DNA of 51,631 nucleotides from Candidatus Harrisonbacteria bacterium (lineage in GTDB: Bacteria > Patescibacteriota > Minisyncoccia > UBA6257 > UBA11618): contig JAHFLN010000003.1 in assembly GCA_023244835.1 (NCBI GenBank), forward strand, positions 1-51,631, read 5' to 3'. The notes beneath the pieces were generated by a model that searched no databases, was not told the origin of the DNA, and saw only the letters and a list, made by a program, of their open reading frames with translations. Both the position numbers and the translations under genes were made by a program. Shown one piece after another: positions 1 to 51,631 of this stretch (positions are counted from its first letter, which is position 1; the number at the start of each line of letters is the position of its first letter).

Positions 1-2
1 AG

Positions 3-854
3 CCGTTCGCCTTCGAGGGCGGCCAGCGTTCGCGTATCGCGACAGACGCGATCGCGAAGATCAAGGAAAAGGTTGACGCGCTGATCGTGATCCCGAACGA
101 CCGTATTTTTTCCATAATTAACAAAGAGACGTCGATCATCAAGGCGTTCGAAGCGATCGACGAGGTGCTGAAGAACGCGGTCTTGGGGATTGCGGAGCTC
201 ATCACAATGCCGGGTATTGTGAACGTGGACTTTGCCGACGTGAAGGCGATCATGCAGAATGCGGGATCGGCGATCGTCGGCATCGGCACGGCGAGCGGCA
301 AGGATCGCGCGGCGGTCGCGGTTGCCCAGGCCGTGAATTCGCCGCTCCTCGAAACCGCGATAGACGGCGCGCGGGGCGTGCTTTTCTCGGTGTCTGGCAG
401 TCGCGACCTAAAGATGAGTGAAATTCATGATGTGGCGAAGGCAATTACGGATGCGGCGGATCCCTCGGCGAAGATCATCTTCGGCGCATATCATGATCGG
501 AAACTTCGCCAGGGCATGCTGAAGGTCACGATGATCGCGACGTCCTTCGGAGAAGGCGGCCCTCTGTCTCGGAAGTCAGAGCAGTCGGTGATGAACCTAT
601 TCGGCGAGAAGGTCGGCGCGCTTGCCGAATCACCTTTGTTTTCACGCCCCGAAACGCTTAAAGAATCGCGGGGAAAAGATCGCGACGCGTCGCCGCGCGA
701 GCAGGTCGCAGTGCCCGTCGTTTCAGTGAATACGAAGCGTGAGTCATCGAAGCCTATGCCAAAAGAAAAGGAAAAAGAGAAGGAGGAGGATGCGGAAAAA
801 AAATGGTTCGACTTTTTGGATATACCGGCTTTTCAGCGCAAGAAGAAGAAATAA
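3..854 (+). CDS. ftsZ: Cell division protein FtsZ, 5'-truncated by window edge
   Basis: The frame is open from the window edge and reads PFAFEGGQRSRIATDAIAKIKEKVDALIVIPNDRI...ITMPGIVNVDFADVKAIMQNAGSAIVGIG, typical of the FtsZ C-terminal GTPase region. Confidence 0.96.
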   Translation, partial: PFAFEGGQRSRIATDAIAKIKEKVDALIVIPNDRIFSIINKETSIIKAFEAIDEVLKNAVLGIAELITMPGIVNVDFADVKAIMQNAGSAIVGIGTASGKDRAAVAVAQAVNSPLLETAIDGARGVLFSVSGSRDLKMSEIHDVAKAITDAADPSAKIIFGAYHDRKLRQGMLKVTMIATSFGEGGPLSRKSEQSVMNLFGEKVGALAESPLFSRPETLKESRGKDRDASPREQVAVPVVSVNTKRESSKPMPKEKEKEKEEDAEKKWFDFLDIPAFQRKKKK

Positions 855-880
855 GAAGGTTTCAGGCGGAGCGTATTATA

Positions 881-914
881 TTGACATTTTACATATAAAT
901 AGGGTATATTATAC
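881..914 (+). promoter_or_regulatory. sigma70-like promoter (TTGACA-N18-TATATT)
   Basis: TTGACA at 881-886 and TATATT at 905-910, overlapping the palindrome GTATATTATAC (904-914). Confidence 0.5.
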
Positions 915-989
915 GCGTTACGATCATTGATATATAAATGTGGCGCGCGTGCGCTGCAGCAGGCATTCCAAAGAATCGGAGGTGTGACG

Positions 990-1556
990 ATGTCGAGAAT
1001 TCTCGATAGCGGTATGGGGAGGATCGAGGCTCTTATGGGGAATCCCGCGCGTGACCAATGCCCCGGGGAAATTCTGGATATGCAAGCGCTCGTATCCGTG
1101 CGATATTATTCGTTCGACGGGCTGCTCCACGAGGGGCGGATCCTCGTCGATCGGCGACTCGCGCTGGATATCTCCACGGTCTTCGCGGCGATCGAGCGGG
1201 AGCGGTTTCCGGTTATGAGCGCGATTCCGGTTGCGGATGCGCGTATCGGCTGGAGCGACGACGTGTCGATGGCCCTGAATAACAGTTCGGGGTTCAACTA
1301 CCGTCCGATCACGGGAGGCGGAACGAAGGTGTCGGCGCATGCCCTGGGGCAGGCGATTGACATCAATCCGCTCTTGAATCCGTATGTGAGCCCTGCAGGG
1401 GTCGTGAGTCCTCCGGGCGCGGTGCGGGATGTCTCGAGGCCCGGAACGATTCTTGAGAATTCGTTCCTCGTGAAGCTGTTCGATGAATTCGGGTGGGAAT
1501 GGGGCGGGCGGTGGACGGACCGCGTCGACTGGCACCACTTCGAGAAGAGGTTGTAG
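990..1556 (+). CDS. M15-family-like peptidase (D-Ala-D-Ala carboxypeptidase / L-Ala-D-Glu peptidase-like)
   Basis: ORF 927..1556 with a likely start at MSRILD. Motifs SAHALGQAIDINPLLNPY and WGGRWTDRVDWHHFE match M15 zinc ligands. Confidence 0.8.
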   Translation: MSRILDSGMGRIEALMGNPARDQCPGEILDMQALVSVRYYSFDGLLHEGRILVDRRLALDISTVFAAIERERFPVMSAIPVADARIGWSDDVSMALNNSSGFNYRPITGGGTKVSAHALGQAIDINPLLNPYVSPAGVVSPPGAVRDVSRPGTILENSFLVKLFDEFGWEWGGRWTDRVDWHHFEKRL

Positions 1557-1599
1557 GGCAAATGCGGCGCGATGGTGCCGTATATGGCTCTCTTGACGC

Positions 1600-1638
1600 A
1601 AAAGGCTTTCCTGGAACACGGGAAAGCCTTTTCTTTTT
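1600..1638 (+). terminator. Intrinsic terminator
   Basis: AAAGGCTTTCC...GGAAAGCCTTTTCTTTTT hairpin plus T tract. Confidence 0.8.
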
Positions 1639-1733
1639 GCCTAAAAAATGGGGGTATGCGATATTTTCCTTTGTCAAATTTCTGTGGATAAGTTTTTATT
1701 TGTCGCCTGCGCCATCCCGTGTACTATCAAGGC

Positions 1734-4010
1734 ATGGCAATCAACAAACCCTCCCAACATCGCTCCCCGAAGGCGATTTTTTCCTTCATTCGGAAGCGCG
1801 ACGGCCGTGTTGTCGCGTTCGACCAGTCGCGCATAACGAACGCCGTCCTGAAAGCGCTTATAGAAAGCGGGGAAGGGGGCATGCCAGAGGCGGAAAAGGT
1901 GTCGGACGCCGTCATTTCGGCAATGCTCAGGCGCAGGACGCCCGAAAGCGTGCCGGGTATCGAGGACATCCAGGACGTGGTGGAGACCCAGCTCATCCTT
2001 CTCGATTACGCGAAGACGGCGAAGTCCTACATCCTCTATCGCTATGACCGTATGAAGCTCCGCGAAGAGGCGCGCGAGGTTCCCGAGCACGTGAAGAAGC
2101 TCGTGAAGGAGTCAAAGCAGTATTTTAGGAACCCGCTTTCAGAATTCATCTATTACCGCACCTATTCGCGGTGGATGGAGAGCGAGGGGCGGCGCGAGAC
2201 ATGGATCGAGACGGTAGACCGCTATATGTCCTTCATGCGCGAGCGGATGGAAGATGCCATAACGCCGCGAGAATACGCCGATATTCGCGAAGGGATACTG
2301 CGCCAGGAATCGATGCCCTCGATGCGGCTCCTCTGGGCCGCGGGCAAGGCGGCGCGCGCGAACAACGCGGCGGCGTTCAACTGCTCATTCGTGGCCCCCA
2401 CGAAGCTCGAGGACTTTGCGGAGATCATGTTCCTTGCCATGTCCGGCTGCGGGGTGGGATATTCGGTCGAAAGCCAGAGCGTGCACCAGTTGCCGCAGAT
2501 CAAGCGGCAAACGGGCAAGTTCTCGCCGACGCACGTGGTCGCTGACAGTAAGGAGGGCTGGTGCGACGCGGTAACGGCCGGCTTGAAATCGTGGTTTTCC
2601 GGCAAGGATATTAAGTTCGATTTCTCGCGCGTACGACCCCAAGGGGCGCGGTTGAACACTATGGGCGGCAAGGCGTCCGGCCCCGCGCCGCTCCAGTCGC
2701 TTTTGGAAATGATACGCAACAAGGTGCTCGCGAAACAGAATCGGCGCCTGTCGACGATCGACGTGCACGACGTGATCTGCAAGATTGGGGAAGTGGTTGT
2801 GGTAGGCGGCGTACGCCGCACCGCGCTTATTTCCTTGTCCGACCTAAACGACGAGGATCTTCGTCACGCGAAGGACGGCGCCTTCTATATAAAGGAGCCC
2901 CAGCGCGCGATGGCGAACAATTCGGCAGTCTATCTCGAGAAGCCGAGCGCCGTGGAATTTATGGAGGAGTGGCTCGCGCTCGCTAGGAGCGGTAGTGGAG
3001 AGCGGGGAATATTCAACCGCGGCGGCCTCCAGCACCAGATGCCCGCGCGTCGTTTCGCCGCGTCGAAGAAGCATCTCGCGATGACGGGTACGAACCCGTG
3101 CGGCGAGATAACCTTACGCTCGAAAGAATTCTGCAACTTGTCTGAGGTGGTGTGCCGCAGGGAGGATACGGAGGAGTCTCTTATCAGGAAGATCCGCCTT
3201 GCGACATTACTCGGCACCTATCAGTGCATGCTTACGGACTATAAGTATATCGGTAAGGAATGGAAGAAGAACTGCGACGAGGAGCGCCTTTTAGGGGTGT
3301 CGCTTACGGGTCAGTGGGACTGCCCGGCCGTGCGGAGTCCGAAGGTTCTTTCGTATCTGCGCGAGGAGGCGATCCGGGTGAACGAGAAGTACGCGAAGAA
3401 GTTCGGTATCAATGCGTCGGCCTCGATCACGTGCGTGAAGCCCTCAGGAAACGTGTCTCAGCTTGTGGACGCCTCAAGCGGCATGCACCCGCGCCACGCC
3501 CCGCACTATATTCGCCGCGTGCGCATCGGCTCGAACGACAGCTTATTCCAGATGATGAAGGACCAGAAGGTCAACTATCATGCGGAAGTGGGGCAGTCGG
3601 TCGACAACGCATCGGTCTTCGTGCTCGACTTCCCGGTGCACGCGCCGAAAAGTTCGATTTACCGGAATGATCAAAGCGCCTTGGAACAGCTCGAATACTG
3701 GAAGATGGTCAAGGAGAACTACACCGAGCACAACCCGTCGGTAACGATCTCGGTCGGTGAGAACGAGTGGCTCATCGCGGCCGACTGGCTGTATAAGAAC
3801 TGGGATATGATCGGCGGACTCTCGTTCCTCCCTCGCGACAACCACGTTTACACCTTGGCGCCGTACGAGGGAATCGACGAGGCGAAGTATAAGGAGCTCG
3901 CGGGACAATTCCCGAACATAGACTTCTCGCAGATCGTGCGCTACGAGCGCGACGACCAAACGCAGGGCTCGAAGGAAGCGGCCTGCGTGGCGGGCGTCTG
4001 CGAGATATAG
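1734..4010 (+). CDS. nrdJ: Adenosylcobalamin-dependent (class II) ribonucleoside-triphosphate reductase
   Basis: N-terminal ATP-cone (FIRKRDGRVVAFDQSRI), FNCSFVAPTKLEDFAEIMFLAMSGCGVGYSVE, GTNPCGEITLRSKEFCNLSE, C-terminal CVAGVCEI. Confidence 0.9.
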   Translation: MAINKPSQHRSPKAIFSFIRKRDGRVVAFDQSRITNAVLKALIESGEGGMPEAEKVSDAVISAMLRRRTPESVPGIEDIQDVVETQLILLDYAKTAKSYILYRYDRMKLREEAREVPEHVKKLVKESKQYFRNPLSEFIYYRTYSRWMESEGRRETWIETVDRYMSFMRERMEDAITPREYADIREGILRQESMPSMRLLWAAGKAARANNAAAFNCSFVAPTKLEDFAEIMFLAMSGCGVGYSVESQSVHQLPQIKRQTGKFSPTHVVADSKEGWCDAVTAGLKSWFSGKDIKFDFSRVRPQGARLNTMGGKASGPAPLQSLLEMIRNKVLAKQNRRLSTIDVHDVICKIGEVVVVGGVRRTALISLSDLNDEDLRHAKDGAFYIKEPQRAMANNSAVYLEKPSAVEFMEEWLALARSGSGERGIFNRGGLQHQMPARRFAASKKHLAMTGTNPCGEITLRSKEFCNLSEVVCRREDTEESLIRKIRLATLLGTYQCMLTDYKYIGKEWKKNCDEERLLGVSLTGQWDCPAVRSPKVLSYLREEAIRVNEKYAKKFGINASASITCVKPSGNVSQLVDASSGMHPRHAPHYIRRVRIGSNDSLFQMMKDQKVNYHAEVGQSVDNASVFVLDFPVHAPKSSIYRNDQSALEQLEYWKMVKENYTEHNPSVTISVGENEWLIAADWLYKNWDMIGGLSFLPRDNHVYTLAPYEGIDEAKYKELAGQFPNIDFSQIVRYERDDQTQGSKEAACVAGVCEI

Positions 4011-4017
4011 ATCAAAT

Positions 4018-4048
4018 AAAATACCGGCCGTACGGCCGGTATTTTATT
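4018..4048 (+). terminator. Intrinsic terminator
   Basis: AAATACCGGCCGTACGGCCGGTATTTTATT. Confidence 0.85.
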
Positions 4049-4060
4049 GTTTGGTTATAT

Positions 4061-4759
4061 CTATTTCTTTAACGCTATATCGATCATCTTCGTAATTTCC
4101 TCGATTGGCTGAGCGCCATTGATAGAGTACTTCTTCCCGTCCGGGCCGACGAGGATGCTCCACGGGGTGCCTTGTGCGCCCGTCGCGATCGCGTTGTCTC
4201 GCTGCTCGTTGATCGTTTTCTCAACATCCGTGCTCGCTTGGCAGGCCGCGAACTGTGCCGCATCAAGCTTTAAGCCGGCCGCGATCTTTCCAAGTTCCGC
4301 GGGATCGAGCTGGTCATTCGAGGGCGTCGCGGCGTAGACCGCGTCGATGTACTGCCAGAAGGCGTTTTGGCCGCCGAGCTTCGCCGCGCATTCGGTCGCC
4401 TTAGCCTCATCGAAGGATTTCTGGTGTAGTTCCTTGATCGGGAAGTGGCGATAGACCCATGCGACTTTCCCGTCATATTTCTTCATAATGTCCTGCATCG
4501 TCATATGGAACCGCTTGCAGAAGGGGCATTCGGTGTCCGAATATTCGACGATCGTGAAGGCCGGCTTCGCCGCGCCGCGGATATGGTCGTTCGGGCCGAC
4601 CGGGGCCATTGCATCGAGGTTTCCCGTTACTGTGTCGACCGCGGAGGCGGGTTGTGGTCCGCTCGATTTCCCGATGCTCCATACGATCGCTCCCGCGACC
4701 ACGATGCCCGCAATGATAATTGCCGCAGGCACGGCATAACTAGTGTTCTTGGTTTCCAT
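4061..4759 (-). CDS. DsbA-family thiol:disulfide oxidoreductase, membrane anchored
   Basis: N-terminal TM segment, YSDTECPFCKRFHMTMQDIMKKYDGKVAWVYRHFPI (CPFC active site), GTPWSILVGPDG. Confidence 0.9.
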   Translation of the reverse strand: METKNTSYAVPAAIIIAGIVVAGAIVWSIGKSSGPQPASAVDTVTGNLDAMAPVGPNDHIRGAAKPAFTIVEYSDTECPFCKRFHMTMQDIMKKYDGKVAWVYRHFPIKELHQKSFDEAKATECAAKLGGQNAFWQYIDAVYAATPSNDQLDPAELGKIAAGLKLDAAQFAACQASTDVEKTINEQRDNAIATGAQGTPWSILVGPDGKKYSINGAQPIEEITKMIDIALKK

Positions 4760-4798
4760 ATGGATAGAGCGTATCAGAGGGGGGTGGGATTAGGCAAT

Positions 4799-4853
4799 AA
4801 AAAAACCGCCGGACCCCTAGCTCGCATGATGTATGCGAGTTTCGGGATCCGGC
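4799..4853 (-). terminator. Branched intrinsic terminator (minus strand)
   Basis: Minus strand: GCCGGATCCC-(CTCGCAT..ATGCGAG)-GGGGTCCGGC followed by GGTTTTTTT. Confidence 0.65.
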
Positions 4854-4877
4854 AGCGACCGGCTTCATAGGTGTCAA

Positions 4878-5207
4878 TCAGGCTTGGGTTCTCGTGATGG
4901 CCTGCAAGGCATCGCGCTTGCAGAGTTTCACGCCAGGCAGCGCGGCGGTTCTGCAGCACGTTGTGCAGAGACTGTCCGTTTCCACCGTCGTGTGGTGGAT
5001 CGCATGGATGGCGGCATGGCGCTCATCGTCCGATAGACGCCTGCGGCTATGCGTGCCGAGAAGCAGCGCTCGGAATGAGGGCAGTCCTCGGTTGTAGGCA
5101 TGTCGCAGTTCGGCCGCGCGGGCATCGTCGGCATTCCATGCGATTGAGCCATCATCGTTTGCCGGCAACTCCTCTAGTAGGAGTGCCTCAAGGGGCGGAA
5201 TTGTCAT
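4878..5207 (-). CDS. Hypothetical protein with CxxC motif
   Basis: ORF from MTIPPLEALLLEELP; contains DSLCTTCCRTAALPGVKLCKR; followed by a minus-strand terminator. Confidence 0.6.
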   Translation of the reverse strand: MTIPPLEALLLEELPANDDGSIAWNADDARAAELRHAYNRGLPSFRALLLGTHSRRRLSDDERHAAIHAIHHTTVETDSLCTTCCRTAALPGVKLCKRDALQAITRTQA

Positions 5208-5298
5208 CGATCTCACCGAATTCTCCTTGTCGAAAAAGTGCGGGAACTGTCTGAGAGATGGTATTATATCACGGTATTCTGATAAATGCAAGATAACT

Positions 5299-5565
5299 AT
5301 GGCATTCAAGGATGACGTGATGCGGGTTGTGCGGGAGATACCGCGCGGCTCCGCACGCACGTATAAGCAGGTCGCAGTCCTGGCAGGTAAGCCGAAGGCA
5401 TATCGCGCGGTTGGGACTATTTTGAAAACGAACTTCGATCCTGCGATACCGTGCCATCGCGTGATCCGTTCTGACGGGAAGCCGGGGGAGTACAACCGCG
5501 GCGCGAAAAAGAAAGTTGAATTATTGCGTGAGGAAGGGTACTATGGAAAGCGTAATCCGGAGTAG
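5299..5565 (+). CDS. MGMT-family / alkyltransferase-like DNA-binding protein
   Basis: MAFKDDVMRVVREIPRGSARTYKQVAVLAGKPKAYRAVGTILKTNFDPAIPCHRVIRSDGKPGEYNRG; PCHRV active-site motif. Confidence 0.9.
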   Translation: MAFKDDVMRVVREIPRGSARTYKQVAVLAGKPKAYRAVGTILKTNFDPAIPCHRVIRSDGKPGEYNRGAKKKVELLREEGYYGKRNPE

Positions 5566-5627
5566 TTCAATGGTAGAACGCCTCGCTGTTAACGAGGATG
5601 TCGTAGGTTCGATCCCTACCTCCGGAG
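5556..5627 (+). tRNA. tRNA-Asn(GTT)
   Basis: Full cloverleaf by eye: TCCGGAG acceptor, GTTC/GAAC D-stem, CCTCG-CTGTTAA-CGAGG anticodon arm, GTAGG-TTCGATC-CCTAC T-arm, CTCCGGA-G. Confidence 0.95.
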
Positions 5628-5698
5628 CAAGATATATAGTGAATAGCGGTGTGGGTAATTTATTGTGTAATCAAGCGTCGTTATGATAGTATATCCAT

Positions 5699-5923
5699 AT
5701 GAGTAAGTATCACTTTTCGATTATTATCGAGCAGGATTCCGATGGTTTTTTCGTTTCTTGCCCTGAATTACAGGGTTGTTATAGCCAAGGCGAGAGCTAT
5801 GAAGAGGCGCTGCTTAATATAAAAGACGCAATCAAGCTTCATTTGCAGGATCGCTTGGAAAATAAGGAGGGTGTTTCGATGGCACAGTCCGTGAGCTTGT
5901 CTACGGTAGAGGTTGCCGTATAA
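5699..5923 (+). CDS. hicB: HicB-family antitoxin
   Basis: FSIIIEQDSDGFFVSCPELQGCYSQGESYEEALLNIKDAIKLHL. Confidence 0.9.
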   Translation: MSKYHFSIIIEQDSDGFFVSCPELQGCYSQGESYEEALLNIKDAIKLHLQDRLENKEGVSMAQSVSLSTVEVAV

Positions 5924-5928
5924 GCGAT

Positions 5929-6153
5929 ATGCCCGAATTGCCGCGTATTACCGCTTCGGAAATAATAGCGGTTTTAGAGAAAGTCGGTTTTGTATGCACA
6001 AGGCAGAGCGGGAGCCATAAGATTTTCAAGAACGAAAAAGGATTGCGGGCTACGGTTCCATTTCATTCCGGCGCGATCCTGCACCCAAAGCTTTTAAAAA
6101 GCATCCTTCGCGAGGCGGATATGACCGTCGAGCGTTTAAAGGAATTACTGTAG
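5929..6153 (+). CDS. hicA: HicA-family mRNA interferase toxin
   Basis: LEKVGFVCTRQSGSHKIFKNEKGLRATVPFHSGAILHPKLLKSILREADMT; adjacent to hicB. Confidence 0.9.
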   Translation: MPELPRITASEIIAVLEKVGFVCTRQSGSHKIFKNEKGLRATVPFHSGAILHPKLLKSILREADMTVERLKELL

Positions 6154-6178
6154 TGGGTAAAGGGAGCGGGGCAGCGAT

Positions 6179-6277
6179 TAATAAACTAAATCCGCTTCTG
6201 TGGGGATAAGTCAGGAATATAGATATACTGGGTATTTTTCTTAAAAAAAGTTCTAACATCCTCCACGATGCGGAGCC
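6179..6277 (+). repeat. Dispersed intergenic repeat, copy 1
   Basis: AATAAACTAAATC...GGATAAGTCAGGAATATAGATATaCTgGGTATTT...AAAAAAAGTTcTAACATCCTCCACGATGCGGAGCCA; shared with 6867-6964 and partly with 10931-10984. Confidence 0.8.
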
Positions 6278-6349
6278 ACGTTGGATGAAATTTTTTATCT
6301 AAAAAATCGTCTTATTTACAGGTATGGTGTGATATCCTATCCTTAATAT

Positions 6350-6565
6350 ATGGAAAAACAAAAAGTAAGCCCCGCTTTTCAGCAAGCTACGAAAGCTGTT
6401 GAAAAAATCAGGTCAGTATTACCAAAGCTCACCGAGTCTGAAAAAGCAACGTTGGAAATCTTGCTTGATGAAGAATCGCGCAATCACTTAGCGCAAAGCC
6501 TTAAGGACGCCAAGGAGGGTAATACCGTATCGTGGGAAGAAGCATTGAAAGAGCTTAAGAAGTAA
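6350..6565 (+). CDS. Putative antitoxin of RelE-type TA module
   Basis: 71-aa acidic ORF, stop overlapping the start of the RelE-like ORF. Confidence 0.7.
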   Translation: MEKQKVSPAFQQATKAVEKIRSVLPKLTESEKATLEILLDEESRNHLAQSLKDAKEGNTVSWEEALKELKK

Positions 6566-6852
6566 TGCCGTATTTGATTCGGTTTACTACCTACGCTTTA
6601 AGATTGTTGAAAAAGACCCCGCCCAACTTACAACCATTACTAATCAAGGAGTTAGAAGTTATAAAACAAGCGCCTTATCAAGCGGCGCAATTAAGTGGAA
6701 AGTTTTCTTTTCTGCGCTCATGGCATGTATATCTGCGTGGCGTGCCCTATCGGATCGTGTATGAAGTGCAGGAAAATGGGAAAGAGATTCTCGTGCATGT
6801 GCTCGCTAAGCGTGCCGACGTCTATAAGTTACTTGAGCGTTTATATAAATAG
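6565..6852 (+). CDS. RelE/ParE-family toxin
   Basis: YLIRFTTYALRLLKKTPPNLQ...LSGKFSFLRSWHVYLRGVPYRIVYEVQENGKEILVHVLAKRADVYKLL. Confidence 0.88.
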   Translation: MPYLIRFTTYALRLLKKTPPNLQPLLIKELEVIKQAPYQAAQLSGKFSFLRSWHVYLRGVPYRIVYEVQENGKEILVHVLAKRADVYKLLERLYK

Positions 6853-6866
6853 AGAAGAGATACTCA

Positions 6867-6964
6867 ATACGCTAAATCTACCCCTATAGAAACAGATCAG
6901 GAATATAGATATGCTCGGTATTTCCCCTGAAAAAAGTTTTAACATCCTCCACGATGCGGAGCCA
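6867..6964 (+). repeat. Dispersed intergenic repeat, copy 2
   Basis: CTAAATC...CAGATCAGGAATATAGATATGCTCGGTATTT...AAAAAAGTTTTAACATCCTCCACGATGCGGAGCCA. Confidence 0.8.
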
Positions 6965-7062
6965 AATAGGACGAGTAGGTTTGATGAGGATTATTTTCGT
7001 AATCCTATCGTGAAGTCAGGATTTTTTAGAACAGCGTAGTTTTTTATGCGATTCATGTTCTT

Positions 7063-7092
7063 TTGACAAATGCAAATAAGTTGCATTAAGAT
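7063..7092 (+). promoter_or_regulatory. Promoter with embedded Fur/Zur-type palindromic operator
   Basis: TTGACA (7063-7068) - N18 - TAAGAT (7087-7092); spacer contains ATGCAA-ATAAG-TTGCAT (7070-7086). Confidence 0.7.
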
Positions 7093-7099
7093 GGAGGGC

Positions 7100-7513
7100 A
7101 TGAGTTCCGATCAATCGAAGGAGGTTGCGCATACATATCGCGCTACCCAAGCTCGAACATCCATAATTGCCGTCTTAACTGAGGGGAACGCTCCGCTTTC
7201 TGTCGGGGAGATTCTTGATGTTTTAAAAAAGAGGAAGTCGTGTCCGAATAAGACAACGGTATACCGCCAGCTCGCGACTCTCATAAGGCGGGATATGGTC
7301 AAAGAAGTTCAATTTACCGAAGGCGCGAAAAGATATGAAATGGCCGATACGGGCCATCATCACCATGTCGTTTGTACGCAATGCAAAAGAGTCGAGGATG
7401 TGACGGTGGAGGGGGATTTAGCCGCAGAAGAGAAGATGATTGCGAAGACGAAAAAGTTCAAGGCGTTGAGGCATTCGCTCGAATTTTACGGATTATGTCC
7501 GAAGTGCGCTTGA
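7100..7513 (+). CDS. Fur-family metalloregulator (Fur/Zur-like)
   Basis: YRATQARTSIIAVLTEGNAPLSVGEIL..., NKTTVYRQLATLIRRDMVKEV, GHHHHVVCTQCKRVED, YGLCPKCA. Confidence 0.9.
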   Translation: MSSDQSKEVAHTYRATQARTSIIAVLTEGNAPLSVGEILDVLKKRKSCPNKTTVYRQLATLIRRDMVKEVQFTEGAKRYEMADTGHHHHVVCTQCKRVEDVTVEGDLAAEEKMIAKTKKFKALRHSLEFYGLCPKCA

Positions 7514-8289
7514 AAGGTATGGAAAATCCTATTAGGAAATTATACGGAAAGCTCACAGCGCTTAAAACTTATACGCCGTCGGAAGAGGTGAATGGGCTTT
7601 TTGTCGAATTGGTGCGGCTCGCATTAGGTCCAGACGATAAAAATACGCTTACTGCGGAGGAGATGGATAAGCTACAGGTCATTTGCGGGACAGCCGAATA
7701 CGAATTAGAGAAATATTGGGCTGAGAAGATAGTGCGAAGCGATGATCCGAAAGGGGTAATGGAGGATTTTCCTTATATGGAAAATTACCAAAAGCTTACG
7801 CGGATGGAATGGTTTTCCCTGCTCTCATGCGAAGCGCATGAGGAGCATGGGATATTTTTCGCCGGGGGCGGTCCGTTGCCCCTTACGGCGATCCTTCTAG
7901 CAAGGGATTATGGCCAGAAAGTAACTGTGGCGGATATCGATGCCGATGCGTGCGATTTTTCAATGCGCCTTGTAAAAGCGCTCGGTTTGGATAAAAAAAT
8001 AACCGTTATCAATGCCGATGCGGCTGAATACGAGGGGTACGGCGGCTTTAACGTCATTATCGTCGCTGCCTTAGCGGGATTGGAAAAGGGCATGAAAGGC
8101 AGGATATTAGGAAAGATAAAAAAGCACGCGCTTCGCGGAGCGCATGTGCTCGCTCGGAGCAGTTGGGGTATGAGGGAATTATTATATCGTCCTCTTGAGC
8201 CGGAGGCATGCGATGGTTTCAAGCGAATTATCGAAGTGAGGCCGCGGAACGATGTCGTAAACTCAATCGTGATTTTCAAGAATTCCTGA
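7495..8289 (+). CDS. Nicotianamine synthase-like protein (NAS/CntL superfamily)
   Basis: MENPIRKLYGKLTALKTYTPSEEVNGLFVELVRLAL..., FFAGGGPLPLTAILLARDYGQKVTVADIDADACDFSMRLVKALGL, NVIIVAALAGLEKGMKGRILGKIKKHALRGAHVLARSSWGMRELLYRPLEP...RPRNDVVNSIVIFK; line up with plant/archaeal NAS motifs from memory. Alternative start 7519. Confidence 0.82.
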   Translation: MSEVRLKGMENPIRKLYGKLTALKTYTPSEEVNGLFVELVRLALGPDDKNTLTAEEMDKLQVICGTAEYELEKYWAEKIVRSDDPKGVMEDFPYMENYQKLTRMEWFSLLSCEAHEEHGIFFAGGGPLPLTAILLARDYGQKVTVADIDADACDFSMRLVKALGLDKKITVINADAAEYEGYGGFNVIIVAALAGLEKGMKGRILGKIKKHALRGAHVLARSSWGMRELLYRPLEPEACDGFKRIIEVRPRNDVVNSIVIFKNS

Positions 8290-8291
8290 TC

Positions 8292-9221
8292 ATGGATAAG
8301 ATTCCCGTATACCTTATACACGGTTCGCTGGGTAGCGGGAAAACGACCGTTTTGAACAGGCTTATCGGTTCGGGCGTTTTTAACAATGCCGTTGTGGTTG
8401 AAAACGAGTATGCCGACTATAACTTCGATAAGGATATGATCGTGGGAAAAACGAAAGTATTCGGCGTTTCAGGGGGCTGCATATGTTGTTCTTCGGGACA
8501 AGAGTTATTCGATGCTCTTCATGAAATTGGGGGCGCGAAGGGCAACGGACCCCTTTTCATAGAGACGACCGGAGTTGCGAGCTCTGTCAGACTGGTGAGG
8601 CAGCTGATGCTGTCAGGCGAGTTCGAGGATAAATATGAACTAGTTCGTAATATCCTGGTTTTAGATATTCTGGAAGACGACCTTAGGGTTATCATGAAGG
8701 AGAAGGCTCTCGATGTCGTTATGGCGGACCTAGTCATACTTAATAAGGCTGATTTGGCATCGGCGGACGTAGTCGAAGAATTCAAGCATTTCATCGGGAC
8801 CGTTTCCGATGCGTTGGTTTTCGTGACGGAATATGGCGCGGTTGACGCGGATATGGTTCGGTCGGTTTCGAAATCGCGGGCGGACAGGGTCTTGCTCGAT
8901 AACATGGGTTGTTTCTCCGGTGACGGCGCGGACCACTCGAAAGATATTCTGTACCAAGTGATATATCCAACCGTCAAAATTGCCGCGGAAGAGCTGATAT
9001 CGGAAATCAAGTCATCATGCGCGCGTTCGGGTATGGAAATAACCAGGATCAAGGGCGTATGCACGGATCCTGCCGGGAAGAGATTCTCGATACAGGCGAC
9101 AAAAAGCAATCATGCGATACTGCCGGTTACGGGCGGGCATGATGATGTGCTGGTCATGATCGGCAAGAACGTTACGAAGGAAAATATCAGGCCGTTGATG
9201 CTCCGACTATGCAAGAACTGA
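8292..9221 (+). CDS. COG0523-family (CobW/ZNG1-like) G3E GTPase, metallochaperone-like
   Basis: Walker A HGSLGSGKTTVLNRL, NEYADYNFD, GGCICCSSGQEL (CxCC motif), ETTGVASS, NKADLA. Confidence 0.88.
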   Translation: MDKIPVYLIHGSLGSGKTTVLNRLIGSGVFNNAVVVENEYADYNFDKDMIVGKTKVFGVSGGCICCSSGQELFDALHEIGGAKGNGPLFIETTGVASSVRLVRQLMLSGEFEDKYELVRNILVLDILEDDLRVIMKEKALDVVMADLVILNKADLASADVVEEFKHFIGTVSDALVFVTEYGAVDADMVRSVSKSRADRVLLDNMGCFSGDGADHSKDILYQVIYPTVKIAAEELISEIKSSCARSGMEITRIKGVCTDPAGKRFSIQATKSNHAILPVTGGHDDVLVMIGKNVTKENIRPLMLRLCKN

Positions 9222-9808
9222 AAGATATAATCGCATTTTCAGGGCAGGTGGCAGATCGGCTTATCATGCAATATGGGGAATATGTTTTTTTAAGCGCGAA
9301 AATCAAGGGGCTTGAGGATGAAAAATTCAGAATGATTTTAGCGATAGCGAAAGAAAGGAGTATTGGCGTTCAGGATGCGCTGAAGCAAGAGGCGGATGGC
9401 ATGCTGAAGCGGATGAATGAGATCATCGCGCTGTATAGGATTGATTTGGAACGCGTTTCGGACGAGATGACGTTTCCAAACCCGCTTATATGGATGACGT
9501 ACAAGTACAAGGCGTATAAGGGAACGAGTAGCGAGATCGCCACCATGGGAGATTTCAGGAGGCACTGCGCGCCTGCGGGATATATATGCACCGCCCGTTT
9601 CGGCTTCATGCGGGATTATATGGAGGATAAGAACCGGATAAATATAAATGATAAGGCGAGGTATCCGGATGAAATAAAGCTTCCCGATTTTTATTTGAGC
9701 AAGGAAGCAGTTGGCTTATTAGCGGATACGGATTTCATGTCCGAATGGAAGCGGAGGGAATATCTCATAACGGAAAATAAGATCAATAAATGGAATGCGT
9801 CCCACTAG
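9209..9808 (+). CDS. Uncharacterised protein in NAS-COG0523 operon
   Basis: 199-aa ORF overlapping the upstream stop by 13 nt and the downstream start by 14 nt; no family recognised by eye. Confidence 0.8.
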   Translation: MQELKDIIAFSGQVADRLIMQYGEYVFLSAKIKGLEDEKFRMILAIAKERSIGVQDALKQEADGMLKRMNEIIALYRIDLERVSDEMTFPNPLIWMTYKYKAYKGTSSEIATMGDFRRHCAPAGYICTARFGFMRDYMEDKNRININDKARYPDEIKLPDFYLSKEAVGLLADTDFMSEWKRREYLITENKINKWNASH

Positions 9809-10937
9809 GATAGTCTTCTATGGGGTGATTGCATTGGTCGCGGCCTTAGGGGTATTTCTCATATCCGGCCGCGCGGATTCATTTTTTATACGCGCATTGC
9901 CGTCTGATTCCACTTCATTTTCATTTGCGCGGATAACGGACATAAGCGAAGAAGTACACCTCGAATCTCCTGCGCCATATTACATTCAGACGATACAAGC
10001 CGATTTTCTCCATAATGAGAATGGCGGCGGGAAAACGATTACCCATTATCGCGGCTTACTTGGTGCGGACGCAGGGCAGAAAATGCGCGTCGGCGAAACG
10101 GTCGTCCTCGTGAAAAATACGAACTTCGAGGGCGGGGATGCGTATTTCATATCCGACCGTTATCATTTACCCGCGTTACTCGGTCTCGGACTGCTCTTTT
10201 TCGTCGCAGTCGTCGCACTCGGCGGATTGCGGGGCCTTACTTCCTTTCTGGGGCTTATCTCAAGTATTGCCGTTTTACTACTGTATATTGTCCCCGCGAT
10301 TCTCGCAGGGCAAAACGCCCTATTCGTCAGTTTTATAGGCGCGAGCTTGATAGCCGTCTTTTCCCTATATCTCGGGCACGGGTTCAACGCACGAACGACA
10401 ATAGCGCTCATCGCCACGCTCATAACGCTCGGTATTGCGGTGGGTATGGCGGTCGCGTCGGTTTATTTCACAGAACTTATGGGTATTGCGTCAGAAGAAG
10501 GCTTTTTATTGAATCTAAAGGTTGCGACGCTCAGCCTGCGCGGGCTTCTACTTGCGGGTATCGTTATTGGCATGATGGGTGTTTTGGACGATGTGACAAC
10601 GGGACAGGCCGCAATCGTGCATGAATTACATGAAGCAAATCCGAGTTTGGATTTTCGCGAGTTATATCGCCGTGCCACGGCGGTCGGCAGGGAGCATATC
10701 GCGTCGCTTGTAAATACGCTCGTGCTTGCGTATGCGGGCGCATCGCTTCCCATATTTCTCTATCTTATTATACAGAGCCAGCGTGCGCCGTGGTGGATAG
10801 TTTTGAATCAAGAGCTTATCGCTGAGGAAATTGTACGTACGCTCGTGGGCAGCCTCGCGCTCGTGCTCGCCGTGCCGATTACGACCTCGCTTGCGGCGTG
10901 GTATTACGGAGTGATGGTAAAAATAGGTAATCAATAA
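9795..10937 (+). CDS. YibE/F-family multi-pass membrane protein
   Basis: LPALLGLGLLFFVAVVALGGLRGLTSFLGLISSIAVLLLYIVPAILAGQN..., GMMGVLDDVTTGQAAIVHEL, GREHIASLVNTLVLAYAGASLPI. Confidence 0.88.
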   Translation: MRPTRIVFYGVIALVAALGVFLISGRADSFFIRALPSDSTSFSFARITDISEEVHLESPAPYYIQTIQADFLHNENGGGKTITHYRGLLGADAGQKMRVGETVVLVKNTNFEGGDAYFISDRYHLPALLGLGLLFFVAVVALGGLRGLTSFLGLISSIAVLLLYIVPAILAGQNALFVSFIGASLIAVFSLYLGHGFNARTTIALIATLITLGIAVGMAVASVYFTELMGIASEEGFLLNLKVATLSLRGLLLAGIVIGMMGVLDDVTTGQAAIVHELHEANPSLDFRELYRRATAVGREHIASLVNTLVLAYAGASLPIFLYLIIQSQRAPWWIVLNQELIAEEIVRTLVGSLALVLAVPITTSLAAWYYGVMVKIGNQ

Positions 10938-10984
10938 ACTAAATCAGTCCGTGTGCGGATAGATCGGGAATATAGATATGCTCG
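10931..10984 (+). repeat. Dispersed intergenic repeat, copy 3 (5' part only)
   Basis: TCAATAAACTAAATCAGTCCGTGTGCGGATAGATCGGGAATATAGATATGCTCG, matching the 5' part of copies at 6179 and 6867. Confidence 0.75.
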
Positions 10985-10988
10985 TAGC

Positions 10989-11018
10989 TTGACGAAATAT
11001 ACCCCTAGGGGGTATTAA
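10989..11018 (+). promoter_or_regulatory. Promoter with embedded CsoR-type operator
   Basis: TTGACG - N18 - TATTAA with palindrome ATACCCCTAGGGGGTAT (10999-11015) in the spacer. Confidence 0.75.
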
Positions 11019-11025
11019 TAAGAAT

Positions 11026-11292
11026 ATGGTCGATATATCGAAAAATAAAATTGCGCGGCGTCTGAAGATTGTCGAGGGGCAAGTGCGCGGGTTACAGGAA
11101 ATGGTCGATAAAGGTTCGTACTGCATCGATGTTATCACGCAAACATCGGCAGTGAAGCGGGCCTTGTCTGGCATCGAAGATATGATAATGGAGAATCATC
11201 TGGGTACATGCGTTATACGTCAGATCAAGAAGGGTGAAGAGGACAAGGCGCGGCAGGAGATATTGAAGGTGTATCGCCTGAAGCGTAAATAG
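11026..11292 (+). CDS. csoR: CsoR/RcnR-family metal-sensing repressor
   Basis: RLKIVEGQVRGLQEMVDKGSYCIDVITQTSAVKRALSGIEDMIMENHLGTCV (Cys-His-Cys ligand spacing). Confidence 0.93.
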   Translation: MVDISKNKIARRLKIVEGQVRGLQEMVDKGSYCIDVITQTSAVKRALSGIEDMIMENHLGTCVIRQIKKGEEDKARQEILKVYRLKRK

Positions 11293-11311
11293 AAACATAC
11301 GTAAGAAAATT

Positions 11312-11566
11312 ATGATGAACTGGGCATATGGGTACGACGGTATGATGGGGTCGTTCGGTTTTGGCGGCTTTATTTTTATGGTGGCGTGGTGGGCGGTCGT
11401 CGCATACGTTCTTGTGTGGATATTTAAGCAGGTCGGACACGGGTGCGGAGGACATCGTTCCGGCGCGCATCATCCATCGGCGCTCGAAGTCCTCAAGGAA
11501 CGGTACGCGAAAGGCGAGATTGATAAGAAGGAATTTGAGGAAAAGAAACGGGACATAATCGGCTAA
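11312..11566 (+). CDS. SHOCT-domain small membrane protein
   Basis: TM segment followed by [26 protein letters not shown]. Confidence 0.85.
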
Positions 11567-11571
11567 TAAGA

Positions 11572-13857
11572 ATGCAAACATATACGATAAAGGGAATGCA
11601 TTGTGCGTCATGCGCGAGCATCATCGAAGGCGCGCTAAAAAAAGCGGAGGGCGTTGTATCGGCCGAAGTGAATTATGGAACGGAATCCGCAAAAATAGAT
11701 TTTGACAGCGTGAAGACGAGCTCAGCCGAAATTTCAAAAAAAATCGAGCCACTCGGCTATTCGCTGATCGTTCCTACGGCTGAAGAGATGGGAATGTCTG
11801 AAGAGGAGCATGCCGGACATCTCGGATTGAACCAGTCGAAAAAGGAGAAGGCGGCAGAGCTTGCTGATATGAAGAGGAAGGTGATTGCCGTGCTGCCCCT
11901 CGCCGTTTTCAGCGCCTTCGTTATGGGGTGGGATATCCTTTCTTCATTCGGCACGGTGCCGCAGGTTCCGTACGTTTGGAAAGAATTTTTCCATCATCTT
12001 CTGCCGCTCATGGCGACATATGCGCTTTTCGTTACGGGTAAGCCCTATCTACTCGGCTTATACCGCTTTATCCGGCATGGTGCGGCAAATATGGACACTT
12101 TAATTGGTCTCGGTACCTCGGTGGCGTATGTGTATAGTTTTATCATTGCCGCTTTTGAGGAAGCCCTAAGGCCGTTTATCAATGTCGAAAATACCTATTA
12201 TGACGTCACGATTGTCGTTATCGCCTTTATCACGCTCGGTAAGTATCTCGAAGCGCGATCGAAACTGAAAACGGGCGACGCCATAGAAAAGCTCCTTAAT
12301 CTCCAGGTGAAAACGGCAACGGTAATCCGTAACGGGAAAGAAATAGAAGTTGCTGCGGATCAGGTAGTCCGAGGCGATATGATCATAGTGCGGCCTGCGG
12401 GAAAAATCCCTGTTGATGGAGTTGTTGTCGAAGGCTCGTCATACGTCGACGAGTCGATGATTTCCGGAGAGCCTATTCCTGTGGGAAAGGATATAGGAGA
12501 TATCGTTGTTGCGGGAACCATCAATACCACCGGATCATTTACGTTCAAGGCGACGAAGGTCGGGGCGGAGACGCTGCTTGCGGGCATAATACGAATGGTG
12601 AAAGAGGCGCAGGGGAGTCGCGCGCCCATACAGGCGTTAGCGGACAAAATCTCCGGTATTTTCGTTCCGGTTGTCTTAGCGTTATCAGTCGTTACGCTGA
12701 GCATATGGCTCGGTGCCGGAACCCAATATCTCGGACTCTCCCAGGCGCTTTCATATGGATTAGCTTCGTTCGTCGGCGTTCTCGTGATCGCCTGTCCCTG
12801 CGCCTTAGGGCTCGCGACGCCGACGGCGATCATTGTGGGAGTAGGCAAGGGCGCGGGCGCGGGAATCCTGATCAAGGACGCGGCGACGCTCGAAACGCTG
12901 CATAAGGCCGATGTCATCGTGATGGACAAGACAGGCACGATTACCAAGGGGAAGCCGGAGGTGGTTTCGATACGTAATGATTCAGGGCACGACGAAGGGC
13001 GCTTTATCTCATTGCTCGCGTCGCTCGAGAAAAAATCGGAGCATCCGATTGCCCATGCCATACTCTCGTATGCTAAGGAGGGGGGCAACGCGTTGTTCTC
13101 TGTGGACGGATTCGAGGCGATACGGGGTAAGGGTGTGCGCGGGCAGATTGAAAATACCGAGTATTATGCGGGAAATATAAGGATCATAGAAGATCTCGGC
13201 CTTTCGTTCGACACGGATTCGTTGGAAAGAGAAACCAGAGAAGGTAAGACGCCGGTGATTCTCGCAACAAGGGAGAAAGTATGGGGCGTAGCGATGGTCG
13301 CAGACGCCATAAAGCCGGAGGCGGCCGCGGCAGTGGCTCGCCTTCACGCGCTCGGTATGCAGGTTGTCATGCTTACGGGGGATACTAAGAACACGGCGCA
13401 GTATATAGGAAAACAAGTCGGTATCGACGAGGTGATCGCGGAGGCGTTGCCGGAGGAGAAAATACGGAAAATTAAGGAGTTGCAGTCAAAAGGGAAGATT
13501 GTGGTGATGGCCGGCGACGGAGTGAACGATGCGCCCGCTCTCGCGCAGGCCGATATCGGCATCGCGATGGCAACAGGGACCGACGCGGCGATCGAGAGCG
13601 CGGGCATAACTCTGCTTCACGGGGATATCTCGAAGTTGGTACAAGCGGTCAATCTATCGAAAATGACGATGCGTGGAATTAAGCAGAATCTATTTTGGGC
13701 GTTTATTTACAACATCGTCGGCATTCCGGTCGCGGCCGGGGCGTTGTATCCGTTTTTCGGGTGGCTCCTAAATCCCGCTATTGCGGGCCTTGCGATGGCG
13801 TTATCGAGCGTATCGGTGGTCGGTAATTCGCTCCGCCTCAAGGCGAAATCCCTATGA
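11572..13857 (+). CDS. copA: Copper-translocating P-type ATPase
   Basis: [24 protein letters not shown] domain, [44 protein letters not shown]. Confidence 0.96.
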
Positions 13858-14876
13858 CAAAAACATTCACGCTTCATGTTCATGGGATGCACTGTAATTC
13901 ATGCGTTCTTGTGACCGAGCGCGAGCTGCGGAAGCATCCAAAAATATCCAGGGTACAATCAAGCCTTAAAACCCATTCGGTTGAAATCCAAGGTGATTTC
14001 GGAGATGAGTCGTTGGGCGCGATAGCCGAAGAGTTGACGGATGTGGTTTCGGGGTATGGCTATTCGCTTGCCATCGAGCGGCAGATGAGAAAGAAGAAAT
14101 GGGAGGATTTCAAAGTGGCGATTCCGCTCGCGATCGGATTCATCGCGGTATTCGTGTTATTGCAGAAAATAGGCATAGTGAATCTGGTGAGCGCATCCCG
14201 CGTGACCTACGGCACCGCATTCGCGGTAGGTATTATCGCCTCGCTTTCGACGTGTATGGCGGTCGTTGGGGGCTTAGTGCTCTCGATGTCGGCAACATTC
14301 GCGAAAGAGGGGGACGCGGTGCGTCCGCAGCTCTTATTCCATGGCGGAAGGCTACTGTCTTTTTTCATTCTTGGGGGCGTTCTCGGGGCGCTCGGCAAAG
14401 CGTTAACGCTCGCCCCAATCACGATGTTTGCCATAAATATTCTGATCGGGGCAGTGATGCTGATTCTTGGCATTAATCTGCTCGATGTATTCCACGGAGC
14501 TAAGCGGTTCCAATTCACGACGCCAAAATTCATTTCGCGGCATGCGTTCGGCGTTTCGGAGCTGAATCATACGCTCACGCCGTTTTTGGTCGGCATCGCG
14601 ACATTCTTCTTGCCGTGCGGTTTCACGCAATCGATGCAATTATATACGCTTACAACAGGAGGTTTTGTAAGCGGAGGGCTTACTATGCTCGCATTCGCTG
14701 TAGGAACATTACCCGTGCTTGCTCTGATTAGCTTTAGCTCGTTCAGTATTCATACAAAATCGCAGGCGGGCATCTTCTTCAAGACGGCGGGGCTTGTCGT
14801 GATAGCGTTCGCCATATTCAACTTGATAAATAGCGCGGCGGCCATCGGTCTCATTCCGCCTATATTCACCATATGA
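13854..14876 (+). CDS. HMA domain fused to sulfite exporter TauE/SafE-like (COG2836) membrane domain
   Basis: [21 protein letters not shown] then [27 protein letters not shown]...[20 protein letters not shown]...[20 protein letters not shown]. Confidence 0.85.
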
Positions 14877-15262
14877 AAATAAGCATCATATCTAGCATCG
14901 CCGCCGCCGCGCTCGTGATCCTCGCGCTCCTGTCCGTTCGGGGCGACTCGGGACAGCCTACTGATATTCCGGGGAATAATGTGACGGTCGAGAATGGGAG
15001 GCAGATAATCGAGCTACGGGCGAAAGGGGGCTACGCACCGAGAGAAAGTATCGCTAAAGCCGGCATGCCGACGATTCTGCGCATCAAAACAAGCGGCACA
15101 TTCGATTGTTCGTCGGCGGTCCGCATTCCCAGTATGGATATAAGCAGGAACTTGCCGTCATCAGGAACAACCGATATCGATATTGGTAATATACAATCAG
15201 GCACGCTGCAAGGTAGTTGCGGGATGGGCATGTATCCGTTCGAGGTTGTTTTCGAGAAGTAG
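14873..15262 (+). CDS. Cupredoxin-like exported protein
   Basis: Signal/TM N-terminus, QIIELRAKGGYAPRESIAKAGMPTILRIKTSGTFDCSSAVRIPSMDI...LQGSCGMGMYPFEVVF. Confidence 0.8.
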   Translation: MKISIISSIAAAALVILALLSVRGDSGQPTDIPGNNVTVENGRQIIELRAKGGYAPRESIAKAGMPTILRIKTSGTFDCSSAVRIPSMDISRNLPSSGTTDIDIGNIQSGTLQGSCGMGMYPFEVVFEK

Positions 15263-15320
15263 GGGTAATCCCTAATTAGGCCGCATATTAAAAATACCGC
15301 TGGGCGAAACCATGCGGTAC

Positions 15321-15932
15321 TTATACAAAGGGGATTGGCAGGGGCATCGCGGGTAATACGAGCTGCGTCGGGTCGATCATCGCTACTGGCACAGTAATAA
15401 CCGGTGCCCACGAGACGTTCCAGTCGGGATGTCTAACGCTGATAGCATTCTCACGCAGGTCATGGGCATTGTGGTGGTATCTGCAGTGATCGAGCGCGTA
15501 CGACCGCATTTTCCGCCGCCATTCATCGGCATGCGCCGCTCTTCGGTCGTCATACTGATATTCGCGCTCCAAGAACCAATGCCGGGCGGTATCGAGAGGA
15601 GTTATGAAATACCAGACGACAACCCGATCCGCGCCCATTTTCAGGAATCGCGAAATCAGCTTCTCCCGATCGATGCAGGACCCATTCCACATATCGGCGA
15701 GGATGAGTGCCGAAGAATCCGTTAGGACTGCAGTCTTAATCTCTTCCATCATAACGTCGTACGCGACGCTCCATGCGCCTGTGTCGGTATCCGGCCAGGG
15801 AAAGCCGAATATCCGGGTCATGGTCTCGTCCAGGCTCATGTGCTGGATATCGGGATAGTGCGCGGCTATCTTCTTGCAATACGTTGTTTTGCCGGCCCCA
15901 CGAGGGCCGGATATCAGCACGACCGTGCTCAT
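15321..15932 (-). CDS. P-loop kinase-like ATPase (AAA/zeta-like)
   Basis: MSTVVLISGPRGAGKTTYCKKIAAHYPDIQHMSLDETM; GGAGG upstream of start at 15932. Confidence 0.75.
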   Translation of the reverse strand: MSTVVLISGPRGAGKTTYCKKIAAHYPDIQHMSLDETMTRIFGFPWPDTDTGAWSVAYDVMMEEIKTAVLTDSSALILADMWNGSCIDREKLISRFLKMGADRVVVWYFITPLDTARHWFLEREYQYDDRRAAHADEWRRKMRSYALDHCRYHHNAHDLRENAISVRHPDWNVSWAPVITVPVAMIDPTQLVLPAMPLPIPFV

Positions 15933-16111
15933 ACAAGCCTCCTTTCGTGTGGTAAGGAGCTGATTCAAAAAAATAGTATCTAATTTTTACTAACCGATGT
16001 CAATGCAAGGAATATTGACATTAATTAAGAATAAAGGTACTATAGTGCTCTTGGCGAGCGAGAGTCGCTTGCAAGAAGAAATCCTCGATCTTTGGAAAGG
16101 AATATATCGCG

Positions 16112-16648
16112 ATGCGAGAGTTCAAACTGGTGAAACTCCGTACTAAATGCCGGGATAAGGCGACTAACCTGCCCGGGATGGTGACCCATTGGCTCTTGGA
16201 TATGAATGGCGATGTGCAGTATCTCTTCCAGCCGAAGGGATTGGACGAGAGTGGGCGGCCCGTTGATAAGATCTGCGTATGTGCCGAGCGATTGGCGGTG
16301 AAGCCGGCTGATTTTGAAATGGCAGAGATCCAATTCGACATCCTCGGGAGTCAGGTGACTGATGAAGGGAGCGGATTTGCGGGAATGGCGACGCACCTCG
16401 TGTACCATCCCAACGGATGCTGTCACGTCCAAATCCAGCCAGCCGGGCTGACCAAGAAAAAAACCCCGATCCAGGCGTGCGAATTTGATTTACGCCAATG
16501 CAGCGGCCCGAAGATTCCGGTTTTGACCGAGCCTGAACGGAAGGCGAGTACGGTCGAGCGGCCATCTCCCGAGCCGATGCCTGGACGCCAAGTTTACGGT
16601 CAGGCGTCCTTGGCTCACAGCCGAAGTCCGATCAGCAGCGCTCGCTAG
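16112..16648 (+). CDS. Hypothetical protein with internal duplication
   Basis: Two related units: NLPGMVTHWLLDMNGDVQYLFQPKGLDESGRPVD and GFAGMATHLVYHPNGCCHVQIQPAGLTKKKTPIQ. Confidence 0.7.
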   Translation: MREFKLVKLRTKCRDKATNLPGMVTHWLLDMNGDVQYLFQPKGLDESGRPVDKICVCAERLAVKPADFEMAEIQFDILGSQVTDEGSGFAGMATHLVYHPNGCCHVQIQPAGLTKKKTPIQACEFDLRQCSGPKIPVLTEPERKASTVERPSPEPMPGRQVYGQASLAHSRSPISSAR

Positions 16649-16693
16649 CGATCGGTGCATTCATGCGTACATACTAGGCTGAAACAGAAATGA

Positions 16694-16724
16694 GGCCCCG
16701 AGATTCGATCTCGGGGCTTTTTTA
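16694..16724 (+). terminator. Intrinsic terminator
   Basis: GCCCCGAGATTCGATCTCGGGGCTTTTTTA. Confidence 0.85.
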
Positions 16725-16751
16725 TGGAAAACGAGCACGGTTCCGGAGCGG

Positions 16752-17036
16752 CTATACGCGGAGGGTCGCACGGCGCATATTATGCGGGCGGTGCATGCAG
16801 CCGGCCCAGCAGCACGGACGGCGCATGCCGTCTATAAGTTCCTCGCGCGTCCGCGTTATGCGACGGATTCTCGTTTCCGGTTTTATGGCGGATTCGATCC
16901 AGCAGATCCATTCATTGCGCGCGAGCGGAGTAATGCCTTCCCATGCCGCATGCGCCGCGCGGGCGGAGACGAGCGCTTTTTGCAGATCAGCAGGCGCTCC
17001 ATGAACCGTGCCCGGGGATATGTTTCGTGCGGCCAT
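16752..17036 (-). CDS. YdeI/OmpD-associated (bacteriocin-protection-like) family protein
   Basis: AHAAWEGITPLARNEWICWIESAIKPETRIRRITRTREELIDGMRRPCCWAGC. Confidence 0.75.
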   Translation of the reverse strand: MAARNISPGTVHGAPADLQKALVSARAAHAAWEGITPLARNEWICWIESAIKPETRIRRITRTREELIDGMRRPCCWAGCMHRPHNMRRATLRV

Positions 17037-17104
17037 AGTCTAATCGTAGTTAACGTGCTTCGGTGTCGTCCAGTACGGAGTTGGTTTTTGATATACTGGT
17101 TTCC

Positions 17105-17740
17105 ATGCGTCCGTTCCCCGCGGCTATGCGCCATGAATTCTCCGTATTCAAGAAGTTAGATTCGCCGAGAAAGGTGCAATGTTTTATCGATAGTCTTCCC
17201 ATTAACTTCGAGAAAAAGAGCGAAACGTGCCGATCGCCGCTCATGGTCCTGCGGTCGGGCGAAGCTCATTGTGCCGAAGGCGCGATGCTTGCCGCCGCCA
17301 TTTTCTGGTACCATGGGGAGCGGCCATTGCTTCTCGATTTAAAGGTGGCGAAGAGAAGGGGCGATGTCGACCACGTGGTAACCCTCTTCAAGGAGGGGGG
17401 GCGATGGGGAGCGATCTCGAAGACTAATCATGCGGTTTTGCGGTACAGGGATCCGGTCTATAAGACCATCCGCGAGTTGGCGCTTTCATACTTCAACGAA
17501 TACTTTGTATTAGACAATGGGCTTAAAACGCTCCGTAGCTATTCGGCGCCGTTTAGCCTGCTCTCGTGGGACGACTCCTGGCTGACCGTGCAGTACGACC
17601 TCTGGGATATTATGAACGACCTCGATGGGTCGCGACATTTCGATGTTATGGAAAAAAGCGCCGTGCGCCGGTTGAGGCCGGCTGACACCATCGAGATACA
17701 GGCAGGCCAGATTGCTCAATGGTCGGAGAAAACGGAGTAG
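17105..17740 (+). CDS. Transglutaminase-like superfamily protein
   Basis: GEAHCAEGAMLAAAIFWYHGERPLLLDLKVAKRRGDVDHVVTLFKEGGRWGAISKTNH (Cys-His-Asp-like arrangement). Confidence 0.6.
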   Translation: MRPFPAAMRHEFSVFKKLDSPRKVQCFIDSLPINFEKKSETCRSPLMVLRSGEAHCAEGAMLAAAIFWYHGERPLLLDLKVAKRRGDVDHVVTLFKEGGRWGAISKTNHAVLRYRDPVYKTIRELALSYFNEYFVLDNGLKTLRSYSAPFSLLSWDDSWLTVQYDLWDIMNDLDGSRHFDVMEKSAVRRLRPADTIEIQAGQIAQWSEKTE

Positions 17741-17844
17741 GCGAAGAAAGATTCTCGTCGATTGTAATATACGCATTGACTGAATACGAGGATTATCGTA
17801 GTGTAAGCGAAGCATTCCAATTCGCCATAGAAAGGGGCGTGAAC

Positions 17845-18069
17845 ATGCACAGGGAAATAACTCTGCCTCAAGACACGCGCTGCTTCCGAAAGGATCCGAC
17901 TTCGGGCGTGCTCTGCTTCCAGGGGGAGGTGCGCCGGAAGGGCGAGGTTTTCACTATTAGTCCATCCGAAGACAGGGAGTATGACCATAGGCTGCAAAAG
18001 GTCGTTTCGTTCAGGTTCAACGATCAGGAATATTACATGATCGTTGCCGAGATGAATGTTCCGGCTTGA
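17845..18069 (+). CDS. Hypothetical protein
   Basis: ORF MHREITLPQDTRCFRKDP...; start uncertain. Confidence 0.5.
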   Translation: MHREITLPQDTRCFRKDPTSGVLCFQGEVRRKGEVFTISPSEDREYDHRLQKVVSFRFNDQEYYMIVAEMNVPA

Positions 18070-18313
18070 GCGATGGAATAAGGCGCATCTGTTGCAGATG
18101 CCGTTTGCAGGGTATGCGAACGGCATCTTTTTTAGCAAGATAGATGATCGTGATCTGAGCGGGAAGCTATAAAATTGTCCGTTTCACGGGCATCAGGAAT
18201 CCCTACCGACGACGGGTTCGATACTGATGAAATACCATATTTCTCCATGAGCGTCGAGGACAGGGGAGACGCGCAGTTCTTAAGAGTAGATTATGGATTG
18301 TGAATAAGACAAA

Positions 18314-18343
18314 CATACAACGCCCCCGAAGGGGCGTTGTATG
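18314..18343. terminator. Bidirectional-type hairpin
   Basis: ATACAACGCCCCCGAAGGGGCGTTGTAT downstream of the minus-strand gene. Confidence 0.55.
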
Positions 18344-18364
18344 TGTACGAACAATATATACCCC

Positions 18365-18742
18365 TTACGCCTTCCGGAGTCCGGCCCACAAGGCCCAGAT
18401 ACCGACGACGAAGTGGAGAATCGTGTCCGACGGGTTCTGGAGCTGTGCGCCAAGGAAGTTCGAGCCTTCCGTGACGGGCCCCATAACGCTATAAAGTCCT
18501 ACGAATAGGGCGAAAAGTCCGACGATCACGACAAGCGGCTTCTGCGCGCTCGCGGGGAAAACCCACGCGGCGAGAAGGGCGACGATGCCGATCACGAGGT
18601 GTGCCCAGTTTTCGGCGTTATCGAAGTACCATGCCGCGCCGAAGAGGCTGTCGGAAGTGGGGCCGATGACGCCCAAAAAGCCGAGAACGCCTACAAGGAC
18701 GAGCACGATGCCGCCGAGAACGAGGAATTGCTTTGGATTCAT
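18365..18742 (-). CDS. DUF4383-like membrane protein
   Basis: Four predicted TM segments; FDNAENWAHLVIGIVALLAAW and NPSDTILHFVVGIWALWAGL. Confidence 0.7.
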   Translation of the reverse strand: MNPKQFLVLGGIVLVLVGVLGFLGVIGPTSDSLFGAAWYFDNAENWAHLVIGIVALLAAWVFPASAQKPLVVIVGLFALFVGLYSVMGPVTEGSNFLGAQLQNPSDTILHFVVGIWALWAGLRKA

Positions 18743-18949
18743 GAAGTTTTAATACAGTACTAAACTAAACCGACCTTTGTGATAGTTTTTATCATACCAT
18801 AAGGCCGAGGCGAGTGAAGGGATTCCTGGGGAAAACAAGGATATATTGACAATTTTATAATAATATGCCATTATAATAATAGGACAGAGAAAGTAAGTTT
18901 TCTCTCTTTTTGGTACGCAATAACCCAGTTTTGGTTGTGGGGGGTTCTG

Positions 18950-19405
18950 ATGAAGGCGAAAGGAAGATGGGTGCTCGTCCTTGCGCTCGGGATGCTGTCC
19001 TGTATGGCCAGTCTCTCGGGGGCTGAGGCAACGCCCGGTCCAAGTAAAAGGCTTATTGCCTGCTTGGTGCGGGTGGAGTCAGGTGGAGATCTGAACGCCA
19101 TCGGCGACAAGAATCTGAAAGACAAGGCCTATGGCCCCTTGCAGATTCGGAAGCCGGCATGCGATGACGTGAATCGAAAGTTTGGAAAGCGGTATGCGCC
19201 CGAACAGTGCCTCGGGAACCTGGAGATCTCGACCGAGATCTTTAATTTGTACATGAAGATGTACGCCACGAAAGCTCGGCTGGGGCATGTTCCGACCGAT
19301 GAGGATTGTGCCCGTATTTGGAACGGGGGTCCGAACGGCTGGAAAAAGCCCTCAACCGAGGCATACTGGCAAAAGGCTCTGAAGGAGGATTCGAAGCGTT
19401 CGTAG
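18950..19405 (+). CDS. Exported lytic transglycosylase/lysozyme-like protein
   Basis: Signal peptide; RVESGGDLNAIGDKNLKDKAYGPLQIRKPACDDVN...CARIWNGGPNGWKKPSTEAYW. Confidence 0.75.
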   Translation: MKAKGRWVLVLALGMLSCMASLSGAEATPGPSKRLIACLVRVESGGDLNAIGDKNLKDKAYGPLQIRKPACDDVNRKFGKRYAPEQCLGNLEISTEIFNLYMKMYATKARLGHVPTDEDCARIWNGGPNGWKKPSTEAYWQKALKEDSKRS

Positions 19406-19439
19406 CACGTCTCGCATGCGCTTAAATGAGTATGCGCGC

Positions 19440-19468
19440 CGCCCCGGCAACGGGGCGGTTTTCATTTA
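19440..19468 (+). terminator. Intrinsic terminator
   Basis: CCGCCCCGGCAACGGGGCGGTTTTCATTT. Confidence 0.75.
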
Positions 19469-19527
19469 ACAAAACCCCCGCCGACGGATCGGCGGAGGTT
19501 TATTTCGATGCGTAACTTGGTGGTGGC

Positions 19528-19905
19528 TTATATCCTTTGGCGAATTCTCCGTACTTCTTGGTCGTATTCGGCGAGGATGGGCCGAGTGATCATGTCTCGG
19601 GTCTCCTGGTCGATGGGGTGAACGACGTCTCTGTGCCGTCGTGCCGGGTCCCATTCGGGGAGATCGGGCGGAAATGGCGCGGCGCATTGGTTGCAGAACT
19701 TCGCATTATACGGGTTCTGCGCCCTGCACTGCGGGCAGTGGTTGCCCGATTGCCTGTTAGGCATCGCGATATGCATGCCGCGGGGCGTCCGGATGATCCG
19801 GAGATCATTCACCGCCAAGCAGTTATCGAGCGTGATCGAACAAAAAGCGAGAAGGTTCGGGGGGCCGCTCCACGGAATAGTGGTGCGGACTTCGGTGATT
19901 ACCAC
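19528..19905 (-). CDS. SpoVG-like protein with inserted zinc ribbon
   Basis: VVITEVRTTI...AFCSITLDNCLAVNDLRIIRTPRGMHIAMPNRQ + CPQCRAQNPYNAKFCNQC + RDVVHPIDQETRDMITRPILAEYDQEVRRI; GTG start with GGAG upstream proposed. Confidence 0.75.
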   Translation of the reverse strand: MVITEVRTTIPWSGPPNLLAFCSITLDNCLAVNDLRIIRTPRGMHIAMPNRQSGNHCPQCRAQNPYNAKFCNQCAAPFPPDLPEWDPARRHRDVVHPIDQETRDMITRPILAEYDQEVRRIRQRI

Positions 19906-20086
19906 GATGAAGTCTCCGTCAAGGGTGTGATGAGGAAAAGGATCCGTATACAGTATATATCCGGCCCCAATAGGCAACAAATCACGCGGAACGAGAATCT
20001 TGCCGGAATAGAGGCGAAAAGGATACAATAGCCGAGTTGTTTCATGGGTCTTACGTTCTTTCTCTAAAATAGGAAGGAGGTGGCAT

Positions 20087-20515
20087 ATGAGCCTGCCCGA
20101 AGTGACGCCGGACATGCTCCGGATGTTGGGGCCGCGGATAATTCTCGAGGAAGTCGCAAAAATGATAGCGGCAGACAAGGGGTATGCCGGCGTTTCACTC
20201 GAATGCGGAGCTCGGGGCATCGTCTCGGTTAGCTATGACCATAGAGGAGCGGGCATGGGTCAGCCGCAGGAATACGATCGCGCGGCGTGGGCGGAGATAT
20301 GTCTTGCGATGCGCCTCGCGGGCATCAAGGCATGCCGTCACGGATTTGAAAATCTCGTCAGGTTATCCGAAGGGTGCGGATTCAATACGACGCGCTGGAC
20401 GATCTATCCGAACGCATTTGGAGAGGATTCGTTTCGGAAGCTGGGAATGCTTCTATATCGTGTCGACGAAGCCATGAAAGGCCTGTATGCGTCGCGTCTC
20501 GACATTCTCGAGTAG
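20087..20515 (+). CDS. Hypothetical protein
   Basis: ORF preceded by AGGAAGGAGG Shine-Dalgarno; no family recognised. Confidence 0.65.
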   Translation: MSLPEVTPDMLRMLGPRIILEEVAKMIAADKGYAGVSLECGARGIVSVSYDHRGAGMGQPQEYDRAAWAEICLAMRLAGIKACRHGFENLVRLSEGCGFNTTRWTIYPNAFGEDSFRKLGMLLYRVDEAMKGLYASRLDILE

Positions 20516-20549
20516 AGATCGGACGTATATGACGCGCTGTGGCATAAGG

Positions 20550-20594
20550 CGGCCCCGTTCGCCTGTCCTGCGGGATGGGTGACGGGGCTTTTAT
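20550..20594 (+). terminator. Intrinsic terminator
   Basis: GCCCCGT...ACGGGGCTTTT. Confidence 0.6.
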
Positions 20595-20686
20595 ACTGCC
20601 TCGTTGCGAATGTCGTGTGGTTTCGCGTATGCTGTACGGAGCAATTTCGGGAAAATTCAATCCATTTCGAGAAGGCAGGTGACTGA

Positions 20687-21307
20687 ATGGCGAGAACCAA
20701 AGCAGTAGTAAAGAGGGTGAGGGGAGCAAGGAAGGCGAGGCGGATAAACGTGGCAATCGCGGGCGGCCCCTGTACGGGCAAATCGACGACCGCCGCGTTC
20801 CTGTTCGCGCATCTGAAGGAGCTCGGATACGATGTCGATCTCGTTCCCGAAGAGAGTCGGAAACTGAAAAGGGAATTCGGCCGATGCCGGTCGGTCTTCG
20901 ACCGGTTCTATCTCTGGCTCCAGCAGGAGCGCGAAGAGCTCCGATCGACCGCGGTGCACGGGTTCATAACCGACGCCCCGCTTTTCCAGTACTACGCGCA
21001 GGCGCGCATGTGGGGGAGGGGGAAAAGGGACATGCTCGCGGTGAGAGAGCTCTTCCGGCAGTCCTTGCGGCTCGACGATCGCTATCAGCTCATCGTGATG
21101 GCGGAGGATCCGAATGAGATTCCGTACAAGACGGATCGTGCCCGATCGGGGAAGAAGAAGGATGCGCGCGAGCGTCATCGGATACTCCGTACGTTCGTGG
21201 AGCATCAATGGAATGGTAAATTGCTCCTGGTTCACGGAACCGTTGCGGAGCGTGTCGAGCAGATAATGAGGCGTCTGCGGGCGATGGGCCTGTCCCGGCG
21301 CGCATAG
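20687..21307 (+). CDS. P-loop ATPase/kinase (AAA_28/NadR-kinase-like)
   Basis: INVAIAGGPCTGKSTTAAFLFAHLKELGYDVDLVPEESRKLKREFG...ITDAPLFQYY. Confidence 0.75.
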   Translation: MARTKAVVKRVRGARKARRINVAIAGGPCTGKSTTAAFLFAHLKELGYDVDLVPEESRKLKREFGRCRSVFDRFYLWLQQEREELRSTAVHGFITDAPLFQYYAQARMWGRGKRDMLAVRELFRQSLRLDDRYQLIVMAEDPNEIPYKTDRARSGKKKDARERHRILRTFVEHQWNGKLLLVHGTVAERVEQIMRRLRAMGLSRRA

Positions 21308-21337
21308 GCGCGAGAGGGATGTGTGTTGGTGTCATGG

Positions 21338-21369
21338 TGCCGCGGGAGCGATCCCGCGGCATTTTTTTT
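21338..21369 (+). terminator. Intrinsic terminator
   Basis: GCCGCGGGAGCGATCCCGCGGCATTTTTTTT. Confidence 0.85.
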
Positions 21370-21443
21370 GATCATACGGGGAATGGGGATGTGGATAAGC
21401 GCGCATGCGCACAAGCTGGCATGATATGATGTTTATATACGAT

Positions 21444-22415
21444 ATGAACGCATCATGGACGCGATCGTTAGTAGTATTCGGAGCGTTATTTGCCGTCGTA
21501 TGCGTGCCCGCGGGACGTGCGCATGCGAATGAGTTCGATGACATGTTGCGCAACTTGCAGGAGCGGCTCAGAGTTTTTAATAGTGCGATTGGAGTATGGG
21601 AATCGACAAGGGAATTCGGTTTGAATGCCGCGCGGGATGCGGAAGAAAGCGCTCGGAATCCGAATGCGACGCCTGCGCAGCAGGCGGAGCTGTCGCGCAT
21701 CGCGCGCGACCTGCGCGCGGCGGCGAATGGGCATGCGGCGGACCTTCGGAATGCCAGAGATTCGGTGCAGCGGGTTACGGATGCATTAGGGCCTGTTCGC
21801 GATGCGCAGGCGGCGGAGCAACGAGCTCTCATGGCGGCGCAGGAGGTTATAAATCAGGAAGAACGGATAGCTGAGCTCACAAGGAATGGCGCGTCGGCTG
21901 AGCGTTTAAGGCCGCTTCGGAGCGCCCTTGCATCAATGCGCGCGGCGCTCGCGAGTCTCGAAACCGCCGCGCGTACTGCGGCGGCTAATGCGCGGGCGGT
22001 GTACCGGTCGGCCATGAATCCCGTTACGTGGATGGCGGCGCTTACCGCCGCCGGAGCGGCAATCACGAGGCTTGGTGCCAGGCTCGCGGCTTTATTGCGC
22101 ATTATTTTGCCATGGATTGCGCGGGGCGCGGCCGGAGTCGTGGGAGGGGCAATCGGGGCAATGAGCTTATGGGGTCAATATCAAAGAAAGATCGACGGAA
22201 TAATCATGGCGTGCGTTCAACTGCGTAATTGCCGGGATATGCAAAGAATGATGAGGGAGCGGGGTATGCCGGTTCCCGCATGCGCTCCGACCGAGCGTGA
22301 AATCCAGAATACGATTTTAGAATTAAGCCGGGATGCAGCAGCTCTTGCAGCCATATATAACGCGATACCGTTTCTTGATGATATAACGCCTCCCATTCCG
22401 CGGTGTGCGCCTTAA
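21444..22415 (+). CDS. Exported Ala-rich coiled-coil protein with TM/glycine-zipper-like segment
   Basis: Signal peptide, long coiled coil, ILPWIARGAAGVVGGAIGAMSLW. Confidence 0.65.
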   Translation: MNASWTRSLVVFGALFAVVCVPAGRAHANEFDDMLRNLQERLRVFNSAIGVWESTREFGLNAARDAEESARNPNATPAQQAELSRIARDLRAAANGHAADLRNARDSVQRVTDALGPVRDAQAAEQRALMAAQEVINQEERIAELTRNGASAERLRPLRSALASMRAALASLETAARTAAANARAVYRSAMNPVTWMAALTAAGAAITRLGARLAALLRIILPWIARGAAGVVGGAIGAMSLWGQYQRKIDGIIMACVQLRNCRDMQRMMRERGMPVPACAPTEREIQNTILELSRDAAALAAIYNAIPFLDDITPPIPRCAP

Positions 22416-22434
22416 GGTTGGAATAGCAAAGAGG

Positions 22435-23019
22435 TTAGTGCCCGGCCGATTGCCAGATTTTAATCGCCTCTACGGGGTAGGCGAGCATAATCACGTTTAA
22501 TGTCAGATTGTCCCGCACCCATATAAGGCAGCCGATTTCCATTACGAGTATGAGGATTATGCTGGTGCGAATAGTGAAAAGCCGGGCTATGCCGAATCCG
22601 ATCGCGGCCATCATGACATCCGCGAGGGAATTTAAAACGCTGTCGCCCGCATAACCCAGGGCGATCGTCGCTTCGCGATAGCGGTTGATGATAAGCGGGG
22701 AGTTTTCGAGGATTTCCCATACGGCTTCAATCGCGAGGGAAAGAAGGAAACGGTAGCGAAGGGGTATTGTCCGGGCGACGAACCATAGGAATGCGTAGAA
22801 GATGACCCCGTGGATGATATGGGAAAAGGAATAGGCGTCGAGGACGCGTTGGGAGTTTTCGCCGCTCCATATGTCGCTTTCCCACCAGCCGAACATGCCA
22901 TCCGGGCCGAGCGGCAGGCGGCCGGCATGAAGCTCGAGCGTGGCGACCGTGATAATAATGGCGATCGTGCCTATAATCACGAGCGTATAACGTTTAAAAA
23001 AACGAATGGCGGATATCAT
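22435..23019 (-). CDS. DUF2585-like integral membrane protein
   Basis: WWESDIWSGENSQRVLDAYSFSHIIHGVIFYAFLW...EAVWEILENSPLIINRYREATIALGYAGDSVLNSLADV. Confidence 0.8.
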   Translation of the reverse strand: MISAIRFFKRYTLVIIGTIAIIITVATLELHAGRLPLGPDGMFGWWESDIWSGENSQRVLDAYSFSHIIHGVIFYAFLWFVARTIPLRYRFLLSLAIEAVWEILENSPLIINRYREATIALGYAGDSVLNSLADVMMAAIGFGIARLFTIRTSIILILVMEIGCLIWVRDNLTLNVIMLAYPVEAIKIWQSAGH

Positions 23020-23084
23020 GTCGTAAGTATATGCCGATTACGGGCTTGATGGAGATCGGACGGGGGCGGTATTATGGAAAGACT

Positions 23085-23477
23085 ATGAATAGAATAATGC
23101 ATTTTGAGATACAGGCGGAAAATCCGGAGCGGGCGATGGTTTTCTATGCGAGCGTGCTCGGATGGAGGTTCGAAAAGTGGGGCGACCATGACTATTGGAT
23201 GATTATGACGGCGGAAAAGGATAGTAAGGATCCGGGTATTAATGGCGGGCTTATGCCGCGCCCGGGAAAGACGCCGCCTGAAGGCTGCGGGACGAACGGA
23301 TACGTATGTACCGCAGTCGTCGCGGATTTCGAAGCGACGGCATCAAAGGTCATAGCGTCCGGCGGAAAGGTTGCGATGCCTAAGTTCGCGATCCCAGGCA
23401 TGGCGTGGCAGGGATATTTTCTGGATACCGAGGGAAACACGTTTGGCATCCACGAGCCGGATACGAACGCGAAGTAA
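23085..23477 (+). CDS. VOC/glyoxalase-family protein
   Basis: MHFEIQAENPERAMVFYASVLGWRFEKW...MAWQGYFLDTEGNTFGIHEPD. Confidence 0.9.
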   Translation: MNRIMHFEIQAENPERAMVFYASVLGWRFEKWGDHDYWMIMTAEKDSKDPGINGGLMPRPGKTPPEGCGTNGYVCTAVVADFEATASKVIASGGKVAMPKFAIPGMAWQGYFLDTEGNTFGIHEPDTNAK

Positions 23478-23608
23478 GGTCGCGCGAAAACCGCCCCATC
23501 ATTCGATAGGGCGGCTTCGTCCGGTTTTATGCGGTATGCGCGGCCTATTTATTCGAGCGTTTTAAACGTCGCGGGAACCGATCTTTGTCCGGATGTATCC
23601 GGCGGGAA

Positions 23609-24301
23609 TCAGAACCAGATGTTCGTGTCGCGTACGACGGTCGCGTCGATCGTCGAGGAGGAGTTCATCGCGCCGTATATCCTCACGGTATCCCCGATCG
23701 CGAAGCGCGCGAGCGTGGTTTTCGCCCATAAGCGGGTTAGTACGGAGGTATCGGCGGCGATCATGACCGTGCGATCGACCGAGCCGATCGTGACGGTGAG
23801 CGTGGTCGGCACGGTCGTGCTCGCCACGGTTTTCAAGGTGCCCTCGAAGGTCGTCTGCGCGTCTTTCCTATCAAGGGACAGGTCGGTCGCCGAAGCGGCC
23901 TTGACCGCGAGCGGATTTATTCCGATAAGCGTTCCGTCGAAATCGATCTGGTCGCCTACTCTCACGTCCCCGATACGGATCGCGCCTTCCCCCCGTGCGC
24001 GTAGCTTCGTAGATGCGTCGGTTTGGACGGTCCAGGGAACGGATATGCCGCCTAACGAGCTCACGGCATAGATCGTCATCCCGGAAATACCGGTGACATC
24101 CGCGCTGCGGACAAATGTCTTTCCATTCTCGCCGATGCGAACGGATACGGCATTCGGCTGCGGAACGGGCCTCTGCGCGGTGACAAAGGGCCTCGTTTCT
24201 GTTTTTTCGCGCCCTTTATTTTCGGGCTTAGCGGACGCGATGCCGGCGGCCATGACAGATGCCATGATCCCGGCGGCAATTCTTTTCAGTGGTGTGTTCA
24301 T
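23609..24301 (-). CDS. Exported hypothetical protein (beta-rich, DUF5666-like)
   Basis: Signal peptide MNTPLKRIAAGIMASVMAAGIASA; repeated IGDVRVGDQIDFDGTL / FAIGDTVRIYGAMN units. Confidence 0.6.
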   Translation of the reverse strand: MNTPLKRIAAGIMASVMAAGIASAKPENKGREKTETRPFVTAQRPVPQPNAVSVRIGENGKTFVRSADVTGISGMTIYAVSSLGGISVPWTVQTDASTKLRARGEGAIRIGDVRVGDQIDFDGTLIGINPLAVKAASATDLSLDRKDAQTTFEGTLKTVASTTVPTTLTVTIGSVDRTVMIAADTSVLTRLWAKTTLARFAIGDTVRIYGAMNSSSTIDATVVRDTNIWF

Positions 24302-24432
24302 AGTGGTAGTATGGTGATTGACATAGCCGACCTTTCTAGCATATATGACGCTCATGCCGGGAGCATCTTACGTCTGGAGTGGGAAGTCTCCCGCTTTCGG
24401 TCAGAAAAAGCATTATAAAACGTCTCCATACT

Positions 24433-24972
24433 ATGGCTGACAGTGAAAAACAATCGCCGGGAACGGAAGGCGCGTTCCTTGAGGCGTATGATCGGTATGC
24501 CGATGCTATCTTCCGGCACTGTTATTTCAGGGTATCCGATCGCGATAGGGCTAAGGAGCTCGTGCAGGATACGTTCATGCGCGCGTGGGAATACATGGCG
24601 TCGGGCAGGGAGGCTATAGGAAATATCCGGGCGCTTCTCTACCGCATCGCGCATAACCTCATAATCGACGAATATCGCCGAAAGAAAGCGGATTCTCTGG
24701 AGGTTATGATGGAAGACGGGTTGTTTCAGCCGGCCGATGCGCAGGCTGCGGCAGTTCCCGGAGCGCTCGAGGCGCGCATGGCCGTGGATCGACTTATCGC
24801 CGGTCTCGGCGAATCGGATAAGAAGCTGATCTTTATGCGGTATATGGAAGATCTCTCGCCGGGAGATATCGGCGCGATTCTCGGGGAATCGGAAAACGCC
24901 ATTTCGGTGCGTATCCATAGGGCGATGAAAAAGATACGCGCCGGGAACGGGAAAGAAGAAATGAAACCATGA
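24433..24972 (+). CDS. ECF-type RNA polymerase sigma factor
   Basis: HCYFRVSDRDRAKELVQDTFMRAWEYM...NIRALLYRIAHNLIIDEYRRKK...YMEDLSPGDIGAILGESENAISVRIHRAMKKIR. Confidence 0.92.
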   Translation: MADSEKQSPGTEGAFLEAYDRYADAIFRHCYFRVSDRDRAKELVQDTFMRAWEYMASGREAIGNIRALLYRIAHNLIIDEYRRKKADSLEVMMEDGLFQPADAQAAAVPGALEARMAVDRLIAGLGESDKKLIFMRYMEDLSPGDIGAILGESENAISVRIHRAMKKIRAGNGKEEMKP

Positions 24973-26111
24973 AAGAAAACGATATTTTTGAAAAATTCGC
25001 GGCCGCAAGGCAGGCTGACCATAGGCTTCACGAGGAGGAAAAAAGCCGCATGCGCCGTCACCTGCGGGCGTTTATGACGCTTAATCCGGTAAGGGAAGCG
25101 GGCTCGGTCCGTCTTCTGTTGCGAAGGTTGAATATAACGAAACTAATTATAATCAAAGATATGGCTATTGCGCTTCTAATCGTACTGATGGTGGGAGGAG
25201 GAACGTCATTCGCGGCGCAGGACGCGCTACCGGGAGATATATTGTATCCGGTGAAAATCGGGATTAACGAGGAGGTTCATGCGGCGTTGGCCTTTTCGGC
25301 CGAGGCCGATGCGCGCTGGGAGGTAGAGCGCGCGAGCCGCAGGCTCGAGGAGGCGGAGCAGCTCGCTATGAGGAATCGACTCGATGCGCAGGCAGAGGCG
25401 GCCGTCGCGGCGAGGTTCGAGAGGCATGCCGATCGGGCGCGGGAGATTGCTTCGTCGGAAAAGATGAAGAAGAAAGGAAGCGTTGTCGCGGCGAAGTTCG
25501 ATGCGGATTTTGAGGCATCGCTGCGCGGCCATGAGAAGGTGCTCGCGGAGATCGCGGCGAAGGGTAATGTGTCGGGATCCTCGGCGCTGAATCTTGTCAC
25601 AATCGTGAGGATGAGGGGGGATAGGGCGGCCGAAGCGCGCGTCGGAGCCGAGGCCGACGTGCGCGCTGAAGCGAGGGCAAAGGAAGACGCGGAGGCGTCT
25701 CTTGAGGCCGGCACTGATACGAAAGCCGCAGCGGAAGGGAAACGTGGAGCGTTTAAGAATAAGATTGCGGAAGTCAGAGCGTTCATGGGTCATATATCAG
25801 CATCGACTGAAACGCGTGTAGAGGCTGAAGCCCGCCTCGCCGCTGCCGAAAAGCTGGCGGCAGAGGGTTCGGTGAAATTGGAGGCGGGCGCCTATGCCGA
25901 TGCGTTCGCGGCGTTCAAAGCCGCATTCGAAGCTGCGCAGGAAGCAAAAGCATTTCTTGTAACGGATACGCAATTGAAGACTGGTGTCGAAACTAATGTG
26001 CGTGAAGGTATAGATGTGGATGCCGGTATTGGCACGGGTACTGCTACGGGAAGGAAAACAAAGGGAAGTGAGGGTCTTCAGGGAGGCGTAAAGTTAAAAC
26101 TAGGTCTTTGA
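24969..26111 (+). CDS. DUF5667-like membrane protein, putative anti-sigma partner
   Basis: 4-nt overlap with the sigma gene; TM segment; AAQDALPGDILYPVKIGINEEVHAALAFSAEADARWEVERASRRLEEAEQLA. Confidence 0.8.
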   Translation: MKENDIFEKFAAARQADHRLHEEEKSRMRRHLRAFMTLNPVREAGSVRLLLRRLNITKLIIIKDMAIALLIVLMVGGGTSFAAQDALPGDILYPVKIGINEEVHAALAFSAEADARWEVERASRRLEEAEQLAMRNRLDAQAEAAVAARFERHADRAREIASSEKMKKKGSVVAAKFDADFEASLRGHEKVLAEIAAKGNVSGSSALNLVTIVRMRGDRAAEARVGAEADVRAEARAKEDAEASLEAGTDTKAAAEGKRGAFKNKIAEVRAFMGHISASTETRVEAEARLAAAEKLAAEGSVKLEAGAYADAFAAFKAAFEAAQEAKAFLVTDTQLKTGVETNVREGIDVDAGIGTGTATGRKTKGSEGLQGGVKLKLGL

Positions 26112-26194
26112 TCGCGACTCGGAGTGTTATCCACAAGAGATATTGACGGGTGTGCGGAAAGCGTCACTATGATAGTAACGCGTGCCGTAATTAT

Positions 26195-26992
26195 ATGAAG
26201 CCGATTTTTTCAAGGAGGTGTTATACGATAGCGCTATCCATGGCATGTATTGGCGCATTTGCGTCAGTTGTATATGCCAGTCATTCATGGGGCGAATATC
26301 ACTGGGCACGTACGGGTAATCCGTTCGTTCTAAAGGTAGGGAAAAACGTCTCTGTGGCGTGGGGTTCTCATCTTGCGACTGCGGCGGATAATTGGAGCGC
26401 GTCAGAGGTTCTCGATGCGACTGTTGTTCCGGGTCAGACGAATCCGAAGAATTGCCGTGCTGTAAACGGTCGCGTTGAGGTGTGTGACAGCAAGTATGGA
26501 AATACCGGCTGGCTGGGAATTGCTCAGGTATGGGTAAGTGGAAGTCATATTACGCAAGGAACGGTAAAGCTCAATAACACGTATTTTAATACGGGGAAAT
26601 ATAATACGCCGGCATGGCGGCAATTCGTGATGTGCCAGGAAGTCGGGCATACGTTCGGATTGGATCACCAAGATGAAGTATTCGATAATCAGAATTTGGG
26701 AACATGTATGGACTACACCAATGATCCGGATGGGGCGGTGAAAGGGCAAATAGGGAATCTCGTTCCAAATACGCATGATTTTGAAGAGCTTGCGGCTATA
26801 TACGGACACAATGACGCATCGGGAATTTTGTCTGCCGGGACAGACGCGGCTTCCGGAGCGGAGATCGGTTTAGATAATCCGGCAGAATGGGGAAAGGAGG
26901 TTAGAAAAGCATCTGATGGCCGGGGTTCCGCGTATCACCGCGACATAGGGCACGGAAAAGGGGTGTTCACGTTCGTTATTTGGGCTCAGTAA
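26195..26992 (+). CDS. Exported matrixin-like metalloprotease homologue
   Basis: Signal peptide; WRQFVMCQEVGHTFGLDHQDEVFDNQNLGTCMDYTNDPDG. Confidence 0.8.
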   Translation: MKPIFSRRCYTIALSMACIGAFASVVYASHSWGEYHWARTGNPFVLKVGKNVSVAWGSHLATAADNWSASEVLDATVVPGQTNPKNCRAVNGRVEVCDSKYGNTGWLGIAQVWVSGSHITQGTVKLNNTYFNTGKYNTPAWRQFVMCQEVGHTFGLDHQDEVFDNQNLGTCMDYTNDPDGAVKGQIGNLVPNTHDFEELAAIYGHNDASGILSAGTDAASGAEIGLDNPAEWGKEVRKASDGRGSAYHRDIGHGKGVFTFVIWAQ

Positions 26993-27034
26993 GGGCTATT
27001 GGACAATATCATAGCGGCGTACTAGGGTAGGGGT

Positions 27035-29542
27035 ATGAAAAGAATTCTAAATCAGACCCTATTCGTATATTCACTGGCAATAGTCGGGGTTGTCATGGCG
27101 TTTTCCACATCGGCTTTCGCCGCATCGGGAGTGACGGTAACGCCTGCAACAGGCGGATCGGCTATATCGGCGGATACGGTAGGGGCGTCGTACACGTCCC
27201 TTACGGGACCGGTTCTCTCTGAAGGATCGCAGGGGGATATCGGCGCGGGATCGATTATTTTAAATGTGCCGAGCGGGTTTATATTTGACACAACAGGAAC
27301 AGCTCCGACCGTCATGGTGACGCGTACGTCGGGAAGCGGCGCCGACTCGAGGAATATAAATGGCGTGGCGAGTGGCACGAACGTGGCAATTACCTCGATT
27401 TCCACGACGCAGATCACGTTTACGGTAACAAGCGCGACAAGCAACGGCGTCAAAAATTCGCTTACCTGGCAGGATGTGCGCGTGAGACCGTCAGCCGGAA
27501 CGCCTCTCGCGACAGGAGTCATATCGAAGTCGGGAACGTCAACGCTCACGAATCCGAGCGGGACGGATTACGGGACGTTAGCAGAGGTTGCGGGAGCGCT
27601 TTCGGCGGCGATCGTGGCAAGTCCAGCTTCGCCTATCGAGGCGCCGGGAATGACGACGCTTACGATAACCATGGGCGATATATATGGTAATACTGTCGCC
27701 GATGGGACGGCGGTAGCGCTTACTACCTCATTCGGCACGGTAAGCGGATCGACGACGACGGTATCGGGCGTCGTGACGCGCACGCTTTCGGCAACTGGTA
27801 CGGGAACCGCAGCGCTTTCTATAACAAGCGCAACGACGACAGGAGCGACGGCAATCATATTTCAGGATACGATAGCGCCCGTAATAGCGACGCACGCAAC
27901 TTCGACTGCCGAGGCGACGTCCGCAAGCGGCGCGATGGTGACATATGTCTCTCCCAGTACGTCCGATGCGGTCGATGGCGCGGGTACGGCATCATGCGCA
28001 CCCGCGTCCGGCAGCGCGTTTACGATCGGCACAACGGCCGTAACGTGTTCTGCGGCGGATGCGGCGGGAAATGCGGCGACACAGACGAATTTCAACATAG
28101 TTGTTTCCGATACGACCGCGCCCACGCTTTCCTCGCCATCAAACGTGACTGCGGAGGCATCGAGCGGTAGCGGCGCTAGCGTTTCGTATTCCTCACCGAC
28201 GGCGACGGACGCGGTTGACGGCTCGGTGTCCGTATCATGCGCACCCGCGTCCGGCAGCACGTTTACGATCGGCACAACCGCGGTATCCTGCTCCGCGACC
28301 GATGCGAACGGTAATACGGGAACCTCGTCATTTAATGTGATAGTGGAAGACACCGAGGGCCCGGTTCTTGTTCTGCCGGTAAGCGTTTCAGCAGAAGCGA
28401 CTGGCGCCTCGGGAGCGGCGGTGGCATTTACGGCAAGTGCGAGCGATGCCGTGGACGGCTCGGTGTCCGTATCATGCGCACCCGCGTCCGGCAGCACGTT
28501 TATGATCGGCACAACCGCGGTATCCTGCTCCGCGACCGACTCCGCCATGAATACGACGAGCGGGGGATTTAACGTGACGGTTTCGGATACGACCGCTCCT
28601 TCCCTCGCGTCGCATGCGGACGTCACGGCTATTGCAGGAGGATCTTCGGCAACTGTCACATTCTCGAATCCGACAGCGACTGACGCAGTCGACGCGAGCG
28701 TAACGATCGCCTGCGTTCCCGCGTCTGGTAGCTCGTTTGCAATAGGCACGACGGCCGTCACCTGTACGGCAACGGACGATGCGACTAATTCGGCGCAGTC
28801 CTCATTTAATGTCGTCGTGAGTCCGGCATCGGCCCCGACTGCCACGCCGCCCGCAGGGTCATATGCGTCGTCTCAGTCCGTAGTTCTATCCGCCTCCGGC
28901 GCATCGAATATCCGCTATTCGGAAAACGGATCAGTTCCGACCTGTTCGACAGGGACTCTCTATGCGGGTCCGATAGCCATTTCCCAATCGGAGACGATAA
29001 CAGCCGTCGCATGTTACCCGTATTCGGGGGGAGGAGAAGGAGAAAGCGAATTCATTTCCTCGGCCACCGCATCGTTTGCGTATACGATAACTCCGGGAAG
29101 TGAAGAGTCGTCTCCTGCGTCCTCGGGAGGTTCGGGAGGCAGTGGGAGCGGAGGCGGGGGCGGTACCGTAAGCGGAGGCCCTTCATCTACTCCGACACCC
29201 GCTTCTTCGGGACAGGTATTAGGGGCATCGATCTCATGCGGACCGTTATTAAGCGGCTACTTACAATTCGGAGGAGGGAATGACCTTGCTGAAGTGCGCA
29301 AGCTTCAACAATTCCTGACGGAACAAGGCTTTCGTGTTTCCGTAACGGGTATATATGGCCGCCTGACGCGCGCGGCAGTGAAGATGTTCCAGGAAAAGCA
29401 TAAGGAGCAGACGCTTATGCCGTGGGCTCCGTACGGTGTTAATCAAAACGAAGGGACGGGTAGCGTGTACAAGACGACATTGCGGTGGATTAATATGATA
29501 CACTGCCCCGAACTGAATCTGCCGATGCCGCCTCTTCCCTAA
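27035..29542 (+). CDS. Exported multi-domain protein: HYR repeats, chitobiase/HEX C-terminal-like domain, peptidoglycan-binding domain
   Basis: Repeated DTTAP...A.A.D.VDGSVSVSCAPASGSTFTIGTTAVSCSATD units; ASNIRYSENGSVPTCSTGTLYAGPI; LQQFLTEQGFRVSVTGIYGRLTRAAVKMFQEKHKEQ. Confidence 0.85.
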   Translation: MKRILNQTLFVYSLAIVGVVMAFSTSAFAASGVTVTPATGGSAISADTVGASYTSLTGPVLSEGSQGDIGAGSIILNVPSGFIFDTTGTAPTVMVTRTSGSGADSRNINGVASGTNVAITSISTTQITFTVTSATSNGVKNSLTWQDVRVRPSAGTPLATGVISKSGTSTLTNPSGTDYGTLAEVAGALSAAIVASPASPIEAPGMTTLTITMGDIYGNTVADGTAVALTTSFGTVSGSTTTVSGVVTRTLSATGTGTAALSITSATTTGATAIIFQDTIAPVIATHATSTAEATSASGAMVTYVSPSTSDAVDGAGTASCAPASGSAFTIGTTAVTCSAADAAGNAATQTNFNIVVSDTTAPTLSSPSNVTAEASSGSGASVSYSSPTATDAVDGSVSVSCAPASGSTFTIGTTAVSCSATDANGNTGTSSFNVIVEDTEGPVLVLPVSVSAEATGASGAAVAFTASASDAVDGSVSVSCAPASGSTFMIGTTAVSCSATDSAMNTTSGGFNVTVSDTTAPSLASHADVTAIAGGSSATVTFSNPTATDAVDASVTIACVPASGSSFAIGTTAVTCTATDDATNSAQSSFNVVVSPASAPTATPPAGSYASSQSVVLSASGASNIRYSENGSVPTCSTGTLYAGPIAISQSETITAVACYPYSGGGEGESEFISSATASFAYTITPGSEESSPASSGGSGGSGSGGGGGTVSGGPSSTPTPASSGQVLGASISCGPLLSGYLQFGGGNDLAEVRKLQQFLTEQGFRVSVTGIYGRLTRAAVKMFQEKHKEQTLMPWAPYGVNQNEGTGSVYKTTLRWINMIHCPELNLPMPPLP
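28211..28543 (+). repeat. Near-identical tandem HYR-unit DNA repeats
   Basis: GACGGCTCGGTGTCCGTATCATGCGCACCCGCGTCCGGCAGCACGTTTAcGATCGGCACAACCGCGGTATCCTGCTCCGCGACCGA occurs twice (about 28217 and 28457) with one visible mismatch. Confidence 0.85.
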
Positions 29543-29571
29543 GGCCATAGCGCCATAGGATACTGTAAGGG

Positions 29572-30573
29572 ATGAGGCGGATGTTCAAGAAATATTTCAT
29601 CCCGCACGGCGAGAATGGCCATGCCCCGCATTTTCTGCGGGCGGAGACGCTATTAGCGGTAATCGCCCTGCTTATCGTATGCGAAGCTCTTTTCCTCGCG
29701 CGGATTTTCGTTACGGGCGGGCCAGGGAGTATGTTCGCGGAAATACTGCCGTCGTTTCTCGCGAGCGAGGCGAATGCGAGCCGCGCATCCGATGGTATCG
29801 CGCCCCTTGCGGACAATGCGCTGCTTGCGAAGGCGGCGCGCATGAAAGCGGAAGATATGGCCGCAAAGGGTTACTTCGCGCATACGAGTCCAGAAGGAAT
29901 CTCCCCATGGTATTGGCTTACTAAGGCGGGATACGCGTTTTCTTTAGCCGGGGAGAATCTCGCTGTTGATTTTTTCGATTCAAAAGACGTCGCGGATGCG
30001 TGGATGGCTTCGCCTAAGCATCGGGCGAATATCGTGAACGGAAGTTTCACCGAGATCGGCATCGGCCTCGCAACGGGCATGCATGAGGGAAAACAGGCGG
30101 TATTCGTGGTCGAGTTTTTTGGTCATCCGGCCAATAAGCGGGAGATTGCCGTGGCGCCTTCCGTTACTCCGCGCGCAATGCCGTCTGCGCCGGTCGAACA
30201 TAAGGAAAACGCTATTTCGGAGCCTTCTCTACTGTCGGAGAACGAAATAGCCGCAGCCATTCCTAGTGTTGTAGAAGTGGATAAGGAGGTGTCTCCGCCC
30301 GTCGTGGCGAACAAAGAGCCGGTAGGCGGTATGGTTGAGGGTGTATCGCTCGCGCTTACGAGCGCTTCGCCGCGCCGGAGCATGAACGGACTGCTCATTG
30401 CTCTCGCGGTATTGATTATAATCGCAGTCGCAGTGAAAACGCTCGTTTCGGGATATAAGGGTTATGCCCAGAAGCACGATCTCATCGTGAACGGTCTCGT
30501 GATGCTCGTGATCATCGCCTCCGTTATACTCCTGAACGGATACGTGAGCTTCTTTAGTATGTCGATTGTATAG
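29572..30573 (+). CDS. CAP-domain (SCP/PR1-like) membrane protein
   Basis: LLAKAARMKAEDMAAKGYFAHTSPEGISPWYWLTKAGYAFSLAGENLA...AWMASPKHRANIVNGSFTEIGIG; C-terminal TMs. Confidence 0.9.
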   Translation: MRRMFKKYFIPHGENGHAPHFLRAETLLAVIALLIVCEALFLARIFVTGGPGSMFAEILPSFLASEANASRASDGIAPLADNALLAKAARMKAEDMAAKGYFAHTSPEGISPWYWLTKAGYAFSLAGENLAVDFFDSKDVADAWMASPKHRANIVNGSFTEIGIGLATGMHEGKQAVFVVEFFGHPANKREIAVAPSVTPRAMPSAPVEHKENAISEPSLLSENEIAAAIPSVVEVDKEVSPPVVANKEPVGGMVEGVSLALTSASPRRSMNGLLIALAVLIIIAVAVKTLVSGYKGYAQKHDLIVNGLVMLVIIASVILLNGYVSFFSMSIV

Positions 30574-30603
30574 GCGCGACCACGAGAACTGTATTCGCGG
30601 CAG

Positions 30604-31101
30604 TCAGACAAACTTCGCCATTATAAGCATATCGTCGAAGCCATCTTCGTCTTTTATCGCTTGTCTGCGCCTGCCTTCGATCGCGTAACCGAGGCGTTCA
30701 TAGAGATGTATAGCTCCCGTATTTTTAGCGAGCACGTCAAGCTCGATGCGCCGTATTCCTCGTGCCCGCGCGAAATCCTCGGCAGAGCGCATGAGGAGGG
30801 TGCCGATACCCTTACCACGATAGGCTTCCTTGAGAGCGATCGTAAGGTAGGCGTTTCCTTTGAGTTTGCGGAAACGGGGGAATACGAGCGATACGTAGCC
30901 GATAAGCGCGTCTCCGTCGGCCGCGATCAAGGTGTTCATAGTGCGTCTGCTTAAAGCGAGCCGCGCGAGGATATGGAAGCCGCTTTCGTTCCGCTCGTTT
31001 TTTGATATGACGAGATGAGATGCGGTGCTCTCTATCTCGCGTTTGAGTCGGGCAAGGGGAAACGCATGCCGTAATCGGAAGGGAAATAGGGAAATGCCCA
31101 T
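30604..31101 (-). CDS. GNAT-family N-acetyltransferase
   Basis: LTIALKEAYRGKGIGTLLMRSAEDFARARGIRRIELDVLAKNTGAIHLYERLGYAIEGRRR. Confidence 0.9.
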   Translation of the reverse strand: MGISLFPFRLRHAFPLARLKREIESTASHLVISKNERNESGFHILARLALSRRTMNTLIAADGDALIGYVSLVFPRFRKLKGNAYLTIALKEAYRGKGIGTLLMRSAEDFARARGIRRIELDVLAKNTGAIHLYERLGYAIEGRRRQAIKDEDGFDDMLIMAKFV

Positions 31102-31196
31102 ATCTATAAAATAAACCTTATTATAGGCCCTATGCGCAATGCTGAGGGCGATGCCGGTCGGAGAATCGTCATATGATATGGTAGTATGGCAATATT

Positions 31197-31868
31197 ATGG
31201 CGAACATCCTCATAACAGGAGCGGGAAAAGGTATCGGTAGGGCGCTCGCGCGGAAATTCGCCGCGGAAGGTCATACGGTATTCGGCACATACCTGTCGGG
31301 AAACGGCGGGGGGATAGAGGGCTGCGCGGCAGCATTCCGGCTCGATCTGTCGTCGCCTGAAAGCATCGCTTCGTGCGCGGCGGAGCTCGCGAAATTAGGA
31401 AAGAAGATACATATTCTCGTGAATAACGCCGGCGTTCTATTGGACGAGGAAGAGACGCATCTTGTGCCGGAAAAGCTTAGGAAGACCTTAGAAGTAAATA
31501 CAATAGGGACAGCTGACTTTACGGAGCGCATGGTTCCGTTCATAGGGAAGGGCGGGCATATCGTGAACGTCTCTTCAACCGCCGGCTCATTAGAGTTGGC
31601 CGACGACAGCGCGAGCCATTATCCGGGGCATTATCCGGCATATAAGATATCCAAGGCTGCGCTCAATATGTACGCGCGCACGCTCGCGGGTAGGCTTACA
31701 GGACGCATAACGGTATCCTCGGTGCATCCGGGCTGGGTGCGCACGGATATGGGCGGACCGGAAGCGAGCATGTCCCCTGAAGAAGCGGCCGAGGGAATAT
31801 ACGCGCTCGCCGTCGGAGAGCCGGAGACGGGAGGTTTCTGGTTCAAGGGTGAGAGGATTCCCTGGTGA
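31197..31868 (+). CDS. SDR-family NAD(P)-dependent oxidoreductase
   Basis: ILITGAGKGIGRALARKFA, LVNNAGVL, YPAYKISKAALNMYARTLA. Confidence 0.93.
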   Translation: MANILITGAGKGIGRALARKFAAEGHTVFGTYLSGNGGGIEGCAAAFRLDLSSPESIASCAAELAKLGKKIHILVNNAGVLLDEEETHLVPEKLRKTLEVNTIGTADFTERMVPFIGKGGHIVNVSSTAGSLELADDSASHYPGHYPAYKISKAALNMYARTLAGRLTGRITVSSVHPGWVRTDMGGPEASMSPEEAAEGIYALAVGEPETGGFWFKGERIPW

Positions 31869-32416
31869 TGGACAGAGAAACGAGGATGGTGATTCTGGAG
31901 ATCGTCGTAGCGCTCGGAGCGCTCGCATATGTTTTCGGCGCATATCGCGCGGGCGGCCCTATGCCCGCGGCGTTCGATCCGAAAAACGCGGCATATAAGA
32001 TAGAGGGAGAGATGGTACGGCTCGTAAACGGGGTTGCGGAAACGGAAGCCGCGCCGGGATCCGCTTCGATGGTTACAACGCGCTATTTCGGAAACGAGGC
32101 GCGGGGCGATGCGAATCATGACGGTCGGGAGGATCGCGCATTCCTACTTGTGCAGGATGGCGGAGGAACCGGCCTGTTTTACTACGTCGTCGTGGCGCTC
32201 GGGACTCTAGACGGAAAGCCGAGAGTAACTAACGCCTTTTTTGTGGGGGATAGGATCGCGCCGCAATCCACCGAGATACGTGCAGATGCGGGAGAGGTGC
32301 GGGTACATTATGCGGAGCGGAGGCCAGGCGAGCCGATGTCGGCCGATCCGTCAGTGGGGTCTACGCTTTTTCTCAAGGTGACGCCGGAAGGTATCTTAGA
32401 GGGGCTGATGCGCTAG
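31868..32416 (+). CDS. Membrane-anchored hypothetical protein
   Basis: N-terminal TM; overlaps the SDR stop codon (TGATG); contains GDANHDGREDRAFLL. Confidence 0.7.
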   Translation: MDRETRMVILEIVVALGALAYVFGAYRAGGPMPAAFDPKNAAYKIEGEMVRLVNGVAETEAAPGSASMVTTRYFGNEARGDANHDGREDRAFLLVQDGGGTGLFYYVVVALGTLDGKPRVTNAFFVGDRIAPQSTEIRADAGEVRVHYAERRPGEPMSADPSVGSTLFLKVTPEGILEGLMR

Positions 32417-32419
32417 GCA

Positions 32420-32458
32420 TGAAAAACGCCGCCTGATCTAGGAGATCGGACGGCGTTG
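32420..32458 (-). terminator. Intrinsic terminator (minus strand)
   Basis: Minus: CAACGCCGTCCGATCTCCTAGATCAGGCGGCGTTTTTC. Confidence 0.65.
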
Positions 32459-32482
32459 GAAAATCATCGCAAAAACGGGCGA

Positions 32483-33142
32483 TTATGGAGCTCCGATAAG
32501 GCAGGCATGCATGATTCTCAATTGCTGAACGAGGAGCTTGAAGCGCTCAACAAGCGCCTCGTCCGTGATACCCGGAGCATCGATCATCGCCTTCATTATT
32601 TTGAGATGATCATGTGGCGATCCTGGACAGTCATCGGTAGGCGAGGCGTTCGGATCGGGAATCGCAAGCATGCCGATCAGTACCCGATCCTCTTCTTTCG
32701 GCGCAAGATCGGCTAGGAGATCTGCGCGCACATCCTCGAGCTTAAGTCCAAGGTTCATGAGAACCTGGGCCGCGATGCCTTCTTGCTCGCGCAGGAGGCC
32801 AAGCAGGATATGCCCGCTGCCGACATGCATATGCCCGAGGGCATATGCTTCTTCGTCCGCATAAACGAGGGCTTTTTGGGCTCGGGGCGTGAGCGGCAAT
32901 TGCACGTCGACAGTAACCGTTCCGGTAAAGCACTGGACGCACTTCATGGTTTCGGTATGGATGCGTGCGAGCGTAAGCCCGTGCTTCGTGATGATTTTGA
33001 GAGCGGGGCCCGTGAGTATCGTCGTGAGTCCCATAAGCAGATGTTCGGTTCCGATGTATTCGTGGCCGAGGCGCTGGGCCTCTTCGTTCGCGAAGCTCAT
33101 GATACGCTCGGTTTCGGGGGCAAGGGGAAGGGGTTGGGGCAT
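32483..33142 (-). CDS. Stand-alone Clp N-domain protein
   Basis: ANEEAQRLGHEYIGTEHLLMGLT... and LTPRAQKALVYADEEAYALGHMHVGSGHILLGLLREQEGIAAQVL; no AAA+ domain. Confidence 0.88.
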   Translation of the reverse strand: MPQPLPLAPETERIMSFANEEAQRLGHEYIGTEHLLMGLTTILTGPALKIITKHGLTLARIHTETMKCVQCFTGTVTVDVQLPLTPRAQKALVYADEEAYALGHMHVGSGHILLGLLREQEGIAAQVLMNLGLKLEDVRADLLADLAPKEEDRVLIGMLAIPDPNASPTDDCPGSPHDHLKIMKAMIDAPGITDEALVERFKLLVQQLRIMHACLIGAP

Positions 33143-33267
33143 GGAATATTCCTTTCTGGTCGGAGTAGATTGTCGGAGAGCTAACGCGGGGTAGTATGCA
33201 ATAGGTATGATGGCATGTCCATAGAGCGTTCTATTATATACGAGAAAAATGATATGCTTTAAATACT

Positions 33268-33624
33268 ATGAAAAAAGGAATACTGTGGACAATACAAATA
33301 CTTCTCGCGGCGCTCTTTCTCTTCGCGGGGGGCATGAAACTCGCGGCGCCGGCTGCGGAGCTCGCGAAACAGGTGCCGCTTTCGGTCGGCTTCATTCGCT
33401 TTATCGGGGCGGCTGAGATTTTAGGAGCTTTAGCGCTCGTTGTGCCCGGCTGGATGAAGAAATGGCGCGGCCTCACGTTTTATGGGGCGCTCGGTCTCGC
33501 GATCATCATGGTCGGCGCGACGGCGCTCACTGTGGCGGATGGGGGAATCGTCGCGGGACTGTTTCCCGGCGTTGCGGCGATCCTCTGCCTCCTTGTGATG
33601 GACGGTCATCGGCGCGTGCGATAA
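33268..33624 (+). CDS. DoxX-family membrane protein
   Basis: ILLAALFLFAGGMKLAAPAAELAKQVPLSVGFIRFIGAAEILGALALVVPGW. Confidence 0.85.
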   Translation: MKKGILWTIQILLAALFLFAGGMKLAAPAAELAKQVPLSVGFIRFIGAAEILGALALVVPGWMKKWRGLTFYGALGLAIIMVGATALTVADGGIVAGLFPGVAAILCLLVMDGHRRVR

Positions 33625-33643
33625 AGCGCAGTTTGATCGGAAT

Positions 33644-33673
33644 AAAAGCCCCGTCGCTTGGCGGGGCTTTTCG
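33644..33673 (+). terminator. Intrinsic terminator
   Basis: AAAAGCCCCGTCGCTTGGCGGGGCTTTTCG. Confidence 0.75.
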
Positions 33674-33752
33674 TTTGACGCGTATATCGCGGGCGGGGTA
33701 GGGTAGGAGCTGGCGTAGAGGTTTGTCATTTGAAAACTCGAGAGGGGGAGAC

Positions 33753-34286
33753 ATGGCTGATATTCTGGTCGTGCGCCAGTTAGCTCTGGCGGATATGAAA
33801 ACGAAAGGTTCGGATAGCGTGGCAGCGCGCTATCTAGGGCTCATGAGGCGCGTCACGAAGAACGTGCCGCCCGAAGCCGATGTGGATGACATGGTCCGCT
33901 TCATCGCGGGAAGCGTGCCGAACGGATTTTGGATTTTCGGGGGTTTCCTGCGAGGGGAATTCGAACCGGAAGCCGTGCCTGGCTTGCTCGTAAGCGTTGC
34001 AAGCGTCCATATCATTCCGCATGCGTGGACGAAGGTCGCGTGGATCGAGGACGTCGCAACGTTCGCGGAGCATGAGGGACGTGGCTATTCAACGCAGGTA
34101 ATCGAAACGGCGGAGAAATTCATCGCCGAGAAATTTGGAGGACAGTCGCTGTATTGGCAGCGGGTGAGCAGGGAAATGCTTACCTGCGGCGCGCATAACC
34201 GGGAATTTTACGAGCATCGGGGGTTTTCCGTGCGGAATGAGTGCGTTATGCAGAAGCCAGTCGTGCGAGCAGTCTCTGATCCGTAA
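33753..34286 (+). CDS. GNAT-like acetyltransferase
   Basis: AWIEDVATFAEHEGRGYSTQVIETAEKFIAEKFGGQSLYWQ...HNREFYEHRGFSVRNE. Confidence 0.7.
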   Translation: MADILVVRQLALADMKTKGSDSVAARYLGLMRRVTKNVPPEADVDDMVRFIAGSVPNGFWIFGGFLRGEFEPEAVPGLLVSVASVHIIPHAWTKVAWIEDVATFAEHEGRGYSTQVIETAEKFIAEKFGGQSLYWQRVSREMLTCGAHNREFYEHRGFSVRNECVMQKPVVRAVSDP

Positions 34287-34396
34287 GTCCTCGCATCCTT
34301 GCGTCCGGGGCTTTACGGGTGTGGGGGTGTATAGTATAAAAAGCGGTGATATGGAGTGATAGCGGGCCTGGGATTTCAAGCTCGCTATTTTTTTAT

Positions 34397-34431
34397 GAAA
34401 AATGCCGGAGAAGGATTTCCTTCCCCGGCGG
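34397..34431 (-). terminator. Intrinsic terminator (minus strand)
   Basis: Minus: GCCGGGGAAGGAAATCCTTCTCCGGCATTTTTC. Confidence 0.65.
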
Positions 34432-34464
34432 GGTCTATACGCGTTCGAAATTCGAACCGAAGGG

Positions 34465-35190
34465 CTAACCGAGTTCGGTATTCATCGGCTTATGGGCATT
34501 AGGCAGCTCGAGAACTTCGATACCGTTCTGCTTACCTGTCCGGTAGAGTTTCGCCATTTCCCGGAGAACGTCGAGCCATGTCCATCCGTCCTGGGTATCC
34601 CATTGCGGTTGCGTGTCGGGATCATCGGCGATTCGCATGAGATCGCTTTCCGAGATCGCGATGATGCGAGGATGGCGGTGAGTCGTGAGCCGATCCGCTT
34701 TCGGACAGGCCACGGCGACGAGGATTCGGGAGAAGGGATATTCGGGACTCGTGCCGATCACTTCCATATTGCGGAAATAGACGCCAAGTCCCTGACTCTG
34801 CAGGATGAAGCACGATGCTTCGGCAGAGGCAAAGTAGCGCATATGCGCCGCCTGGTCTTCGTCGTCGGGAACAACGATCGCATTTTCATGAGTTTCATCC
34901 CATGCCGTGATAAGCTCGGAAAGAACCGTGCCGAACATATTCGTGAGGGTTTTCCCGAGAAATTCGGATTGCACTTTTTTGCCGAACTTGCCGAAAAGCA
35001 TGATGCTCGTGCTTTCAACGAGCGTTCTCGATGCCATCGCATGAAGCTCTTTGAAGTGTTGGCCGTGCCTGCGGAATAAGGGGATGAAGATCGCGCCCAA
35101 AACGGCTGCCGTAAGGCTGCTCGCGATGAGCACGAGGTCGAAGATGTGAAAGAGCTTCAAACCGTCTGCGAGAAGCGAAATCAGGTTCAC
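34465..35190 (-). CDS. Membrane-anchored hypothetical protein
   Basis: GTG start with GGAGA upstream; VNLISLLADGLKLFHIFDLVLIASSLTAAVLGAIFIPLF TM region. Confidence 0.65.
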   Translation of the reverse strand: MNLISLLADGLKLFHIFDLVLIASSLTAAVLGAIFIPLFRRHGQHFKELHAMASRTLVESTSIMLFGKFGKKVQSEFLGKTLTNMFGTVLSELITAWDETHENAIVVPDDEDQAAHMRYFASAEASCFILQSQGLGVYFRNMEVIGTSPEYPFSRILVAVACPKADRLTTHRHPRIIAISESDLMRIADDPDTQPQWDTQDGWTWLDVLREMAKLYRTGKQNGIEVLELPNAHKPMNTELG

Positions 35191-35405
35191 TGCGTGTCTC
35201 CTTTTGCGGGTGAGGGGTGCTGGATATCGGGGGGGTTCGGCTATGCGCCAATGCTTATCCCGAACGGCGATATAATACAATATTAATAGATTATTAGCAA
35301 GAGATGAGGCGAGAATAATAGACAAAAATAGTATATCGTGATATCGTAGATTCGCTCGCAACAGGTGCGGGCATGCGGTCCATTTCCATGTGAATAGGGG
35401 GCTCT

Positions 35406-36287
35406 ATGAGCAAGTTGACGATCGGCGCGGGAGTGTTTGCCCGCGATATTCCCGAAACGGATGAGAAGCAGTGGGCGGAATACCTCACGGCGCTTGCGAA
35501 GATGGGCGTCGAGTACGCCCAGTTCTTGATGCCGAAAACGGCGAAGGCTGCGCGCCGTTTGGCGCAGATTGCCTGCGAGTGCGGCATCCCGCGCTCGGGA
35601 CTCTTGTGGTGTACGTTCTATCCGACGTGTCCGTGCGGAGAAGACGCGGCAGGGGCGCTTGATGCCCTGAAGCTTGCGATTGAGTGCGGGAACGAGATAT
35701 CGGGCGCGATGGAGGGTTCGCCAAACGTCGACCTCTTCAGCCCGTCCTTGCTGCATGGCCTGGGCAATGCCGGGGGATTTCCGAAGGATTCGGATACAGA
35801 GCGTCAGGTGGGATTTCTGATTGCCGCGATGAATCTTACCCGTGACACACAGGTATCGTTGATTCTCGAACCGTTGAATCGCTTTGAGACGGATGGCCCA
35901 AATACGCTGCATGATGCATGGGAGCTCATCCTGAGAGCCAATGCGCAAGCGGCAATCGGATTGGGTCTGGATAGTTGCCATCAGTTATTCGAGGAGTATT
36001 CGATCACGAATTCGTGGCTGGATAACGCGGCGAATGCGCGACTCATTCACGCGTCGGCGCGGAGTCGGGGATATCTCTCTGACGACGCGATGTACCTGCC
36101 GCATGCTTTCCAGACGGTCGCCCGGAATGAAACGCTGCGAAAGCTTCCGGTCGTTGTCGAGGCGTTTTCGGCCCTGGAGACGAATCCGGGATTTTTCCCA
36201 TATCTCAAGGTTCATCGATTGCCGAAGGTGAGCGCGCTCGAAGTTTTCTCGGCAAGCATCGCATGCTTGAAGACATGGGGAGAATAA
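35406..36287 (+). CDS. Sugar phosphate isomerase/epimerase-like TIM-barrel protein
   Basis: MNLTRDTQVSLILEPLNRFETDGPNTLHDAWELILRANAQAAIGLGLDSCHQLFEE...VVVEAFS. Confidence 0.75.
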   Translation: MSKLTIGAGVFARDIPETDEKQWAEYLTALAKMGVEYAQFLMPKTAKAARRLAQIACECGIPRSGLLWCTFYPTCPCGEDAAGALDALKLAIECGNEISGAMEGSPNVDLFSPSLLHGLGNAGGFPKDSDTERQVGFLIAAMNLTRDTQVSLILEPLNRFETDGPNTLHDAWELILRANAQAAIGLGLDSCHQLFEEYSITNSWLDNAANARLIHASARSRGYLSDDAMYLPHAFQTVARNETLRKLPVVVEAFSALETNPGFFPYLKVHRLPKVSALEVFSASIACLKTWGE

Positions 36288-36318
36288 GCGCGCGAAGTGG
36301 GAAGGAGACGAATACGTT

Positions 36319-36356
36319 CCGGCCGGTGGGGGTTCTCCCCAGCGGCCGTTTTTTAT
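36319..36356 (+). terminator. Intrinsic terminator
   Basis: CCGGCCGGTGGGGGTTCTCCCCAGCGGCCGTTTTTT. Confidence 0.75.
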
Positions 36357-36382
36357 ACGACGATGGTGGTTATAGGATTATA

Positions 36383-36417
36383 TTGACAAATATATAGTAT
36401 ACGTGGTATACTATATA
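36383..36417 (+). promoter_or_regulatory. Promoter overlapped by perfect 12-3-12 inverted repeat
   Basis: TTGACA (36383-36388), TATACT (36407-36412); TATATAGTATAC-GTG-GTATACTATATA at 36391-36417. Confidence 0.75.
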
Positions 36418-36484
36418 AGTGATCATGATATGCCAATCCGCGGAGGACTGGCAGCTGCAGAGTTCCTCGAAAAGGAGTTTCCAA

Positions 36485-36691
36485 GTGAAAGCGAATCGAC
36501 TGATTCTCGGTGTCCTTCTGATTACATTAGCCGTTGTTTGCTCGGGCGGCTGCTGCGCGGCTCGCGCCGGAGCCGGCGTCCATATCGGAGACCGCGGTCG
36601 TCCGACGAAATGGATCGACCGGCAGGGCCCGACGTTCAATGACGAAATTGATCGGGCCCCGTTCGTTCCCGTCACTTCAATCACGTTCTGA
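36485..36691 (+). CDS. Small exported protein, possible lipoprotein
   Basis: GTG start with AAGGAG upstream; VKANRLILGVLLITLAVVCSGGCC signal/lipobox-like. Confidence 0.55.
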   Translation: MKANRLILGVLLITLAVVCSGGCCAARAGAGVHIGDRGRPTKWIDRQGPTFNDEIDRAPFVPVTSITF

Positions 36692-36726
36692 TCGGAAGCC
36701 GGGTAAAGGAAAGCGAATGGGGCTGC

Positions 36727-36761
36727 GGCGTCTTCCAGATGGAAGGCGCCGTTTTTTGCTC
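36727..36761 (+). terminator. Intrinsic terminator
   Basis: GGCGTCTTCCAGATGGAAGGCGCCGTTTTTTG. Confidence 0.75.
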
Positions 36762-36792
36762 TTTATTTTCGATCGGAAATAAAGAGTATTAA

Positions 36793-36881
36793 TTGACACA
36801 AAGGTATTATTAGTGGCATATTAGGCATGATTTGAGGGCTAGATCATTCACATTATTTCCCTTCGGGAAGGGGTTAAAACG
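36793..36881 (+). promoter_or_regulatory. Promoter and leader, paralogue 1
   Basis: TTGACA...GTGGCATATTAGGCATGATTTGAGGGCTAGATCATT...TCCCTTCGGGAAGGGG; conserved with 37383-37466. Confidence 0.65.
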
Positions 36882-37316
36882 ATGACCATAGCGCAGCTCG
36901 TAATGCGTATCAGGGAGAAGAAGAATTGGGCTCAGAACAGGGTGGCCGAAGAGGTTGGGGTTGATCGCTCAACCTTATCGAAGACGGTGAATAAGAAAGG
37001 GGGTAGTATTCCCTGGGAAATGAAGCTACTCACGTTCGCGTGCAGGGAGGGCTTTGTAGAGGAGGTTCTGCTGTTTTTGATGGGCGGAAAGAAATCGGAT
37101 AGAAAGGTCTCGACGCTCATGTGGGCTTCGGTCCTATTCTCGGATCTCGCGCCAGAAGAGCTGAAGGCTCTACGGGAGGTTGAAAGTGCTGCAGGGGGTA
37201 AGGAGCCTCTTCCTCCTGAAACGATAGAATTCGTCGTGAAGGCGCTTCGCGCGCAGTCTCGGCCGGCAATCTCGGGCGAGGGAGGAACGGGCAGAAAAGC
37301 CAATACCCTCCCATAA
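36882..37316 (+). CDS. HTH-containing DNA-binding-like protein (paralogue 1)
   Basis: KKNWAQNRVAEEVGVDRSTLSKTVNKKGGSIPWEMKLLTFACREGFVEEVLLFLMG. Confidence 0.7.
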   Translation: MTIAQLVMRIREKKNWAQNRVAEEVGVDRSTLSKTVNKKGGSIPWEMKLLTFACREGFVEEVLLFLMGGKKSDRKVSTLMWASVLFSDLAPEELKALREVESAAGGKEPLPPETIEFVVKALRAQSRPAISGEGGTGRKANTLP

Positions 37317-37349
37317 GGGGATAAGAAGGGGATGAAAAGCATCTATTGC

Positions 37350-37383
37350 GGCATTTTCCGATCGGAAAATGCCGTATTTTATT
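37350..37383 (+). terminator. Intrinsic terminator
   Basis: CGGCATTTTCCGATCGGAAAATGCCGTATTTTATT. Confidence 0.75.
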
Positions 37384-37466
37384 GACATAAATCATATTCA
37401 CGTGGCATGATATGCATGGTTTTAGGGTTAGATCATTTCTCATTTCCTTCGGGACGGGTTGGGTAT
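37383..37466 (+). promoter_or_regulatory. Promoter and leader, paralogue 2
   Basis: TTGACA...GTGGCATGATATGCATGGTTTTAGGGTTAGATCATT...TCCTTCGGGACGGG. Confidence 0.65.
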
Positions 37467-37937
37467 ATGACGCTTGAAGATCTGGTGTTGAATATTAGGA
37501 AGCATGGGGATTTGAACAAGACGGAGGTGGCAAAGGAGTTGGGTTTTTCCCGTGTCACGCTCTACAACAGGCTTAAGAAGCTGCGTCCGAGACTGCCGTT
37601 CGAAGTGAAGGTCCTCGTGCTCGCGTGCAAGAACGGGCTTATCATGGATGCGATCGCATTCTTACTTGGTCAGCAGGTAGCGCCGAAATTATCAAAGGAT
37701 TCGACGCTTATGCGGGCCGCTGCCTTCTTCCCCGATCTGTCGCCCGAGGAGCTTCGGGCAATTCGGGTTGTGGAGGATTCCCTAGGTGGCACGGAACCGC
37801 TTCCGATCGACATGGTGGAAGCCATTGTGAAGCGCATGCGAGGTCATATGGAACACCCGCCGGCGCTTCCGGTATCGGCGGATGGGTTGATTCAGTCAGG
37901 CGAGGTGGGTGCGGAAAAGACTGGTCTCCTTACATAG
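37467..37937 (+). CDS. HTH-containing DNA-binding-like protein (paralogue 2)
   Basis: LNKTEVAKELGFSRVTLYNRLKKLRPRLPFEVKVLVLACKNGLIMDAIAFLLGQQ...STLMRAAAFFPDLSPEELRAIRVVEDSLGGTEPLP aligns with the upstream ORF. Confidence 0.72.
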   Translation: MTLEDLVLNIRKHGDLNKTEVAKELGFSRVTLYNRLKKLRPRLPFEVKVLVLACKNGLIMDAIAFLLGQQVAPKLSKDSTLMRAAAFFPDLSPEELRAIRVVEDSLGGTEPLPIDMVEAIVKRMRGHMEHPPALPVSADGLIQSGEVGAEKTGLLT

Positions 37938-37962
37938 GGAAGGGGGATGACGGGGTAAAAGA

Positions 37963-37998
37963 TGCCGATAGGCGCAGGATGCGACCTATCGGTTTTTT
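37963..37998 (+). terminator. Intrinsic terminator
   Basis: CCGATAGGCGCAGGATGCGACCTATCGGTTTTTT. Confidence 0.75.
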
Positions 37999-39256
37999 AC
38001 TGGAACAGTTTCGCGTATTCCTCGTATCCTTCAGCGCCGAGATTTTCTTTTGGGATGAAGCGGAGCGCGGCCGAGTTCATGCAATAGTGTTTGCCGCCAC
38101 GGTCTGCGGGACCGTCATCGAACTTATGGCCGAGATGCGAACCTGCTAAGCGGCTTACGATCTCGGTACGGGGATAGAGGAGATAGTAGTCGGTTTTCTC
38201 TACGATATTTTCCGGCGCGAGAGGCTTTATAAAGCTCGGCCAGCCAGTGCCCGAGTCGAACTTATCCTTCGATGAGAAAAGAGGTTCGCCGGAGACAATA
38301 TCGACATATATACCATCGCGATATTCCTTGTCATATAGGTTGTCGAACGGCTTTTCCGTATCCGCTTCCTGCGTCACGGAGTATTGGAGCGGCGTGAGTT
38401 TCGCTTTAAGCTCGGCGAGAGAAGGTTTTATAAAGCACGGGCCGCAGAAGCCCTCGCGCGTTGGCTTGGGGCGGAGCGCCGTATAGCGTGCGGTTGCCTC
38501 CGCAGTCCAATAAGTCGCAAAGAAGGTCTCGCGGCCGCTGCCGCCGCGGTAGTACGAGTAGCGCACGGGATTTTTCGTATGATAGTCCTGATGGTAATCT
38601 TCGGCCACATAGAAGGGGCCGGCGGGGAGGATATCCGTTACGATAGCCTTATCGCTGAAGACATGGCTTGCGGTAAGGGCTTGTTTTGCGGCTTCGGCTT
38701 TCATTCGCTCGTCGTCAGTGCGGTAGAAAATCCCGCCCTTGTATGACGGGCCGCGATCGACGAATTGGCCGCCTGCGTCGGTAGGGTCGACGGCATGCTG
38801 GAAGAACCAGTCGAGGAGGCCGTCATAGGAAATAATTGCGGGGTCATAATGAACTTCGACCGATTCACGGTGGCCGGTTGTTTCGGACGAGACTTGTTGG
38901 TACGAGGGATTTTTTTCGATTCCTCCCGTATATCCCGAAATCACGGATATGACGCCGGGAGCCTTCTCAAAGTCGGCTTCGGTGCACCAGAAGCATCCGC
39001 CGGCGAAAGTAGCGACAGCTTCTCCATGCGGAGTATTCGCGGTGGTCGCAGGTTTCACGATCGGGGCGGCTTTCGTGGTTGGAAGAGTTTCGGGCGCGGG
39101 AGATGATTCCGGGGCTGGGGAGACTTCCTGTGCGAGGGGGGCTGATGCGGGCGAGAGTTCGGTGGGGTGCGAGCGCATGGCGCGGAAGCCGTAGACGCCC
39201 GAAGCGATGAGGAAGATAGCCGCAAAAGCGATCCCGAACTTCGCAGCTAAGCCCAT
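37997..39256 (-). CDS. msrAB: Membrane-anchored MsrA-MsrB fusion methionine sulfoxide reductase
   Basis: [31 protein letters not shown]...; [11 protein letters not shown]...[30 protein letters not shown]. Confidence 0.95.
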
Positions 39257-39615
39257 AGGGAAAGGAAGACACCGAGATAATGCACGACGACGTAGAGGAA
39301 GAAAATATAGCCGAGTACGCCAATAACAAGCGTGATTGCGATGAGGTTTATAATCTCGTTCTTCCGTCGCACGGCGTCGTCGATTGTGCAGATGCCCTTT
39401 TGCCGGCGGAGATATGCGACGAGGCTCACGGCGAGCAATATAAGCCCCACGGCGCGGAACGCCCATTTATAAGTTCCATAGAGCGTCGTTGCGAGCGATG
39501 CGCCGAAGGAGACGCTCGCGAGACCAAACGATACGAGAATTACAGGCGAGAGGCAGCAGAGCGAGGCGACGAAAACGGGGAACGCCGATAGTTTAAAGAT
39601 GTCTTTGATGCGCAT
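39247..39615 (-). CDS. MerT-like small membrane protein with vicinal Cys pair
   Basis: [61 protein letters not shown]. Confidence 0.65.
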
Positions 39616-39639
39616 ATCCTAATAATAGGAGGTTTTACA

Positions 39640-39670
39640 AAAAAACGCACGGCATTTCTGCCGTGCGTTG
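39640..39670 (-). terminator. Intrinsic terminator (minus strand)
   Basis: Minus: AACGCACGGCAGAAATGCCGTGCGTTTTTTT. Confidence 0.75.
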
Positions 39671-39705
39671 AGATGGATTCCGTGATTTTTTTGAAGCGAA
39701 CGCGA

Positions 39706-39873
39706 TCATCGTGCGATTTTCTGCCTTGCTCGTTTGCGCTCTCTCACGCGATACGCCGCGGCCGCATCGCCATTCTTCGCCTTTCGGTTGTCGATGTGCC
39801 GTTTCGCCGTTTCTCGGATCTTATTCGGATCCTTATGGCGATTTTTCTTTCCAATGAACATGACGTTGGCCAT
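39706..39873 (-). CDS. 55-aa highly basic protein (absent from supplied ORF track)
   Basis: Hand translation: MANVMFIGKKNRHKDPNKIRETAKRHIDNRKAKNGDAAAAYRVRERKRARQKIAR; preceded by AGGAGAGGAGAG. Confidence 0.65.
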   Translation of the reverse strand: MANVMFIGKKNRHKDPNKIRETAKRHIDNRKAKNGDAAAAYRVRERKRARQKIAR

Positions 39874-39977
39874 AGCTCTCCTCTCCTGTGCGTGATGGAT
39901 CAGTCGATGGGAAACACCAGGTAAAAGAGTGCCATAATGCTTATTTCATAGCAATAACGCTAATTTTCTAGATATAT

Positions 39978-40012
39978 TTGACTTTTTATAAGGATATGTA
40001 GTATACTATATA
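39978..40012 (+). promoter_or_regulatory. csp promoter with palindromic TAGTATACTA
   Basis: TTGACT (39978-39983), TATACT (40002-40007), palindrome 39999-40008. Confidence 0.65.
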
Positions 40013-40068
40013 CGGAAGCGGGAAGTGTAGTCGGATTTCTAGGTTCTATATACAATCAACAGCAATCA

Positions 40069-40266
40069 ATGACAGGAAGCATAAAGACATTGACGGACAA
40101 GGGGTTCGGATTCATCACGTACGAAGGTGCGGCGAAGGATCTGTTCTTCCACTCCAATGACTTAAACGACGTGGCATTCGACGATCTTAAGACCGGCGAC
40201 ATGCTCTCGTTCGACATCGTCGAGGGAGACAAGGGTTTGAGCGCGAAGAATATTCACCGCGCATAA
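40069..40266 (+). CDS. Cold-shock domain protein
   Basis: MTGSIKTLTDKGFGFITYEGAAKDLFFHSNDLND. Confidence 0.95.
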   Translation: MTGSIKTLTDKGFGFITYEGAAKDLFFHSNDLNDVAFDDLKTGDMLSFDIVEGDKGLSAKNIHRA

Positions 40267-40287
40267 GCCATCCGTTAGGAAGGAAAA

Positions 40288-40318
40288 CGCCCCGTTTTAA
40301 AACGGGGCGTTTTTCGTT
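40288..40318 (+). terminator. Intrinsic terminator
   Basis: AACGCCCCGTTTTAAAACGGGGCGTTTTTC. Confidence 0.85.
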
Positions 40319-40390
40319 GTCAGTAGATGCGGATCGTGCTAGCATGGAAGCCTGTTTCGCATAGCACATTAGATAGAAGGGGGGTGTGTC

Positions 40391-40723
40391 ATGCGGCCGT
40401 TCATGTTTCTATGGAATATGGCATGTCTCGTCATCGTGGTATGCGCCATGCTTTTTCTGATTGCCGTCCATCTGTCATGCGTCGCATGCTGGCGCGTCCG
40501 CGAAAGCATTGCGCTCGCAGGGCTTGATACGGACGCGGCGAGCGCTCTCCTGCGGCTCTCGCGATTGCGGCGGCAACTGGATACCGAGCAGGGACAGTTC
40601 GATTGGCACTATCGGTGCCAGGTTGAACGGGGTATCGAGGAAGCGCGCACGGAAGCGCGTAGAAAGCGCGCGGATGGCGGATATGCGATACACCGCTTCC
40701 GCCTTTGGATGATGGGAGCATGA
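40391..40723 (+). CDS. Single-pass membrane hypothetical protein
   Basis: N-terminal TM (MACLVIVVCAMLFLIAVHLSC), charged C-terminus; followed by a terminator. Confidence 0.55.
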   Translation: MRPFMFLWNMACLVIVVCAMLFLIAVHLSCVACWRVRESIALAGLDTDAASALLRLSRLRRQLDTEQGQFDWHYRCQVERGIEEARTEARRKRADGGYAIHRFRLWMMGA

Positions 40724-40753
40724 ACGGACCGGCATGATGCCGTTTCTCCGTTC

Positions 40754-40785
40754 GGGCCCGGCGCGTCGCCGGGCCCTTTTTCTTG
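40754..40785 (+). terminator. Intrinsic terminator
   Basis: GGGCCCGGCGCGTCGCCGGGCCCTTTTTCTT. Confidence 0.85.
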
Positions 40786-40818
40786 CGTCGACGGGCACAG
40801 GCAGGATACGCTCTATGC

Positions 40819-41067
40819 ATGAAAACTCCATGGGGCGGAATGTGGAAGTTTATGTCGTTCCGGAACTTCTGGGCGAAGATTATATGGGTGCGAGGCAGGA
40901 CAAGCCTGCAGTCGCATGCGAACCGCACCGAATATCATTTCGGCTTCTACAAGGTGAAGCCGGGCGAGAAGCACCGCATGCAGCACGGCCTGTTCCTGGA
41001 GATCGCGACGGGTCGTCCGGAGGAGGCTGATATCGTTCGCTACGAAGATGACTATGGACGGGGATAG
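40819..41067 (+). CDS. Cupin, type II phosphomannose isomerase-like
   Basis: MKTPWGGMWKF...WAKIIWVRGRTSLQSHANRTEYHFGFYKVKPGEKHRMQHG...DIVRYEDDYGR. Confidence 0.75.
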   Translation: MKTPWGGMWKFMSFRNFWAKIIWVRGRTSLQSHANRTEYHFGFYKVKPGEKHRMQHGLFLEIATGRPEEADIVRYEDDYGRG

Positions 41068-41076
41068 GATGATGCT

Positions 41077-41463
41077 ATGAAAAACATACCCATAATCACA
41101 GTCTGTATTTTCGGAATACTCGTAATCGCAAGCTTCGGTATGTTCGTGGCGGAGCGGAGGTCTGCTGTTCCTGATGGAAAGTACGATGCGTTCGCGAAAT
41201 GTCTAGGGGAGAAGAAGGCAACGTTCTACGGCGCGTTTTGGTGTTCGCATTGTCAGGCGCAAAAGAAGGAATTCGGCTCGTCGGCGCGCCTCCTGCCCTA
41301 TGTCGAGTGCTCGACGCCCGACGGCAATGGCATCACGGCGGTGTGTAAGGAAAAGGGAATACAAGGATACCCGACGTGGGAGTTCGCGGATGGCACGCGT
41401 GAGACGGGCGAGCTTTCCCTTGAGCGTCTTGCGGAGAAGACCGGGTGTCTCTTGCCGTCATGA
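41077..41463 (+). CDS. Membrane-anchored thioredoxin-like protein
   Basis: KKATFYGAFWCSHCQAQKKEFGSSARLLPYVEC...GIQGYPTWEFADG. Confidence 0.88.
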   Translation: MKNIPIITVCIFGILVIASFGMFVAERRSAVPDGKYDAFAKCLGEKKATFYGAFWCSHCQAQKKEFGSSARLLPYVECSTPDGNGITAVCKEKGIQGYPTWEFADGTRETGELSLERLAEKTGCLLPS

Positions 41464-41999
41464 CGCCGGTCGTCGCTTCGGTAACCTATATCCTCGCAGC
41501 GCTGTCCGTGGCGCTTGATGTCGCGATCGTCATTGTTATTATTTCGATCATCCTGCGCCACGGCGCGGGGAAGCCTGTATTTCTCTTTATTGCGCGCCAT
41601 GGCGTATTGATTGCGTTTATAGCGGCTTTCGCGTCGCTTGGGGGAAGCCTGTTCTATTCGGAGTTCGCGGGGTTCGTACCCTGCACGCTCTGCTGGATTC
41701 AGCGGGTATGCATGTATCCGCAGATCGTCTTATTGGGGTTTACTCTCCGTCGGTATGATGCGAAGCTCGTGCTTTCTTCGCTTATTCTTTCGGGCTTAGG
41801 CGCGCTCGTCGCAGGATATAACCAGTATCTCCAATTCGGAGGCAATCCGCTTGTGCCCTGCGGCACGGGGCCGGGAACCGTTTCGTGCGCGCAACGCTTT
41901 TTCGTGGAGTTCGGGTATATGACGATCCCTATGATGTCTTTGACCGCCTTCGCTCTGATCGGCGTGGCGCTCGTTGCTGAAAGAATCCACAGGGGATAG
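41460..41999 (+). CDS. Disulfide bond formation protein DsbB/BdbC-like
   Basis: GFVPCTLCWIQRVCMYPQIVLLG; LVPCGTGPGTVSCAQRFFVEFGYMTIPMMSL; ATGA overlap with the Trx-like gene. Confidence 0.92.
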   Translation: MTPVVASVTYILAALSVALDVAIVIVIISIILRHGAGKPVFLFIARHGVLIAFIAAFASLGGSLFYSEFAGFVPCTLCWIQRVCMYPQIVLLGFTLRRYDAKLVLSSLILSGLGALVAGYNQYLQFGGNPLVPCGTGPGTVSCAQRFFVEFGYMTIPMMSLTAFALIGVALVAERIHRG

Positions 42000-42026
42000 T
42001 CGGAGGCGATGCGGTATGATTGATTC

Positions 42027-42818
42027 ATGGTCGCTCATGCCATGCATCGCCATCACGGTCCCGCGCTTCGCGCGCATGCGGCATTCACGCCGTTCTTTCT
42101 TCTTGTCGTCGCATTCGGGATATTCGGCATCGCATCCCTTTTCCCGTTCAGTCCCGCGCCAGTCGCGCCTCCCTCGTACATAGCGGCGGCGCTCGCCGCC
42201 ACGTTCATGCGGCTCATGGCGGCGTACATTGCCGCCGTCATATGCGCGGTTCCGCTCGCGATTCTCGCGACCCGGGGGGCGCTCATGGAAAAGATATTTC
42301 TGCCGGTGTTCGACATTCTCCAGTCGGTGCCCACGCTCGCGTTCTTCCCGCTCGTGATCGCGATTTTCCTGCAGTACGGCTTCGTGAACGGCGCGGCGGT
42401 ATTCATACTTTTCCTAAATATGTTGTGGAATATCGTGTTCAGTCTGATCGCCGGAATCGGCGCGGTGCCGCACGAGATATTCTCCGCCGCGCGGGTATTC
42501 AATATGCGGGGCGCGTTCTTCTTCAAGCGCGTACTTCTGCCCGCGATCCTGCCCGCGTTTGTCACGGGATCGCTCTTCGCGTGGGCGGAGGGGTGGAATG
42601 TGGTGATTATCGCGGAAGTTCTCCATACCTATATACCCGGCGGAACGTCGGCTAACGATCTTTTTGGGATCGGAAGCGTGCTCGCGAACGCGCCCGCGTC
42701 GGGATCGGGCGCGACCTTTATCGCCGCGATCCTGGGGCTTGTGGGGCTTATAGCGGTCTTGAATTTCGTCGTATGGCAAAGGCTATTGCATTATGCGGAA
42801 ACATACAGATTCGAATGA
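42027..42818 (+). CDS. ABC transporter permease (SsuC/TauC-type)
   Basis: FDILQSVPTLAFFPLVIAIFLQYGF...RVFNMRGAFFFKRVLLPAILPAFVTGSLFAWAEGWNVVIIAEVL. Confidence 0.88.
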   Translation: MVAHAMHRHHGPALRAHAAFTPFFLLVVAFGIFGIASLFPFSPAPVAPPSYIAAALAATFMRLMAAYIAAVICAVPLAILATRGALMEKIFLPVFDILQSVPTLAFFPLVIAIFLQYGFVNGAAVFILFLNMLWNIVFSLIAGIGAVPHEIFSAARVFNMRGAFFFKRVLLPAILPAFVTGSLFAWAEGWNVVIIAEVLHTYIPGGTSANDLFGIGSVLANAPASGSGATFIAAILGLVGLIAVLNFVVWQRLLHYAETYRFE

Positions 42819-43518
42819 TATAATCGCCTTCGAGGCGGTAAGTAAGGCATATGGCACGGGCGACGCGGCGCTCAAAGACGCTTCTTTGTCCGTCGAGCGC
42901 GGATCGTTCACGTGCATTATAGGCCCTTCAGGCGGAGGGAAATCGACGGCCTTGAAAATTATCGCGGGCCTCGAGGAGCCGACATCGGGCACGGTTATGA
43001 AACCCGACCATGTCTCGATGGTATTCCAGTCGGGCGCGCTCATGCCGTGGCTCACGGCAGGGGAGAATGCGGCGCTTCCGCTTGAGGCGCAGGGTATGGC
43101 GGCGGACAAGGCCGCACGCGAGGCGCGCAAGTGGCTTAGAATGTTGGGGCTCCGTGGGCTCGAAGGCAAGCTGCCGCGCGAGCTGTCGGGCGGGGAGAGG
43201 CAGAGGGTCGGCATCGCCCGTGCGCTCGCTGTGAATCCGGCCATGCTCCTTTTAGACGAGCCGTTCGCCGCGCTTGATCCGAAGACGACTGACGATCTGC
43301 ACCGGGATATCGTGGATATCTGGAAAGAGACCGGAAAGACGATCGTCATGGTGTCGCATTCGATCGAGGAGGCGGTCGCGCTTTCGACGCGCATACTCCT
43401 TATGAAAGATCATGTGGTTAGGAAAACATTCGATATCGACTTGCCGCATCCGCATCGTGCGCACGCGGTCGCATTTTCGCGCGAGGTCGCGCATATCAGG
43501 AAGGAATTTTTTAAATAA
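42793..43518 (+). CDS. ABC transporter ATP-binding protein (SsuB/TauB-type)
   Basis: IIGPSGGGKSTALKIIAGLEEP, LSGGERQRVGIARALAVNPAMLLLDEPFAALDP. Confidence 0.95.
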   Translation: MRKHTDSNDIIAFEAVSKAYGTGDAALKDASLSVERGSFTCIIGPSGGGKSTALKIIAGLEEPTSGTVMKPDHVSMVFQSGALMPWLTAGENAALPLEAQGMAADKAAREARKWLRMLGLRGLEGKLPRELSGGERQRVGIARALAVNPAMLLLDEPFAALDPKTTDDLHRDIVDIWKETGKTIVMVSHSIEEAVALSTRILLMKDHVVRKTFDIDLPHPHRAHAVAFSREVAHIRKEFFK

Positions 43519-43621
43519 AAAGAAGCGGCCGTTCATAGAGTTAAGCATATAACAGAGTAGGGTTTAAGGGTTATAATGCTTGGTAAACTGGGCTATATAT
43601 GGCATACTTAACTGTTTACTT

Positions 43622-45640
43622 ATGGCCGGAAAATTTAGGATACATTCGGATAATGCTCCCGCGGGTGACCAGCCCGGGGCTATTGCCGCGCTCGTAGAGG
43701 GTCTCGAAAAGGGCTTCGACCGGCAGACTCTTTTAGGCGTCACGGGCTCAGGAAAGACCTTTACGATCGCGAACGTGATCGAGAAGATACAGCGCCCCAC
43801 GCTCGTTATTGCGCATAACAAGACCCTAGCCGCCCAGCTCTGTAATGAGTTTCGGGAGCTGTTTCCCGACAACGCGGTGCACTACTTCGTATCGTATTAC
43901 GACTATTATCAGCCCGAGGCGTATATGCCCGGCTCGGATACCTATATCGCGAAAGAGGCAATGATAAACGACGAGATCGATAAATTACGCCATGCGGCGA
44001 CAACGGCGCTTTTGACGCGCAAGGACGTGATCGTCGTCGCCTCGGTCTCCTGTATCTACGGTCTCGGCGCCCCGGCCGAATATGCGGCAAATATTCTGCA
44101 TTTCAAAGTAGGCGAAGCGCTCGACCGCGCGGCGCTCTCCCGCAAGCTCATATCGCTCCACTTCACGCGCACCACCGCCGATCTTACACGCGGCACATTC
44201 CGACTGATCGGCGACCAGTGGGAGATTATGCCGCCCGACCGCGAGCTTATATATGTGATCGAGACGGAAAAAGGATTCATGCGGAAAATCTACGAAGTGA
44301 ATCCGGTCGAGGGATTCGTAGCAGGAAAGACACCGGAGGTTCACGAGGCGGTCATTGCCCCCGCGAAACATTATGTGACATCCGCCCCCGACCGCGCGCG
44401 GGCGATTGCGGCGATCCAGAAGGAGTTGAAAGTCCAGCTCGCCGTCTTCGAGAAGGAGAAGAAGTTTTTGGAGGCCGAGCGGCTCGAGCGTCGCACGAAT
44501 TTCGACATCGCGATGATGCGCGAGATCGGCTATTGCAACGGCATCGAGAACTATTCGCGCCATCTCTCCGGTCGTAATGCGGGCGCGCCGCCCGAGACAT
44601 TGCTCGATTATTTTCCCAAGGGGTTCCTGACCGTGATCGATGAGTCGCATGTGGCAGTGTCCCAGATCGGCGGCATGTATGCGGGCGACGCGGCGCGGAA
44701 GAAAACCCTCGTGGAATACGGTTTTCGCCTGCCGAGCGCGGCCGACAATCGGCCGCTCACCTTCGACGAATTTACAGAACGCGTGGGCCAAGTGATCTTC
44801 ACGTCGGCGACGCCGTCTGCACACGAATACGGGGTAAGCAAGCAGGTTGTCGAGCAGATCATTCGCCCTACAGGTCTCGTGGATCCGAAGACAACCGTAC
44901 TTCCCGCGCGCGGGCAGATAGAGGACCTGATTCCGCGCATGGACGAGCGGATTAAAAAGAAGGAGCGCGTATTGGTAACCACGCTCACAAAGAAGATGGC
45001 CGAGGACTTAAGCGCGTACCTCGAGGAGCGCGAATACAAGGCTGCATATCTGCATAGTGACGTGAAGACCCTGGAGCGCGTGCGGATTTTAACCGATCTC
45101 CGGAAGGGCGTATATGATATCCTGGTCGGCGTGAACCTCCTGCGTGAGGGGCTCGACCTGCCGGAGGTATCGCTCGTCGCGATTCTCGATGCGGATAAGG
45201 AAGGATTCTTGCGGAGCGAGACATCCCTCATACAAACCATCGGCCGCGCCGCACGGCACGTGAACGGCGAAGTGCTTCTCTATGCGGATATGATGACAGG
45301 CTCCTTGACGAAGGCGCTTTCGGAAACCAAGCGCCGCAGGGATCGCCAGCTCGCGTATAATAAGGAGCACGGCATAACGCCGCGCACAGTCGTGCGGGCC
45401 ATAAAGGATATTATGCCTGCCTCCGCCATAGCCTCGCTCGAAGCCGCGCCGATCATCGGATCGAAGGAGGGGCTTGCGAAGTTCATAAAAGCGAAAGAAA
45501 GGGAGATGCGCGAGGCGGCGGGCGAACTGAATTTCGAGCTCGCGACGCTTCTGCGGGAAGAGATCAAGGAATTGAAGAGGGAGTTGGAGAAGGCCGAGGC
45601 CTCGCTTCCCGCAAAAGGAAAAAAATCTAAAAAAACATGA
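43622..45640 (+). CDS. uvrB: Excinuclease ABC subunit B
   Basis: TLLGVTGSGKTFTIANVIEKIQRPTLVIAHNKTLAAQLCNEFRELFPDNAVHYFVSYYDYYQPEAY; C-terminal UVR motif. Confidence 0.98.
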   Translation: MAGKFRIHSDNAPAGDQPGAIAALVEGLEKGFDRQTLLGVTGSGKTFTIANVIEKIQRPTLVIAHNKTLAAQLCNEFRELFPDNAVHYFVSYYDYYQPEAYMPGSDTYIAKEAMINDEIDKLRHAATTALLTRKDVIVVASVSCIYGLGAPAEYAANILHFKVGEALDRAALSRKLISLHFTRTTADLTRGTFRLIGDQWEIMPPDRELIYVIETEKGFMRKIYEVNPVEGFVAGKTPEVHEAVIAPAKHYVTSAPDRARAIAAIQKELKVQLAVFEKEKKFLEAERLERRTNFDIAMMREIGYCNGIENYSRHLSGRNAGAPPETLLDYFPKGFLTVIDESHVAVSQIGGMYAGDAARKKTLVEYGFRLPSAADNRPLTFDEFTERVGQVIFTSATPSAHEYGVSKQVVEQIIRPTGLVDPKTTVLPARGQIEDLIPRMDERIKKKERVLVTTLTKKMAEDLSAYLEEREYKAAYLHSDVKTLERVRILTDLRKGVYDILVGVNLLREGLDLPEVSLVAILDADKEGFLRSETSLIQTIGRAARHVNGEVLLYADMMTGSLTKALSETKRRRDRQLAYNKEHGITPRTVVRAIKDIMPASAIASLEAAPIIGSKEGLAKFIKAKEREMREAAGELNFELATLLREEIKELKRELEKAEASLPAKGKKSKKT

Positions 45641-45757
45641 ATCCCGTTAGAAATAATCCGATTGTTTTCGGAAATGGAATTGGGTATTATAGCCTATCTA
45701 TGGATCGGGATATTTATAATGCGGCACGGCCGTCTATGACGGCCTATTTCTAACGGG

Positions 45758-45759
<2 letters not shown>
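45641..45759 (+). repeat. Intercistronic element bounded by perfect 15-bp inverted repeat
   Basis: ATCCCGTTAGAAATA (45641-45655) and TATTTCTAACGGGAT (45745-45759); inner GGCCGTC-TAT-GACGGCC hairpin (45728-45744). Confidence 0.9.
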
Positions 45760-46972
<1,213 letters not shown>

Positions 46973-46978
46973 CGGCTC

Positions 46979-48295
46979 GTGGGCACGCTCTATATCCTGG
47001 ATGAGCCGACGATCGGTCTGCACCAGCGTGACAATGACCGGCTGATCGCGACGCTGAAGGAGCTGCGGGACTTGGGGAATAGCATCATCATCGTGGAACA
47101 CGATGAGGACACGATCCGCGAGTCGGACTATCTGGTCGATATCGGCCCGGCGGCAGGCATTCACGGGGGTACCGTGGTAGCCGCGGGTCCTATTCCCGAA
47201 ATACTGAAAGACGCGAAACAGAAGTCCCTTACCCTCGATTATCTGCGGGGAGACGCGAAGATCATGGTGCCTCTCGATCGGCGGAAGGTTGTAAAGGATA
47301 TGCCGATGTTGAAGATCAGGAACGCGCACGCGAACAATCTGCGTAACGTGAGCGCGGATATCCCGCTTGGTAGGTTTACGGCGGTCACGGGCGTGTCAGG
47401 ATCGGGCAAGAGCTCGCTCGTATACGATGTGCTCTACAAGACGCTCGCCAATTCCTTTAACGGTGCGAACCATAAGCTCGTGGAAGGCCAGACGATCCTC
47501 GGGGCGGAATATCTCACCCGCGTGATCAACGTGGACCAAGGCGCGATCGGGCGCACGCCGCGTTCGAATCCCGCGACCTATGTGGGCGCGTGGACGCATA
47601 TCCGCGATCTTTTCGCCGCGACGCCCGACGCGAAGATCCGCGGCTACCGCCCGGGCCGCTTCAGCTTCAATGTGAAGGGCGGTCGGTGCGAGAACTGCGA
47701 GGGGCACGGCGAGATCGCGATCGAGATGCACTTCTTGCCGACCATCCATATCGCGTGCGAGGTGTGCAAGGGTAAGCGGTTCGACCGCGAGACGCTTGAG
47801 GTGGAATACCAGGGTAAGAATATCCACGAGGTCTTACAGACCACGGTCGAAGAGGCGGCCGAGTTTTTCAAGGAGATTCCATGGCTTCACGACCAGCTGA
47901 AAATCTTAAACGACGTGGGTTTGGGTTATATCACGCTCGGCCAGTCGGCCACGACCTTGTCGGGCGGCGAGGCCCAGCGCATCAAGCTCGCTGCGGAACT
48001 CGGAAAGCGCGATACGCGAAAGACCTTGTATTTGCTTGATGAGCCGACGACCGGCCTTCATTTTTCGGATATCGAGAATCTGCTCGCGGTCCTGAATCGC
48101 CTCGTCGACCGTGGGAATACGGTTGTCGTGATCGAGCATAACTTGGATGTGATAAAGACCGCTGATCATGTGATAGACCTAGGGCCCGAAGGTGGTATAG
48201 GCGGGGGAGCGATCGTGGCCGTGGGAACTCCCGAAGCGATCGCGAACGCGAAGGCGAGCCACACGGGGAAGTATTTGAAGCGGGTTTTGAAATAA
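46979..48295 (+). CDS. uvrA: Excinuclease ABC subunit A, C-terminal portion, same frame after TGA
   Basis: Continues as [48 protein letters not shown]; complete second ABC half. Confidence 0.92.
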
Positions 48296-48332
48296 AAAAA
48301 GAACCTCGATAGGCCGAAGCTCGTCGAGGTTC
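48296..48332 (-). terminator. Intrinsic terminator (minus strand)
   Basis: Minus: GAACCTCGACGAGCTTCGGCCTATCGAGGTTCTTTTTTT. Confidence 0.75.
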
Positions 48333-48366
48333 CAATGTTCCTTATGCGGCAGGAACGGCCGTTTCC

Positions 48367-48615
48367 TCAATGCATCGTGATTACTCGATCCCAGGTGAGC
48401 GATTGGCCGCCATGGTTACGCGTCATCGAGACGGCGCGATCATGATGGGAAAATTCAAATGATGCTTGCAAACGCTGGAGATCGAGCATCTTTTTGGCCT
48501 TGAGGCCGGGAGACGGATCGGGATCGGCGGTCACGGGCCGGAGGCCTGCGAGCCGTAGCGCGACAAATGTGATCATCTCCCGCATGCCAGTTCTGGTGCC
48601 GAGTAATACGTTCAC
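48367..48615 (-). CDS. Small hypothetical protein
   Basis: GTG start (48615-48613) with AAGGAG upstream, own promoter (48694-48665) and downstream terminator. Confidence 0.6.
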   Translation of the reverse strand: MNVLLGTRTGMREMITFVALRLAGLRPVTADPDPSPGLKAKKMLDLQRLQASFEFSHHDRAVSMTRNHGGQSLTWDRVITMH

Positions 48616-48660
48616 TATCCCACTCCTTAAATCGAGGAAGAGCTGTCGTTGGCTGATCAT

Positions 48661-48694
48661 GTATATAGTACCATAGATACTATATACTTGTCAA
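48661..48694 (-). promoter_or_regulatory. Promoter overlapped by perfect 10-7-10 inverted repeat
   Basis: Minus TTGACA (48694-48689) - N18 - TACTAT (48670-48665); GTATATAGTA-CCATAGA-TACTATATAC at 48661-48687. Confidence 0.72.
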
Positions 48695-48696
48695 TT

Positions 48697-49106
48697 AAAA
48701 AAGAAACCTTGGGGGTGATGTCCCCCCAAGGTGGTCGCGCAGGCGACCTATTAGCCAGATCCTGAGCTTTTTCGGGTTCAGGTCTTGTCCCTATCACGAC
48801 CGCATACCCCCGTTTCGAACGGAGGAGAGGCGGTGCGTGCGGCGCATGGTTTGCCCGCAACGCGATCCGGAGTTCCGTATGGTCGTGATCCATACGGCCT
48901 TCTGCAGTGAGGCGACTATTCGCCTCAGAGCCACGAGATGCTTGATGCTAAGGCATTCTCCGAAGCTCTCTATCGCCAGACCAAGCCTTGCCCCTTGGCG
49001 TAAAGTATGGGCTAGGCTTGCCACGCTGTCGCCGAGAAACTCTCGGCATTCCCTCTAAGCCCGCATGGGATCGGCTTTCGAGGCACATCGAATAATAACA
49101 AGATCT
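48697..49106 (-). ncRNA. Highly structured noncoding RNA, family not identified
   Basis: Minus promoter TTGACA (49141-49136) - N17 - TACGAT (49118-49113); several perfect hairpins; strong terminator CCTTGGGGG-GACATCA-CCCCCAAGG followed by TTTCTTTTTT. Confidence 0.75.
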
Positions 49107-49161
49107 GCCTATATCGTAGTCTATTATCAATAATTTGTCAATAGGAGTCGGGCGGGGTAGT

Positions 49162-50373
49162 ATGGGGCGTATGGATAGGGGTAAAAAATCATTATATGAA
49201 GGGCTTCCCGAGACGCCGGGCGTCTATATCATGAAAAGTCGCGCAGGCGGGATTATATACGTGGGAAAAGCCTCGAACCTTCGTCGGCGCGTGTCGAGCT
49301 ATTTTACGCGCCCTCATGATAGCCGTATTGAGTCCCTCGTGCGGGAGGTCGCGCGCATCGATCATAGGGACACGGACACGGCGATCGAGGCGCTGATTCT
49401 CGAGAGCGCGCTCATCAAGCGGTATATGCCGCCTTATAATATTCGCGAAAAAGACGATAAAAGCTTTCTCTACGTCGTATTCACGAAAGAGGCGTTCCCG
49501 CGCGTGCTCCTCGTGCGCGGGAAAGATAGGGCTTCTGATGATGGGGAGGTATACGGCCCGTTCGTCGCGGCCTCAGCGCTCCGTGCCGCGCTTCGCATCT
49601 TGCGGCGCATTTTCCCGTTTTCGGATCATATAAAAGAAGGCATGAAAGGCGGAAAGCCGTGTTTCAATCACCAGATCGGCCTGTGCCCCGGCACATGCGT
49701 GAAAGCGATCGCGCGCGTCGACTATGCGAAGAATATTAAGAATCTCAAGCTTTTCTTTCGCGGAGAAAAGAAAAGGATTATCCGCTCGCTCGAGGCGGAT
49801 ATGGCGCAGTACGGCAAAGCATTGCAGTTTGAGAAGGCTGAGGCCGCGAAGCGGAAGTTATTCGCTTTGCGCCATATACAGGACACGGCCCTAATTGGTG
49901 AAAATATCGTGGAAGGGGGTAACGAGGATATGCGGATCGAAGGATATGACGTGTCGAATATCTCGGGTACGAATCCCGTAGGCGCGATGGTCGTATTTGC
50001 GGGCGGAAAGCCCGACAAGAAGGAATATCGCCTATTCAATATCAGGGGCATTATGGGGCCGGACGATACCGGTATGATGCGGGAGATGATCGAGCGGCGG
50101 CTCGATAACGCATGGCCCCTACCGCAGCTGATCCTTGTGGACGGGGGGCAAGGCCAGGCGAATGTAGCGGAGGCGGCGCTTATGGCTCGCGGCTTTGCGA
50201 TTCCCGTTGTCGGCATCGCGAAGGGCGCGGATAGGAAGGGTAATCGTTTCGTGGGTAAAATTCCTAAAGGAGTCGCCGAAAAAACGCTTATTGCCGTGCG
50301 CGATGAGGCACACCGGTTTTCCCGCGCGGCGCATATCCGCCGCCGGGGGAATGCGTTCATTCCGCGTTCATGA
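49162..50373 (+). CDS. uvrC: Excinuclease ABC subunit C, short form
   Basis: LPETPGVYIMKSRAGGIIYVGKASNLRRRVSSYF (GIY-YIG); EGYDVSNISGTNPVGAMVVFAGG; ends about HRFSRAAHIRRRGNAFIPRS with no HhH tail. Confidence 0.95.
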   Translation: MGRMDRGKKSLYEGLPETPGVYIMKSRAGGIIYVGKASNLRRRVSSYFTRPHDSRIESLVREVARIDHRDTDTAIEALILESALIKRYMPPYNIREKDDKSFLYVVFTKEAFPRVLLVRGKDRASDDGEVYGPFVAASALRAALRILRRIFPFSDHIKEGMKGGKPCFNHQIGLCPGTCVKAIARVDYAKNIKNLKLFFRGEKKRIIRSLEADMAQYGKALQFEKAEAAKRKLFALRHIQDTALIGENIVEGGNEDMRIEGYDVSNISGTNPVGAMVVFAGGKPDKKEYRLFNIRGIMGPDDTGMMREMIERRLDNAWPLPQLILVDGGQGQANVAEAALMARGFAIPVVGIAKGADRKGNRFVGKIPKGVAEKTLIAVRDEAHRFSRAAHIRRRGNAFIPRS

Positions 50374-50389
50374 TATTCTGTAATTTCAA

Positions 50390-51418
50390 ATGCGTACCAA
50401 AGTCATAGCTACCATAGGGCCGAAGTCTGAATCGAAGGACATGATCCGCAACTTCGTTGCGGAGGGAATGGACATCGCCCGCATGAATTTCTCGCACTGT
50501 ACGTACGACGAGTACAAGGCGCGGAAATCTCTCATAGCCGAGGCGGCGATGTCCTTAAAAAAGACCGTGCGCATCCAGGAGGACCTGAAGGGGCCGCGCC
50601 TACGCGTGGGCGCGATGCCCGCGGAGGGCAGGGAATTGCGGGATGATGAGATGGTCACCTTCACGACCGACGAGCCGGGCATGAAGCCTGGAGAGATTTA
50701 TATAGACGATCCGTATATCCACGCGGATATTAAGGAAGGCGATCCGCTGTATCTTTCGAGCGGGGAGATGGAACTCGTCATAACGGGCGTTTCGGGAAAG
50801 AGGTTTAAGGCGAAGGTGCTTCGCGGCGGCCTCTTATATTCCAATAAAGGCGTGAATGTGCCGAATACGAAGCTGACGACGTCCGGCCTGACCGACAAGG
50901 ATATCGAAGACGTGAAGTTCGCGGTCGCGGAGGGCGTGGACTACGTGGCGATCTCCTTCGTGCAGTCCGTGGACGATATCGAGCGCCTGCGCGGGCTCGT
51001 GGGAGGGAACGTGAAGATCATAGCGAAGATCGAGATGGCCTTGGCGCTCAAGAATATCGACGAGATCATTCGCGCGTCGGACGCGATCATGGTCGCGCGC
51101 GGGGACTTGGGTACCGAGATTTCGCTCGAGAAGGTGCCGTTCGTGCAGAAGAATCTGATCCGCCAGGCGGCCTGGCATGGCAAGGGATCGATTACGGCGA
51201 CACAGATGCTCTCCTCCATGATGCATCACTTGCACCCGACGCGCGCCGAGGTGTCTGACATCGCGAATGCGGTATGGGACGGCACGGACGCGGTGATGCT
51301 TTCCGACGAGACGGCGGCGGGCCAGTATCCGCTCGAGGCGCTGAAGACTTTGGTACGCGTCACGAAAGAGGCGGAGGTCTCGTATCTCGACAGGCCGAAC
51401 ATGCTATGGAGCGCATAA
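50390..51418 (+). CDS. pyk: Pyruvate kinase, short form
   Basis: MRTKVIATIGPKSES..., RIQEDLKGPRLRVG, DYVAISFVQSVDDIERL, KIIAKIEM, MVARGDLGTEISLEKVPFVQKNLI, DGTDAVMLSDETAAGQYPLEAL. Confidence 0.95.
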   Translation: MRTKVIATIGPKSESKDMIRNFVAEGMDIARMNFSHCTYDEYKARKSLIAEAAMSLKKTVRIQEDLKGPRLRVGAMPAEGRELRDDEMVTFTTDEPGMKPGEIYIDDPYIHADIKEGDPLYLSSGEMELVITGVSGKRFKAKVLRGGLLYSNKGVNVPNTKLTTSGLTDKDIEDVKFAVAEGVDYVAISFVQSVDDIERLRGLVGGNVKIIAKIEMALALKNIDEIIRASDAIMVARGDLGTEISLEKVPFVQKNLIRQAAWHGKGSITATQMLSSMMHHLHPTRAEVSDIANAVWDGTDAVMLSDETAAGQYPLEALKTLVRVTKEAEVSYLDRPNMLWSA

Positions 51419-51631
51419 CGGAGACCGCGGTATTCGGGGGCGGATGCTTCTGGTGCACCGAGGCGGTGTTTCAGAGCCTGAAAGGCGTTGCGGACGTAAT
51501 GCCTGGCTATGCGGGCGGGACGGCGAAGAATCCGACTTATGAGCGGGTATCGAGCGGGGAAAGCGACCATGCGGAAGTGATCAGGATCGAGTTCGACCCG
51601 GCCGTCATTTCATATCGCGATCTCCTCACGG
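51406..51631 (+). CDS. msrA: Peptide methionine sulfoxide reductase MsrA, 3'-truncated by window edge
   Basis: [70 protein letters not shown]. Confidence 0.93.
   Translation, partial: MERITETAVFGGGCFWCTEAVFQSLKGVADVMPGYAGGTAKNPTYERVSSGESDHAEVIRIEFDPAVISYRDLLT

Follow-up and report, generated by a model that had tools for sequence, protein, structure and literature searches.

Nicotianamine synthase (NAS) and related enzymes are known from several settings. Those of plants and archaea are typified by AtNAS1, whose E77 and Y106 have been shown to be essential (PMC10248798), and by MTH675/MtNAS, the thermonicotianamine synthase. CntL enzymes, relatives of NAS, make secreted zincophores in staphylopine-type clusters, and the published clusters also have the opine dehydrogenase CntM, MFS, EamA or MatE exporters, and dedicated importers (PMC7438024). 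Metallophore clusters can be regulated by Zur, and Zur regulons often include COG0523 genes (PMC6103462), as in the YciC and ZigA loci. In Streptomyces, the nickel regulator Nur has the published box tTGCaa-N5-ttGCAA (PMC3919588). The locus described here has likenesses to all of these systems. It lies in a window, the whole stretch of DNA that we analysed, of 51,631 nucleotides (positions 1 to 51,631 of contig JAHFLN010000003.1, assembly GCA_023244835.1) from the 658-kb genome of a Candidatus Harrisonbacteria bacterium.

The initial annotation described five co-directional open reading frames, abutting or overlapping, behind a single promoter with a palindromic operator, and all of these features are present on the forward strand. 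The promoter consists of a -35 hexamer TTGACA (7063..7068) and a -10 hexamer TAAGAT (7087..7092) with a spacer of 18, within which sits the operator AATGCAAATAAGTTGCATT (7069..7087), a perfect 19-bp palindrome with arms AATGCAA and TTGCATT around ATAAG and the core TGCAA-N5-TTGCA. This core has a single occurrence in the window, where 0.01 would be expected, the exact 7-5-7 palindrome occurs once in the genome, and the only other genomic site within two mismatches of it is on another contig. The regulator gene (7100..7513) likely starts at ATG 7100, since the listed start at 7070 falls within the operator, and its predicted mRNA is therefore likely to be nearly leaderless, with the ATG about 8 nt past the -10 box. 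Both the gene set and the operator are found again in distant genomes, a pattern that, as far as sequence comparison can tell, exceeds chance.

The second gene (7495..8289) encodes what is, by sequence and predicted structure, a genuine member of the NAS family. It matches the NAS profile PF03059 over its full length (168.6 bits, 2e-49; curated cut-off 27.1 bits) and the sequence of the MtNAS crystal structure (3e-23). Its E72 and Y98 are equivalent to E81 and Y107 of MtNAS and to the two essential AtNAS1 residues, and this catalytic Glu and Tyr pair is invariant across eight microbial NAS homologues. E68, four residues before the catalytic Glu, occupies the position of AtNAS1 E73. The AlphaFold2 (AF2) model of the enzyme retrieves MtNAS first (TM 0.78) and then CntL (0.70), with a Foldseek match to MtNAS of 8e-14 at a TM of about 0.75-0.78; the predicted fold thus matches both reference enzymes rather than an unrelated methyltransferase, and profile, catalytic residues and fold agree in bearing out the original assignment. 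Translation may begin at ATG 7519 instead of 7495, because the first residues are predicted to be disordered and a relative starts near there. The product would be a nicotianamine-type chelator.

The window enzyme shares family, fold, catalytic residues and the lack of a visible opine dehydrogenase with MtNAS, but differs in being part of a regulated operon with a COG0523 gene and a new protein. It also inserts AGLEKGMK after a conserved Ala-Ala-Leu, in a gap of MtNAS. Like the plant and fungal enzymes it thus has a loop at this place, which in plants is occupied by VGMD; the window loop has another sequence. With CntL and the staphylopine and pseudopaline operons the locus has in common a NAS-like aminobutyrate transferase fold and, often, metal regulation, but it differs from them in other respects, as the initial annotation had anticipated, including the presence of COG0523 and the new protein. 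The enzyme scores 32.2 bits against a cut-off of 350 in the CntL equivalog model, no cnt-type transporters are seen, the operon contains no histidine racemase CntK by sequence, and the CntM profile PF10100 has no match in 10 genomes, where its controls were equally silent. Our literature search returned no description of NAS in such bacteria, the matching paper being concerned with azetidine synthases.

The regulator belongs to the Fur family as claimed (PF01475, 7e-24), and none of the Fur-subfamily models reaches its cut-off with it. Its earlier assignment to zinc and Zur was not supported, as the Zur model gives 38.7 bits against a cut-off of 167, and the operator core is that of a Nur box, which it fits exactly at seven of eight loci. 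Gene content is nevertheless unrelated to that of the Streptomyces Nur regulon, and the likeness to Nur is one of operator sequence. An extra Cys near the recognition helix is present in the regulators of the window and of loci L015, L016 and L027, and is not there in those of L005, L006 and L014; residues of the N2OS sensory site vary among Zurs, which limits the use of a Cys count as a test for Zur.

The third gene (8292..9221) encodes a COG0523/CobW-type metallochaperone GTPase, in line with the initial annotation, with a Walker A motif GSLGSGKT, a CxCC motif (GCICC), a match to PF02492 (cobW) that meets the cut-off (101.9 bits, 4e-29) and similarity to YjiA (5e-15). Like YciC and ZigA, it appears to be a COG0523 GTPase under Fur-family control; unlike at those loci, the Zur and ZigA cut-offs are not reached (45.7 against 600 bits for the ZigA zinc chaperone equivalog), the operator is Nur-like, and NAS and a new partner are added. 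The COG0523 proteins of L006 and L014 are a divergent long form with GCFTC in place of CxCC.

The fourth gene (9209..9808) encodes P0004, a 199-aa protein with no significant profile, sequence or fold match in Pfam, NCBIfam, the PDB or viral folds and no match in plasmids, phages or viral contigs; it represents a new family, all-helical in its model. It had been proposed to be a tailoring or binding factor for a metallophore. At locus L027, where there is no NAS, the P0004 family is naturally fused to COG0523 in a 470-aa protein, which points to the GTPase instead and makes P0004 most likely a GTPase partner. An enzyme acting on the NAS product as a second biosynthetic or tailoring step is hence an unlikely identity for it, even though P0004 adjoins NAS in L006 and L014 (elsewhere it is beside COG0523 in the same cassette) and has seven invariant polar residues (D85, K99, H119, C127, R130, D148 and D154), since the all-helical model matches no enzyme fold. 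In the class and phylum samples, P0004 matches are confined to genomes with full-length NAS.

The last gene (9795..10937) encodes a YibE/F-family membrane protein (PF07907, 222.6 bits against a cut-off of 27.2, 7e-66), with a homologue in L006 (2e-66) that occurs together with the regulator. It was put forward as an exporter, a role weakened by its presence in just two of seven cassette loci. L006 carries a ZIP-like protein and L015 an ArsP_1/TIGR03943 pair, with similar open reading frames in L016, and we consequently regard YibE/F as accessory.

The cassette recurs in four to five further genomes from two classes and in several arrangements. The regulator, NAS, COG0523 and the P0004 family are together in the window, L006, L014, L015 and L016, and the latter three in L028, so the gene set is kept among related genomes and its arrangement varies. 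From locus to locus the proteins share about 17-54% identity and have diverged broadly in parallel, and TGCAA-N5-TTGCA is present in all eight related control regions, seven times exactly and once with one mismatch. The cassette is rare, at about 1% of genomes, and is absent from three congeners. This sporadic recurrence of the same genes and the same DNA switch in distant relatives identifies the locus, at the level of sequence, as a real metal-handling module, and supports the earlier view of it as self-contained. A profile search of genome contigs uncovered a further locus, L005, where regulator and NAS are accompanied by neither COG0523 nor its partner, and at L027 the regulator is present with the GTPase-partner fusion, no NAS being found in that genome, which is 67% complete; neither half of the cassette, then, strictly needs the other. 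The genome G633 (L017) has an isolated NAS-like gene that keeps the two catalytic residues and belongs to no cassette, and in G853 an apparently decaying NAS match, interrupted by a stop, lies beside a Fur-family gene with a one-mismatch operator. A NAS on a Halocatena archaeal plasmid is 39% identical and lacks the cassette neighbours. Weak NAS matches were set aside in G073 (a 183-aa methyltransferase-like protein) and in G366 and G477 (under the cut-off).

The cassette sits in an island 3' of tRNA-Asn (5556..5628, forward strand). At the 3' end of this gene, congener synteny of up to 90% identity stops and GC content changes from about 57% to 43%; a search of the window for a duplicate of the tRNA 3' end, which could mark an attachment site, gave none. 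At a distance of 3 kb from the cassette is a gene for a ribonucleotide reductase that has a B12-type insertion domain. Directly downstream is a copper operon (CsoR, CopA, DsbD-like protein and cupredoxin), and similar 63-nt intergenic repeats, in which no notable fold was found, precede both operons.

On balance, we lean towards reading the cassette as a horizontally spread module, induced by metal starvation, with which a reduced-genome bacterium acquires or distributes a scarce divalent metal. The position and conservation of the operator suggest that the metal-loaded repressor would bind between -35 and -10 and shut the operon, which would open as metal drops. NAS would then join SAM aminobutyrate units into the chelator, the GTPase and its helical partner, whose physical link is suggested by the gene fusion, would load metal onto client proteins, and the locus-variable membrane proteins (YibE/F, ZIP-like or the ArsP/TIGR03943 pair) would transport the metal or its chelate. 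Since neither a match to opine dehydrogenase nor a transporter of the cnt type is seen, we think it more probable that the chelator serves inside the cell, as a buffer or as a ligand for handing metal over, than that it is secreted as an opine metallophore. More tentatively, chelator, helical adaptor and GTPase could form one metal relay of a new type, in which the chelator would pass metal to the GTPase by way of the adaptor, and which would have moved among reduced-genome bacteria by gene transfer.

That NAS instead makes a nicotianamine-like zincophore for secretion, exported by the YibE/F protein and recovered as the chelate by an importer elsewhere in the genome, would accord with the CntL precedent and with an operon layout implying co-transcription of the membrane protein. 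We think this improbable, as the cassette loci show none of the partners known from published zincophore clusters, PF10100 has no match in ten genomes (nor in its controls) and YibE/F is infrequent. A module for nickel or cobalt, with a Nur-like regulator, would differ from our preferred reading only in the metal served. The operator and the nearby B12-type reductase speak for it, but the DNA site that a regulator recognizes does not settle which metal it senses, the HMMs place the regulator in no subfamily, and both COG0523 and a ZIP-like neighbour often go with zinc, so that we hold it to be rather doubtful. Proximity and the shared repeats could also make the cassette an accessory to copper handling by the adjoining operon; separate promoters, different operator types and the lack of a visible copper operon alongside the other cassette loci leave this very improbable.

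There is only a partial understanding of how metal reaches COG0523 GTPases and of how these select their clients, and to our knowledge the role of microbial NAS enzymes without an opine dehydrogenase has been little studied. If a starvation-induced metal module is the correct reading, both questions could be put to the test with the four soluble proteins of a compact, recurrent cassette that has one operator, NAS, GTPase and a partner linked to it by fusion, and bacterial genomes of only about 0.5-1 Mb can accommodate a dedicated chelator pathway.

The gene at 7495-8289 had been read in the initial annotation as a nicotianamine-synthase-like (NAS) enzyme, and this is borne out by Pfam NAS, by alignment with the crystal sequence of the archaeal enzyme MtNAS (E 3e-23) and by its AF2 model (pLDDT 84.8), which matches MtNAS (TM about 0.78) better than the staphylopine-type relative CntL (0.70) and leaves ordinary methyltransferases well behind; an unrelated methyltransferase identity is not favoured. 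With plant positions placed by residue spacing and the text of PMC10248798 rather than by alignment, AtNAS1 E77 and Y106, reported to be essential (PMC10248798), correspond to MtNAS E81 and Y107 and to E72 and Y98 here, AtNAS1 E73 is matched by E68, a Glu four positions before E72, and a loop occupies the place of the plant VGMD loop, where MtNAS has a gap. The equivalents of E72 and Y98 are invariant in eight homologues. The CntL equivalog model gives a score of 32 against a cut-off of 350, and E68 and the loop suggest that the product would be of the nicotianamine type rather than the CntL type.

All five genes lie where they had been annotated, with the same overlaps and abutments, and Pfam assigns them in order to FUR (7100-7513), NAS, cobW (8292-9221, a COG0523 GTPase), no family (9209-9808) and YibE_F (9795-10937). 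The single promoter with a palindromic operator also holds: TTGACA-18-TAAGAT contains the perfect palindrome AATGCAA-ATAAG-TTGCATT (7069-7087), a placement that makes ATG 7100, at the expected transcription start or a few bases downstream, the likely start of the regulator. NAS possibly starts at ATG 7519. The full palindrome has one copy in the 658-kb genome, with one further site at two mismatches.

NAS is rare: in the class sample (387 genomes) it passes the cut-off in 3, two with a full-length gene, and in the phylum sample (384 genomes) in 4, three with a full-length gene. The gene set is conserved: among the opened full-length, cut-off-passing NAS loci of these samples, NAS and the GTPase form an uninterrupted run with a homologue of the 199-aa fourth product in five further loci (L006, L014, L015, L016 and L028), with L017 the sole exception. 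The low-scoring L017 NAS-like gene (9653-10447; 40.9 bits) stands alone outside any cassette, keeps both catalytic residues and lacks the loop insertion. The window, L015, L016 and L028 share the order NAS, short COG0523, 199-aa homologue; L006 and L014 have a long His-rich COG0523, then NAS, then the homologue. These long proteins (L006:7744-9351 and L014:7715-9364; 535-549 aa) have GCFTC where CxCC would stand, and their C-terminal extension (~200 aa) has no Pfam match. A Fur-family gene is divergent from the cassette in L006, L014, L015 and L016; L028 has the operator, and no intact Fur-family regulator was identified at that locus. In L006, YibE/F overlaps the regulator gene and a divergent ZIP-like protein has a weak Pfam match (E 0.007), while an ArsP_1/TIGR03943 pair adjoins the cassette in L015 and is resembled, by appearance without a profile scan, by the ORFs at the corresponding place in L016. 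Any transport direction assigned to these membrane proteins would be presumptive. L005, from a separate collection, has Fur and NAS alone at its locus.

The 199-aa family (P0004) has seven members with about 28-54% identity and 22 invariant positions. Pfam, NCBIfam and PHROG scans gave no convincing match, its profile found nothing meaningful among PDB sequences, and the confident all-helical model (pLDDT 90.1, pTM 0.80) matched no fold in PDB or viral structures, the collections searched (best E 0.92 and 0.85). Matches to a five-member profile in the class and phylum samples were confined to genomes with full-length NAS, a restriction rather than an independent test since those genomes fed the profile. 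Two members lie outside it: one adjoins COG0523 and NAS (L028), and the other, in L027, is fused to a COG0523 GTPase as one 470-aa protein. The fusion gene and a Fur-family gene are divergently transcribed, and the locus carries the shared operator; no NAS was found in this genome, which is 67% complete. L027, L015 and L016 occupy a corresponding chromosomal site, with topA on one side and pth and der on the other. Because of this natural fusion, the strongest clue to function, the 199-aa protein most likely acts together with the GTPase, and the two would be physical partners.

The distribution of the cassette is patchy. The congener G388 matches the window (77-90%) from ribonucleotide reductase through tRNA-Asn, where the match ends, GC falls from 57% to 43%, and G388 continues in unrelated DNA over the ~600 bases compared to its contig end. 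NAS is absent from all three congeners of the window genome, as it is from all 15 of another genome, G359. The end of synteny, the GC drop and the congeners without NAS argue that the cassette is part of an accessory region adjoining a tRNA gene, though neither an integrase nor a duplicated attachment site was seen. In G388 the tRNA-Asn (L041:902-1188) is split in its anticodon loop by a ~215-nt insert resembling a small intron, with no Rfam intron match. A ParE/RelE-like toxin gene below curated cut-offs (6565-6852), probably with an antitoxin upstream, lies between the tRNA and the cassette. A 63-nt intergenic repeat (6169-6231, 6855-6917 and 10922-10984; 62-75% identical to the reference copy) flanks the cassette on both sides; the first two copies extend to ~109 nt, and RNA folding gave nothing notable. 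Directly downstream of the cassette is a copper operon (10999-15262) comprising a palindrome resembling a CsoR operator (TACCCCTAGGGGGTA), a CsoR-type repressor, a CopA-type ATPase, an HMA-DsbD-like protein and a cupredoxin. A fused MsrA-MsrB methionine sulfoxide reductase (489 aa) is encoded at 37997-39466. We take the host to be a reduced-genome bacterium of the candidate phyla radiation type (FtsZ, UvrABC); the sole named bacterial relative is a Candidatus Microgenomatus record.

The operator is conserved. Its core, TGCAA-N5-TTGCA, has a single copy in the window, where 0.01 would be expected by chance, and is found in the control regions of all eight related loci, exactly in seven and with one mismatch in L016. 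Every exact match is the only one within its own locus, and shuffles put the chance of one per control region at 0-0.6%. The core lies between the -35 and -10 boxes in the window and in L005, and L006 has a second site, with one mismatch, just upstream of the COG0523 gene. The regulator had been called Fur/Zur-like and the metal probably zinc. Fur-family membership stands with Pfam FUR, but the Zur assignment is not supported, as no Fur-subfamily HMM reached its cut-off. The Zur-type Cys is inconsistently present among the regulators of these loci. Zinc remains live, and so does nickel: the box of the Streptomyces nickel regulator Nur, tTGCaa-N5-ttGCAA (PMC3919588), has the same core as the cassette operator. 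The Nur-like core, the HMM result and the inconsistent Cys together leave both metals as candidates. The metal-bound regulator would repress the operon at the operator, and the predicted nicotianamine-type chelator may be used inside the cell.

Follow-up and report, generated by a model that had tools for sequence, protein, structure and literature searches.

Analysis of the window, i.e., the whole 51,631-nt stretch of DNA, revealed a probable minus-strand RNA gene in the interval between uvrA (plus strand, end 48295) and uvrC (plus strand, start ~49171), oriented divergently from uvrC. The predicted transcript of ~400 nt (48697–49106, minus strand) has the anatomy of a structured RNA. Its promoter, core and terminator are conserved in a second species, it shows no coding signal and it belongs to no known family, which supports the proposal of a first-pass annotation that a structured noncoding RNA gene lies here. 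We consider it probable that this is a stand-alone ~400-nt structured noncoding RNA gene, restricted to a few species of one Parcubacteria-type genus, whose product would most likely act in trans.

Anatomy and conservation of the probable RNA gene

The gene is preceded by a sigma-70-type promoter, TTGACA-17-TACGAT (49113–49141, minus strand), which matches the sigma-70 hexamers at 10 of 12 positions. At the other end lies an intrinsic terminator (48696–48732, minus strand) with a 10-bp stem (48732–48706) followed by TTTCTTTTTT. The minus-strand promoter and terminator reported by the first-pass annotation are thus borne out. The ends of the RNA are predicted, the 5′ end being placed ~7 nt past the -10 box and the 3′ end in the T-run of the terminator.

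Perfect hairpins (at least 7 bp, loops of 3–8) are strongly overrepresented in the gene: five were counted, four of them distinct, vs. 0.19 expected from dinucleotide shuffles, and the observed count was equalled in 0 of 1000 such shuffles. The minus-strand RNA folds with a minimum free energy of -177.4 kcal/mol and a z-score of -6.8. As inverted repeats fold on both strands, the plus strand of the region also gives a strong fold, with a nearly equal z-score of -5.6, and the strand call therefore rests on the promoter and the terminator.

An ortholog of the RNA, 81% identical and likewise located between uvrA and uvrC, was found in the congeneric Parcubacteria group bacterium Ike-150m-21 (a MAG, hereafter G002; the genome of the analyzed stretch is referred to as G000). 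It occupies positions 20912–21323 of G002 contig C8 (CALQZH010000008.1) and folds with a z-score of -4.2. Both promoter hexamers and the terminator stem are identical in the two species. Identity between G000 and G002 varies along the RNA: it reaches 84% in the core, 74% in the 5′ part, merely 50% in the 3′ variable part before the terminator and 93% in the last 44 columns, which comprise the terminator. The hairpins are linked by near-invariant stretches, for example CTGGCGATAG, CTGCAGAAGG and AACTCCGGATCG.

At fourfold-degenerate sites the two species are 57% identical in uvrC and 61% identical in uvrA. Alternatively, the region could be an insert that is neutral or in decay, similar in the two species owing to recent common ancestry; this reading would suit its very narrow distribution. 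Yet, the core is more similar than these sites and both promoter and terminator have been kept, and we assign this explanation only a very slight probability. Nor do we favor the view that the region is, or formerly was, protein-coding, which we regard as very unlikely. A minus-strand ORF of 76 aa (49024–48794) is present, and a 45-codon open frame aligns at 78% amino acid identity with eight third-position changes, all of them silent as read off the alignment. Against this, the differences by codon position are flat (6, 6, and 8, vs. 41, 26, and 177 for uvrC), an indel disrupts the frame past codon 45 while the surrounding DNA stays conserved, no Pfam or NCBIfam match was obtained, and a coding function would leave the helices unexplained. 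Core identity above that of fourfold sites, together with the flat codon-position pattern, therefore indicates a constraint on the RNA that is not protein-like.

Predicted helices of the RNA in two species

All the hairpins listed in the first-pass annotation are present in the sequence, at the minus-strand coordinates given below. The RNA begins with a 5′ hairpin, CCTC-AAGCC/GGCTT-GAGG (49052–49083), followed by GCCGAGA-GTT-TCTCGGC (49031–49047). Comparison of the latter with its G002 counterpart showed an 8-bp helix, CCGAGAGA/TCTCTCGG, longer on both arms. Helix P2, CAAGCCT/AGGCTTG (48982–49020), carries one substitution, with the pair retained as G-U, and helix P4, AGAGCTTCGGAG/CTCGTGGCTCT (48927–48969), shows two compensatory double changes from C-G to U-A in G002. 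These are followed by P5, TGAGGCGA-ATAG-TCGCCTCA (48908–48927), P6, CCGTATGG-ATCACGA-CCATACGG (48875–48897), and P7, GCG(T)TGCGG/CCGCACGC (48835–48863). The outer pairs of P7 are retained via wobble changes, and its inner pairs were read from the sequences. When the RNAs of the two species were folded separately, the 5′ hairpin, P2, P4, P5, P6 and the terminator were formed in both.

Downstream of P7 lies the hairpin CCTCCG-TTCGAAA-CGGGGG (48807–48825), which is kept in G002 with its sequence replaced by TGCTCTTG-GTAG-CAAGAGCA. The T-arm-like element CTCCG-TTCGAAA-CGGGG noted earlier is thus present at ~48807–48825, but the loop has not been retained in G002, the only relative. Two more hairpins precede the terminator: the small CCTGA/TCAGG (48761–48782), which resembles the hairpin before the terminator of a short unit in a sister species (G001, see below), and GGTCGC-CTGC-GCGACC (48733–48748), present in G002 too.

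Preservation of the helices was evaluated on the two-species alignment against a substitution-shuffling null. With the alignment hand-corrected in two places (the support was weaker before the second correction), only 6 of the G002 pairs with P > 0.8 were broken in the other species, vs. 16.1 expected (p = 0.001), and in the core only 4 vs. 9.0 (p = 0.013). Among the G000 pairs with P > 0.5, 13 were broken vs. 23.7 expected, a value obtained in 0 of 1000 null trials; restricted to the core, the G000 pairs gave p = 0.07 (P > 0.5) and a weak 0.16 (P > 0.8). The number of double changes between the two sequences did not exceed chance under the same null. On this comparison the helices appear better preserved than under random substitution, and the covariation from two sequences is suggestive but short of proof. 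We conclude that the RNA is likely structured, while the structural details given here are provisional.

One candidate long-range contact was also noted. The P6 loop, ATCACGA (48883–48889), could pair with TCGTGAT (48793–48799) as a pseudoknot or other long-range partner; all 7 bp can form in both species, one of them through a double change. A random-substitution null produced a comparable long-range helix in 15% of trials, so the pairing is not significant.

Known RNA families and distribution

The first-pass annotation had left a choice between a divergent known RNA and a new class, and held that a significant Rfam hit would decide for the former. No match of the RNA was obtained by cmscan against Rfam at gathering thresholds, and with E-values of up to 10 both the G000 RNA and its G002 ortholog gave chance matches only. 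RNase P RNA (RF00010) did not match within the RNA gene; it was found elsewhere in the genome (C30:5022–5365), end to end, with a score of 62.4 bits that lies below the family cut-off.

In turn, tmRNA, SRP RNA and 6S RNA were not found in the G000 assembly with the Rfam models. As tmRNA is present in 59 of the 61 sampled genomes of the order, its apparent absence from G000 meant that a divergent tmRNA had to be considered seriously, and the T-arm-like loop pointed the same way. The covariance model RF00023 gave no match in the RNA gene. A divergent or permuted tmRNA was rejected on the evidence of G002, which carries, in addition to this RNA, an ordinary tmRNA next to smpB; the identity is also undercut by the replacement of the TTCGAAA loop by a GTAG-loop hairpin in that species. 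The tmRNA of G000 most likely lies in an assembly gap, because contig C11 (17934 bases) ends 106 nt after smpB, where relatives have tmRNA. Besides G000, one more of the 61 genomes (G175, 93% completeness) is without a tmRNA above the cut-off. Results of this kind show how a relative's genome and assembly gaps can serve to exclude tmRNA and RNase P RNA.

For 6S RNA (RF00013), no match was seen in the RNA gene with a model that finds only 5 of 14 controls and misses many divergent 6S RNAs; the fold itself is a series of hairpins vs. the single long hairpin with a central bubble of 6S RNA. The small SRP RNA model (RF00169) recognizes 11 of 14 controls and matched neither the RNA gene nor any of the seven genomes of the family; it may be blind to this lineage, and the SRP RNA of the family f1 lineage is probably divergent. 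The 6S model likewise matched in none of the seven genomes, and the negatives of both models therefore say little. Most other family genomes are without the RNA described here, which also argues against a housekeeping role. Given the ordinary tmRNA of G002, the RNase P RNA found elsewhere and the results at permissive Rfam thresholds, the divergent known RNA option of the first-pass annotation is not supported; that the RNA is a divergent tmRNA, RNase P RNA, SRP RNA or 6S RNA is largely refuted, and we attach next to no probability to it. The other option, a new class, stood in part: the RNA is an orphan found in two species, but a class cannot be defined on the thin covariation that two sequences provide.

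A covariance model built from the 157-column core recovered the RNA in G000 and G002 only, with no third copy among 244 genomes of the order. A scan of 85,462 species genomes with the motif CTGGCGATAGAGAG-N-TT-N-GGAG (20 fixed bases) did not yield a third copy either. An extra pattern match in a Peribacter MAG (L076), without a covariance model match, was attributed to chance, and weak BLAST matches in other members of the order, where inspected, also looked like chance, several lying within protein genes. A search of plasmid, phage and viral-contig sequences gave no match, and an origin from such elements was discarded. No literature on Patescibacteria noncoding RNA with covariance models was found.

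Within the family, the RNA was not found in five of seven genomes. Neither the RNA nor the small ORF was found in two sister species, G001 and G003. In G003, uvrA and uvrC abut and leave no room for the RNA, while in G001 the place is taken by a unit of 120 nt that has a terminator and a divergently oriented promoter. This unit (L069:5490–5660) also contains hairpins, is divergent from uvrC and is perhaps a reduced relative of the RNA. It was not accepted as an ortholog: its 3′ hairpin and promoter look alike, but the similarity (p ~0.05) is not significant. The restriction to two sequences in one genus counts against our preferred reading, as an essential housekeeping RNA would be more widely distributed. 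A separate observation concerns the neighboring uvrA, which in G000 is split by an in-frame TGA (46970–46972, plus strand) at a position occupied by Ser in G002 and G003 (SQIG-S-RLVG); the alternatives are a point nonsense mutation, an assembly error or recoding.

The small downstream ORF and likeness to known systems

Directly downstream of the RNA gene lies a small ORF of 82 aa with a GTG start (48367–48615, minus strand), which the order search recovered only in G000 and G002, the same two genomes as the RNA. Its first 40 codons are conserved in G002 (70% amino acid identity, third positions most variable); the remaining C-terminal half is divergent and not conserved. The protein matched neither Pfam nor NCBIfam. 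Just past the RNA terminator, the ORF is preceded by a promoter of its own (48694–48665, minus strand), and over this promoter extends a 27-bp palindrome, GTATATAGTA-N7-TACTATATAC (48661–48687), which is unique within the window, shows a symmetric change in G002 and is likely an operator.

The main rival to a stand-alone noncoding RNA is that the transcript serves this ORF (48615–48367) as a 5′ leader or attenuator, with alternative pairing setting read-through of the terminator. Two findings speak for it: G000 and G002 both carry the RNA together with the ORF, neither of which was found elsewhere in the order, and the 3′ half of P6 has two possible partners, one in P6 itself and one at ~48793–48807, in the manner of a switch. 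On the other hand, the ORF has a promoter and a putative operator of its own just after the terminator, a leader of ~390 nt would be long, the terminator stem lies outside the candidate switch, and the long-range pairing of the switch did not reach significance. We regard the leader as a possibility to be kept in mind, though an improbable one. Somewhat more doubtful is a new ~400-nt RNA class confined to one genus of ultra-small bacteria, with a pseudoknot or a two-state P6, that would work together with the co-inherited 82-aa protein.

The RNA and the ORF may also form one cassette. As uvrA and uvrC abut in G003, the two look like an insertion; they are jointly present or absent, and the palindrome is operator-like. 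These features would suit a cassette of a selfish or toxin-antitoxin-like nature that was inserted between the two uvr genes and in which the RNA controls the small protein. We hold this to be unlikely, as the RNA is without tandem repeats of the kind seen in type III antitoxin RNAs, the small protein matches no Pfam or NCBIfam family, and searches of plasmid, phage and viral-contig sequences recovered no copies.

For the stand-alone noncoding RNA that we prefer, the sequence suggests the following course. Transcription would start at the RNA's own housekeeping-type promoter, proceed divergently from uvrC and stop at the intrinsic terminator of the same gene. In its mature form, the RNA would be a chain of stable hairpins: the 5′ hairpin, P2, P4, P5, P6, P7, a replaceable variable hairpin and the terminator. 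The P6 loop possibly contacts the sequence downstream of P7, and the conserved unpaired stretches may allow the RNA to work in trans, either as a regulator or bound to protein. In genomes of ~0.6 Mb little dispensable DNA is expected; a 400-nt RNA that is conserved in two species and has no family is therefore a promising candidate for a regulator or RNA-protein particle specific to this lineage.

In comparison with known systems, the RNA is similar in size to tmRNA (RF00023; ~350–400 nt) and has a T-arm-like hairpin in one species, but no acceptor stem, tag frame or conserved T-loop was recognized. With type III toxin-antitoxin RNA loci it shares the order of promoter, RNA, terminator and small ORF; it differs in the lack of visible repeats and in an ORF that has no toxin family match and is separately promoted. 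Like the ornate large RNAs OLE, ROOL and GOLLD, it is large, highly structured and of unknown function, although shorter than these and without a matching Rfam model. Orphan structured intergenic RNAs are a known kind, to which this RNA, itself without an Rfam family, can be compared: structured noncoding RNA candidates from bacterial intergenic regions have been obtained by comparative genomics (e.g., PMC2864571, PMC11109978). The present RNA, with two sequences only, has covariation far below the class-defining level; like those candidates, it falls into no Rfam family and combines its own promoter and terminator with many stable helices.
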